Assembly: GCA_008933995.1 (NCBI GenBank)
Contig: WARS01000065.1
Span: 1,054,001-1,118,000 of the forward strand
Length of the DNA stretch: 64,000 nt
Reading direction: 5' to 3'
Source: Datnioides undecimradiatus
Taxonomy: Eukaryota > Chordata > Actinopteri > Lobotiformes > Datnioididae
Below the pieces are notes generated by a model. That model ran no database searches. It was not told the origin of the DNA and saw only the letters and a program-made list of their open reading frames with translations. A program made the translations under genes and the position numbers. Numbering within the stretch: the first letter of the stretch is position 1; every line of letters starts with the position of its first letter. This document shows, in pieces, positions 1 to 64,000 of this stretch.

Positions 1-929
1 CATATTTCACTTTACTGGGAGAAAAATTCTTTGATTTTGATATAAAAATACAGAGAGACATATTTTGGGTTTTTTGGCATGTAGTGCCAAATATATGCTG
101 GGAATGAGATCTAAAAGGGCTAAAATGCACTTGTCATTTCATCTCAGCTTAAAGACTAGTAACAACTTTACTTGCCAAGAAGAGTGCTGCCTCTTCAGCA
201 TGTAGCAGTAATCTGTGACAGTCACTCTATGTTCAGTAAAAAGCTGAAATTCATAGTGAAATCATCCTATCGCAGCAGTTACCACTGCAGCCCCTCATCA
301 CTCCGCTGTTACATCACTCGAGCACAGCAAGACCAGCATGACATCACATTTCTGCTAAGTGATGTCACCGGTACATCTTGTTGTGCATAGCCCTTAGTCA
401 TTTCCACTCCCACAGTCTTCTTTTTCAGTTCTTCCTCCCACTGCCTCTTCTTTCATCCTCACTCCTTTCTTCATCTCATCTTCAGCAACATCTAGAACTT
501 TCTCCTGCTCTCTCATCCTCGCTGTTTTTGCTGAACCTCATTAGGTGACAAAACACAGCAAGCGGCTTCATTGGTGTGCATCTTCAAAAGTAAGGCAATT
601 AAATCTTATCTACTTTGCTCTCTGAGAGAATATGCTATGTATCACCTATGAGCGACTGGCAGCTAATACAGTAATAAATGAGCCAATTAATTAATCAATA
701 AAGCTCCCAGACAAGACACACATATCACAGGCACTCAGCTGTCACACACACAAAGCATGAGCTTAAATCCACATGCAAATATAGACAAGGACAAACACAC
801 ACACACGCACATACACACGCACACACACAGTCAGAGCAGACGCCGCGTCACCTCACCGGCATGGACACAAAGTCCCTGGTCTGTCTCTGCCTGAATATCA
901 ATATCCTGGTGAGGCAGCAGAGGAGAGAA

Positions 930-948
930 TAAGAGAGAGAGAGCGAGA

Positions 949-992
<44 letters not shown>
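930..992. repeat. (GA)n microsatellite
   Basis: Nearly pure GA dinucleotides; read on the minus strand they give an artificial Leu-Ser repeat. A shorter CA-rich tract lies just upstream at about 795-830. Confidence 0.9.
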
Positions 993-996
<4 letters not shown>

Positions 997-3101
997 GAGA
1001 TGGAGAGGTTGATTTGTGAATCAGCTGCTCTCTTCGCTTGCAGCTGAGTCTTAGCTGCTATAGGCTGCATTAGCCTCAAAACTCAACACCCCACCCTCTC
1101 TCTCCCTCTCTCTTCCTCCCTGTCAGACTGCCTCCTTCCCTGTCATCTGTCCACCCCCTCCCTCCTTCTCGTCTCACCAGCCCTCTGCCTCGCTTTTCTT
1201 CCGACCCTCTCGCTGCCACTCCTCCTCTCCCTCTACTCCCTGCCACTACCACCTCCCACTTCCTCCTCTGCCTCTCTGGGAATATTCTGCAGCATCGCAG
1301 TCTGGTGGAGGTGTATGCACTGAAGAGAAACCTGCATGCATGTTTCTGTGTGCGTGTGCATGGGTGAAGGGGTTGGTGTGATTACATGTTTGCTAAAGTG
1401 CATGTATGATAATCTTGTGCATTTGCCAATAAAGGCAGAAAAGGATGACCTCTTTGTATAAACCTAATACACCTGTCTGCTTGAGTGCATGTGTGGGATA
1501 TTCTTAGAGCCTAACTGCAGGTTTCAACAAAGCACCGGTTAAAACGGGCCAGCCATTCATCCACAAAGTGCCACGCTGCACCACAGAAAGCATTTGCTAA
1601 TGTTGCATTGTCACAGCACTGAAAACAGATGCTAGACACTTTGTAGTTTTCTCTTTCTGCAGTGCTGCTGCACTGTCACACCAGCCCCAAGAGTCTGGAA
1701 TAGGTTTGCAAATATTCCTGTGGATGGCTTACATTTGATTTGTAGCAGTGTGTTTACTCTGGGCATGATTTACTAAGAACAAACCCCCCCAAAAACCCCA
1801 AGCTGGTCTGTCTGGGATTTTATGCAGAAAACGTATGCAGTCAGTGGCCCACTGGACAAATTCAGGCATTTCAAATGAGCCTCTTCTTATATGTCCCATC
1901 CCATCCGCAAGGCCCTGATTATGAGTATTCATATATCATTTTGGCAGTTGAGATGTATGGAAAATATCAGATTAGGATAAACTATTTTTTTCCTCTTACT
2001 TGAGTTGCTGCACTTCTCTTTGTGAGTACTATCCGCCAGGGGAAAAAGCACTCGCCATGTCTCCTCGACACAAACTGACTACAGCACCTTCTCACCTCCT
2101 CTCATGCTCTTAGATTTCTGGATGTCAACAGTAGCTTTACAGCCCAAATATCGCTGTGCTTTAGGAAACTAATGATGACAACAGGAAACAACTTCACGAT
2201 AGCTGGAGAAACATGTTTTTACATGTGACTGTGTTTCTACCATGCAGTGAGATGATCAGAGCTTGAGATACTTAAAGACATTGCATAAAAATAGACACCA
2301 CTTACACACCGAAAACATGACCTCACTATAATATGACTGGTTGATGCACCTATTTCATCATTGTTTCGTTACTTTTATGAAATATATTTTTTCTGTATTC
2401 ACAAGGGATAACAGGACAAACTGGAGGTTGTCAGGCATTTTATGTGTCACCAACACCAACATGAACTGAATATTAGTGCTAACACTGATCCATAGTCTCA
2501 AGTTTAAACTGACTTCTCTTTGCTATGTTGTCAAACATGTTTTGAAAAGGGCAGCCAAGTCATGATTCAACCAAATGTGAATGACATTTAAGTCCTTTAT
2601 AAACATGTATTGTTCTATTCCAGCTTTGGGATGCACACAATGGTCCAAAACACACAAAAAACCCAACACTAGTGCTTTTAGCAATGCTACAATGCTAACC
2701 AGTGGATCACAGCTGTAAGATTTTGACGCCAGTCTAAATTTATTGGAACATAGGGCATTTATATTGATTTAAAATCAGCTTGAACACATATAGTAGATGT
2801 TCATTTCAGCAGTAACTGCAATGGCATTTAACTAAATACCTTACTGATTTAAAGCCAGTGACTCAGTAAATATAGAAACATCTGGGTAATTAGTAGTAAT
2901 GCGTGTTCTCTGGAAAAAGCTGGTAAAAGGGAAAGTCTATAAGATTACAGGTGGTGTGTGCAGTTTGTTTAACTGGATAATAGTTTCCTGTTAAATACTG
3001 TAATTTGAAACTCATGGGACCCCAAACCATTGCCATTATGTTACACAGAAACTGAAATGTATGCTTAGTTCAGGTTTAGATTTAGTTTGGGATTTAGTTG
3101 T

Positions 3102-3433
3102 TAAGGCAGCACAGTGGCTTGGTAGTTAACACTTTGCCTAACAGCAAAAAGGTCCAGTGTTTGATTCCTAGAGGGTCCTTTCTGTATTGAGCATGTTTTC
3201 TCTGTGTCTGTGCAAGTTTCTTCTGGGCACTCTGGCTTCCTCCCACTGCCCAAAAACATGCATGATAGGTGAATTGGGAATTCTAAATTGACCATAGGAG
3301 TGAATGCATATGCAAATGAGTTTGTCTGTCTATATGTGACTGGTGACCTGTCCTGGGTGTGCCTCCCACCCAGTGACAGCTGAGATAGGCTCCAGCACCC
3401 ATGCAACAAGTGGTTACAAAAAAATGGATGGAC
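3102..3433 (+). repeat. tRNA-derived SINE-like interspersed repeat (old copy)
   Basis: The sequence starts GGCAGCACAGTGG, with a recognisable A-box-like segment (cagtggcttggtagttaaca) and a B-box-like segment (agtgtttgattcc). It continues with the body found widely in teleost genomes (cttcctcccactgccc, ctgagataggctccagcacc) and ends in an A-rich run followed by atggatgga. Several mismatches from the remembered fish consensus suggest an old copy. Family naming would need a repeat library. Confidence 0.65.
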
Positions 3434-3627
3434 TTAGTTGTTTAGGCTTCATGTGATCAAGCCTAGAACTTTGCACGCTAATGGACGCTGGAATGGAGTT
3501 CAATAAAAAAATAATGTAAAATAAATAAATAGAATTGATCAATATTTGTAAGTTAAGCTTGAGAAAATGGCTTTGTAGCTGAATTGAAACTTGCAAACAC
3601 ATGAAAAATGGTGGTCCAATATCTTAC

Positions 3628-4198
3628 CATTGAGGACGAGGGGGGCAGCCGGTTTGACCCTCATCTGGGTGTTGACCAGGTGGGGCCGGCCTGTCTTCTT
3701 GGAGCTGCGCTGACGAGCCACCACCTTGGCTATGTGAGCCGTCTCATTGGTCCCTGAGGCATAACACACCATCTGGAGAGAGAGAGGAGTAGAGAGACGT
3801 ACTAATATTAATAAGAGTTACATCACAAGGTCAAGTCATTACCTCCTAATAACCCCCAAGTGTGCATCTTATCCAGTGCAGTGGGGGCGTTAGGGTTCAT
3901 AACAGTTGTAATTTTAGAAACATGGGCCTTTATGTGTACACATCTATCATTCAATCCAGGCATCCTGCAGCAGACACAGATGCACACACACCTCTCCAGA
4001 GCGGCTGCGATCCATGCGAACTAAAGAGGGCATGCTGGCTAGCATTGCATCCAGCTGGTTGTGTCCCATCTGTTTGTATGGTATGTGCTCCCCGGTCAGC
4101 TCCTTGTACTCCGACTGCAGACGGGACAATGACACTCCACCCTTGTTGGCCTGGAGGACGGCCCGCAGCATCTTCTTCACCAGCTCCACATCAGCCAT
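3628..4198 (-). CDS. tdrd7: Tudor domain-containing protein 7, first two coding exons (gene runs off the left edge)
   Basis: Two exons are visible, 3992-4198 and 3628-3772. The first begins with ATG directly after a TTTCAG acceptor, so a non-coding exon must lie upstream. Joined, they read from MADVELVKKMLRAVLQ through RSRSGEMVCYASGTNETAHI to MRVKPAAPLVLNG. This is the N-terminal LOTUS (OST-HTH) domain of TDRD7 followed by the basic stretch ARQRSSKKTGR. The family works in germ granules/chromatoid bodies and in lens RNA granules; LOTUS domains bind Vasa-type helicases and RNA G-quadruplexes. The later LOTUS and Tudor domains are outside the window. Donor sites are GTGTGT (3991) and GTAAGA (3627). 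I saw no further tdrd7 exon in 1-3600, so that stretch is probably intron 2. TDRD5 is the main alternative, but the match is closer to TDRD7. Confidence 0.85.
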
Positions 4199-4204
4199 CT
4201 GAAA

Positions 4205-6250
4205 CAAACCGTTCAATTCAATAAATAAACCAGCAAACAATTCAACAAATAAACAAGCAAATAAAAACAAAACTGATGCCAAACAGTATTAGGGGGGATG
4301 TGGAAACATACACAGCTGAATGTACCCATCTAAGAATAATAAGTCAAGAAATAACTTCTAAAGAGAGAAACACTCACAGAATCAAAATAGCTGTATTAGT
4401 ATACTGACATCTGGAAAGATCTTACAAGAAAATGCACCAGCTCATATAAATAATACAAACCAAACAAAGAGCAGGAAAACAAACAGGCAAAACACACTTT
4501 CGGGACAAATTCACCATGATGATGCAAACCCATTCAAATTTGCAGTAGTCTGCATATAGATTGAGTTCATCCCATGTGGTAATGGCTGACTGGTTAAGCA
4601 GGTTTTTATTAACTGTTGATATGATTTCGAAACCAAACAGTTTTCAGTGAGGCTTAAACGTGGTTACAAGCTGCAATGAGGACGTTTAATTTTTTTTAAT
4701 GGAGATTGTTTGTTTCTGATACTTTATATATACGTGTATATGGATACAGTAATATAGTCATTGTCTTTGATGAAAACAAACATTTACCGTATAGATCTAT
4801 TTTTTATTAGGGCCAACGTAGCAGGTACTTATGTATTTAACACATTTTAATTTTTTTTTAAACCCACAAACTATGAATGTGTTCCTTTGGGCAGATGAAG
4901 GGCTTTAGTTTCAAGATGTTACTGATTTCAATTCCTTTGTACCGCAGGTTACATTCCATCTCACTGCAGAAAAACACTTTCTTTTTGTCTGCAGCCAAAC
5001 CAAATCAGATCTGCAGATTTATTAACAAAAATCAAAGTACAGCCCCGGGCTATCATGACTTTCGTGAAAAGAGCTGTTTGAGAGTACCTCTCAAGGTATC
5101 GTCAAACAGACAAAAAACAGTCTTGCGGACGTGGAGACACACCCTCAACGAGCAGTCTCAACCTCACGCACGGATGTCTGTCCAGAGTAACGCCAGTTTT
5201 TAACAAGTGGCTAACCGATAATAGGTCTCCGAAATGGTAACACTGCCGACATTTCACGGGTAGTCTTTGGTATGTGCGTTATGTGTGCAGGAATGCGCCC
5301 AATGCAGGAGTCCATCCCAGTGATAACGCTATTTTTGTATAGAAAGCAGGACCTCGGGACCTTTCCCCACAAAGTCTTTGCTTTGAATTGAAGGTGTTTC
5401 TGTACCGAGAAAACCGTGAAAAAGTTGCTCTGGAAACAAGTTAAATGATCTCGTCAGGTTTGGCTGATCGTTTGAAAGGAGCATATCTGAGCCTTTGATG
5501 AGTTCAGGCCACTTGTTGATATGAACACTCTCTGCAGCGCAGACAACAGACGGGACAGGGAAACTATGAATGACGTAACGCGTCACACTTCAACTCCACA
5601 CCCTCCATCGGCACAAACTATTTGGATGAAGTTCCCCTCTAATTTTTCGTTTTCTGAAGAAAAGTGGCCTTTACTGATCCTGACAGATTGAGTGACGCCG
5701 GCAGAATATACCAGACCCGGTGTACAGTCCGCTCAGTCAACGAAACGGCGCTAACATCGAGTTAAATCCTCCTGCACCTCGGGAGAGCGCCTCGTTAAGC
5801 TAGCTAGAAAAAGTTATTACGCGACCGGAAACACTAAAATGTGACCTTCATAACAAAACCACAGTGATTCGCCTAATGTTAGGTCCTACGGATATTAGTC
5901 AAACAGGTTATTATTTTGAAAGTCACTACCAGAAGTTAGGTATTAAGTTCACGCTCGCTTGAAAATGCGCAACCCATCCAAGCCGGGAGTATAGAGGGAG
6001 ACATAACAAACACCCAGCAAAACTTTGTACTAAGAAAAAAAATACATGTAAATGAGATTAAAAGCTGCAAAAACCCCATTCTACCTTGCTCTACAAAGAC
6101 AGGGAGGCTGAAGTCAGGACCTGGTTCAGTCGCTGTCAGTGCTGTCACCGCCACTGGGCTGAGGTGCGGCCGGTGCTCTGTCCGCGGAGTATCTGCCAGC
6201 CGGTCCAGGCACAACCTCTCCTCCGCCACCTGATTGGTCGGCTGTGCATG
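4205..6250 (-). promoter_or_regulatory. tdrd7 upstream region with a possible non-coding first exon
   Basis: Because the tdrd7 start codon abuts a splice acceptor (4199-4205), the transcription start must lie upstream. A GC-richer block at about 6083-6240 ends, on the minus strand, in AGAGCAAG followed by GTAGAA, a possible donor. It is preceded by an inverted CCAAT box (tgattgg, 6231-6237). The minus frame in this block stays open but has no ATG at its start, and splicing it to the tdrd7 exon would hit a stop, so it would be leader rather than protein. The rest of the interval shows nothing recognisable. Confidence 0.3.
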
Positions 6251-6959
6251 GGCCTCTGGCTAATTACACGTCAATACACTATATGTATTCAGAAGCCGCA
6301 GCACAAGACAGAGCGCACACGCTTCGACCCCAATTTGCTACTTTTTGCAACCAACAGTTTACAATGTTATACAAAGAGAAGTAGCCCAATACATCTGAGG
6401 AGCTGACCCCGAGAAAGTTTAGTATTTTTGCTTGAGAGAAACTGCTTTAGCGATTAACTGAGGTGACCATTATTTTATTGTGTAGATGATTTTCCTGGCA
6501 TCAATTTATTCCATTCTAATTAAAATTTAACTACCTTCTTTATTTAATAATCTAAATGCTGATTAAAAGCTATTATTGATCAATTATCTTATTAGAGTAT
6601 TATTGTTTTTATTTTATCCCTGCTCCATCCAAACTGCCTTGCTTTTTGCCAAATCGTCCTTTTCCACATTTGAATTAAAGTGTCATTGAAATACTGAACA
6701 TAAGATCTGTCATATCAGAAGCATTAGCACACAGTTTATGGTAGATAATTAAGCATGAGGTCTGTCAAATTCTGAAATCTCAACATCCCTTCTTTGATCT
6801 CAGTCCATGGCCTTGACCTCCTTGACCATTTTTCCTACACGTGTTATTTCCACAAACATTAGAGTATCAGTAACAACAGGTTATGACCAAAATAAACAGC
6901 ACCTCCAATACTGGGTCCTCGTGAAGAAAAAGAGCAAATGTGACCTTTTTGACGACCTC

Positions 6960-7197
6960 CAATGTGGGAGAAGTATACCGGCTTTTACCGAGAACGCCGC
7001 GGCCACCGGGGGCGCTAACTCCCACTTTCCTGCTTATCTTTGGCCGGTCTGGCCGCCGGAAGTGACCTGTCAAAAACGGAAAAGACTACCGGATTTTCAG
7101 GCTAGGCATCCAAAAAACAATAACACAGTGTTATTGTTTGTCTGCATGAACACCTTAAGTAGCTTCAGTGAAAGACAGTAATCTCTGTGTATGCCAG
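6960..7197 (+). promoter_or_regulatory. Probable dctn1 upstream promoter and non-coding exon
   Basis: A GC-rich patch at about 6975-7070 (cgccgcggccaccgggggcg, ggccgccggaagtgacc; the CCGGAAGTG is an ETS-type site) precedes a strong splice donor, ATGCCAG followed by gtaagt at 7198. Splicing from here to 9043 would give a dctn1 mRNA lacking the 8007 exon and starting at the ATG at 9067. That mirrors the two N-termini known for mammalian DCTN1. The 124-aa plus-strand frame across this patch looks accidental. Confidence 0.4.
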
Positions 7198-8006
7198 GTA
7201 AGTAAAATACGATAACATAGCTCTTTTATGTTAGCTTCTTAACAGCTCATTTCTCCTTGACTTTAGCTTCCTGGCTAAGCCAAGTTGGCCGGTTTTCATG
7301 TTAGCGTCAATGCTAATTGAACTAGCTGGCCCTTAACTCAATTCTGCTGTTTATCTTAAATCATTTTAAAGTCAGTTTAGGGCAGCAGACATGCTGCTAG
7401 CATTATTACGAAAGTTAAACTCCAGCTAATGCCAAAGCAGAATAGCCTGACCGCGATACATATCTCCAGCTCGCACTCTGTCCACCCTCTAATGTCGTGA
7501 AGCTGTTGGGTCCTTTGCATCATGTATTTTATAAACACTACCAACCGAAGAAGTAGTAGCTAGACTTAGCCAACTGGAAAATGATTGCGTGGTTTTTAAC
7601 GTTTCCTGAAAGTTTTTGAACAAGTCATAAAATAAGTGCATCCACATTAATGTATCTGAGAACGGAAACAGCAAATTTGCTTTACGTCACTGCTCAACAT
7701 AGCTATTTGAATGTAGGCCAGTGAATTGATTATCACATTACTATTTAAAAGGCACCATGTGAAGTGACGAGCTAACATTCATGTGTTTTCCTTTGAGACA
7801 CAGCAGCTTGATTTTGCCCTCCCTCTCTTACTTCAAATCAGCTGTGACGTGTTGTGATGCACCGCGCACATGCCCTCCCTGAACCCACAGTCTTACATTG
7901 TCCCCTGCTCTCTCGGGAAAAGAGAAAGGGATGTAAAAGTAGAGAGAATAAATAGCACGTTAGCCATATCTTTGCACTGGAAGTGAAACCATCTTAACTT
8001 GCTATC

Positions 8007-11000
8007 ATGGCTTTGAGCAGGCGACATTCTTATACTCCCCGGGTGAGTAACACTTAGTGTTGATTACGATCTTATTTAGTGCATCAGTCTCAGTTTTGAT
8101 TGCTGAACTTAATCAGTAGAGGTCATTAGGATGTAAAAGCTAAACCCAAATAATTTGACAGTAGCAGTTTTGGCACTCACCATTAAGTAGATGTAGGATT
8201 CAGCCTGTTGTATATTGGATCCACATCATAGAGGTGGTAAGAATATCATTAACTGGTGCCATCCTGTAGAGAGGATAGAGATTCTGTTTCTATGTTTAAC
8301 CCATAGGTAAGCTTTTGTTATCATTAACCTAAAGTTGTATTTATTCTAGAGAATTCTGCATAGCGTTCTCTAAATGTCTCTGAGAAGAATGAACTCCTCC
8401 TGTTACAGCTTTTTTTTTATCACAAGGCTTTGATAAACCTTTTCTATCCAACTTTCTGCCCTTTGGTTTAAAACTGTTAGTCAGCGTGAATTCACATGGC
8501 CCTGCAGCTCCATAAAAGGATTAGACTCTACCGCAGTCCTAGTTTGTCTTGAATGGGCATCTTTGTGTGAGCAAGGCAGGGATATTGCTTGTTTATTAGG
8601 AGGTCTATTGTAGTCCAGGACATATGACTGTGTGCATGAGTGTGCTTCTGTGCTTTGTGGCCTTCAGACATCGTCATTGAATATTTTTAATTCCTAAGAC
8701 GGCTCTCCCTGGAACAAAGGGAATTATGGGGCGTTGTTGTTGTACATTACAAAAATGCTGTTTAGAGGTTCTTTGCCTGCTCTACAATATATCATAATTA
8801 TCTATGACAAATATTGTCATATGTACTCCTACGAAGCCATATTTACTTGACCAAGGCATAAAAAGATACAATTTGTTAGGACTTTTAAAATATAAATAAA
8901 GTTTCTAGTATATAATAACTTCACCTCACCCCCCCATTCACATCAGTAACCAACCTCCCTTTTCTTCCTCTACATTTTCCAAACATTCTCCCCATTTCTC
9001 TTAATCCGTCTTCTCCCCATCTGTATTTCCCAATTCTTCCAGCTCACCAGCCCACTGATCAGCAAAATGAGCAGCGCTGGAACAGTGGAGAGTGGTAAAC
9101 CTCCAAAGGTAGGTCATTTTTCTGATACAGACACAAGAAAAGAAGAAGTGATTTGAAATCAGCTGGTGCATAATGACTCACACTCTTCCATCCTCTCTCC
9201 CCTTCCTTTTCTAGATTGGCTCTGTCGTAGAGGTGATAGGGAAGGGTCAGCGTGGTACTGTGGCCTATATTGGCGCCACCCTCTTTGCCTCTGGGAAATG
9301 GGTGGGAGTCATCCTGAATGAGCCCAAAGGCAAGAACGATGGCACCGTGCAGGGGAAACGCTACTTCACCTGTGAGGAGAATCACGGGATATTTGTCAGA
9401 CAGTCCCAGGTTGGTGATATAAATGTGCTGCAATGCAAAGATAGAGGTACACTGCACATGGAGGTTCGATGATGGTGTAGAGCCAGATTTTACTTGATGT
9501 GGCTGGACAATAGGTAAATGTCCTCAGGTAAATGTCATTAGTATGCAGGGGAAATGACACATGGTTAGTCTTAAAGATTACTCATGCAACATGCACAAAA
9601 ATCTCTCTGTGTATTTTCAGTGGTTTTACAGGACAGTGTATAGATATCCCCTTTTTCTGCATTCATGACTACATATGAACATGTTGTTCCCCTCTCCTAT
9701 CCCTGATTTTCATGTTGCCCTGATCACACCCTCATGTCCCTCTGCCACAGATTCAGGTGGTGGATGAAGGCTCCAGCGCCACCTCACCAGATACTCCTGA
9801 AACAGGCCTCGCAAAGACGCTCAGACAAAAAGGTAAGTAAACTACTGATGTGTCTTCTGATGTGTCTGACTTTTGAAATATGTCAAAGTTAACATAAGGC
9901 TCTTAACGGCAGATAACATTTCTTAATTTGTTTTCTCCAGACATTCCTGAGACTCCCAGAACAACCAAGCAGGTAGGCAGAGCCCTACTTATACCTTGAT
10001 GTTTTTATTTTGTCCCACATCAGTTTAATACTCCTGTGTCGTTTTCACGACTTGCCTCTGTGGTGCAGGCAGAGGTACTTTATTTTCCTTGTTTCTGTTC
10101 TGCCTCATTGTTGTTTTTCTGAACACCTTTTCCAGACACCTGTGAACGTTAAGAAGGTAGAAATGTTTCAATTCAGCACATTTGCTTTTGCTTTGGTTGC
10201 TATTAATCACCTTTCCTTTTGATGTGCCAACATTTGCGCAGAACATAAAAACATCAACTACTTTGTTTTCCCTCTTGGTTTTCTGTGGCTGCACTCATGT
10301 TTTTGAACACCAAATTGTTGTTTGTTCATTTTCTTTTTACTTTTCTTTTTATTCTGGTGAACACACATTTCGCATGTACACATTTAGAGTAAAATTCAAC
10401 TGTCAAATGATTACACTGTCAAAATTGTGGCAGTTTTAAGTTCATCGTGACAAATCATTATCATAATTGAGTGATGTTGCATGGGTATGTTGCAGTGATA
10501 ACTGTTGGAACCTGAAAAATGCTGCATGCAGCCATCCACAGCTATGATCAGTGGAATTAACAGTGGGTGTGCTTCTTAGTATGTGCTGCTAACCCTTTTA
10601 TCTTGCTCCACCACTGTACATGTGTGATTATCTGTGTGTGGGTGTGTGCGCGCGTGCGTGTGTCATTCCTCTTTCTGCAACTCACCTCCTCCTCTCCTCC
10701 AGTCCTCTACCCGCCGCTCTGCCAAGGTGAGCTTGTGTACAGCAGACAGGGGAGGTCAAACAGCATCACATCAGATCATCATCAGCAGATCATTTAGATT
10801 TACTTTGGGGTTTTTGAAGTTTATAACTTATCCATAGTCAGTGTATTACTTAAAGTAGATGACCTTCTGAGGGCACTAAAAAGGTCAAATCAAACATACA
10901 TATTGTGGGATACAAAGTCTTCAGGAAGCCATTCTGCATAGATTTAATGGTCATTTTAATAGTCTTTTGGATGCAGCAGTTTTAGTTAGTTTACATTGAG

Positions 11001-14000
11001 AGCTTTCACTGCTGTAGCAGAGTCATCATACCTGCACAGTAACTGAACAGTAGAGAAATCATATTATTCCATGCTTTCCTTGACCCTTGGAAAGTAGCTC
11101 TAATGTATGTACAAATTGTAAATAATTTCATAATTCACAAGGTTTTTATTTTATTATTTATTATTTTTTTTATTTTTAATCTTTTTCAAAAGCAGGTCTT
11201 TCTCTCCATTTGTACAAATTCCATGTAGAGTATGAGCACAATCAAAACAGGCTGGTAGTATAAAGAACTTAATAAAATGTATGAATTAGAACACAGTAGC
11301 ACCAAGGTTTCTCTCTATAATGTCAGGTTTTATGGATAGCTCTTAAGAGTCCTAACGCAGTCTCTATGATTGCATTGTGGCAGTGGAGCACTCCAAGTCG
11401 TCTCACGTCTGCCACCTCACTCCCCTCCCTGTTGGTACGACCCTCCGGCCGCACCAGCCTGTCGCTCATGGTAGGCTCTGTCAAATCAGGGTACCTCACC
11501 CGTTACCTCACAGGGAGTGGTGATTTGTTGTCATTCGGTGCACAGGTGCAGGGCTTTCCCACATAAATGTATTTAAAGTGGCATCTGTGGAAACTTGTGT
11601 GGGGACACTGAAAAGGTGAAATGTTTGGTCCTGGAAAACACTTGTATTGTATTGTATTGTATTGAAGCTATGAGATGAATCTGGCAGCACGGCTTTAAAA
11701 AAAAGCATGTTCACTCTTCTGTTGCGTTCACTGTGGGAGAAACATTTGTTTTGATTGTTGGATTGTTTACTGACATTCAAATACTAAACACTATGCCATC
11801 TTTTCTTTCTTCCTTTTCCCTCTCGACTCTCCTCATCACATACCTTCGGTGGTTAACAGGCATCTCGTGATAGCCTGTCTACCTCTCTGTCTGGTGATGT
11901 CAGCGAGGCGGGACTGTCCTCTTCCCAGGGTGCACTCGGGGCTCCTGTCGTGCCTCAGCCCAGCGGGTCACCAGCAGCAGCGGCTGCCCCTGTCCCGGCT
12001 ACTCCAAGCAAGGTGAGTCACTGACAAATCAAAAAGCCGAATTTAAAAATCAGTACAACCAAAAGACAGACGTCTATTCAAAAGGTTGTCAGTCTTACTT
12101 TTCATAGCGTCATGTGATTCTCAACTCATAATCACTGACATCAAAGATCAACATTTCCATCATCTTAACAAGCTTGTCCCATTTCATCCATGTTGTCGTT
12201 GTTCGACCAGGTGGAACCTGTCATTTCCAAACAGGTAGAGTGTTCTGATGGCTGCGTGCATGCTGATGATACCTGGCATGAGTTTACTAACAAACTCATA
12301 ACATCAGAGGGCAAACTGACCCTCAGCATCTAAATATATAATTCTGGTTTTAATAATGGCCTCACAGTGGTGATGATGATGATGCATGATTTAACTTTAT
12401 GGAGCACTAAATGAAATACTCATTTCTTCACAGCTCTTAAATGCTGGTGGTAAATTCAGAGGTTACAGTCAGTTAATTGAGGAAAATATATGTAAATTTA
12501 TTTATGCAACTTACAAATTATATGTCATTTTTGGGTTGGGGTTTCGGTGCTTAGTTGTGTTGTTTTTCATTGTTTGCTTGCTACATTAAAATCAAATCTT
12601 GGAATGTGGAAAAAAATTGATTTGCTAAAGACGACACACACTTACCCACCCACCCATCCTTTTCAGGAGGAGGAATCACTGCGAGCTCAGGTCAAGGACC
12701 TGGAGGAGAAGCTTGAGACGCTGAAAATGAAGCGGACAGAGGACAAGGCCAAGCTGAAGGAGCTCGAGAAACACAAGATCCAGCTGGAACAGCTTCAGGA
12801 GTGGAAGAACAAAATGCAGGAGCAGCAGGCTGAGCTGCAGAAACAACTCAAAGAGGCAAAGAAGGTACACAAAAATAAAGCACTGATTTGTCCCAAGTCT
12901 GGATTTAAGTATTATCAGGTTCCATTTCGCAAGCAACTCCACAGTCAGCATACATAGGGTTTTGTTTTTTACCTCCTGCTTCCAGGAAGCCCGTGAGGCA
13001 CAAGAGGCCAAGGACCGCTACATGGAAGAGATGTCTGACACAGCAGACGCCATAGAGATGGCCACCCTGGACAAAGAGATGGCTGAAGAGCGGGCAGAGT
13101 CACTGCAAGTGGAGGTGGATACACTGAAAGAGAAAGTGGAGGAGCTCTCCATGGATCTGGAGATTCTTAGACATGAGATTTCTGAGAAAGGTTTGTATTG
13201 AACTCACTCACCTATAATCCACATCCTTTACAAAGGTTGCTTCACATCAGTGTCTCTCCCTGTTTTGCTCTACCTGGTTTGTCTCTTCTTTGTATGTACT
13301 GCTTTCCTTCACAGTATTTCCTTTTTCCTTTCTTCTGCAGGCTCAGATGGAGCCGCCTCAAGTTACCATGTTAAACAGCTGGAGGAGCAGAATAGCAGAC
13401 TAAAGGAGGCGCTGGTTCGGTGAGTCAAATGTCTAAGAGGCTCCTTTTGATTACAGCATCAACAAATATAAAAAGAAATCCATGAAATAGAGGCCCCAAC
13501 TGGGGCTTGGGCAGTTTTACGACCGTAGCTTAAAATAAATAAATTTAAATGTCCCTTTCCTCCTCAGGATGCGCGACCTGTCTTCCTCAGAGAAGCAGGA
13601 GCACATGAAGTTGCAGAAGCAGATGGAGAAGAAGAACTCTGAGCTGGAGACTCTTAGGACTCAGAAGGAAAAACTGCAGGATGAGGTCAAGCAGGCAGAG
13701 GCCACCATCGATGAACTGAAGGAGCAGGTAAAGAAGGAAACAAGGAAAGAGCATGAATATGATTACAGAGTATCTGAGGCTGCTTTCTGAAGGTTACACT
13801 AAACTGTACATAAAAGAAAATAATACACTTAGTAACAGAACAGATTTAACCTGGGGCACTGGACAAGGGGGTATTGTTGTGTGCCATCTCAGTGTTTAAC
13901 TAGACCTCTATGACTGTGTGTATGTGGTTGCAGGTGGATGCTGCTCTGGGGTCAGAGGAGATGGTGGAGACGCTGACAGAGAGGAACCTCGACCTGGAGG

Positions 14001-17000
14001 AGAAAGTCAGAGAGCTGAGAGAAACCGTCACTGATTTGGTCTGTACAGCTGCTTTTATGACTCCTATCTTCATCGTGAACACCACTCATGTTTCTGTTTC
14101 TAGCTAATCCAAACTATTCACTATTATATAACAACAGGAGGCTATCAACGAGATGAACGACGAGCTTCAGGAGAACGCTCGGGAGACAGAAATGGAGCTG
14201 AGGGAGCAGCTGGACCTGAGTGTAGCAAAGGTCAGAGAGGCTGAAAAAAGGGTGGAGGCGGCCCAGGAGACTGTAGCTGATTACCAGCAGACCATCAGCA
14301 AATACAGAGAGCTCACTGCCGGGCTACAGGTGGGTGGAGAGGAGAGAAAAACACGTGCATAAAGGAAATAATTAGGAGACGTGATCTGGATGAGGAAGAA
14401 CTGGGCTTTCATTTTGTGACACTATGTTCTTCTTTTCCACCATGTGCTGCAGGAGGCCAACAGGGAGCTGATCAGCCAGCAGAATGCAAACGCTGAACAA
14501 GTTCAGCAACCTCCCGCTGAGCTGTTTGACTTCAAGATTAAGTTTGCAGAGACCAAGGCGTATGCCAAGGTAGGAAACAGTCATACGTTGTAGGGACAGG
14601 GATGATGAATGACAGCCGTTTCCTTTTTTTACAATCAGTACTCTGTGTCTGTAGGCCATTGAGATGGAGTTGAGGAAAATGGAGGTGGCTCAGTCAAACA
14701 GACAGGTATCCCTCCTTACCTCCTTCATGCCGGACTCCTTCCTTCGTCATGGTGGAGATCACGACTGTATTCTGGTCCTCCTGCTCATTCCCAGGCTCAT
14801 CTGCAAGGTATGAAGCTGTGTGTGTGCTTGTAGGTGGATGGAAGAGTTTTTCAGCACCATTAACTTTCTGTGTTTATTTTGTTTCTCTAATTATTGCTTC
14901 TGTGTGTGCGCTGTTACCTGGTAGGCTGAGCTGATCAGTAAACAGGCCCAGGAGAAGTTTGACCTGAATGGGAACTTGGCCCAGGGGACAGGGCTCAGAG
15001 GGCCTCCAGGCGAGCAGCGCAGCTTCGCCTCAGGACTGGTGTACTCCCTCAGCCTTCTGCAGGCCACTCTGCACAAATATGAACAGTAAGCTTCAGCAAT
15101 ACTTTTTCATCTATTACCAATAAAATGTCAGTCTGTTGCTGTGATCTTTAATCCCTCTTGCTCTGGTTCCAGGGCTCTGAATACCTGCAGCGTGGAGGTG
15201 TTTAAGCGCATGGGTACACTCTACTCTGAAATGAGCTTCCATGAGCGCTCACTGGATTATTTCATAGACCTGCTGCATAAAGATCAGCTAGATGAGACTG
15301 TTCAGGTGGAACCTCTGACTAAGGCCATCAAGTACTATCAGGTAACAGAAAAACAGAGTTGTATCCAAACATCTAAGGACCTACTGAACTCCTCTTGTGC
15401 AACCAATCAAATAAAACGACTTTGTTTGTCTAAAGGCTTACATTTCAGTGGTTGCATCACATCAAACACTTAAGTAGTAAAATGAACATTCAAACAGAGG
15501 CAACATGTAATTTATGTTGAATGTTTTCTTGAAGTTTCTCACTGTTGCTTTGTCTTCCAGCAACTGTACAGTGTCCATCTGGCAGATCACCCTGAAAACT
15601 GCACAGTGCAGCTGGCTGACCACATTAAGGTACCACACACTTCCTCACAGCTTGGGACGGTTTCACTCACATTACACTTCAGAGAATTCTGTGTCTGTGT
15701 GATTTTTTGAGTAACTGATGACTTGAGAAGCTTTTCCTGCTCTTGCTGTGATTAGTTGAGTTTAATTAATATAATGAGTACAGTCTAGACTGACTCTTTA
15801 TGAAAAGTGCCCTCAGATGACTTTGTTATGATGTGGAACTATACAAATAAACTGAAGTGAACTGATTTTCATTTGCTCCCCAAGATAAAATTTGAAATTT
15901 CCCCGATGTGGGAATAATAAAGGAATCTTTATCTTTATAAATCCAGAGGACTGTTTAAAAACAGTATTAATATATTTCATCTAAGAAGAAAACAAAATAT
16001 TAATATTGGCAAAGAAAGTAAATCACAGATGACAATATAGTTACAGGGTTTTCTAACTTCACCCATGCTACCCTGTCACCTCCAGTTTACCCAGAGTGCG
16101 CTGGACTGCATGGTAGTGGAGGTGGCTCGTCTGCGGGCATTCCTGGCTGCGGGTCAGGAGAGCTCTGGCCTTACTGTCCTTCTAAAGGACCTGGACACCT
16201 CCTGCTCTGATATCAGACAGTTCTGTAAGAAGATCCGCCGTCGCATGCCTGGAACAGATGTAGTTGGAGTTCCTGCTGCTCTCAATTTTGGCCCACAGGT
16301 ATAGGATACAGAAACACACAGGGAGTCCAGGGAAACTTCCTTTTCAGCTAAGCATTAATGTGTATCCTTTCTATAATCTATTCACACACTGTCCAATGAT
16401 GACTGACCACTTGGCATATACAGAAGTGATTTACCTGCAGCACACAGCCAACTGACTTATTGCCTTTCCTCTGGGAGGTGTCGGAGACTCTGACAGAATG
16501 CAGGCGCCAGCACACACGTGTGGTGGCTGTGCTGCAGGAGCTGGCTGCAGCTGGAGCTCAGATGGTCGCGCCGCTGGCAGAACAGGAGGGGCTCAACGCC
16601 CTCAAACTGGAGGACATCGCCTGCAAGGCTGTGGAGCAGGTAGGGTAACTGTCAGTAATCATGCCCCAGAGGTCCACTTAGCACTGACACTCTTAGTTTC
16701 ACATGGAGAATTGATTGTCACAGATGCTCTCACCAGATGGGGGACAAATATTACAAAGCACTTTTGATTTATGTTCAACTTTAGGTTTACACACACTGTC
16801 TCCTATTCTAATATTGTAAGTTGTTGTTTTCTTACATACAGTAAACACAGACGGCTGGGTTTAGGTCGCAGCTGAGTTATTGTAGCGTCTAAATCTCCAC
16901 TCCTTTCTTGAAGGTTTATGGTTCTCACGGCCTCAATGGCCCAGAGTGTCTGCGTCAGTCCTGCAGCTCCATCATCACCACCATGAACAAGATGGCCACG

Positions 17001-19063
17001 GCCATGCAGGAAGGGGAGTACGATGCCGACAAACCGCAGAGCAAGGTATTTGTATGCCCTAACTTTTCACAAATAATTCTCTACTGTTTGTCGCTTCTGC
17101 ACTATTCTGATCTGTATGATTTAATCATTTCCCCCGTGTCCTCAGACTCCGCCGGTCGAGATGAGAGCAACCACCGTCAGGGCTGAGATGACTGACGCTG
17201 AGGGCCTAGGAGTTAAACTAGAGGACAGGGAGACAGTCATCAAGGAGCTCAAGAAGTCACTCAAGATAAAGGTGATTAGACTCGAGCACCTCAGACAAAA
17301 ACCCCTTATCCGCTATCTGTGAACTGTACTTATACAAGTGTGTTGCTTTGAAATGGAAACAGTCAAACAGGAATGGTAAGCTAACAGAACTAATGTGGCT
17401 GTACCTCTGTTGCTCAGGGTGAGGAGCTGAGTGAGGCCAACGTGCGTCTGAGCCTGCTGGAGAAGAAGCTGGACACCTCCACCAAAGATGCAGATGAGCG
17501 GGTGGAGAAGATTCAGACCAAACTGGACGAAAACCTTGCCCTGCTCAAGAAGAAAGAAAAGTAAGAACAAAACAGAAACTATTCTGAACACATTTCAGTG
17601 TTTGAGGTGGATTTCACATCCTTCTTGTCTTTTTCTAACCTTTTGATCACTTCTCTCCCATGACCTGTTTCTCTCCTTCTGTCCTCTTGCTCTTCAGGGA
17701 GTTTGAGGAGACAATGGATGCTCTGCAGGCTGATATCGACCAGCTGGAAGCAGAGAAGGCAGAGCTGAAACAGCGTATTACTAACCAATCCAAGATGACC
17801 ATCGAAGGCCTGAGAGGTTCTCCTGCCTCTGGAATTGCCTCCATTGTTCAGGGATCAGCAGGAGGTGAATGACTTTGTGGTTATAGTCACTTTCTAAAGG
17901 TTACACTAATTCAAACCTGAAAAGCAGATTCAACTCATCAGCTGACAATGGGCAGTTAATGTGTTACTCTGTCTTCTTACATCAGTCACATTTTGGAAAC
18001 AGGAAGTGTCCCAGTTTAGGCTGCGGAAGTGATCGCATGTCTCTTAAAGTTGTGGCTCTCTCTGTCCTGCAGGTGTGCCTCCATCCCTGGCAGGACCAGT
18101 ACAGGTAGTGGATTCTCCTCTGCTGAGGCAGCAGGTTGAAGCACAGAGACTGGGCATCAAACACCTCAAGAATGAAAACAACAGACTCAAGGTACACCAG
18201 TGTCTGTAATATGATACTGTGGCATTAAACAAGCTGTCCGATGCTTGGTAATATTGACCCCACTATATTTGACTTATAGGCAGAGAAGATGAGAGCCCAG
18301 CTGGCCTCCCTGCCCCCACTCTGTCCTCCCAAACTACCACAAGTGTCCAAAGAAAGCTCCACACCTCCAGATGGACTAAACACAGGAATCTATCGCAGGA
18401 CCGACCAACTGCTGGCAACCCTGCTCAAGCTCAGTGCAGAGGTTAAAGTGGTGGACGTCACCGGGAAGACGGCAGGTGTGTTTGTCTCTCAGTTTGTAGA
18501 CTTTCCTCTCTGACGTGGTTTGTGCTGCTCTCAGCTGCGTTTACTGGTTGAATAAATGTGTCTTGCTCTCCTGTGTTTCCTTCAGTTAGTGCCAGCGCCC
18601 AGCTGCTGGAGCAGACAGCTCGACTGCAGAACCTCAGCGATGCCTTGGACAAACTCAAGGTGACAACTTTAGAATTGTAACTATTGTCCATGCCTTACCT
18701 GTAAACTGACAGCAGTACAAAGCCTAATGTTGTTTTCTGTTTCAGGGAGAAGTAGCTGAACACGTAGTCTCGTATCAGCCGGGTGCCAAGGCTTCCTCTG
18801 ACTTTGCCACCTTCCCAGTCTCCTCCTTTGTTAAGGTAAGCATCTATCATCATCAGATGATTTTAAGAAAATGTTCATGGGAGGACAAATGTATATCACA
18901 TGTATATTTTTGTGTTGTTTTCTAGGCCAAGGAAGAGAAGCAGGGAGGAACAGTGTTTGTAGGACGTATTGCCATCCCATGCCCCCGAGGACAGGAACAA
19001 ACCCACCGCCTTGTTCTGTCACAAGATCAGCTGCAGAAAGTGCACCACCTCCTCATGGCCTGA
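8007..19063 (+). CDS. dctn1: Dynactin subunit 1 (p150-Glued), complete, 32 coding exons
   Basis: Largest dynactin subunit; links cytoplasmic dynein to microtubules and cargo. Coding exons: 8007-8042, 9043-9108, 9215-9409, 9751-9832, 9941-9972, 10136-10156, 10703-10726, 11384-11470, 11860-12012, 12211-12234, 12667-12864, 12986-13190, 13341-13419, 13568-13727, 13934-14038, 14138-14329, 14453-14569, 14655-14807, 14925-15085, 15173-15341, 15561-15629, 16086-16298, 16478-16639, 16914-17045, 17146-17271, 17418-17560, 17698-17864, 18073-18191, 18280-18475, 18586-18659, 18746-18835, 18926-19063. They sum to 3,888 nt (1,295 aa), close to human. The start [12 protein letters not shown] parallels the long human isoform. 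Domains: CAP-Gly in exon 3 ([25 protein letters not shown]), a Ser/basic region with tiny exons, CC1 (12667-14330), a central domain, CC2 (17146-17870) and a C-terminal dynactin-binding region ending HHLLMA. No damage seen. Fish often keep two dctn1 copies; which one this is cannot be told. Confidence 0.97.
9067..9108 (+). other. Alternative dctn1 start codon (short N-terminus)
   Basis: The second coding exon contains an in-frame ATG at 9067 giving [14 protein letters not shown] before the CAP-Gly domain. This corresponds to the MSAEASARPL start of the shorter human isoform. An mRNA beginning at the exon that ends at 7197 would use it. Confidence 0.5.
15790..15940 (+). repeat. Teleost interspersed repeat tail fragments in a dctn1 intron
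   Basis: Two short stretches resemble 3' ends of common fish retroposons: gtgccctcagatgactttgt ... atacaaataaactgaa (about 15807-15857) and atttccccgatgtgggaata ataaagg (about 15896-15923). Both sit between dctn1 exons 21 and 22. Family assignment is from memory only. Confidence 0.45.
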
Positions 19064-19472
19064 CACGGCATACCGCTGGCCCTCTGCCATGATTAAGATC
19101 AAGAAGCGCTTGTTTCTCATTCCAGCTTCTACTTCACTTCAACATTCTTTTATTTATCCCTTCTGCTTGTCGCTATTCTCAGGAACTTGTTCAAGTTAAA
19201 AAGTTAAAAGTTAACACTATAGCACTAATACAACTGAGGCACAGCAAAGTCTTTTTATTGACCTGAAACTGATCAGTGTTTGATCATGAAGTCCAAATGG
19301 ATTTGACCCCTGAATGTCACACTATGAAGGTGTCATGTTTTCATCACTGAGGCAGTTTGTATGCACCAATTTTACTACGCCTTGGTGGTAAAGGGGCTAG
19401 ATGGCACTTTTTACTGTATCAAATGATAGTCTCCCCCCTCCCCTTTGTATCTTTTTGTATTTGCAGTCAGCC

Positions 19473-19478
19473 AATAAA
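19473..19478 (+). terminator. dctn1 polyadenylation signal
   Basis: AATAAA about 410 bases after the dctn1 stop, followed by a T/G-containing stretch. It is the first canonical hexamer I see in the 3' UTR. Confidence 0.6.
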
Positions 19479-19489
19479 AGCAAACAATT

Positions 19490-20399
19490 CACTTTAGTGC
19501 AAAAAAATATTTGAGTCGATGTTAATTATTTACCTGTATGTTACCTGGAATCTGTTAACAGTCTTATACAGGGGCATCAGATCTTTCCCATGAAGGGCCA
19601 AAACTGAAGCTAAATTGTGGGCGACAAGCCAAGAGCAAGCAGCTTTAGTGTTGTATTGTTGAGATACCATAGATACTCAGATCCCAAGTTCCCTTAGTTA
19701 ACATCCTGCACAAAGTGTCCGAGAGCCAGCATGTGTTGGTCTTGAAAAGTGAGCTGTTTTAAGAGTTTACAATTTCTATCCTGTTGTAATCTCATTATTG
19801 CTAGCTTTAATTTGTTTGGTGTGGGTAACACAAGTGAAGATTACACGTCAAAAAAAAATCTGTCAGTGATTCCTTTCTATGGAGTAAATACATCTTTCCT
19901 CCTCCATTATCATTGATCAGAGCTTTGTATATTAGTGGTAGGAACAAGGCCCGTAAGGATCAGAAGCCAAACCTGCTGTTATACCAGAGGTGTGAGACAC
20001 AAAGAGACAGATCTTTGATTTAAAGTTGTAATAAGTAATCAGTCTACTCATGAAATCAACTTAAACATCAACTTTAATAGAATACAGTACCTGACATATT
20101 TAAAAAGAGTAAAATTAAAAATTTGTTGGATTTTTAAAATATATTAAAAGACAATATCTTGCTGCCAAAGAACAATCTCCAAGAAAAATTTGAAACAGCT
20201 AAAATATTCTCATTTACAATGTAAGAAAAGGGACAATGTATGTATGTCAGTTCAAATCTGGGTGAATTAAGCAGTTTGGGAATTAAGGCTTCCTCCTAGA
20301 GACGAGCCTGTTCTATAGTTTTGTTGTGTATAGAACTACTAAGTAACAACTATGTACGTATAATGAGGTAAAAGTAAAAATAACTAAAAACATGCTGGC
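19490..20399. other. Tail-to-tail intergenic space and 3' UTRs of dctn1 and pced1a
   Basis: AT-rich and without a supported coding exon. The right part is expected to be the pced1a 3' UTR on the minus strand. No repeat or RNA gene recognised. Confidence 0.5.
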
Positions 20400-21390
20400 T
20401 CAGTAGTTGCCATGACGGGCATACTGACTGGGTCGGTGATGTGTGTACGGAGCGTAGTGGCGTCTGGTGCGTCGGCTCCTCATCACATACTTATGACGGC
20501 GTTTGTGGTCAGGCTCAGAGTGGTAGGGATGTCTGAAACCTGCAGAACAAACAGGACATGTTAGCTGACTCTAGAGTGGACATGGTAGCTCAAACACATG
20601 TTCAACTATAACATCGGAAGATCCACAGGTATCCTGGTCTATAACACAAACTGTTCCACTGCTGTGCAGAGTGAAATTTGATCAGGGTGGGTTGGTTAAA
20701 AGAAAAAGAATGATCTCCAGTCTGTTCATTCAGTCTGCTACTTTTATACAAACATATCAGCGTCTGCACACTTACCATTCTTCACCTGTCTGTGTTTGTA
20801 CTGCTGTTTGCGGCGTGGTAGGTGAAGCACAGATGGGAGGTCAGGCCCATAATCTCCAACATCCCCATTTTTTTTTGGCTGTAGGCTCTTCAAGTTCAAA
20901 CCATTGTGATTTTCCTTTGAAGTGTAGCACTCTGCAAAAGGGAAACAACGGACATGGCCAGGAGGTGGGGGAGTTGGAAAAGAAAGAAACCATTTTCCCA
21001 GGAAGACATTCAACAGGGAAATATCAAACATCATGTAACACAGGGTATTATACTGTTCATTGTACCAATGTTGGCTGATGGCTGGTGCTGGTAAAATGCA
21101 CTCTCCTCCAGCACTAATGTGGTTTTTTTTGTTTGACAAACATTTGCTCTTTGCCCTTTGCTAATCAATCGACAGAAATAATCCTCATCAACAAATCACC
21201 ATCATCATCTGATGTCTTACCTGCAAATCTGGTTTCATTTTCACGGACTGGCTGCTGATCAATAATCGCAGTATGCTCTAAAATGAACAAAAGCATGCCA
21301 AACCAATTTCAATGTCAGTATCTAATGTGATACACGTCCATCAAATTATTGCAGTATGCACAAAGTCCTATCTTACACTGAAAGTGTTAC

Positions 21391-21433
<43 letters not shown>

Positions 21434-23578
21434 TGAGAACAGACGTCCTCACCAACCGCCATCAAAGGCATGACAACACCCCAGGCCTGTGCAATGTGCT
21501 GCAACAGCAGAGTGGTTATCCTGCGGTGAGCCAGGGCATTCCAGTGGACTCCATCCTTGATGCGATGGTGCAGGGAGAAGCGGAACCGGAAGTGGAGGTC
21601 CAACACATCCATCCCGTAAAAGTCGGCCAGAGTCCCGCTGTAGAAGTTGGCTTCAATCACATCATGACGCAGCTCGGGAGCCCTGTGCTCAATCTGAGGA
21701 GGAGAAGAGGAGAAGAGAGGACAAAGCTTTGGAGGCAGGAAAGCAGAGGTAAGCTGGCCAAGATGCTGAGAAACAAGCCTTTTAACTTTTAATTACCAAA
21801 TATACTGAGAAGTTAATCAAATCTACTTTCCCACATAACTATAGTCTTGACAAACTAAGACATTTTTACACTTATAGTGAGACAACACTCTTTTTTAAGA
21901 CTAATCTCAAGTCCACAGACACCTGGTCACACTTCTCTCTTGCTGTCTGTATTTTGTGAGCATATTAATAGAGGTTGTTTAGGTTTCTTGAAGCATGTTT
22001 AACCTTTAATATGGATTATATTTTAAGACAGACTATGCACTAACCTGACCCAACAAGACAAAATATTCATGTGTAGTTGTGATACAGAGCGCTGGGATAA
22101 TGTACCTCTGGCACCAGGAAACCACTGTTGATCTTTTCTGCTAAGGGCATAGTAAGGTTCCATATGACCAAGGTTTCCTCAGCGAGAACACAACGCAGCT
22201 CAACAAAGAACCTTTGCAGGTTCTCTATGTAGTCATCAACCCACATGCAAAAGTATCTATGACAAAGACACAGACAAATGCGTTTCAAATAAACTCTTCA
22301 CTGAGCACAAACAAATCAAATTGGAGCTTCAGCAGGAGATTCAGTGATGCTTTACACCAGGAACAGACTTTCTTTCTTTCTCTCAGACACACACACACAC
22401 ACACAAATAGGAGGATACCATTCACTAAACAGCTGTAGACAACTGTTCACTTTCAAACCCCACCACCAGTAAATCAGAAGTCATGAATGGGTGACAAATG
22501 AATAAATTAGACTTAAACTACACCCTTTCAGATAGGTTATAAGTTTGCCAATAAGTGTGCCAATAAGTTTACTAATAAGTTTACTGAGCTATTGCACCAC
22601 CCATGAGCCAACAAAGTCAAGCATGGGTTTTATATGATAGAAAGGGGTTAACTGGCATTCGATTAGATACATGTAAGAATATATCACACATGGCCACCTT
22701 GAAATATCCCAAATACAGGAGTTGACAATGACCACATCTGGTTTCAAGCCATGGTGAAAGTCTTCGAGGATGCTCTGCATGTAGCGAGAGAAGATGCGTG
22801 TCACAAAGTAGAAGCGGACAAGGTGGTGGGTGGACTGAAACTGCCGAACCTCCCGGTACTCCGTTCCATTGTGCAATTCACTCAGACATCCCCCTTCCAC
22901 CAGGCAGTCCTGTTCGAAGCTATTCTCACCCTAAAGAAGACAGACATGAAAGAGCGAGGACAACAGGAACAAATGGGAATGAAGACAAGTCCCGAGAATT
23001 TTAGGTGGACCAGTATTGCTGCTTTGAGCCTTTTGAGATCAAAGCTCATAATACTGACAACAGTATACAAAAAAGAAAGACACAGCTTTGCCTTCTATTT
23101 ATCAGTATGTACACTTGGTAAATGTTAGCTCTGTAAACATCTCTTACCTTGGCCTTGAGCTGCTTTAAACTGAGATATCTGTCCTTCTGCAACAGCAAAA
23201 CAAGGTCCTTGTACACAGATCTCTGAACTGCGGAAAAGATACAGAGAACTGAAAGCAGCAGTGTACAAAGCTGACCCATGCTCACAAGTGAGCTATCCAA
23301 CACAGGCTGCTCAGCGGTGTCTCCTGGCTGGAGCACAATACACAAAACCACTTGAACTATGAATCGGGGAAATACCATGCCTGCCAGGTTATTCAAAAGC
23401 AATTCGATGGAATGTATTTAGATTTTTAATACATGGGCTGTTGTAAAACTTATCTCTTTTAAAGGATTACTAGAAAATGAGAAGGTGAAAGTCAGTGTCA
23501 CTCACTGGAGTCACCGAGCACCACGATGAACTTGTTGTGGAGCAGCTGGGCGATCTGCTGGTGGTTCACACTCTTCAT
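20400..23578 (-). CDS. pced1a: PC-esterase domain-containing protein 1A-like (SGNH hydrolase fold), complete
   Basis: Eight coding exons on the minus strand: 23506-23578, 23148-23227, 22698-22930, 22106-22256, 21453-21693, 21221-21277, 20776-20931 and 20400-20539. They total 1,131 nt (376 aa) and stay in frame throughout. The protein starts MKSVNHQQIAQLLHNK and carries the GDSL/SGNH landmarks: block I with the candidate nucleophile in VVLGDS, block III Asn in NSCIWD, and the Asp/His pair in DGVHWN. The HNGTEYREVRQF and FYFVTRIFS segments also match PCED1A. The C-terminus is basic and His/Arg/Tyr-rich, ending RPSQYARHGNY; the human homologue has a Pro-rich stretch there instead. The family's substrate is not established; homology is to GDSL/acyl-esterases such as plant TBL proteins. 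The donor after exon 3 (GTGGCC) is weak. PCED1B is the alternative. Confidence 0.9.
21394..21431. repeat. (TG)n microsatellite at an exon edge
   Basis: A run of TG dinucleotides beginning about 20 bases past the donor (21452) of pced1a exon 5. Reading through it would add a His-Thr repeat, so it is intronic. Confidence 0.85.
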
Positions 23579-23586
23579 TAGCTCCT

Positions 23587-23990
23587 TCTGTTCATCACAA
23601 ATCCAAATATTTGGGTGTTCAGTTAAAACACAGTGAGTGTGACAATGAGAGGTCTATTTAGCTATGACATAAGGGTACTGACATTATGTGGGGTAGGCTC
23701 GACGACTGCTTCCAGGACAAGGAACCACTAAGCTAGCATACGTTTCTTTAGCTTCAAGCTAGTAATGGCGGCACACTCAGCTAATTTAAATTAGCTTGCT
23801 AAATGTTAATTAACTGGCTTTAGCATAGACTTTTACGGAAGTTAGCAAATACTTACCATTTTTGTTTTATAATGATGGGAAAATGTTGGTTTATTCTTAA
23901 GTTGAAGCCGAACGTTATCGGTTTTAAAACGGTGGAGCAGTTAACACACGTCCAGTTTTTGGAACTTAACCCTAGCTAACGTTGGTCGGA
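23587..23990 (-). promoter_or_regulatory. pced1a 5' leader exon and promoter region
   Basis: The coding exon is preceded by an acceptor (GAACAG, exon from 23587). A strong minus-strand donor, AATG followed by gtaagt, lies at 23857, so a non-coding first exon probably ends there. The start site would be within a few hundred bases to the right; no TATA box is clear. Confidence 0.4.
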
Positions 23991-24009
23991 CCAAACCAAT
24001 AATAGCTTC

Positions 24010-25018
24010 AAAACCGACTCCACACAAGTTTTTTGACTGCTAAAACAAACTACAAAGCGTGAAAACTCTTTAGTATTTTAGCTTCAGCATCAACATTTTG
24101 TGTTATTATTCGATTCTACCGTTACTCGGAGAGACTACAGGTGACTCTAATTCGTGACGCTTTCAATGACTGTCGGAAATTTACCATTTGTGCGCACTTT
24201 GAATCGACCACAACGACATAAGTGGTGATAAATAAATTCACGCATTTAAAAGTTAATTTGATCTTAACTTTTTAAAAAATCATGCATTTAAAGTTCTATC
24301 TAGAAAAATGTAATGCATAACGATTCGATTTTAAATTGAAATTGTAAAATTAATTTTAATAATTTTATTTTAGCAAGTAAATACTATGACTTTGGCAAAT
24401 ATAACTTTTTGTTTGCATTGCATCTAGCTGTGTGTCATATCCTACATAGCCTTCTGATTGTGTATCATTGTGTATCCTATTGCCATCAAAATTTCCCTTA
24501 GGAAAAGCGTAGATACTCAGTTTTTAATAATTTGATGAAATACAAAATACAAATTAAGGAACTAGCTGTAAATATCAAACTTTTCGAATGGTATGTGTCT
24601 GAAATGACCAGCTCTCAGCAGTAAAGATGATCATTTTTTAATACCTCAGGGAGGGGTAATGCTTCCACTACAAGCTGACTCTTGTGAATAAAGTTTTGTA
24701 TGATTTTCAGGGGAGCAATACACATGTAAGACGTTTCTGTGAGTTCTGCTTCTGCTCACTGCTGCTCAGAACACCCAGAAAATGTTTCCTTACATATAAA
24801 CTGTCACTCAGATATATGCTGAGGATGTACTGGATAACTTTATGTGTATACAAAATCCATAAATGAACACTTCAAATGCCTCAAATGCCTTTAAAATGGA
24901 CTTTATTTCATTGCTTTTGTAATTGGTGAAGGGGAGGCTACTAACAGAAACAATGGCTCAGTCGTATATTGAAAATGTCTTTTTAAGGAACACAACCTCT
25001 CTGTTCATACAGTTGATT
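24010..25018. other. Intergenic between the pced1a promoter and the rpgrip1 3' end
   Basis: AT-rich with no supported coding exon. The part next to 25018 should be the rpgrip1 3' UTR on the minus strand. Confidence 0.45.
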
Positions 25019-25130
25019 TCAGTAGAAGTCACTTTCATCATCAACATCATAATCTATCATTTGTAACGGTTCTTTTTTCTTCTCCTCCTCTTGCTCCTCT
25101 TCTTCTTTCTTCTCATCCTCCTTTTCCTGT

Positions 25131-25162
<32 letters not shown>

Positions 25163-28100
25163 ATCTGTCTCATCTTCTTTTTTGGTCTGGCTTTTCTGGT
25201 GAAACTCCTGGTATATTCCAGTTAGCGCTTTTGCTGCTTCCAGAGACACCTTTAGATGTCCAATCACCTCCTTGTCCTCATCCACACTCACAACTGGAGG
25301 AAACAGAGTGTAAGAAAACGTATCACACATTATCCAATAAAAGGTGTACAAACATTTTCCACTGCTTGAAACTAAAGCAGGACAATATCAAATACCAACA
25401 AATACCAGAAACATGGGAACAGTCCATGCAATCAACAATAAAATCAGAAATGGACTTTAAATGCTAGTAAAACTTAGCTTTCATGTTTCTTTTACTAAAA
25501 CCCCCTAAACAAATACAAAAAGCATCAGGCTAATATAGAACATACTGTCAATTTGTTGTTCGATGACATCATTTCCTGTGAGGAGCAGTTCCTGCAGGTC
25601 CAGGAAAGCATGGCCAACGTCCACACACTCCTCATCATCATCCATTGGCTCGCTGACAACTGTGAACTTTAACCTTTAGCCATGACACACAGAGATATAC
25701 ACTTAAATCTCATGGTTTGGGTCTTTAGCCATCCACAGTTTAATCTATAAAATGACACTACCTGCCCTGGTTGGGGTCACTGCCCTCCAACATGGTGTAA
25801 AGATACTGTCTGAGCGGAGCTGACTGTGAACTGTCCACATAAATCACTGAGAGAGACAAACAGAGAGATTTAAGGAGACTTGGAATGAAAACTTTCCAGA
25901 CAAAAAACACACATAGAGCTCACCCAGGCTCACCTCGTGTGAAGTTGTAGTGAATCTCCTCCCCCTCTTTGGGTTTCCGGAGGGACATGGGTGTTTCTGT
26001 CGTCTCCATTGGGACGCCCAGCAGCCGATATTCCACATAAACACGCTGCACCGACTTGTCCAATGCCACATGAGATGACGGTTCTAACGTCAGGGACAGA
26101 ATCTCCACTCTCAGCTTGTCTCCCTGAAACACAATAAAACTCAGTTCAGTCATATTTCTCTTTCTAATGTCTGACCAGCTCAGCTAAAATAAACTGTCAC
26201 ACTGCATCCACATACAGACAAATAAGTAATCGCACAGTTTGATGGTATACTTCAGTCACTCACGCAGTTACTTTGTTCGTACCTTTCTCATTTTTCGTTT
26301 TGGTGCAACGATGACAATGTCACTTTGTGAGGAGCTCGACTCTGAAGACTCTGGGGCATCGCTGTCTGCTGCTGCAGCAACTGTTTAATAAAAAAAATAC
26401 ATTTTTAATTCAACTGGCTAAGCTGAGAACAAGGTATATTTTGTGCCATCATGTCTACACTTTGTAGTGTTTTTAAGGTGAAATAAGAGAGAATATAATC
26501 GTTTTTGCACGCTCAAACAATGACAACATGGGGCCTCAATTTACTGACAGAAACTCAAAGCAGGTGTTTCGGCCTATTGTGTGACCATGAATAGTTACCG
26601 CTCTCACTCCTCTCTTCCTCCTCCTCCTCTTCATCCACTGACACCTGATCCACAGAGGGAAGGTCCTGAAAAGAACAAATGAGATATGAGCCTGGTCACC
26701 GGCCAGTTCTCAATTGGGGGCTATTAATTCTAACTGGACTTGTTTCTGTGAGCTCCTACCTGAGTCCTGGCATCACTGGTAGAGCTTCTCCTTGACAATG
26801 TGGCAAGTGATTGTCTGGATAATGTTCTCTCTGAAGATCTTTAATAAGATTGCATAATTGTTTCAATACATTTTAATTATTTAATCTTAATTTATCTTGA
26901 AAAGATTTTTAGTAGAGGTGAAAATCTAAAACATACCAAGAAAGCACATGATTTTAATGCTTAACTTGTTTTTTTAAATGTGCAACTTACTTCCTTGTTG
27001 GTAAATGAGAGGGCGTGGTCAGTCTTGGCTCAGGTGTCAGACGGGGCGTCCGTTGGTAGAGATCAGGTGACCTCTTGGTTGATCTCTTCCTGTCTGAGGA
27101 CTGGCGAGTGGCTGGCGGTTTTACCGAGGGGGGTTGCTCTGGTTGTGCCTTCTGTGAGTGTTTCAGTTTGTCAGGAGGAGGCTGAGGCTGTAAACACACA
27201 AATATGCTAATAAACAAAAGACTTTTAATACTTAAGTCATTGTGAAAATACACACTTCAGCTGTGAATTTTCTACTTCAGTACGTGCTGAAAACCGTACC
27301 CAGGTTTTAGTCTCTTGCTGCAGGGGTTTGGTTTCTCTTGGCTTAAGTAGCTGCGTCTGTGGTAAAGCCACAGAGGAACAAGTATTAAGCTCGGGACAGG
27401 TGGTTTCTTGTAACATATCAAGTCATTTTAGCTTTTACAAACTGACTTTTGTGGATTTCTTTGACAGAGAGTCCTGTCCTGACATAAGATTATCTTTTAG
27501 AAGGTCTTACTCTCTTGTTTACAAACTTAAATAAAACACAAGTTCAACTCCTCAGAGTGTTCCCAAACCTTTGACACACTGGGATAATTAATATCACCTT
27601 CACTCTGGGCTTGGCTACGGGCCTCTGTGACTCCTCAGCTTCCTCTCTCTTCCTCTCCTCCCTATCAGTGCTTTCCATCACCAAGTCCTGTCTTCCCTGC
27701 CGGCCAGGCACAGTGTCCACCACTGGCTGGAAGGGGTACTTCCATTTCATCATGACCCTGACCATCCCCCGAGGTCCACCGGCAGCATCTCTCAGAACAT
27801 AGTCACCTGGCAGGACAGAGAGAAGAAATGCTGATTGGGTAGTTTGAGACTGGTTCTGGTTGTTTAGCAATGATACAATACAGCTTCTGAATGCCAGTTT
27901 GTTTGGATTTGATTGTTTCAGAGAGATTGGTTTGTTTGTTTTAACCTGATTCTATTAATACATTGTGGATTGTTACAAGCGAATATTATCATTTATTCAT
28001 CTAACTATGATAATGTTAATATTTTACTTTTCTCTCTCTATCTCACCTCTGATCTCCCTGCCTGTAGCCAGTGCTCGCAGTGGGATTGGCGTCTTGGCCA

Positions 28101-31100
28101 GGTAGGCTGGCGGTATCTGATCATCACTGTCATCAAACACATACACCCACAAACAGCAGGACCTGGGCAAGAGTAGATATGAATGTCGTCAATATTTGTG
28201 TAAACTTATCTAGAATTATAATAGGAGTTTAAAAGCACAGACCCTTGAACAAGTTTCTTTCTGTTTTCGTACCTGAGGTAGTGCAACACATCAGCTGTTA
28301 CTGCCAGTGGGTAGCTGGTGGTATCATTGAACACCGGGTCAGCGTTGCACTGAGCTGTTTGAGAGACGTGAGGCGGCAGGTCATAGAACCTGTAGGTGAG
28401 GTAGGCGTCGGGAAGAAGTCCAGGCCAGCGAGCGCTAAGACCTACACAACGTTCTAACATAACCACCAACTCATTGGGGATCCCACCACCGTAGTCATAT
28501 AACTCCTGTGAGGAAACATGTTTTGTTTTGAAATATGAGTTGAACAGACTCTTTAATAATCTGACATATTGTTAAATTCAGGAGATTTGAACATGTTTAC
28601 ACTGCGGATGTCCAATTTCAAAAATGCAATCAATAAATCATTATCTTTTACCTCATGCCCGGCATCTTGCCAGCCAAGTGAGACCTGCACAGGACTCCTC
28701 TGTGTGGCTGTTCTCCTATCAGCTCCTCTCTCTAACACAGTGTCTACTGGCTCTACAGGACTAAACATGCGCACCCAGAAGTCCACAACACCAACAATTT
28801 CACCCTCGGAGCCTTGAAGCGAGAGGGAGAGAGACAATTTATTGACAATGTTCAGCCCAACAAGCATCCAAACAAGTATGTTACTTTTTCTTTATATTAC
28901 TTACCTGTGATATTGACATGCCCTCTGATGCGCTCCCCCCTCCTTTCCATGGCACCCATGAGGGACATCTGTCCACTTCCGTGTGTCACAAACCTGACCC
29001 CTCCTAACGCCTGGTGGAGCTCCACTCTGACCCTTGACCCCTGCCCTCCCAGCCTGCCCAGATCTCCGGCTGTCAGAGCGTAGCGGGACGTAAAGCTGTA
29101 GTTGGGCTGGCTGCCTGACACCAGAGGAGTGGAGTGCACCTCAAAGTCCAAGAGGCTGTAAGTGCAGAAGGTCACAATGTCTTCGCCTCCATCCACCCTG
29201 GGATGAATGCTGCCCATAGTACGAAGCCCTGCTGGGGTGAAGGTGGCGGCCTGGAGGTCCCAAGGCAAAAAGAAAAACGGATTTCAGTTTTATGGGAGAC
29301 ATTGAATTGATTTTGAATGATGAAACACCAAGTTCAGGTACAACAATTGAGTGTTTTTGGACCTTAAGATGGATCTCCAGCAGTGACTCCCCAGCTCTCA
29401 GATGAGAAAAAGACATGTCCTCTTCCACTTCCACTTCCTGGTCTCCAGTTGGCCAGGTGTACTGTATTGGTATGGTGCGTTTGTAGTTCCTGGGGCTGTA
29501 TGCTAACTCCTTCAGCTGAGCTTTACAGAACAAACAGAAAAAATAAAGAGCTTTGAGATTCTGAAGGCTGAAGTTTTTTTGCGGTCTGTGGTTACTACCC
29601 GACTGTGCAAATGTTTGATAGTCACCCCTCTTCCTTGTTAAATTAAAAAAAACAACAACAACTCTTCCTGCATGCCAGTCAACCCGTAAATAAACAGCAC
29701 AGAAGTAAATGGAAAGGAGTTACATCAGATTCTCTTTACTCTGCTGTTACAGCAGTAAGTGTTAGTGTACAAACCTTGTAAGGTGTTGATCTGAAGAGCT
29801 CTTTTTGATAAAAGTTTGTCTTTCTCCACCATCCTCCTCCTGCTCTCCTCCCTCTCTCTTTCCATCTTCTGGTTAACTGTGTTCAACTCCTCCTGGTGAA
29901 GGAAAGTTCAATTGAAGAAAATGTCCATGGGTATTGATGACACTTTTGTGATGTGTTCATGCATTTGATAAATGTGTTCAGTGTTTACCTGCAGGTCTTT
30001 ACCAATACGGTGCTCCAGCAATAAGAGGTTTCTAGTTTTCTGTAATTCCAGCACAGTCTCAGCATGAGATGCTTGGATGTTTGCTAGATCACGAGGTGAA
30101 TCCTCCACCTTCCCATCAGTCCAGAGGAAAGGCAACCCCAACCTGCTCTCCTGCTGCATCCTGAATGCCTGTGGTTGGAGGCGAAGAAATGCAACAAGGT
30201 TGAAAGCAACTCACTTGGTCTTTTAAAGCAGTGCTCACAGAGGTGGAAACGTGTGCAAACCTTGATCTGCAGAAGAGTTTCACTGAGCTCCTCAACACTC
30301 ATGTCAAACTCCTGAAGGAGAAAAGACAGAGAGATGATGACAAACAGGATAACACACAGAAAACAAATAAGCTCTATTGTTCCTTTCCTCATCTCTGACC
30401 TTGGTGACAGAGTCCAGTCTGTCCTGCAGAGTAGAAATCTGCTCTCTGTACTGGAGAACCTGCCGCTCAAGCTGCTCCTGTTTGTCTCTCGTCATCACAG
30501 ACAGCTCTAAATGAAATAACACAAGCCACATAAATAAATACACAGTGTTGTAAATTGGCATGCTGTTTTGGTTTATTTCTGGGGAATCTGTTTGCTTTTG
30601 GCACTGCGCGAATTAAGACTTCATTTGTTCAGTAGGACTGCTTATAAAAGACGCAATAAAATGCATATCTTGTCTTCACTGACCTACACCAAATCCATCC
30701 ATCTCACCGCAGCAGACTTGTACCTCTCTCTCGCTCCCTTTGTTCCTCCAGTGTCTCCATCTCTCGTCTCAGTTTCTCCCTCTCCAGCTCCAGCCTGCCT
30801 CTCTCTTCCCGCTCTGCTTGCAGCCTCTCCTCAAGTCGCTGGATGTCCATGCTGCACATGTTTTCTCTCTGTTTCTCCCTTTTCTGGTCCAGTTCTCTAA
30901 GTTTCTCCACCTGGCCATCTTGGTTGCTCTGCACAGATAAAGTACTGGGGAAGATAAAAGAAAATAAAAAAAGACTTGTTTGACTTTTTCAAACTGACAT
31001 ATTTTGTGATGTTCTGATGCTGTCACATTTGCATGTTCATTGTCCAAAATTCTGTGGTTCATAACATCTTACAGGTTGTTTTCAATGGCCTAGGAGATGC

Positions 31101-33303
31101 TTACCTCTCCAGCAGAGTGTCATAGTTTTCTTTTATCAGATCCCTCTCACCCTCCAGGTCTGCTATCCTCTCCTGCAGCTGAAAGAGAAAGAATTCAACC
31201 TGGTAAAACAAAACTGTCACCTGATCTCTTCTTACTCTGCACTAATACATGCAGGTTCAGATGCAGTACCTTGTCAAGGGTCTGTAGAGACAAAGTTGAG
31301 GTGTTAAGTTGTCCCTCTAGGTCCAGAGCTCTCTGCCTCTCCTGCTTCAGCTGCTCTGTCAGCTCCTCCACTTTCTTCAGCAGAGCTCCCTGGCTTTCCC
31401 TTAACGACCTCTGACTCTGGGGTGAACACACAGCACAATCAGAATTAAGCAATAATTACTTTCTGAGTAAAGTATCAGAGTACTTGTCAGAAGCTTTTTG
31501 TGTGACAGGGCTTTTACCTCCTCAAGCTGATTCTCATAAACCTGGAGGGATGGCAAAAAACACCATTAATATTTAATATATCTGTTGAGGACCAACGAGT
31601 GAACAGATTTGTATGTAAATGACTGAAGTACTGAGCCTGAATTATTAAGCAGATATGATCTATTTCTTGTATGTATAGAGAGTTGTGGTCTCACCTCTTG
31701 CAGGTTGTTGAATTTCTCCTGGGTGACCCTCAGGGCAGTGCTCTTGTCTGAAAGCTGCTTTTGTAGACGGATCAGATCCACGTTCTCTCTAATAGTTATT
31801 CTGACCAAGATAACATGCAACAACAGAATGTATTACTTTTATTGAATCGGTTGTTGAGAGTGTCCAGCGGTGAAAAAGAGGTTTGTTGTGCTAAAACACA
31901 CTGAAAAGTACCTGTGCCTATCAGCTTGTTGCTTCCTCATCTCTCTCACAGTTCCCTCAATCTCCTTCTCTTTCTCTCTTAGCGTGTCTCTGAGCGCCTG
32001 GGCAGTCAGCTCCAGCTCTGCAACCCTCACCTGCTCTGTTACACTGGCTCTGCTGCAAGGGATGGAGGTGAGAAAGAAGGTGGAGGGTAAATCAATGACA
32101 AATCAAATAAACACATCTAGAATACTCATTACTGTTTCACACCACGCACTTACAATCTCTCCATCTCTGTTCTGGTGTCTTCCAACATTGGGCCGTAGCG
32201 GGGCGGAGCAGTCTGGGCTGCTCTCCTCACTCCAACCTCCACTTCCATACTTTTACCTGACAAGGAAAGGAACAAGGAGAAAGAGAAGAAAGGAGGCGAG
32301 AGATTGAAAAGGAAGCACAGGCTTTCGTAGATACGCTATATTGTTCACACACACTCACACACCTTTATTGAACTTGTATGGTGTGCGTCTGCCAAGGTCC
32401 ATGATGTGCTGCTTGGCCAGGCTGAGTTTATTCTGAAGCACCCCTTTCTGGCTCTCCAGCATAGCCACCCGGGCTTCCAGCTCCTGTATGGTGTCCTCCA
32501 TGTCCCTCTCCTTTACACCGCTGGAACCAGGACGTGCCTGACGCAGACGCATTAGTCGAGTGGACATCCTAAGGCAAGGAATTTAGCCATATTAGGGGAC
32601 ATTTAACTCTTCAAATCACATCCTAGGGCTGCAGCAGGGATCACTGTCCCAGCTACTCACAGCTATGACACACTGATGAGCCTAATTCTGTCCAAACACC
32701 TTGTAAGGGCATGTGTTAAACTTTCATTGCTAATGTGCAATACCTGCGTAGCCTCTGCTCCTGTGTACGTGTGTGTTGTCTCAGAACACTGTTTTCCTCT
32801 TGGAGTCGGAGACACAAGTCCTCCAGATGCTCTCTGGGAAACCGAAACAGGCGCTGAGGATCTGCTGCACAGAGAGACGGAAAGGGAGAGAGTTTACTTC
32901 TAAGGTTACTAAATGTACTTTTGGATGATTTACTCATTAGTTCATTTGAGACAATGAGTTTTGCAAAGTGGTTTCACCTTTTGTCTTCAGGACATGATGC
33001 TTCTTCCATGGCTTCACATCACGTAGAGCATCTGCGGAAAAGAGCAGGAAGGTGACTTACATACGGTTTTATTTGAGAGTATATATGTGAATTTATCATT
33101 TTATAAACATTTACTTTGTCACTACACGTAACAGTGATGGAATGGCCCTGTGTAGCAAACCTCTGGTGAATTTTCATTAATGGAAATGTACACACAGTTA
33201 AGAACAAACACAAACCTGGAGCAGTGGGCATCAGCCCCCCTCTCATCAGTCCCACATCTCTGACTGGGAGATCCCCGGCTGTCTCATCCACCACTGGTGA
33301 CAT
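25019..33303 (-). CDS. rpgrip1: RPGR-interacting protein 1 (ciliary connecting-cilium scaffold), complete
   Basis: About 30 coding exons on the minus strand. The first, 33216-33303, reads MSPVVDETAGDLPVRDVG; the last is 25019-25293. Domain order: N-terminal coiled coils (exons between about 33032 and 29778, e.g. ADLEGERDLIKENYDTLLE near 31140 and ASHAETVLELQKTRNLLLL near 30050); a first C2 domain (about 28905-29252, VTFCTYSLLDFEV, NYSFTSRYAL); a second C2 (about 28050-28810); a low-complexity basic/acidic linker (26283-27806); and the RPGR-interacting C-terminal C2-like domain (VYVEYRLLGVP, SLRKPKEGEEIHYNF, GRLKFTVVSEP, IGHLKVSLEAAKAL). The C-terminal half matches RPGRIP1 better than RPGRIP1L, although DETAGDLPV resembles the paralog. 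Human RPGRIP1 anchors RPGR in photoreceptor connecting cilia and is a retinal-dystrophy gene. After the RID the fish protein adds a Glu/Lys tail ending DVDDESDFY that is absent in human. Edges of some small middle exons were not fixed. Confidence 0.9.
25070..25168 (-). repeat. Glu-codon repeat in the last rpgrip1 exon
   Basis: Purine-rich (GAA/GAG)n on the coding strand, encoding two Glu-rich blocks broken by Lys, Gln and Asp. It is in frame and lies between the conserved domain and the final MIDYDVDDESDFY. Confidence 0.9.
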
Positions 33304-33755
33304 GGCTTCTCTTCATTTAGTCTCAGCCAGTCCCAAAATTCTAGCAAACTTGCCAGGGCAATCAGCGCCTCCGTCCAGGTGAAGTTATGTCCTGTATTGT
33401 GGACTAGAAATGGTGTTCTGACTGCAGAAAAATGGAGAAAACACAAAAAAGCATCATTCATTTTGTGGCCGTGATTTGTTACGTTTGTGTAATTGGAGAG
33501 AAATCATCCCATTCCTAATTTCTGCAATTATAGTGTATGATTTTAGGACTATTCTCACTGTGTAGAGTCTGCTCAATCCTACAGAAGCTGTCACTCCCAG
33601 GCTTCACTGTACATTTTTAATAGAGAAGGCCAAATATTTGCTGTTCAAAGGTCTGCATTGTTGAACAGTCGCTGTAAACATGAGGATTCACACTTGTGGG
33701 GCAGCTGCAATTTCCTCGCATTATACTAACTATATTAACAAAATATTTGACTTAC

Positions 33756-33860
33756 CCTTGTCTGTTGATCATTCAAAGCTCCAACTCTGGTGCAGAAATG
33801 TCTAGTGGTCCGTCTTATTTCTAGTGTTCAGTGTAACCTGTCAGCTCTCTGCATGTTTGT
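33756..33860 (-). promoter_or_regulatory. Probable rpgrip1 non-coding first exon
   Basis: A strong minus-strand donor (CAAGG followed by gtaagt) lies at 33755. An acceptor (TTCTGCAG) at about 33422 leads into the exon that holds the start codon. The upstream limit of the leader exon cannot be set. Confidence 0.4.
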
Positions 33861-33869
33861 GTCTCCGCC

Positions 33870-34817
33870 CTGCGCTTGGATGATATCAGTTTTAATCCTT
33901 CTTCATCCCTTCATCCCTCTTTCTCCTCCAGCGCCTTTCCGTTTTCCCTTTAGAGATGCTTCCCCATTGGAATTCTCCAAGCAATACACAACATTGTTGC
34001 ATGACAACTTGTAATGAGTGTTCGTTTGTATTCATGGATTTTGTTCAATGACAAGCCCATGAGTGTACAGTGTGTGTGTATAAGGCCTCCTCCCAAGAGC
34101 AAATCTTGAAATCTGCCTTGCTGCTCCATCTGCCTTGAGGCTAATCCCATCTCTGTGCTAATCTCATTAGCACCTGTCAGGTTGAACAATCTTAGAATTG
34201 GTCTGAAGTCAGTTTTGTGACTGGTGCATAATGACTTAGGGCTGTTACTGTTGGAGTGAGACAGGTCTATGATCTGTGCTAAAGGTGTTTAGAAGCACCC
34301 AATTGAAGGAAAGAAGAGGATGGAGGTGAAGGAAGAGGAAGAGAGATGAACATGGAGCAGACAGAACAGTTTAAAGTTTTTTCAGGGTGGTGGTGGATAA
34401 CTCAGAAATTGGTAAATAGGATCCATGTGTGTAAGTATATATTGTTGCGAATGAGTCATCAAATGATTCATCCTTTAATATAAAAAACGATTTCAGAAGA
34501 TATGGTTTGAAGCATTTATTTTACAATATGCTCAGTTTCAGTGTAAAATTACCAAGTTATGATTTGCTGAAGACCACTTATAATGTACGAGTTCATTTTT
34601 GGCAGAATAAACCATAATTTTGCCTACAAGTAGTTTAGATTTATGTTTAATAACAAAAATGTCTTCTTCAGTATATTAATGACCAATTAATCTCTGTTTA
34701 CAAATGGAGAAGATGCACTGCTGTGTATTGAAAAGAATCAGAACAGAAAAGAGTTTTATACTCTTCATGACATACATACACCATGACATAAAAATAGTGA
34801 GAATACATTTCATACAA
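33870..34817. other. Intergenic between the rpgrip1 5' end and the TRIM 3' end
   Basis: No coding exon supported. The right part is probably the TRIM gene's 3' UTR (minus strand). Confidence 0.45.
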
Positions 34818-37800
34818 TCATATTGTAATGTCATCTAAATCGTCACCTCCACTGAGTCCACTGACAGGGCGGATGATAAGTGGGGATTTGTTGCTGTCAC
34901 TGTCATGCATATCTGGGTTAAAAAAGGGAAACATGGCCTCTGTAAATTGGAATTGTCTAAAGGAATAGATGTGTGACTTGGTCTGTGCATCATAGAAGGA
35001 CACGGTCCCGTCTTCATAATCCAAAAACACCCCAATAACCTGCGGCCTATCGGAGAGACACAGCAGCTCTGCCTGTCCTGCACATGCCCGGTACTCACTG
35101 CCCTTCCTCAGACAGATTGTCCAATAACCGTCCTCTGGACTCAGTGTGACCACTCCCTTCCTGATGACTGACTGTCGAGCCACACCTAAGTCCCAGGCTG
35201 TTTTGTCTCCAACGTCTACCTCCCAGTAGCACCTCCCTGTGGTGAAACCCTGCATTGCAAGAGAGGCTCAGGTCACTAGGACTGCTCTTTTCCCAGTGAG
35301 TGAAACAAAAAAGCATGACCCTACTGGGATAAACACATACACACTGCATTCTTATATTTTTAACACATTCATATATTTACCCTGGTGGCAAGGACACATG
35401 GTGCGATGTCAAAACGCTCTGGTATGTCCACCAGGTTCTGCTCAACATCTCCATCCCAGACTTGTCTCCCATCCTCTGATAGAACCAGCCAAGGGTTGGC
35501 TGTCTTTGGGTCCAGATGAACATCAACTGGTTACAGACATAACAGAAGTTCAACTTCATTATCATTTCTCCAAAGATTCTTTTTTGATTTGTGATATCCA
35601 TTATTTTGAAAGAAAAATACTCTTTATGAAAAGTACAGTAACTAAACAACGGTTTGTCTCAGTGCTACAAAGCTGGATGACACTATTTGCTGGCCAGTTA
35701 GCAGTATTTGTTAAGTATCATCTTGATGGTTGTCTAAATGATCATGAGTTAACTAATTAGTCAGAACCTGTCAGAGAATGAAAGCAAGATTTTGGTAATT
35801 CACTGATTTACTAATTAATCAGGCGAAAAACACGAGACAAACTGACTGTTGGCTGTGAGAACGACATTTTAGAGACCAAAAAATCAATAGATAGATCAGA
35901 ACAGAAAATCAACATTTCAGATGTATTTTTGATAAAGGATGTTATGATGTCCTTTCAGGTAAATTATGATTTGGTTTTGTTGAAAAACAGCACAGAAGAT
36001 GTAACAGAAAGAGACTGTTATTGACATTATTTAACCAAAATCGAAGTCCAACTGTACCTGCATACTGCTGCATCTGCTCAAACGCTGTAAATTAATAAGA
36101 CAGAAACAACTTACTTAAACAAATTCATGGATTAAATCTGTGATCATGACATTAAATGGATGGATTGTTACTGAATGTAGTGATGCTGACAAAAAAATCT
36201 TTTGACCTTGAATGGAAAGCTTTTTCAAAGCTGATTGAAACTCCTGTTCAATGCAGGCTAGCTCTCTCCACACAGTCCCCAAACATGTGTTTGAATGGAC
36301 GATGATGTCAGAGCAGGGCACGGCAGATGGAGGAGAACTCAGAGATGGAAACCTCTGACAGTCAAACAAGACAAAAATTACTTTAAAGGAGAGAAGACAA
36401 GTGGCTTGAATTACGATAAAAGACAACTTTCTACGACCCAGCTCTCTCCACCTCACTCCGTGAATTAATATATTTTAAGACTGCTCTTTAGCATCTGTGT
36501 TTCTACTGTGGATTTCTTCCTGTATGACTATCAAATATCAGTTCTCCCTACCTGCAGCAGATGGAGGTGGTCCTCACTGTGAAAAAGCTGCTCGATCTCA
36601 CTCCTCTTCTTCTCCAGCTCAGTGATTTCCTGCTCCAGCTCTTTGATTAGCCTCTCTGCCCTTTGCTCTGCTGCCGCCTGCTTCCTCTGGATCATCTCCA
36701 CCAATTCAGCCTGTCTTCTCTCCATGCAGCGAAGCAGAGTGGAGAAGACCTCCATGCTTTCAAGAATGTCCCTCTTTGATTTTCCCTGAGGACAGGTGAT
36801 AGTAAATGAAGAAAAACGTGGACTGTTTAAGGTAAACCACTACTTGCTTTTTTGCTTACTATTACCTCACCTGCAGTGTTTCACTGTACAGAATGATGTA
36901 TGTGTTTGATACATTATCCTGCTAAAGGTGGAAAGTCTCTTTGCACTTGAACTCAAATCTGAGTTTCACATGTTAACATACAAGCATGTTTTTCAGTCTA
37001 GTGTGTAACTTCCACAAGTGTGATGTGGAAACATACCTTTTATTCTGTATTTCCTGCGTGTAAACCATTAGTCATATGCGTTCAGCCTCTCCTATTCTTA
37101 TACAAAGACCATTTTAACTGCTGCTGAAACATCCAATTAAGCCCAATATAATCTAATGCAAACTTACTTTACTGAGTTCTATAGAGTGTTTGATCTCCTC
37201 CACTTTCTGCAGTCTGTTCTGGATCATCTGCTGAACATCAGCCTCAACCCTTTTCATGTGAGCCTGGACATCAGAGAAGGAATGGAAACATAATAAAAGA
37301 TGTATTGATGGCACATTGACAGTGAGGAGTCTGGAGCCTCACCTTCTTTTCCTGACTCTCTCGCTCCACTGGGACAGTGTCATGACTGCGGTGGTCAGCC
37401 TCGGTGCACAGCACACACACACACCTTTGGTCGCTCCTGCAGAACAGCTCCAGGAGCCGCTGATGCCTTTTACACATCCTGCTCTCTAGCGTTGCCACTG
37501 GTTCAATCAGCTTGTGAATCTTCAAGGTGGCAACTCTCATGTGAGGCTCCAGGTGACTTTCGCAATATGAAGTCAGACACACAAGGCATGACTTCAGGGC
37601 CTTTGTTTGCTTTCCCACACACGCATCACAATGTACAAAATTTTCTGCCATTGATGTCACGTCATTCTGTCTTCTCGCTCGGATCTGCTCGGACATTTCC
37701 TTGGCAAACGAGTTTTCACAAAGCTCGGGGCGGCCCTCAAAGACAGTCTGACATTTGGGACAGCTGATGGTGAGGCTATCCTCCCAATGTGATGTAATGC

Positions 37801-37912
37801 AGGTGAAGCAGAAGCTGTGGCCGCAAGGAATGGAGACAGGTTCAGAGAAAACTTTCTGACAGATGCAACATTGAAACTGCACCTCTGACAGGAGAATGCT
37901 GGGGGAGGCCAT
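34818..37912 (-). CDS. TRIM-family E3 ubiquitin ligase-like protein (RING, B-boxes, coiled coil, B30.2), complete
   Basis: Seven coding exons on the minus strand: 37343-37912 (570 nt), 37168-37263 (96), 36552-36785 (234), 36207-36354 (148), 36058-36084 (27), 35381-35526 (146) and 34818-35249 (432). They total 1,653 nt (550 aa) without a break. Exon 1 holds a C3HC4 RING ([23 protein letters not shown]) and two B-boxes (HCDACVGKQ, then [20 protein letters not shown]). The 96- and 234-nt exons encode the coiled coil, the standard TRIM layout. The PRY half has [16 protein letters not shown]. The SPRY half has the WEV motif ([18 protein letters not shown]) and the LDYE motif ([14 protein letters not shown]). 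The start [19 protein letters not shown] resembles bloodthirsty/TRIM39-like and finTRIM proteins, many with antiviral roles in fish. The exact subfamily is not resolved. Unusually, PRY and SPRY lie in separate exons. Confidence 0.92.
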
Positions 37913-38318
37913 GACCTTGGAAAAAAGATCAGTGTTAACTGTTTATGAAGGAGAAATTAATCATTTACATGCTGAGCTAGAGAGGAAATGTGTTTTGTTA
38001 ACATTGGCAATCACCTCTAAAAATAATACATTTCTAAATGTACAGTAAAAGCCACAACATATTTCAAAACTTTAACGTTCATTGCCTTTATTGCAGTTAC
38101 TAAAAACTTGTATTACGGCCAGAAACATCAAAATATTCTTGTTGTTATACAATTCAAGGTTGCCCACTGGCCAAAGTCCAGCTCGTTGATCATATGACTC
38201 AGGCTTACTGGAAACATAGTTTGAAATCTGAGAATAAAGACTAATTGCTTTAAATTATTAAATTAAACTTAAATGATTATATCTATTCAGTCCATCTATT
38301 ATTTAGTCTTGGTCTTAC

Positions 38319-38560
38319 CTTATTGCTGAATGTAAATCTTGACCACTGAGACAGCAAAAGCAAATGCTGAGACTGTGGTTGTAAAGCCAAAGTCCTCCCT
38401 GTTTCACTCTCACCACTCCCTCTGGACTTTTTTCAACTCTTGTGTTGTTCCAGAGTGGGAGGAGTAATGTCCAGATCAGGTGCCTCACCGGGTTTGTATT
38501 GTGTAGCATGTCTTTGTATTGTATTATGTAATAGTATTGTATTTGCATTGTTCTGTTCTG
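38319..38560 (-). promoter_or_regulatory. Probable TRIM gene 5' leader exon
   Basis: A minus-strand donor (AATAAG followed by gtaagacc) sits at 38318, about 400 bases upstream of the coding exon. No coding potential; the exon's far end is a guess. Confidence 0.35.
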
Positions 38561-38569
38561 GTCTAAGCA

Positions 38570-39076
38570 CCAAGGGAAAATTTGAATAAAGCTCCATCAC
38601 TTGACCATTTTAAGACTCTTTACTTCTCCAAACATGTTATCAAGATAGTATAACTCTCAGTGATAATAATTCACAGTTTCTAAAGAGGGTTGATTTGACT
38701 ATAGCAGAAAGGTGGGGTAATTGCAGCATATTTGACTTGGGAATGGTCCCTGCTACAGTTACAGTTACATAAAGGGCAAACAAGTTGTTTTTTTTAACCC
38801 TCAGATTAAAATAAAAAATGTCACTTTCACAAAAAAAAAACAAATCCCGAGTGACCTCCACTTGACTGCCATGATCATGAAGCATCCAAAAGTCTATGTG
38901 TTAAGTATAAAATGGATTTTGATATGGATCCCACAAATCAGTGCACAAAGGAAACATTACTCAAGGTTGGAAATTTCTAAAAAAACTAAATCTTAATGGT
39001 GGTGAAACAGCTCTACAAAACACAAGTGACAAAATGAGCCTACTAACAGTATATAATGGTCTTTAACATGATAAAA
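38570..39076. other. Intergenic / 3' UTR of the lectin-FN3 gene
   Basis: AT-rich, nothing coding recognised. On the minus strand it follows the tentative stop at 39077-39079, so part is likely 3' UTR. Confidence 0.4.
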
Positions 39077-42000
39077 CTAATGTTTCTGCATTCCATATTT
39101 GTTTCCTTCCTCTTTTTTCTCCACTGCTTTCAAGTCACTGAATGAACCCTCCAGGATATCATATCTGGTGTCAATCCATTTTGTTTGAGAAGCTAGATTT
39201 GACGAGGCCACAAACACAAACAAACACACATACATGCATACGGACACACAAACAACAAAAATGTTAATAATTAGTTAAATAATTTATAGACTGTGAATAA
39301 AAGCTAGTATTTGAATTGTAAAAATGAATTGAAACAGCAGTCTGTCTCACCTCCTGCAATACGACCTGTATGTCCGAGTCTAAAAACTGAATAAATGACT
39401 TTAATCTGATGTTCATTGAAACAACGTAATCTGTTGACAAAAATACACAATGTTAAATTAAATGCACATGATAATATTAAAGGACAATGGATTCCATTGA
39501 TAGAGTTAAGTATTGAAACCCTTAATCCAAGTGCTGAACTTACTATATATATATATAGCAGCTATATAACAGCCATCCATACAAGAATTTATGAAGCATG
39601 TGTTCATATTTCAAATGTTCAAATTGTATGTATGTGTAACATACATATTTACATATTTATACATATTTATACATACCTGTAAAGCAGTGATTTGCAAAAA
39701 ATAACAGTTGTGATTAGAATATTTTTTCAAACTTGTAAATATGTGTATGTATCTCAAATGAGAACTCAGAGCAAGGTTCAGACAATGCAATAAATATAAC
39801 ATGTGCATATACTTACAAGGCCCTGTTGTAGGAAACAGAGTCAGAAGAAGGTTTGACAAGATGGCATGTGTTGAAATATAAAGAGAAATACAATGGGATA
39901 AATTGAAAATTGTTACTATAATTACATTTGTATACTGAAAATTAAATCAACAGCTTTAATATTAAAATACAAAACAAAGAATAAACAATGAAGGACAAAG
40001 AAAACCCACAACTGAACAGGAATGGTGGAAAAACTGGGTAGTGTAGGTCTTAATACATTAAGGAGAAAAGCATTTATGTGTCAAACGTAAGAAGAAATAC
40101 CTATTGGTAGTACTGACAACTGTGCAGTAGTTTCATTTGTTTAGAGGTAAAAAAAAAATTTCAGCTTTCATCATCGTTCTGGTCAATCTTAGCTATTCCT
40201 GCTGCCGTAACATGAATTATGCTATATTACCATTTAAATGCCATTTAAATATATTTTAAATCATATAGTAGACTGTTAGGTGTAGCAGAGAAAAACAGTG
40301 TTGAGTAAAGACACAAAACTGAAGGCAAACATCTTACCAGTGGCTGCAGTGATGGATACTCCACTGCTTCTGACGTTCTCAAACACAGAGAAGAGAATGA
40401 ACGTGTATTTAGTTCCAGCAGTAAGAGATGAGACTGTGTGAATTACTGGTCCAACTCCAACTGGTGCAGTGATGTTGACCTCTGTGCCATTAAACTGGAG
40501 AATAAAGCTGTTGCTGTTCACTTTATTCCACTGCAGAGTGATGCTGGTCTTGTCTTGTCCTGTTAACCTGAAGCTTTGTGCATTTGGTGGAGCTGAGAAA
40601 GAAAAAGAGTAGGAAGCAAACTGAGGAACACTCAAAGAAAGTGTCAATGTTGAATGTTAGGGAGGTCACGTGATGATGGCCTAGGAGACGGTCGGTTTTG
40701 CGGGAGCTCCGCCAGCACCCTTCATATATTTTGCATTCTCTCTTAAACCACGTTATTTTTTTATAATGCCAGTGCAGTAGTATGACTCTTGAACAATTCT
40801 GGACAAAACAACGCCAAACAATGCCAAGGGGAAAGACTAAGTCGCGACAGCCAACTGACAACACGGCTATGGAGCTAGCCCGACATGGCGGCGAGCATGA
40901 TGAAGACGATGAGGAGGCAGAACTTGAACCCGGACTTGCTAAAGCGCTGGACTTGATGACCAACAAACTTATGATGGCTATTAACAACTAACTTGAGCCT
41001 TTGGCTAAAACAGTCCTCTCTCACACTACCGAGCTGAAGAGGGCTAATGACCGCTTGGATGAAGCAGAGGCTAGGATGCTGCAGCTTGAGACAGCTAACG
41101 AGCCGCAAGCTAATCGAAAAGCAGCCTTGGAAAGAAAAGTCGAAGCCCTTCACGACCATATAGATGACCTGGAAAACAGAGGGCGGCGGAAAAATGTCCG
41201 CATCCTCAACCTGCCCGAGAATATGGAGGGAAGAAATGCTTTGGACTTCTTTGAACATTGGTAACCGGATTTTCTCGGCATGGATGCTAAAGGGGGGGCC
41301 GAGTTAAGCTAGAGTGGGCTCACCGCTCTCTAATGCCCAAGACCGGGTCCAATCAGCGACCGCGCCCGGTTATCATCCGGTTCCACACGTTTCCGGACAA
41401 GCAGAGAGTGATGGCAGCAGTACGGTGGAAAGCAGTGGACGGGGATAATACTCTGGAGGGAAGGAAAATATCCTTCTACCATGACCTGTCCGCCGTAGTA
41501 CTTTGCAAACAGAAAGAATTTAATGAAGCCAAACAATGTCTCAGACAAATCGGTGCTGATAACTTCATGCTCACTGAATGGCACCAAGAAAACCTTCCTC
41601 TCCCCGACAGAGGCTCTGACCTTTGCAACCAGCACAGCACGTCAAGAATGACGGATTCTCCGACCATATGAGAGCTAAGTTTGAACACTAGGTCATGTAC
41701 ACTGGTGACTATGCCCTGTTAGGGTACATCTTACATTCATGTGAATGATTACTCATTATCATAATATGTATGTAGGTGTCCCCCCCGCTTAATTATACAC
41801 CAGTATTCATTCAGTGGAAGTCCAGCTGGTTTAGGAGTAGATGACGATTCACATTTAAAGGCTTATAAGTTGAAAACTTTTGTTTATCAGGTAATATTTG
41901 GGTGTTGCTGTGAGCTCTGGTCAACTGGGTTATGTCACTTGCTGGAGGTGCCTTACAGAACAGCAATCCCCCCGCAATCTGGGGAAGGACCACCCCCCCC

Positions 42001-45000
42001 CCCGTTTTTGCATAATTTTTTTACTGTTATGGTTCCATATGTTCTGTTTTTTTTGTTACTTGTAGTTCATGCTCAGTACTGGTCTCTCACATTCAGTGCA
42101 TCATGTCAACATATTTCGATAAACTGCCCGCCCAAATTATACTTGCCAACAGAGTGATGCCACCTTATAAGTTAAAACTCTGTTCATGGAATATAAGGGG
42201 TTTAAGGGATAATGTGAAGCGAAGAAAGGTTTACTCTTTGTTGAAGAGGGAGGGGGTGGATGTGGCTTTATTACAGGAGTCCCACTTAGAGGACAATGAA
42301 CATCTCAAACTCAAATACGGCTGGGTTGGCCAGGTGTACTTTTCCTCTTTTACCACTAGTAGCAGAGGGGTTGATACACAAGAATCTACCATTCCAATTA
42401 AAAAAGTGTATAAAAGACAAGTACGGAAGATTTGTGATTATAAATGGTGTCTTAAATGGCAAAGAAATTACAATTATGAATCTTTATTGCCCACCTAACT
42501 ATTCTCCAGATTTGTTAACTAAAGCATTTTTAGAATTTGCAGAAGTATCTTCGCCACTGGCCTTGGTGGGAGGTGACTTTAATTGTTTACTTAATCCTCG
42601 ACTTGATAGACACCCCCCACGAAATACTCTTCTGTCAAACCAGGCTAGAGCCCTCTTGTCGACTTGTGGGGAAGTTAACCTGGTTGATATATGGCGACCA
42701 TTGCACCCATCTGATAGAGAATTCACCTTTTACTCCCCCCCACAAGTGCCACACGCGGATTGATTATTTTCTCGTACCCCAGTCTATGATCCAACTTGTG
42801 TCTTCCTGCTCAATAGGCAATATTGTGGTTAGTGATCATGCAATTTTGCTCCTTGAATTATCTCTTGACATAGAATCTGCAAAAAGTAAATGCTGGAGAC
42901 TCGATGTGCGTCTCCTGAAAGATGACAAATTCATCTCTTATCTGAAAAGTGAATTTAAGATATTCTTGTCTATTAATTCACAATCTACTAGCAACCCATC
43001 CTTACTGTGGGAAACTGCCAAAGCATACATTAGGGGTTTAATTATAGCCTGTTCAGCCTCAAAAAGGAAAAAACAATTAGAACAGCAACTAAAACTTGAA
43101 AAAGAACTGGCAGATATTAAAAGTGCACTTGGCTTATCATCAGACCTATTACTGTTGCAGAGGAAATGCGCAATACAGGCTGCTCTAGACACCTTACTAA
43201 CCCAGCAGGCTAGGAGTGCGCTCCTCTTCTCAAAGCAAAAGTTATATGAGCATGGGGACAAGTCCAGTAAGTATTTATCCCATTTGACCAAAATTAAAAG
43301 GGAGTGATTCCTTCAATTTTAGATGAGAACAGCACCCGCCACTTTGATAACAAAAACATTAATAACACTTTCAGACAATTTTATGCTAGGTTGTATGAGT
43401 CAGATCAACCACAGGGAGTCTCAGATAGGATGGAATCCTTTCTAGGGAGACTAACCCTCCCAACCATCTCTGATTCCCAAAAATGTGAATTAAATGCTCC
43501 CATCTCCAGGGAGGAGGCCTTGTTAGCACTTAAAGGCCTACAGTCAGGCAAGGCACCAGGGCCTGATGGCCTGAGCAGTGAATTTTATCGAGAATTTCAA
43601 GATGTGCTCGTAGACCCCTTCTTGGAAATGTTGGAACATTCTTTCATCACTGGTAGCCTCCCCCATTCATTAAGAGAAGCCGATATCACTTTAATTTTGA
43701 AAAAAGGAAAGTCCCCTGAGGACTGCGCAGGATACAGGTCTATTGCTCTTTTGAATCAGGACATTAAAATACTATCCAAAATATTAGCATTACGTCTTGT
43801 GAAAGTTCTACCTTTTCTCATCAGAGAGGATCAGACAGGCTTTATCAAAGGTAGAAATTCCAGTTACAATGTTAGGAGGCTTCTGCATATTATCGATATT
43901 TGTCAGACACAGGAAATTGATAGCATTGTCATTTCATTGGATGCAGAAAAGGCATTTGACCGTGTCAAATGGTCATACCTGTTCAATGTCTTACGTAAAT
44001 TTAATCTGGGAGACAATTTTATTAGATGGGTCATATTACTATATAAGAACCCCATGGCCGCAGTCATTACCAATGGCTATAGATCTGACAACTTCCCACT
44101 TCATCGCTCAACACGCCAGGGCTGCCCTCTTAGCCCTGCTCTTTTTGCCCTTGCAATAGAGCCTCTCGCTGAGGCCATAAGGCAAGACTCTGATATAATT
44201 GGCATAAAAGTGGGTGAGATCCAACATAAAATTTCCCTCTACGCTGATGATGTATTGCTTTATGTGCTGGAACCTGAAACTTCTGTTTCACGTCTTGTTG
44301 AGGTAATCACTTTGTTTGGAGATTTTTCGGGTTACAAAATCAATTTCTCAAAATCTTTATCTATGCCAATGGGAAGCCTTAGGGATAAAACTGACACACT
44401 ACCCTCATTCCCATTTAAATGGTCCATAACAGGTTTTGTCTACCTGGGCATTCATATCACACCCTTGTTTCATGAAATGTTTAGGGCCAATTTTAACCCC
44501 CTCCTAGACTCCATAAAGAAGGACCTGAACAGATGGGCTCCACTCCCCTTGTCATTGCTTGGTAGAGTGTCTATCATCAAAATGAATGTTTTGCCAAGAT
44601 TATTATACCCCCTACAGATGATCCCACTACTCTTGTCAGGCAAGATACTGAAGCTGCTTGATGGCTGGCTGAGTGACTTCATTTGGAACAAGAGAAAGCC
44701 CAGGCTAAAAGTAGCGAAACTACAACTTCCTAGTTTGAAGGGTGGTCTAGATCTTCCCAACATCAGATGGTATTAGCTGGTGGGAATGGGTCAAGGAGGA
44801 TCCTACCTCTGATTTGCTGAGTTTAGAGAAGTCACAGACCTCAGGCTCCCTGTTAGGCCTTTTGGCCTTCAAGGACTTAAAGTCAGCCAGGAACCATTGT
44901 AAAAACAATCCTATAATCTGTAATACTTTAAAAGCATGGTTTATTATACGAAAGCTTGAAGGGAGGTCTGGACTAACATCTCCATTGGCTCCAATTCAAG

Positions 45001-48000
45001 GCAATCCTAACTTCTTGCCAGGCATGATGGATGGTGGATATAGCACTTGGACATCTCAGGGGATAAAGAGGATGCATGATTTATTTCAGGGTGCATCCAT
45101 GCTATCATTTGCACAACTTCAAGAAAAGTATAATCTCCCCAGGCATGATTTTTTCAAATATCTGCAGATTCGAGACTTCATAAACAGAGAAACTACTCTC
45201 AATAGTGATGCCACTATATCCGCAGTTGAACAATTACTTCTCCTTGGCCCAGCTAAGAAATCCATTGCTCGCTTTTACAATGTCTTAAGCCAGACTGATG
45301 TGATAAATGTACAGGATGTTATGCAGATGTGGCAAGGTGAACTTGGTATAGATATTGATGGGGATAAATGGACTAAGATATGGACTCAAACTAAGAAAAT
45401 ATCTGTGTGTAACCATGCCAGATTGCTGCAATTTAAGATTGTGCACCGTTTACAAATCTCCCCCAACAAAAGACATAATATGAACTCTCAACTCTCACCT
45501 GCATGCTTAAAATGTAAAATCTCAGTGGGCACCTATACTCACTATATTTGGTCTTGTCCTAAAATTCAAGCGTACTGGATGGATGTTCTGCAAGATCTGG
45601 AAAATATATTTGGTGTTGTGTTGCACGTGGACCCTCTTTCTCTAATACTGGGTTACCCCAGTCAAGATACTATTGTGGATGCTGATTCTGCCAGACTGTA
45701 TGATATCCTTACATATACAGCAAGGAAGAATATCTTTTTGTCTTGGATAAGTGATAAGCCCCCCACTAAATCAAACTGGCATAAGATGATTATGGAATGT
45801 TTTCCCCTTGAATACCTGACCTGTCTGGTTCATTCTTCAGAGGGACAATTTATGAACATTTGGATTCCATATCTTCACTTTTCCAACTCTACAGTGGCTT
45901 CAGTGCTCTCGGGTGTTGTCCTTGGCTAGCCTTTAGCTCTTTACCTGTGTCATGTTGTCATTGCACTGATCGGGTACATGTGAGATGTAAATGTGTATCT
46001 GTGCTGTCTTTTTGTTGTTATTATGTTAATATATATATAAAAATTCAATACGATAGCACATTTGAGAAAAAAAAACAAGAATGCCGTTGGTGAGATAGGG
46101 AAGAAATGAAACAAATCTATGCATTACTTTGAAGGTGTTTGGATCCAGTGATAACGTTAGTTAAAAAGAGAGATGTAGATGACAATGAAGGAAAAATATT
46201 CTGGGTAAAATACTTATAAACTGCATTGAAAAAAGCAGAGAAGAGTTGAACTGACAATAAAAGAAAATATGACAATGAAGATATATTGTGATAGTTTCAT
46301 TGTTGCAATATTACACATTTACTCTGCTGCACTGAAAAACAGGGCATAACTAGCATGAAACAATTGAATAAAAATAGTGTGACAGTGATATTTACCAGTG
46401 GCTGCAGTGATGGTTACTCCACTGCTTCTGACGTTTTCATACACGGACAGGAGAATGAACGTGTATTTAGTTCCAGCAGCAAGATATGATACTGTGTAAA
46501 TCACTGGTCCAACTCCAACTGGTGCAGTGATGTTGACCTCTGTACCATTAAACTGGAGAATAAAGCTGCTGTTGTTCACTTCACTCCACTGCAGAGTGAT
46601 GCTGGTCTCGTCTTGTCCTGTTGATCTAAAACTCTCTGTGTTTGGAGGAGCTGAGAAAGGAAATGGTAGTTTTTTGGTGTTGAAAATACACTGTGGTTAT
46701 TTTGCATTGGAGTTAGAATTGTGTCAGGGAGAAGCATGAAGTAAGCAGGGCGCAGAGATTAGATGATCACCATGTCTGAACTACACTTCAGACTGATCAT
46801 TTTAGCCCTAGCTTAAAAGGTAGTGAACATCTTACCAGTGGCTGCAGTAATGGTTACTCCACTGCTTCTGACGTTTTCATACACGGAGAAGAGAGTGAAT
46901 GTGTATTTAGTTCCAGCAGTAAGAGATGAGACTGTGTGAGTCACTGGTCCAACTCCAACTGGTGCAGTGATGTTGACCTGTGTACCATTAAACTGGAGAA
47001 TAAAGCTGCTGTTGTTCACTTTATTCCACTGCAGAGTGATGCTGGTCTCGTCTTGTCCTGTTGATCTAAAACTCTCTGTGTTTGGAGGAGCTGAGAAAGG
47101 AAATGGTAGTTTTTTGGTGTTGAAAATACACTGTGGTTATTTTGCATTGGAGTTAGAATTGTGTCAGGGAGAAGCATGAAGTAAGCAGGGCGCAGAGATT
47201 AGATGATCACCATGTCTGAACTACACTTCAGACTGATCATTTTAGCCCTAGCTTAAAAGGTAGTGAACATCTTACCAGTGGCTGCAGTAATGGTTACTCC
47301 ACTGCTTCTGACGTTTTCATACACGGAGAAGAGAGTGAATGTGTATTTAGTTCCAGCAGTAAGAGATGAGACTGTGTGAGTCACTGGTCCAACTCCAACT
47401 GGTGCAGTGATGTTGACCTGTGTACCATTAAACTGGAGAATAAAGCTGCTGTTGTTCACTTTATTCCACTGCAGAGTGATGCTGGTCTCGTCTTGTCCTG
47501 TTGATCTAAAACTCTCTGTGTTTGGAGGAGCTGAGAAAGGAAATGGTAGTTTTTTGGTGTTGAAAATACACTGTGGTTATTTTGCATTGGAGTTAGAATT
47601 GTGTCAGGGAGAAGCATGAAGTAAGCAGGGCGCAGAGATTAGATGATCACCATGTCTGAACTACACTTCAGACTGATCATTTTAGCCCTAGCTTAAAAGG
47701 TAGTGAACATCTTACCAGTGGCTGCAGTAATGGTTACTCCACTGCTTCTGACGTTTTCATACACGGAGAAGAGAGTGAATGTGTATTTAGTTCCAGCAGT
47801 AAGAGATGAGACTGTGTGAGTCACTGGTCCAACTCCAACTGGTGCAGTGATGTTGACCTGTGTACCATTAAACTGGAGAATAAAGCTGCTGTTGTTCACT
47901 TTATTCCACTGCAGAGTGATGCTGGTCTCGTCTTGTCCTGTTGATCTAAAACTCTCTGTGTTTGGAGGAGCTGAGAAAGGAAATGGTAGTTTTTTGGTGT

Positions 48001-51000
48001 TGAAAATACACTGTGGTTATTTTGCATTGGAGTTAGAATTGTGTCAGGGAGAAGCATGAAGTAAGCAGGGCGCAGAGATTAGATGATCACCATGTCTGAA
48101 CTACACTTCAGACTGATCATTTTAGCCCTAGCTTAAAAGGTAGTGAACATCTTACCAGTGGCTGCAGTAATGGTTACTCCACTGCTTCTGACGTTTTCAT
48201 ACACGGAGAAGAGAGTGAATGTGTATTTAGTTCCAGCAGTAAGAGATGAGACTGTGTGAGTCACTGGTCCAACTCCAACTGGTGCAGTGATGTTGACCTG
48301 TGTACCATTAAACTGGAGAATAAAGCTGCTGTTGTTCACTTTATTCCACTGCAGAGTGATGCTGGTCTCGTCTTGTCCTGTTGATCTAAAACTCTCTGTG
48401 TTTGGAGGAGCTGAGAAAGGAAATGGTAGTTTTTTGGTGTTGAAAATACACTGTGGTTATTTTGCATTGGAGTTAGAATTGTGTCAGGGAGAAGCATGAA
48501 GTAAGCAGGGCGCAGAGATTAGATGATCACCATGTCTGAACTACACTTCAGACTGATCATTTTAGCCCTAGCTTAAAAGGTAGTGAACATCTTACCAGTG
48601 GCTGCAGTAATGGTTACTCCACTGCTTCTGACGTTTTCATACACGGAGAAGAGAGTGAATGTGTATTTAGTTCCAGCAGTAAGAGATGAGACTGTGTGAG
48701 TCACTGGTCCAACTCCAACTGGTGCAGTGATGTTGACCTGTGTACCATTAAACTGGAGAATAAAGCTGCTGTTGTTCACTTTATTCCACTGCAGAGTGAT
48801 GCTGGTCTCGTCTTGTCCTGTTGATCTAAAACTCTCTGTGTTTGGAGGAGCTGAGAAAGGAAATGGTAGTTTTTTGGTGTTGAAAATACACTGTGGTTAT
48901 TTTGCATTGGAGTTAGAATTGTGTCAGGGAGAAGCATGAAGTAAGCAGGGCGCAGAGATTAGATGATCACCATGTCTGAACTACACTTCAGACTGATCAT
49001 TTTAGCCCTAGCTTAAAAGGTAGTGAACATCTTACCAGTGGCTGCAGTAATGGTTACTCCACTGCTTCTGACGTTTTCATACACGGAGAAGAGAGTGAAT
49101 GTGTATTTAGTTCCAGCAGTAAGAGATGAGACTGTGTGAGTCACTGGTCCAACTCCAACTGGTGCAGTGATGTTGACCTGTGTACCATTAAACTGGAGAA
49201 TAAAGCTGCTGTTGTTCACTTTATTCCACTGCAGAGTGATGCTGGTCTCGTCTTGTCCTGTTGATCTAAAACTCTCTGTGTTTGGAGGAGCTGAGAAAGG
49301 AAATGGTAGTTTTTTGGTGTTGAAAATACACTGTGGTTATTTTGCATTGGAGTTAGAATTGTGTCAGGGAGAAGCATGAAGTAAGCAGGGCGCAGAGATT
49401 AGATGATCACCATGTCTGAACTACACTTCAGACTGATCATTTTAGCCCTAGCTTAAAAGGTAGTGAACATCTTACCAGTGGCTGCAGTAATGGTTACTCC
49501 ACTGCTTCTGACGTTTTCATACACGGAGAAGAGAGTGAATGTGTATTTAGTTCCAGCAGTAAGAGATGAGACTGTGTGAGTCACTGGTCCAACTCCAACT
49601 GGTGCAGTGATGTTGACCTGTGTACCATTAAACTGGAGAATAAAGCTGCTGTTGTTCACTTTATTCCACTGCAGAGTGATGCTGGTCTCGTCTTGTCCTG
49701 TTGATCTAAAACTCTCTGTGTTTGGAGGAGCTGAGAAAGGAAATGGTAGTTTTTTGGTGTTGAAAATACACTGTGGTTATTTTGCATTGGAGTTAGAATT
49801 GTGTCAGGGAGAAGCATGAAGTAAGCAGGGCGCAGAGATTAGATGATCACCATGTCTGAACTACACTTCAGACTGATCATTTTAGCCCTAGCTTAAAAGG
49901 TAGTGAACATCTTACCAGTGGCTGCAGTAATGGTTACTCCACTGCTTCTGACGTTTTCATACACGGAGAAGAGAGTGAATGTGTATTTAGTTCCAGCAGT
50001 AAGAGATGAGACTGTGTGAGTCACTGGTCCAACTCCAACTGGTGCAGTGATGTTGACCTGTGTACCATTAAACTGGAGAATAAAGCTGCTGTTGTTCACT
50101 TTATTCCACTGCAGAGTGATGCTGGTCTCGTCTTGTCCTGTTGATCTAAAACTCTCTGTGTTTGGAGGAGCTGAGAAAGGAAATGGTAGTTTTTTGGTGT
50201 TGAAAATACACTGTGGTTATTTTGCATTGGAGTTAGAATTGTGTCAGGGAGAAGCATGAAGTAAGCAGGGCGCAGAGATTAGATGATCACCATGTCTGAA
50301 CTACACTTCAGACTGACACCTTTAGCCATTGTTCAAAAGGTATTGACAAAGTCAAACATCTTACCAGTGGCTGCAGTGATGGTTATTCCCCTGCTTCTGA
50401 CGTTCTCAAACACGGAGAAGAGAGTGAATGTGTATTTAGTTCCAGCAGCGAGAGATGATACTGCGTGAATCACTGGTCCAACTCCAACTGGTGCAGTGAT
50501 GTTGACCTCTGTGCCATTAAACTGGAAAATAAAGCTGCTGTTGTTCACTTTATTCCACTGCAGAGTGATGTTGGTCTCGTCTTGTCCTGTTGATCTAAAA
50601 CTCTCTGTGTTTGGAGGAGCTGAGGAGAGAAATGGTCGTTTTTTGGTGTTGAAAATACACTGTTGATATTTTGCATTGGAGTCAGAATTGTGTCAGGGAG
50701 AAGCATGAAGTAAGCAGGGCCGCAGAGATTAGATGATCACCATGTCTGAACTACACTTCAGACTGATCATGTTAGCCCTGATTCAAAGGGCATTGACAAA
50801 GTCAAACATCTTACCAGTGACTGCAGTAATGGTTACTCCACTGCTTCTGACGTTTTTATACACAGAGAAGAGAGTGAACGTGTATTTAGTTCCAGCAGTA
50901 AGAGATGAGACTGTGTGATTTACTGGTCCAACTCCAACTGGTGCAGTGATGTTGACCTCTGTGCCATTAAACTGGAGAATAAAGCTGCTGTTGTTCACTT

Positions 51001-54000
51001 TATTCCACTGCAGAGTGATGCTGGTCTCGTCTTGTCCTGTTGATCTAAAACTCTCTGTGTTTGGAGGAGCTGAGAAAGGAAATGGTAGTTTTTTGGTGTT
51101 GAAAATACACTGTTGATATTTTGCATTGGAGTTAGAATTGTGTCAGGGAGAAGCATGAAGTAAGCAGGGCCGCAGAGATTAGATGATCACCATGTCTGAA
51201 CTACACTTCAGACTGATCATGTTAGCCCTGATTCAAAGGGCATTGACAAAGTCAAACATCTTACCAGTGACTGCAGTAATGGTTACTCCACTGCTTCTGA
51301 CGTTTTTATACACAGAGAAGAGAGTGAACGTGTATTTAGTTCCAGCAGTAAGAGATGAGACTGTGTGATTTACTGGTCCAACTCCAACTGGTGCAGTGAT
51401 GTTGACCTCTGTGCCATTAAACTGGAGAATAAAGCTGCTGTTGTTCACTTCACTCCACTGCAGAGTGATGCTGGTCTCGTCTTGTCCTGTTGATCTAAAA
51501 CTCTCCGTGTTTGGAGGAGCTGAGGAGAGAAATGGTAGTGGTTTCTGATGCTTAAAATACACTGTTGATATTTTGCATTGGAGTTAGAATTGTGTCAGGG
51601 AGAAGCATGAAGTAAGCAGGGCGCAGAGATTAGATGATCACCATGTATGAAATACACTTCAGACTGATCATTTTAGCCCTAGCTTAAAAGGTAGTGAACA
51701 TCTTACCAGTGACTGCAGTGATGGTTACTCCCCTGCTTCTGACGTTTTCATACACGGAAATGAGAGTAAATGTGTATTTAGTTCCGGCAGTAAGAGATGT
51801 GACTGTGTGAGTCACTGGTCCAAATCCAACTGGTGCAGTGATGTTGACCTGTGTGCCATTAAACTGGAGAATAAAGCTGCTGTTGTTCACTTTATTCCAC
51901 TGCAGAGTGATGCTGGTCTCGTCTTGTCCTGTTGATCTAAAACTCTCTGTGTTTGGAGGAGCTGAGAAAGGAAATGGTAGTTTTTTGGTGTTGAAAATAC
52001 ACTGTTGATATTTTGCATGGCAGTTAGCACTGTGCCAGGGAGAAGCATGAAGTAAGCAGGGCCACAGAGATTAGATGATCACCACATCTGAACTACACTC
52101 CAGACTGATCATTTTAGCCCTAGCTTAAAAGGTAATAAACATCTTACCAGTGGCTGCTGTGATGGATACTCCACTGCTTCTGACGTTTTCATACACGGAG
52201 AAGAGAGTGAATGTGTATTTAGTTTCAGCAGTAAGAGATGATACTGTGTGAGTCACTGGTCCAACTCCAACTGGTGCAGTGATGTTGACCTGTGTGCCAT
52301 TAAACTGGAGAATAAAGCTGCTGTTGTTCACTTTATTCCACTGCAGAGTGATGCTGGTCTCGTCTTGTCCTGTTGATTTAAAACTCTCTGTGTTTGGAGG
52401 AGCTGAGGAGGGAAATGGTAGTTTTTTGGTGTTGAACATACACTGTGATTATTTCACATGGCAGTTAGCACTGTGCCAGGGAGAAACATGAAGTAAGCAG
52501 GACCACAGAGATTAGATGATCACCATGTCTGAACTACACTTCAGACTGATAATTTTAGCCCTAGCTCAAAAGCTAGTCAACATCTTACCAGTGGCTGCAG
52601 TGATGGATACTCCACTGCTTCTGATGTTCTCAAACACAGAGAAGAGAATGAACGTGTATTTAGTTCCAGCAGTAAGAGATGAGACTGTGTGAATCACTGG
52701 TCCAACTCCAACTGGTGCAGTGATGTTGACCTCTGTGCCATTAAACTGGAGAATAAAGCTGCTGTTGTTCACTTCATTCCACTGCAGAGTGATGCTGGTC
52801 TCATCTTGTCCTGTTGATCTAAAACTCTCCGTGTTTGGTGGAACTGTTACACAAACAGGACAGCTTGTCAAATGAAATATTTTGTACTGTTAACAAATGT
52901 TTGATTCAGCACGCAAAATGTAATTTTGCACTTCACGTTGAGTATAATGGACATGCTTATTTTTTTAGTGATGATACACTACCTGTTAATTGATAAATCT
53001 ATTCTGGTACCTTAGATTCCATCTAATACATACTTCCCAATATCAATGACTAATGGACAACGTTCACATAGTGTAATGTAAAAGTTGTCTGTTAACTTTT
53101 TTATGTTTTTAGTCTCTTTAACAAACTCAACAATTTAACTCAGCTGTTTTTTAGTGTGAATTTGATCTTAATATCTAGGTGTGACATACATACAGTAACT
53201 TCTCTCCATGGAGTATTTAAGCAGAAATAAGATACATTACTTGGTTTGTAACAGATGAATGGGAATGTGAGGGCGCAATTATCATCTGACCACCGTCCTG
53301 AGTCACTGAAAGCCATGGTGAAACAAAGGTCAACGTCACTGTTTGGTTGCCCATCAGCCCAGTGTCGAAACTGAGAGGTACTTCCATCTGACCACAGTTT
53401 TTCCCGGTACAAACCAATCCACACAAAGGACTCATTTGCCAGACGTGTGATGATCTCATTTTCTGTCTGATTTCGTATACTTAAAGAAAAACAGTAGCAT
53501 ATACATGTGAGGTTGAATATAACAGACAAAACAATCAATGCATGCTGCAAAACATGACTAGATTGTTATATAAATATAACAATATAACCCATGGAAGATG
53601 TCGCCATTTAACTCACACCACTATCTATTATAAGGTAACTACTGATACAATGCTTCTCATACTAATACTTCTTGTACACAATTGTCATCAGCATTATAAT
53701 TATACTACATAACTCAGCTCTCCAAGTGCATTACAGTCATCCATCTACTGCTGAACAATACACAAGCGATAGAGAAAATGAATAAAAATGTACATTCAAT
53801 AATGAATAAAAAGACAGGCAAGGAGGAATTAGAAAGAGCAAGCCCTGAAAAACATCAGCTTGTATTTTTGGATCAATACACTGGGTATTGAATGTTCTCT
53901 CAACTTCTGGAATAATAAATAAGCCTGATTTCACAAACAGAACAGCTCAATATAGATTTCAATTCAGTACTGTACCTGGCTAGATCAACATAATGTTCCC

Positions 54001-55795
54001 TGCAAAATTTCTGAGCATCTGTCCAATTCAGAGGTGTGCTGACATGTATAAAGGTTGGTGTACCATTTACTATAGCTGGAAATATAAGGATGATGAGATG
54101 TTATAAACAACATTATGACACACATGTAGAAAACACTCATTTTACTACAGAAAGTAGAAAGAGTTAAAGGTCTAGATTGACATAAACAAATAAATAGAAG
54201 TGTCAAGATGATTGTGGAAATGCTTTTGTTTGTTCATTTTAATGTGTGGAGAAAACTCACCGTAGCACACAAAGGTTTCTAAAATATCGCAGTGGTAGTC
54301 TCCCCATGTGCCATTGTACTGACCACCAAGAAGCTGCACACAGTTATCTTGTCCATCAAGATTGTTGGGCTGGCTAGCTTCCCAGTTTCTAAACTCTGTC
54401 TCTCCTTCACCATAGAAGCTGCTGATATTCAGGGACCATTTCCAGCTGTTTAGCAGATCATCGTAAAGACCTATCCAAGCCTTTCCTGTTCAAAGACAAA
54501 TACACTTTTATCTATTTAGAATAAGTTTACAAAAAACTGTCCTTGCTGTTGTGAAAGTATATGGTTGTATTTGTTGGTATGTGGTTATTCATGTATGTGT
54601 ATAAATGACTATTAAATACTGAGAACTTGCCTGTATAGTTCGATGTGGTACTGACAGAAGCATTAACATCATCTGTGTTTTCTATGGTGGCCAGGTCAGT
54701 GTAGACCTGTCTGCAGTAGCTCTGAGCTTCAGACCAGTTCAGTGGTATGCTCACAAAATGGTACTGATGAGTTTGGGCAAAGGCAACATTGCCCAAAGCT
54801 CCTAAAACAAAGCAGTATTCAGTTTTCAGATACTTACTTTCTTAAAAATATGTGACTTTCTATGTTCTTTTACAGTAAATATGAGGAGCACTATGAATAA
54901 GGTGGGTTCAGCAACATTGCTGCAGGTTTTTACAAAGTCTCTTCCTTGATGAGAGTTTCATCTGCTAGCAGTAAACAAAATCAGTAACCAGACATTTCTA
55001 AGAAGCTTGGAAAGCTTTTGTATATTGTACATGACACTATAACAGCTATAGATTCATTTATACAAATTTAGGTTTCTAATTTATGTATAGATAAATACAA
55101 TTCAACAACAAAGAACAGAAAAAGCATATCTGCCATGTCACTGACTGGGTGGTGCTCCACTGAACCTGCCAGATTTAATAACAAATGACTGAAAGATTTC
55201 TCTACCTCATCTTGAGCAAGATTAGGTTTCAGTCTGTCTCACTGAACCAGTGTTCACTGTTAACACCACTGGTGAACAAAAGGGAAACCAGTTCAACTAC
55301 GAGGTGTAAGCATTAACTATTAAGGCACTGGACTCATTGGAACTGAATAAACGTGAAGGGAAATCTGTCTAACTGTGTGTATTTTTACATTCATCTGTTT
55401 GTTTCATTCAAATCAGGCTAAGTCAGACAAGGCACACCTTCTCATCTCTTTATTGTATTATTGTATTCTTTACCACTGTGCTATAATCATCATTTATAAC
55501 GATCAAAAATCTAGTTACCCTACAGAAAAAAAACCCCATTTCTGCACTTAGAAATCCTGACCTTAGGACCTGTACAGGAATATTTCTTATCTAAAACAAC
55601 TGATGAATCAACAAGGAAATTATTAAAATTAAGTAACGGTCAACAATTATTGTCATTGTATTACATTTTTAGCTTAAAAGTTGTATCTTTTTTCAATGCC
55701 AGTATTTAAATACTTTAAAATGACAAAAGGCACAAAGGGAAGGAAGGGAAAAGGCACCAACCTGTCAGAACAAAAATGATCAGCCCATAATCCAT
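39077..55795 (-). CDS. Signal peptide, two C-type lectin domains and sixteen FN3 repeats: unnamed fish lectin/receptor
   Basis: Minus-strand gene. Signal exon 55762-55795 (MDYGLIIFVLT). CTLD1 in 54631-54801 plus 54261-54485 (LNWSEAQSYCRQVYTDLATI, AWIGLYDD, EASQPNNLDGQDNC, WGDYHCD). CTLD2 in 53976-54075 plus 53241-53479 (LNWTDAQKFCREHYVDLA, FVWIGLYREKLW, WADGQPNSDVDLC, WSDDNCALTFPFICY). Then sixteen FN3 exons of exactly 255 nt, ending at 52589, 52148, 51707, 51265, 50815, 50365, eight at 440-bp steps from 49916 down to 46836, 46396 and 40338. The five upstream exons sum to 769 nt, leaving phase 1, which every FN3 exon keeps. Tentative tail exons: 39351-39386 (36 nt, phase 1-1) and 39077-39192, reading ASQTKWIDTRYDILEGSF and on to GMQKH and a stop. 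No transmembrane exon was found between 39390 and 40337. Both CTLDs have QPN where sugar-binding lectins have EPN or QPD. Ligand and function are unknown; FN3 repeats of this type occur in fish receptor phosphatase-like proteins. Confidence 0.85.
39393..40337 (-). other. Unresolved 3' part of the lectin-FN3 gene
   Basis: One or more exons should join the last FN3 exon to the tail exons. Candidate donors exist on the minus strand (at 40098, gtattt; at about 39816, gtaagt; at about 39675, gtatgt), but no combination gave a continuous frame with a membrane segment. It also contains an AT dinucleotide run near 39541-39560. Confidence 0.3.
40658..46077 (+). mobile_element. Nearly full-length L1/Tx1-type LINE, inactive
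   Basis: A 5.4-kb non-LTR retrotransposon, antisense to the lectin gene, in the intron between FN3 exons 46396-46650 and 40338-40592. A short leader is followed by ORF1 (40782-41671) with an acidic N-terminus, a coiled coil (DEAEARMLQLETANEPQANR) and an RRM/C-terminal-like part (PRPVIIRFHTFPDKQRVMAA). ORF2 (about 42160-45929) has an APE endonuclease (CSWNIRGL, LLQESHLE, GGDFNCLLNP, SDHAILLLEL), a reverse transcriptase (GKAPGPDGLSSEFY, SLDAEKAFDRVKW, RQGCPLSPALFALAIEPLA, YADD at 44240-44251) and a C-terminal zinc knuckle, C-x2-C-x8-H-x4-C, near 45503. ORF1 has three in-frame stops (after MAINN, after FFEHW and near 41310). ORF2 changes frame around 42340, 42540-42750, 43300 and 44776. It ends in an A-rich tail near 46070. 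No clear target-site duplication was seen. Confidence 0.93.
46585..50316 (-). repeat. Tandem array of a 440-bp FN3 exon-plus-intron unit, about 8.5 copies
   Basis: The same 440-bp sequence repeats head-to-tail with no difference that I could see by eye in exon or intron. Eight FN3 exons (46836-47090, 47276-47530, 47716-47970, 48156-48410, 48596-48850, 49036-49290, 49476-49730, 49916-50170) encode one identical 85-residue domain. Identity starts right after two mismatches at 46582 and 46584 and stops at 50316, where the next unit diverges (gactgacacc instead of gactgatcat). Each exon is 255 nt and phase 1 at both ends. Confidence 0.97.
50365..52843 (-). repeat. Older, diverged FN3 units of 441-450 bp
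   Basis: Six further FN3 exons (50365-50619, 50815-51069, 51265-51519, 51707-51961, 52148-52402, 52589-52843) with related introns. Spacing is 450, 450, 442, 441 and 441. The units ending at 50815 and 51265 encode the same residues, including the private YKNVRSSGVTITAVTG, so they form a second recent duplicate pair. The others differ at scattered positions (for example EVNIT versus QVNIT). Confidence 0.9.
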
Positions 55796-55966
55796 GAGGT
55801 AAACCTGAAAAGATGCATTCAAAAATAAATGATGTTAAGTCATTCCTTCATATATATTGAAACAAACTCCATTTATCATTTAGATTAGATGCATGTGTAG
55901 ATACGTGTCAGGATATAGATGCCTCATACATTTTCCTGCAAAATATGGTGCAGTTATTGTACTCAC

Positions 55967-56150
55967 CAATATAACTTCCTTCTGCTTAAAAATTCAGTCA
56001 CTGACTGTCAGGTGCCGTGTCCTGTTTCTGCAACATCTAAATGATGTTAAGTGTTCCTCAGTTGCTGTGATTGTTGGAGTGTAAATCCGTTCCGTAAATC
56101 CGAGTGTAAAAGAGTCCGTAGACTCCTCAATTGCAAAGACAACCTTGATG
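55967..56150 (-). promoter_or_regulatory. Probable 5' leader exon of the lectin-FN3 gene
   Basis: A strong minus-strand donor (TATATTG followed by gtgagt) lies at 55966, just upstream of the exon carrying the signal peptide, whose acceptor (TTTTCAG) is at about 55805. The leader's start is not determined. Confidence 0.45.
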
Positions 56151-56159
56151 CAGGAATGA

Positions 56160-57270
56160 GGAAGTAAATGTTTACTATGTTAATTTTCTTCTCAAAATGC
56201 TGTGATGGAAAGGTACGCAGATCTGGTCAACCCAACCTCTTCAAGTCTGTCTCGTCCTTTAATGTCATGTTTCCATAGAAATAAGATCAGTGTCTTTTGT
56301 CATTAACAATACCTGGTTCTTATGAATAAAATTTCCATTAACATTCATTAATGCCATTAACTTTTATGTATCCACTGTTCTTTTTATGCTGCTTTTACTA
56401 AGTAAGTTTTACTGGAACAACGCAGCTTCTCTTACTTTTGACTTTTACCCATCACACTTTTTCAAAGCAGAATCACATTGTAGACAGTGTGCTGATTAAA
56501 TACAAGATATAATAAAAAACTTTATATCTATAAAAACACTTACTTTAGTGCAATATATTCTATCCTCACTTCATCTCCTATCCTCTTTAGAAATGTGATG
56601 GTAGCCTAATAGTAACTCAGATTAGTTTAACAGTTTCCTGCCTACCTTAGTTGTTACCTTAGTTGTTCTGATTATTTTGTACCTCAAAGTAATGATTAAC
56701 TGTCTGTTTACCTCCCTCTCTATTGTGAGAATACTTTGCTTTGAGGAAGCAGTTGCCAACAAAAGCCATGGGATTTCCCCTGCCACTCTTCATCCATGTA
56801 GCCCTGCAAGACGGGCTAAGGGATCTTCTGATCTTCTAATCTGTCAAACTACACATTATTATCAATACTACTTCTCTTTTAAGCTATTTAAGCAAAAATG
56901 TAACACAAAATGTGATGTGACATTCTGTATGTATTACGGTATCAAATGCTGTCTCTAACTGTGAAGAAATAGTATCACTATTATCTCCTATCTCTCACCC
57001 ACCAAAGAAATTAAACAAAACCAGCATGAAAACAAACATGATTACAGTCTCTTCACTGAAAATGACAAAATAGTCTCTGAGTGAGGTGAAATTAATCCGA
57101 TATGACCACCATGTCTGTGCTGTTATGTTCTACTGCCTCCTGTGGTTAGGACTGGGAGTGCAGTTTGCCCAGAAGTCTGCTTCAATCGATGTGACAAGAG
57201 GAGGGACTCTCCACTACTCTCAAGTGGGACATCAGAGGTCAACGTTAGCCACCAGATTCCTCTAAAGTTT
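56160..57270. other. Intergenic, nothing recognised
   Basis: AT-rich. No coding exon, RNA gene or known repeat identified on either strand. Confidence 0.4.
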
Positions 57271-57353
57271 TAGGTGATTATGAAACTGAGGTTGGAAAGC
57301 ATTCTAATGTTGTCTTTATGTGTTTCCACTTGCTCTGTCTGCTTTGTTCTTAC

Positions 57354-57451
57354 CCTGTTTGTGTTGCTGCCCAGGTTGCTGAAGTACTTCTCTTGAGGGG
57401 CCAGCTTATTCTCTCCAAGATTAATCCTTCTGTCTTCCAATGCAGACCTCA
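57354..57451 (-). other. Possible orphan exon on the minus strand
   Basis: An open stretch bounded by an AG (GTTACTGAG) and a good donor (AACAGG followed by gtaaga) reads SALEDRRINLGENKLAPQEK and on to NLGSNTN. Its amino-acid use looks protein-like, but I recognise no family. A minus-strand donor further upstream (at about 59018, beside a GC-richer block to 59100) could be the leader of the same transcript. It could equally be a chance open frame or a non-coding RNA exon. Confidence 0.2.
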
Positions 57452-57489
57452 GTAACAGAAATACGTTGCAGCACCTCATACACATAAGG

Positions 57490-60400
57490 GAATAAATACA
57501 TGCAGAGATATAAATGCAGAGATTTAAGGGACATAAAACAAGTCAGAGAAAAAATCAATTGATTTAAAGATAATAAAATAAGGACCATACACAAAATACA
57601 TAGAGATGTTTTAACTACTGAAAGAATGCCTATGATACTGTGTTAACTGATGGAATATACAATGCCTTGGGTTAATTAGTACCTCATGTTTTATATTTGT
57701 CATTGTGTATGTCTTTAACAAAGCATGCTAGACAGTGTAAATGAAAGGTTGTAAAATTTTTTAAAAATGTATATAATATACGATGCATTTAAAATGAAAC
57801 CTTTATTTTTATTTGTTATTATTACAATGTTTGATGTAACTGTTACAATGACAATACAAAGACTTTACAACTATAGAATTATATGACCCAAAACAAGTAT
57901 GAACTTGGTTTGTTAAGAGACAGTTTTCTCAGCATGTACATTCGTGTATTGTCAGTACATGCTGCTTGAGTATAAGGTGTCACCACTGTGAAGCACCCAG
58001 TAATTCCACATTATTCTCCTAAATGACTTGCCATGGTGTTCATGAATAACTTTCTGCATGCATACCTACAACATATAGGAATGTCAATGTGCCTAAGACA
58101 TATGACTCACCTTCAGGCTCTTAAATCAAGACATGTGGTAAACCAAGGGGAAATGGTTTAGTCTGCTTGAAAGTTAACCCTTTCTACTCAGATTTGAGCG
58201 CTCATCTTTTTGGAACAAGTGAACACACAATGAGCACAGGTTTCTCAAACTTTCAAACATTAAATGTAATCATGGTAAAGGAGTAACTAAATTCACAGGT
58301 TGTTCTCCTTAGACCCTTTATGCAATTAATTAATTGTTAGCACTTCTGCTCAATCCTGCTAGTAGCACTGGCATGCTACAGGATTAGTTAATTTAATGGC
58401 AATCCAACATCAGACAAACACCCCATGGGGGAAAATCTGCAATGATATGACATAAAATTATAGACTTCTAAAACATATTAATCATATGCATGCATTATGT
58501 AATATCTTCCCCGTGTCTTTTCTGTATGCTATTTCATCTAGTGCACATTTTAACTACTTTTTCAAGTAAATTTTCTGTGAATCTGAAAACCGAAAACAAT
58601 TTTGACGGTTTTACTAACCTATAAGAAATAAACCCAGCCAACTTTAAGTTCTCCCTATAATGTGTAATTTCATTTGATTCCAGCTAGGAGTGATCAGTCT
58701 GAAATAAAAGCCTACATACAATAGCCTATTAATTCACATTAGTGCCATAGTAAATGTATAGAGACATGAAATACATTACAAATTATTTTTTTTAAAAGCG
58801 TACAATAGCGTTTCAAAAAAGTTTAGCGTCATCATTAAAATACAAAAAGTATTTTGTATGGAGCAAAACGTATTTTTTGGGCATCCAGTTGAATTAAGCA
58901 ACCCCATCCTTTAGGCTCATAAATCAGCGAATGAGTGAAATATGAAATGCTCTACATAAAGTGATTATAAAGATACACAGTAACAAACACAAAACACACG
59001 CACACTCACCGTGCGTTTCTTCCTTGCAGGAGGCACGTGCGCATGTGCAGTAAGGAGACTGAAAGCGGAGGCAAATGCTGCCTTCAGGGCTACCAGAAAA
59101 ATCGGAATTATGTGTAAAACAGTGAAACGAGAAAAAGAAAATTTAGAAAAAGTGAACTGAGGTTACAAGCATTTATCACACTATTCGAACCTTATAGCTA
59201 CATTCCCTTCGTGAACCTAACCACAAGTTTGAAATGATACTGGATTTATCTGGAACATGCATCTGAAATACTTTGCCTATAGCCTGTCTCGCTTGTAGAC
59301 TCAAACGGCCACAACAACATTGCTCATTGCTATATTTATACATGTAGTCAACTTTGACTGGACTAAACCTCAGTGTGTTTCTATGATTGTATATTTTTAT
59401 TTCAAAAACGATAACGTCAACTGCCTATTTTCGCTTAAATTCTTCTTTCCTTAAATGTATTTTAAAAGTGAATGTCACAAGACAGTTTTTACCTAGCCTT
59501 TATTTATTTATCTAGCTATCTGCAGCGTTATGGAGTGCTGTCTGACATGGTTTGATGGATGGACAAAAATATCAATAGTGAAATGTTTTGTTTGTTTTGA
59601 TACTAATACTTTACTCTTTCTTGGCATAAACAAATCACTGAATTCACGACTACGTTTAAATGATAATGTGAGGTGGGGCGCTAAGATCAAATTAAAACCA
59701 CTGTACGTAAACTAGGTTACCCTTCCACCACTAGCGCGTTAGCTAGCTAATGCTAGTGCGTTAGCTAGCCAAATCCTGCTAATGTTGCAATAAACTAAAC
59801 AGGGAGGTATATACCCCAGGAGTTGGTGAGGGCTAAAACAGAGCCACGTTAGTGAATACGGTGCTCACTTTTGTCAGGTAGCCAGTGACTTAACTTCAAC
59901 AGGTTGATTGAGACTGTGTAAGCCAGTTCTTCTGCACCCTGCCGCCCCCCGCTGTCCGGAGTGGGATCATGAATCCAGTAGGCCCCTCACTACAGGAAAC
60001 CACAAGTGTAATTAATTAATAACATGAATGACAGCTCTGTTAGTCATTAGTCCCGGTAACCCAGGCCAGACCGTAAACACATACCACTGCCATGGAAGTG
60101 ACCCCCCTATATGAAATACAGACATTATTATTACTTTTTTTTTTAATAAAAATGTCATATTACCCATATTGTTTTGGTTCCTAATTGATTTTAACATCCC
60201 CCCAATAAATCATTAAAAAATAAGCAAAAGTTTGTCAAATGGCACAGCATAATAGAATATATTCATAATGATTGTCTGTGTGATTTAGACTAAAGGTTTT
60301 TGCTCTGGTCAGGCATCTTACTCGCTTTAATAGTTAAATTGTGTTTTCTACATTTACGCTTATTAAAAATATCATGATATCCCATCAGTGGTTCACTGTT

Positions 60401-60700
60401 TTTAGTGTTGTACTTTTACAATTTTAGGATCATTTAGGTTCATTTGAACAATTTTTCCTACTCCACTTAGTAGTTTTATTCTAATACTGTAGAAGGTATT
60501 TAGATCACCTGAGTGCAAACGCAATAAAGGTTTTAAAACCCCATTTAGTATTAAATTATAGTGGAAAATATTATGTATGTATGTCACCACAGTATAAAGT
60601 AGAATAGATTTATTTAGATCAAATTTATTTCAGAATAAATTTAAACACTGAACTCGACCTCTTTGTTGTCACTTTTGTCACTAGGTGTCATTTTATTAAA
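57490..60700. other. Intergenic between the lectin-FN3 gene and oga
   Basis: Mostly AT-rich without coding exons. Notable are a GC-richer patch at about 59010-59100 with a minus-strand donor (CGCACG followed by gtgagt), and a small direct/inverted repeat of gcgttagctagc at about 59733-59770. Confidence 0.4.
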
Positions 60701-60917
60701 TGAGCCTTAAAAAGCGGGAGCTTCCGCTGAGCACCTGAACGCAGCACGAGAGCGATGTAAGGAGAAGGAGAGGCAGAGGAGGAGGTGGAGGCAGATCGAG
60801 GAGAAGCATGAAGAATATTCCCGGTATCTAGGCTGACAACTGGGAAGAGCATTTCGTCTTCCCTCGCTCGTTTGGGGCCGATTGGAAGCGGAGGGAGGCA
60901 GCGGGGCGGAGGACAGG
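60690..60917 (+). promoter_or_regulatory. oga promoter / 5' UTR
   Basis: A GC- and purine-rich block directly before the start codon. A TTAAAAA element at 60706-60713 is the only TATA-like string. CpGs are denser here than in the flanks (gaacgcagcacgagagcgat, cggagggaggcagcggggcg). Confidence 0.5.
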
Positions 60918-63110
60918 ATGGAGGAGAAGAAGCAGTTTCTTTGTGGGGTGGTGGAAGGTAAGAGCGGCCGACTTCATAACTGACCTCCTGTCAGATCATG
61001 TGATTTTTTTTCTTACCTCGGGGGGATGATTTTGAAGAGACCACCATTTGACCTAGATTCCAGCATTGTTTTGTCACTTACTGTAGGTGAAGGGGGGCGT
61101 GGGAGTGGTAGTAGGCTATGCGTGTGAACACTGAGGAAGGAAGGATGGAGAGGTCTTTATTAGATGATGTGCTGGTGATCAGCCAGGCTTGAAGTGGAGA
61201 TCAAAGACCAGGCAGTGAAATAGCATTCAATAATGTCTGGTTCAAAGGCTGCAGCCTAGGCAAAGGAAATATGGCCTATAATAGCTAGTGATAATGAAGA
61301 TGATGATGATGCAGAAAATGATGACCATGATTATGATGATGACAATGATAATGGTGGAAACAGTAATGATGATGTGATGATATTGAAAACAACTGTGGAG
61401 GTTATTAAGATGGTAATTATGACTGGGGACTGTGATGATGTTTGTTGGGGTGATGTGACATTAGGTGGTGATGGACACTGTAATGATGATGATTGTTGGA
61501 ATGATAATGATGATAAGATGATGAGAGGAAGCAATGGAGGAGAATAGAATTTGAGGAAAAAAAATCCCAATGGAGAAGCCTGATGACGTTGGGAGTAATG
61601 GGAATAGTGGTGGATTAGGATAGTAATGATAAGCAACACTAGCACTGGTGACGAAAATAATTTAGGTTACAGCTACATGTTATGACAGTGGCAGACTAAT
61701 TACAGCAGAAAATGGTGAAGGCAACAAAGAAACTGATGATTAGAACAAACCCACCAACCATGCATGCACACAATGAAGAATTAATGCAGTGAAAATGTAT
61801 CTGATCATATGCTGCAAGTATAGTCCCTGAAAAAAACAGGAACAGGAAATATATTGGGTGTTTACGTCAGACAAAGCCTAAGGTGACATTGTAAATGTTG
61901 CTTTGTCTAAAACCTCAGAATATCCAGTTAACAGTGATATACAGCAGAGGAAAAACTGAAAATCCTCCTGCATGAGGAACTAGCAGGTGATTGGCAGTTT
62001 TGCTCGTTAAAAAGATGATAGTTGCTCATTAAAGTTGTTGCCTATTAGCTTTCTACCGTCTGACTCGTTGTTTCAGCACTGGTCTGTTTGTCCACTGTCT
62101 CAACTTTCCAGCTCTATGATTCTCTGTCTGCGTTCATTGTGTTGATTTGAAAATTCACGTCCCAATGGCAATAAAAGTATGACACATCATGCAGCTCCAG
62201 CACAAACACTCACACATACACACACACACACCTTATTACTAATTCTTAGACCCCCTTAAACCTGTGTGTTTCTCAGTCCCATGTGGTGGTATCCAACAGA
62301 GTTAGTAATTGGGTCTGGCTTAGTGGGAAGCCCTCTGCAGGACACACACACGCACGCATGCACATGCACACAGGTACATGTGTCATACACATGCACGCCA
62401 ATATTAACCATCCCCACAGGCATGCGGGAGGGAGCAGTCTGGATTTTTCATAGATCCGACTTACTTCTCACCATGACCCACTTACTGTACACACATACAG
62501 TATGCACATACCGTCAAACACACACACATACACACTGTAGACTTATTCAAAAAACACAAAGGAGGGAGAGGGACACTGGAGATGCTCCCATTTCTAAAAA
62601 TAGAAAATGTGATGGAGAGTGTAGCTAGAGTTGAATTATGCTGCTGCCAAACACAGAGGGGATGTGACCAACTAAGCAGTGCATATCTGTTTATGTGCCC
62701 CTACAGTACTGTAGCTGCTATATGTTCAGTAGCTGATAAGGGTCCAGTTTGTGATTAATTGCTGCAGAGCTGGTCACTAAAAAATAGGACAGAGAGCCAT
62801 AAGATACAAAATAGGCTATAGATACTTTAGTACATTCAGTGGTAATTCACATTTGTAGAGAGTAGAGGTAATTTTACAATTTCTGAGCTTACAACATTAT
62901 GCTGTTTCCACAAAGCCAATAGTGAACAGATGAGTTACAACAGAGTGCCCTTAAAGGGAACTAATCAAAACTCTAGGTGATCAAGTATGTCAGTGATCAT
63001 GTCTGTGGATTTATGATGACATGTATGGGCTCATTTCATTTCTCTGTTTCCTCTGCAGGGTTCTATGGGAGGCCGTGGTCTATGGATCAGAGGAAAGTTC
63101 TCTTCCAATG
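60918..63110 (+). CDS. oga: Protein O-GlcNAcase, first two coding exons (gene runs off the right edge)
   Basis: Exon 1 coding part 60918-60957 (MEEKKQFLCGVVEG across the junction) and exon 2 63059-63110 (GFYGRPWSMDQRKVLFQW), with GTAAGA and GTGAGT donors and a CTGCAG acceptor. This is the start of the GH84 catalytic domain, matching the human segment RFLCGVVEGFYGRPW. The enzyme removes O-linked GlcNAc from Ser/Thr of nuclear and cytoplasmic proteins. The catalytic Asp pair lies further downstream, outside the window. The N-terminus is much shorter than the Ala/Pro-rich human leader, so this may be the fish paralog (mgea5-like) rather than oga itself. Intron 1 (60958-63058) carries GATGAT-rich and CA-rich low-complexity DNA. 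Confidence 0.88.
61290..61530. repeat. Degenerate GATGAT low-complexity tract in oga intron 1
   Basis: Dense gatgat/aatgat triplets with many interruptions; the complement reads as an artificial Ile/Ser/His frame. Confidence 0.7.
62190..62540. repeat. CA-rich microsatellite cluster in oga intron 1
   Basis: Several short acacac runs (about 62212-62231, 62341-62372, 62516-62536) separated by unique sequence. Confidence 0.7.
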
Positions 63111-64000
63111 GTGAGTCTGTCAGCGCTCAGAGGCTTGTAAACTGTAACAGACCTGGTGTCTGCAAGCTTGCATGCACTGTACTGTATGTATATAAAGGTG
63201 TCACATCTTGTTAAAGTGGTCAGAGGGGCTGTTGTTGTTGTTCTTGTTTTTCACACGAATGGCGTGAGCTCCGGAGCTACTGACCTGACGCCTGTGGGCT
63301 GAACCCTGTTGCAAGCCTCTGTTTCAGTGCCAGGCAGACCTGAGAGAAATCACTGATGCAGAATGACTCCATAGCAAAGGGCAGGCTCATCCTCAGTCCT
63401 GAGGCTCAGCCATGGATGACAGGAGAGAGAGAGGCACTGAATTTTCCTGTAGTGGTGGGATAGAGAGAGAGGATCAAAGATGGGACGCGGATCATTTTGT
63501 TTCATAGATACTGTGTTGTTTCGTCTGATGGCTAGTCGGTTCCCAATTTGGGCCAAATTGAAAAACAACAGCTCCTGGATGGATTGCCATGAAATTTTGT
63601 ACATTTATGGTGCTCAGAGAACAAATTCTAATGACTTTCATCAACTTTAGACTTCATCAATATGAATTTAACAGGTGCGATTTTAAGTTAAATGTCACTG
63701 ATTGCTGTGAAATTCAGTACAGTTATTCATGTGCCCCTCACGCTGAAATGCAGTCACTCAAATTATTCTTTTTTATCCACTGCTGTATCAGGTCTACAAT
63801 TCTACATCTATAAATTGTATAATCCCAATCTGTAGAGCTAAACATTGTGGCTAGGTTAGGTTGATGTTTCCCAGACCAACAATTTCACGAAACCTGACAA
63901 CCCCCCCCCAAAAACAACAAAAAACAAAAATATTATCTATAATAAATAGTACAAATGAATGCATTAACAAAATCTGCAGTAACGTGGTTCATCACACTTG

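Follow-up and report, generated by a model that had tools for sequence, protein, structure and literature searches.

An intact C-type lectin gene on the minus strand of the window (the whole 64-kb stretch of DNA analysed) contains a perfect 440-bp tandem array at 46585-50316, 3,732 bp or 8.48 units long, and a recent amplification of its FN3 unit is well supported. The explanation as a whole, in which an intact and probably secreted gene with two C-type lectin domains (CTLDs) gained the array through recent unit amplification by misaligned exchange, is considered probable.

The coordinates of the array had been given exactly in a preliminary description of this DNA, and comparison of the sequence with itself at a lag of 440 returned them again, with an exact self-match at 46585-49876 that makes the sequence of 46585-50316 identical throughout (0 mismatches in 3,292 comparisons). 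The array comprises FN3_7 to FN3_14 (46836-50170), their introns, and part units at both ends. These eight complete FN3 exons are one sequence and the intron after each of them shows 0 substitutions and 0 gaps, as had been described. TRF treats the wider region as one 440-bp array at 46392-52846, with 14.6 copies and 96% matches. Every FN3 exon in the splice model has 255 nt, AG/GT borders, phase 1 on entry, and symmetrical phase 1-1, consistent with the earlier statement that any copy number keeps the frame. The units of the block are thus tandem, exon plus intron, near identical, and frame-neutral, as in a coding VNTR of the LPA KIV-2 type. Each unit also encodes four N-glycosylation sequons, two of them overlapping, and the adjacent run of eight identical folded domains is the odd feature of this gene.

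The gene model comprises a signal peptide, two CTLDs, 16 FN3 exons, and a two-exon tail, for a total of 1,663 residues, and its frame is intact across all 23 exons, all on the minus strand. Exon 1 (55762-55795) supplies the start codon and the signal peptide (MDYGLIIFVLTG...), which, with a Kyte-Doolittle value of 1.59 over 19 residues, is more hydrophobic than any other segment of the model. CTLD1 is encoded by exons at 54631-54801, followed by a GC donor, and 54261-54485, and CTLD2 by exons at 53976-54075 and 53241-53479; the joined CTLD part matches Pfam Lectin_C in two stretches (E 9.9e-35). Lectin_C (twice) and fn3 are both above the curated Pfam cut-offs, and the repeat unit was placed in FN3 by Pfam and PDB sequence matches, in agreement with the earlier recognition of a lectin gene with FN3 units. 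Six older, diverged units, FN3_1 to FN3_6, occupy 50365-52843. FN3_15 lies at 46396-46650 and FN3_16 at 40338-40592, where an intron with a LINE-like insertion separates it from the other FN3 exons; no target-site duplication of 8 to 16 bp was found between 40591-40800 and 46031-46150. The tail consists of exon A (39351-39430; phase 1 in, phase 0 out) and exon B (39130-39192), which includes the stop codon. Rfam returned no RNA element at gathering scores in the 38-60 kb interval.

Outside the block, the family is clearly diverged, as the preliminary description had noted for flanking units. Of the 16 FN3 exons, the eight outside it depart from the block sequence at 7-23 of 255 sites, with FN3_16 the most diverged (23 differences), and the remaining six of the 14 repeat-family introns carry 11-21 substitutions and 1-10 gap columns. 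Among the seven distinct exon-plus-intron unit types, mean p is 0.112 for introns and 0.056 for exons, an approximately twofold excess, so the earlier view that introns are as conserved as exons applies inside the block but fails among the unit types. Divergence between unit types is 0.052 at nonsynonymous sites (dN) and 0.124 at synonymous sites (dS) of the exons, and since intron divergence lies near dS, the exons of older units are constrained while their introns drift. Only copying makes exons and introns identical together under such a regime, and because the introns (∼11%) and exons (∼6%) of other unit types do differ, the identity of the block is attributed to copying. Strong protein-level selection holding the FN3 domains identical would be in keeping with the lower dN than dS among older units, but it is scarcely credible given that identity extends to silent sites and to eight introns and that the gene's older units do differ from one another. 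Selection was rejected as the cause of the identity on the identical introns and silent sites; the introns had already been cited against it in the preliminary description.

The proposed mechanism begins with FN3 units that are symmetrical single exons of phase 1-1, that resemble above all the FN3 units of a receptor-phosphatase-like gene of the same genome, and that lie between the second lectin domain and the short tail. Misaligned exchange between neighbouring units (unequal crossing-over, with conversion) would then have multiplied one of them to about eight copies, recently enough that no substitutions have yet arisen, and exchange among units probably continues. The part of the protein between lectin heads and tail would grow by one glycosylated FN3 segment with each unit, and because gain or loss of a unit, or skipping of a block exon, keeps the frame, protein length could drift almost freely. 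After so recent an amplification, unit number is likely to vary between individuals, a prediction from the sequence of the one genome seen.

The recent unequal crossing-over or gene conversion suggested in the preliminary description is favoured by the perfect lag-440 identity and by mosaic tracts, which are seen as the longest shared runs of variable sites in unit pairs 4/5 and 6/7 (p 0.0005 each, the permutation floor, with 21 pairs tested) and which suggest repeated exchange among units. A single amplification burst, for example by replication slippage, with no continuing exchange and a copy number now fixed, would equally leave eight units all identical. Such a burst is a minority possibility, as the mosaic tracts, the separate 450-bp pair formed by FN3_4 and FN3_5 within the older units, and the hybrid units into which both block ends pass indicate that the array was shaped by more than one event; in FN3_15, for instance, the first 66 nt equal the block and the remainder has diverged (13 differences in all). 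A further argument for several exchanges, a stretch of 212 bp common to both block ends (7e-10 at mean divergence), was weakened by the corresponding segment of FN3_5, which is nearly identical (2 sites and 2 gap columns different), and is not decisive against a single burst. It is also quite unlikely that the block is an assembly artefact, with a smaller array over-expanded or a more varied one polished to identity. Assemblies and polishing do fail at tandem repeats this identical, and majority polishing would likewise yield exactly 0 differences, but the sizes of two contigs (13.3 and 6.8 Mb) suggest long reads, inside which the whole 6.5-kb repeat region would fit, and the window is without any N. 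Moreover, units outside the block keep 3-29 differences per exon pair, and the hybrid units at both ends are hardly a polishing product. The zero differences could still in part be a product of consensus polishing, and the copy number may be an assembly estimate.

The array was found at one place only in a search of one genome. Matches to the DNA of the 440-bp unit, in a search that skipped very common words and scored the best candidates alone, were limited to 16 at the array locus and two exon matches on contig C465, so a dispersed repeat is not supported as the unit source. Of the 21 FN3 matches, five lie outside the gene, every one of them at C465:6658-6661 kb. Among the best four, identity is 47-58% and one has a stop in the matched frame; translation of the locus also gives a membrane span and phosphatase-like stretches. 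The region C465:6658-6664 kb, a candidate R3-type receptor tyrosine phosphatase, has FN3 exons of the same kind as the window gene. A receptor phosphatase identity was nevertheless rejected for the window gene itself, as its downstream exons give a short 47-residue tail, with neither the phosphatase nor the membrane span of R3-type enzymes.

The preliminary description had proposed that the array could set the length of a lectin stalk at the cell surface, and neither this location nor a membrane anchor is borne out by the gene model, in which no hydrophobic segment of membrane-span strength follows the signal peptide. Judged from the sequence, the protein is probably secreted, and the likeliest product is a dual-CTLD lectin that is soluble and carries an FN3 insert. 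A membrane-bound lectin, with the array setting the distance of the head from the cell, is rather doubtful, yet a T-rich open stretch at ∼39942-40048 could serve as an alternative last exon, encoding 35 residues with a hydrophobic end (Kyte-Doolittle 2.39), and the FN3 relatives in this genome belong to a gene with a membrane span. Missed membrane exons are also reported to have made many Fugu lectin predictions seem soluble (PMC514892). Against anchoring, that candidate stretch is T-rich, a simple splice filter found 0 candidate phase 1-1 internal exons between FN3_16 and the tail, and Fugu has a soluble dual-CTLD group, F1, with two CTLDs, as in the window gene, and no membrane span, as the model tentatively suggests for its product (PMC514892).

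The 47-residue tail has no Pfam match, and exon A shows some similarity to sequence after CTLD2 at two other loci. Comparison of the tail with hand-picked stretches after CTLD2 gave shuffle p values of 0.0008 (C465) and 0.0002 (C489). In a scan that took in every open stretch of L011 and L014, the stretch after CTLD2 scored highest in both for the first half of the tail (34 versus 25 for the next, and 33 versus 28) but was not the top-scoring stretch for the second half. Searches of the C465 and C489 loci by tblastn with the tail returned nothing at E 1, and a genome search returned the gene's own two tail exons alone at E 1 or better. The link of the tail with other dual-CTLD genes is accordingly weak, too weak for a shared tail to serve as proof of kinship.

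Comparable systems are known. Among the titles listed in literature searches on FN3 copy variation, tandem exon duplication, and fish lectins with FN3, none concerned this gene, and mention within the text of other papers is possible. Fugu CFN3, a "Protein with CTLD and FN3 domains", likewise combines both domain types in one fish protein, a likeness at the level of the domain types named (PMC514892). The human LPA KIV-2 VNTR has a 5.6 kb unit with two exons and a reported range of 1 to about 40 copies; it resembles the window array in having highly alike tandem exon-plus-intron domain units in one gene, whereas the window array has one exon per 440 bp and is known here from one genome (PMC11462820). 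Human DMBT1, whose number of SRCR domains reportedly differs from person to person and whose variable domain binds bacteria, is, like the proposed window product, a secreted recognition protein with a tandem domain row, but the repeated domain of the window gene, seen in one genome, is FN3 and not the lectin head (PMC4851238). The proposed amplification mechanism is one already known from LPA KIV-2 and DMBT1.

Adjacent domains of large multidomain proteins are usually <50% identical, which has been proposed to limit misfolding (PMC8201768, PMC4660218). Bacterial Periscope Proteins, surface proteins with reported length variation, run against this trend with a binding head and a row of near-identical folded domains, like the window gene, which differs in being eukaryotic, in having introns, and in lacking an anchor in the model (PMC8201768). 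It is conceivable, though unlikely, that the gene is a vertebrate counterpart in which a fast-changing count of identical FN3 domains would tune lectin reach, size, or glycan load, with length alleles maintained by microbes and dense N-glycans enabling identical neighbours to fold in spite of the cost in misfolding. Whatever length one reference gives for this lectin gene is provisional. With its row of eight identical FN3 domains, this fish-like lectin offers a clean natural test both of the rate at which domain number changes and of selection on protein length in innate recognition.

The 440-bp repeat array lies within a lectin gene on the minus strand, for which a splice model was made by eye and with a script. 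The model comprises a signal exon (55762-55795), four lectin exons (54801 to 53241), FN3_1 to FN3_15 (52843 to 46396), FN3_16 (40592-40338), and two short tail exons (39430-39351 and 39192-39130), with FN3 exons numbered in transcript order. Its 23 exons have an open frame throughout, encoding 1,663 residues before a stop, of which 1,360 (16 x 85) are FN3, including 680 (8 x 85) from the eight identical exons FN3_7 to FN3_14, hereafter, with their introns, the block. Each of the 16 FN3 exons spans exactly 255 nt and is entered in phase 1, so the frame is kept whatever their number. Pfam searches identified Lectin_C in two stretches of the C-type lectin domain (CTLD) part (E 9.9e-35), and a query of two units hit fn3 (E 4.1e-12). 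Both passed the cut-off; the tail gave no match. The two-unit query also matched 12 distinct PDB sequences at E ≤ 0.01, namely nine fibronectins, one tenascin-R, one chitinase, and one unnamed sequence.

TRF reported a single 440-bp family at 46392-52846, with 14.6 copies and 96% matches, and base-by-base comparison at lag 440 gave one uninterrupted identical run at 46585-49876; the array is therefore perfect over 46585-50316 (3,732 bp, 8.48 units), as the preliminary description had it, and a chance origin of so long a perfect run is ruled out. A DNA search of the same genome with one unit returned 18 matches, of which 16 fall at this locus and two are exon matches (68%) on contig C465; the search, limited to scoring the best candidates, turned up no second haplotype of the array. 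Between 46774 and 52546, a 20-bp inverted repeat (GTCTGAA-CTACAC-TTCAGAC) is present in 12 of the 14 introns of the repeat family. The right border of the block (50316) falls 3 bp past one copy, which is perhaps a break site or a coincidence.

The block exons and the eight introns following them show 0 differences, whereas the eight other FN3 exons differ from the block at 7, 8, 10, 11, 13, 14, 16, and 23 of 255 positions and from one another (28 pairs) at 3-29. Copying is the sole possible source of identity in exons and introns together, and protein-level selection is ruled out as its cause, the introns being identical as well; the recent exchange proposed earlier is thus upheld. Among the seven distinct exon-plus-intron unit types (1-6 and the block), the mean difference is 0.056 in exons and 0.112 in introns, and for the 36 pairs of nine exon types (1-6, block, 15, and 16) dN averages 0.052 and dS 0.124. 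Because the intron difference is close to dS and dN is lower, the old introns have drifted at about the silent rate, with the exons constrained. Divergence within the block has a 95% upper bound of 9.1e-4 (0/3,292 differences), nearly 90 times lower than 0.079, the length-weighted mean of whole older units. If 2e-9 to 1e-8 substitutions per site and year are assumed, the block copies are separated by at most about 0.05-0.23 million years and the older units by some 4-20 million years; as the rates are not species-specific, these dates give scale only.

Several exchanges appear to have left traces. FN3_4 and FN3_5 (50684-51450) form a separate 450-bp pair with 3/255 exon and 5/195 intron differences and an exact 317-bp run; this duplication is independent of the block and older. 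A hybrid structure is seen in intron 6-7, which begins with sequence carrying the 9-bp insertion also present in introns 4 and 5 and continues as block sequence, and FN3_15 matches the block over its first 66 nt and diverges after, in an exon part also well conserved in other units. In a permutation test of 21 unit pairs over 87 variable columns, pairs 4/5 and 6/7 reached the floor (p 0.0005), pairs 2/4, 3/4, and 3/6 gave 0.0020-0.0025, and six more gave 0.0195-0.0415; corrected for 21 tests, only 4/5 and 6/7 are clear, at about 0.01. A 212-bp overhang common to both block ends has a probability of 7e-10 under a single crossover at mean divergence, an argument against such an event that is weak because FN3_5 differs from the block there at just 2 sites and 2 gap columns.

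The CTLDs gave 68 matches in the genome, the top three in the window (95-98%) and the next best at 43%. The closest dual-CTLD relative, 43% over CTLD1, lies at C489:1958309-1960569 and has a frame break within CTLD2, which could reflect decay of the gene or an error in the assembly. The window lectin heads carry QPN with WGD and QPN with WSD, and the first CTLD at C489 carries EPN with WND; by the usual motif rule, sugar binding by the window heads would be plausible, although the motifs are not canonical. One source ties EPN to mannose (PMC514892). The 21 FN3 matches in the genome comprise 16 in the window gene and five at C465:6658-6661 kb. Four of these five share 47-58% identity with the query, one of the four being interrupted by a stop in the matching frame, and the fifth shares 33%. 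Translation of the C465:6658-6661 kb locus gives FN3 stretches and a membrane span, with other stretches that we take to be phosphatase-like, in a presumably receptor-phosphatase-like gene. Two CTLD stretches (C465:6632925-6634490) lie about 24 kb away, so that C465:6632925-6660545 takes in both CTLDs and the closest FN3 relatives. The arrangement suggests that lectin and FN3 exons may formerly have been neighbors fused via common phase 1 borders, with the C465 region a possible source of the chimera. On two further contigs, CTLD matches at C471:1500473-1501745 and C472:1500717-1501989 are offset by a constant 244 bases, a pattern that fits retained haplotypes or recent duplication, and the assembly may contain both haplotypes in places.

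The cell-surface stalk of the preliminary description is unlikely, as the model has no membrane span; outside the signal peptide its top hydrophobic 19-residue segment scores only 1.44 and lies within an FN3 domain. The lectin is probably secreted. A T-rich open stretch at about 39942-40048, with 35 residues scoring 2.39 and a hydrophobic C-terminus, is a candidate that could serve as an alternative last exon, counting against secretion; among internal exons of phase 1-1 between FN3_16 and the tail, 0 candidates passed a simple splice filter. To see whether the tail belongs to the dual-CTLD lectin type, it was compared with two loci beyond the window, where hand-picked post-CTLD2 stretches (C465:6632-6634 kb and C489:1958-1961 kb) aligned with it at shuffle p values of 0.0008 and 0.0002 (5,000 shuffles). 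Against all open stretches of at least 15 residues at both loci, the first tail half scored highest exactly after CTLD2 (34 vs 25 for the next; 33 vs 28), and for the second half the post-CTLD2 stretch was not top-scoring. A phase 0 intron, read by eye, splits the tail both here and at C465. Two results speak against such kinship: tblastn gave no tail match at E 1 at either locus, and a whole-genome search recovered the gene's own two tail exons alone.

The surrounding sequence holds other features. On the plus strand, the FN3_15/FN3_16 intron contains an insertion at 40650-46050 (borders by eye), presumably LINE-like, with reverse-transcriptase-like open frames at 42103-45929 spread over several frames; comparison of 40591-40800 with 46031-46150 showed no target-site duplication of 8-16 bp. 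TRIM-type coding stretches adjoin the lectin gene on the minus strand at 34818-37912, with RING and B-box at 37271-37912 and SPRY at 34818-35255. The first exons of another gene, which we take to be O-GlcNAcase-like, lie at 60918-63110 on the plus strand.

The protein would present two N-terminal lectin heads and, after them, a series of FN3 domains on which the lectin's reach, size, and glycan load would depend; each block unit has four sequons (overlapping NNS and NSS, NGT, and NIT), and the FN3 part holds 65 of the 74 in the model. As block exons, introns, and splice sites are identical, exon skipping would be possible with the frame intact. Judged from its sequence, the array is likely to be a VNTR. 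A Fugu listing of 2004 includes CFN3, a protein combining CTLD and FN3, as well as a group of soluble dual-CTLD proteins (PMC514892), LPA is a known coding VNTR whose unit, like that of this array, is coding exon sequence plus intron (PMC11462820), and DMBT1 is a secreted recognition protein with varying domain number (PMC4851238). A review presents the expansion of domain repeats, together with their concerted evolution, as a pathway of general importance (PMC8830517), and other sources state that neighboring domains of large multidomain proteins usually share <50% identity (PMC8201768) and that in titin identical neighbors hold misfolds longer (PMC4660218). The unusual point here is how these features combine, in a vertebrate-like lectin with eight folded domains of perfectly identical sequence.
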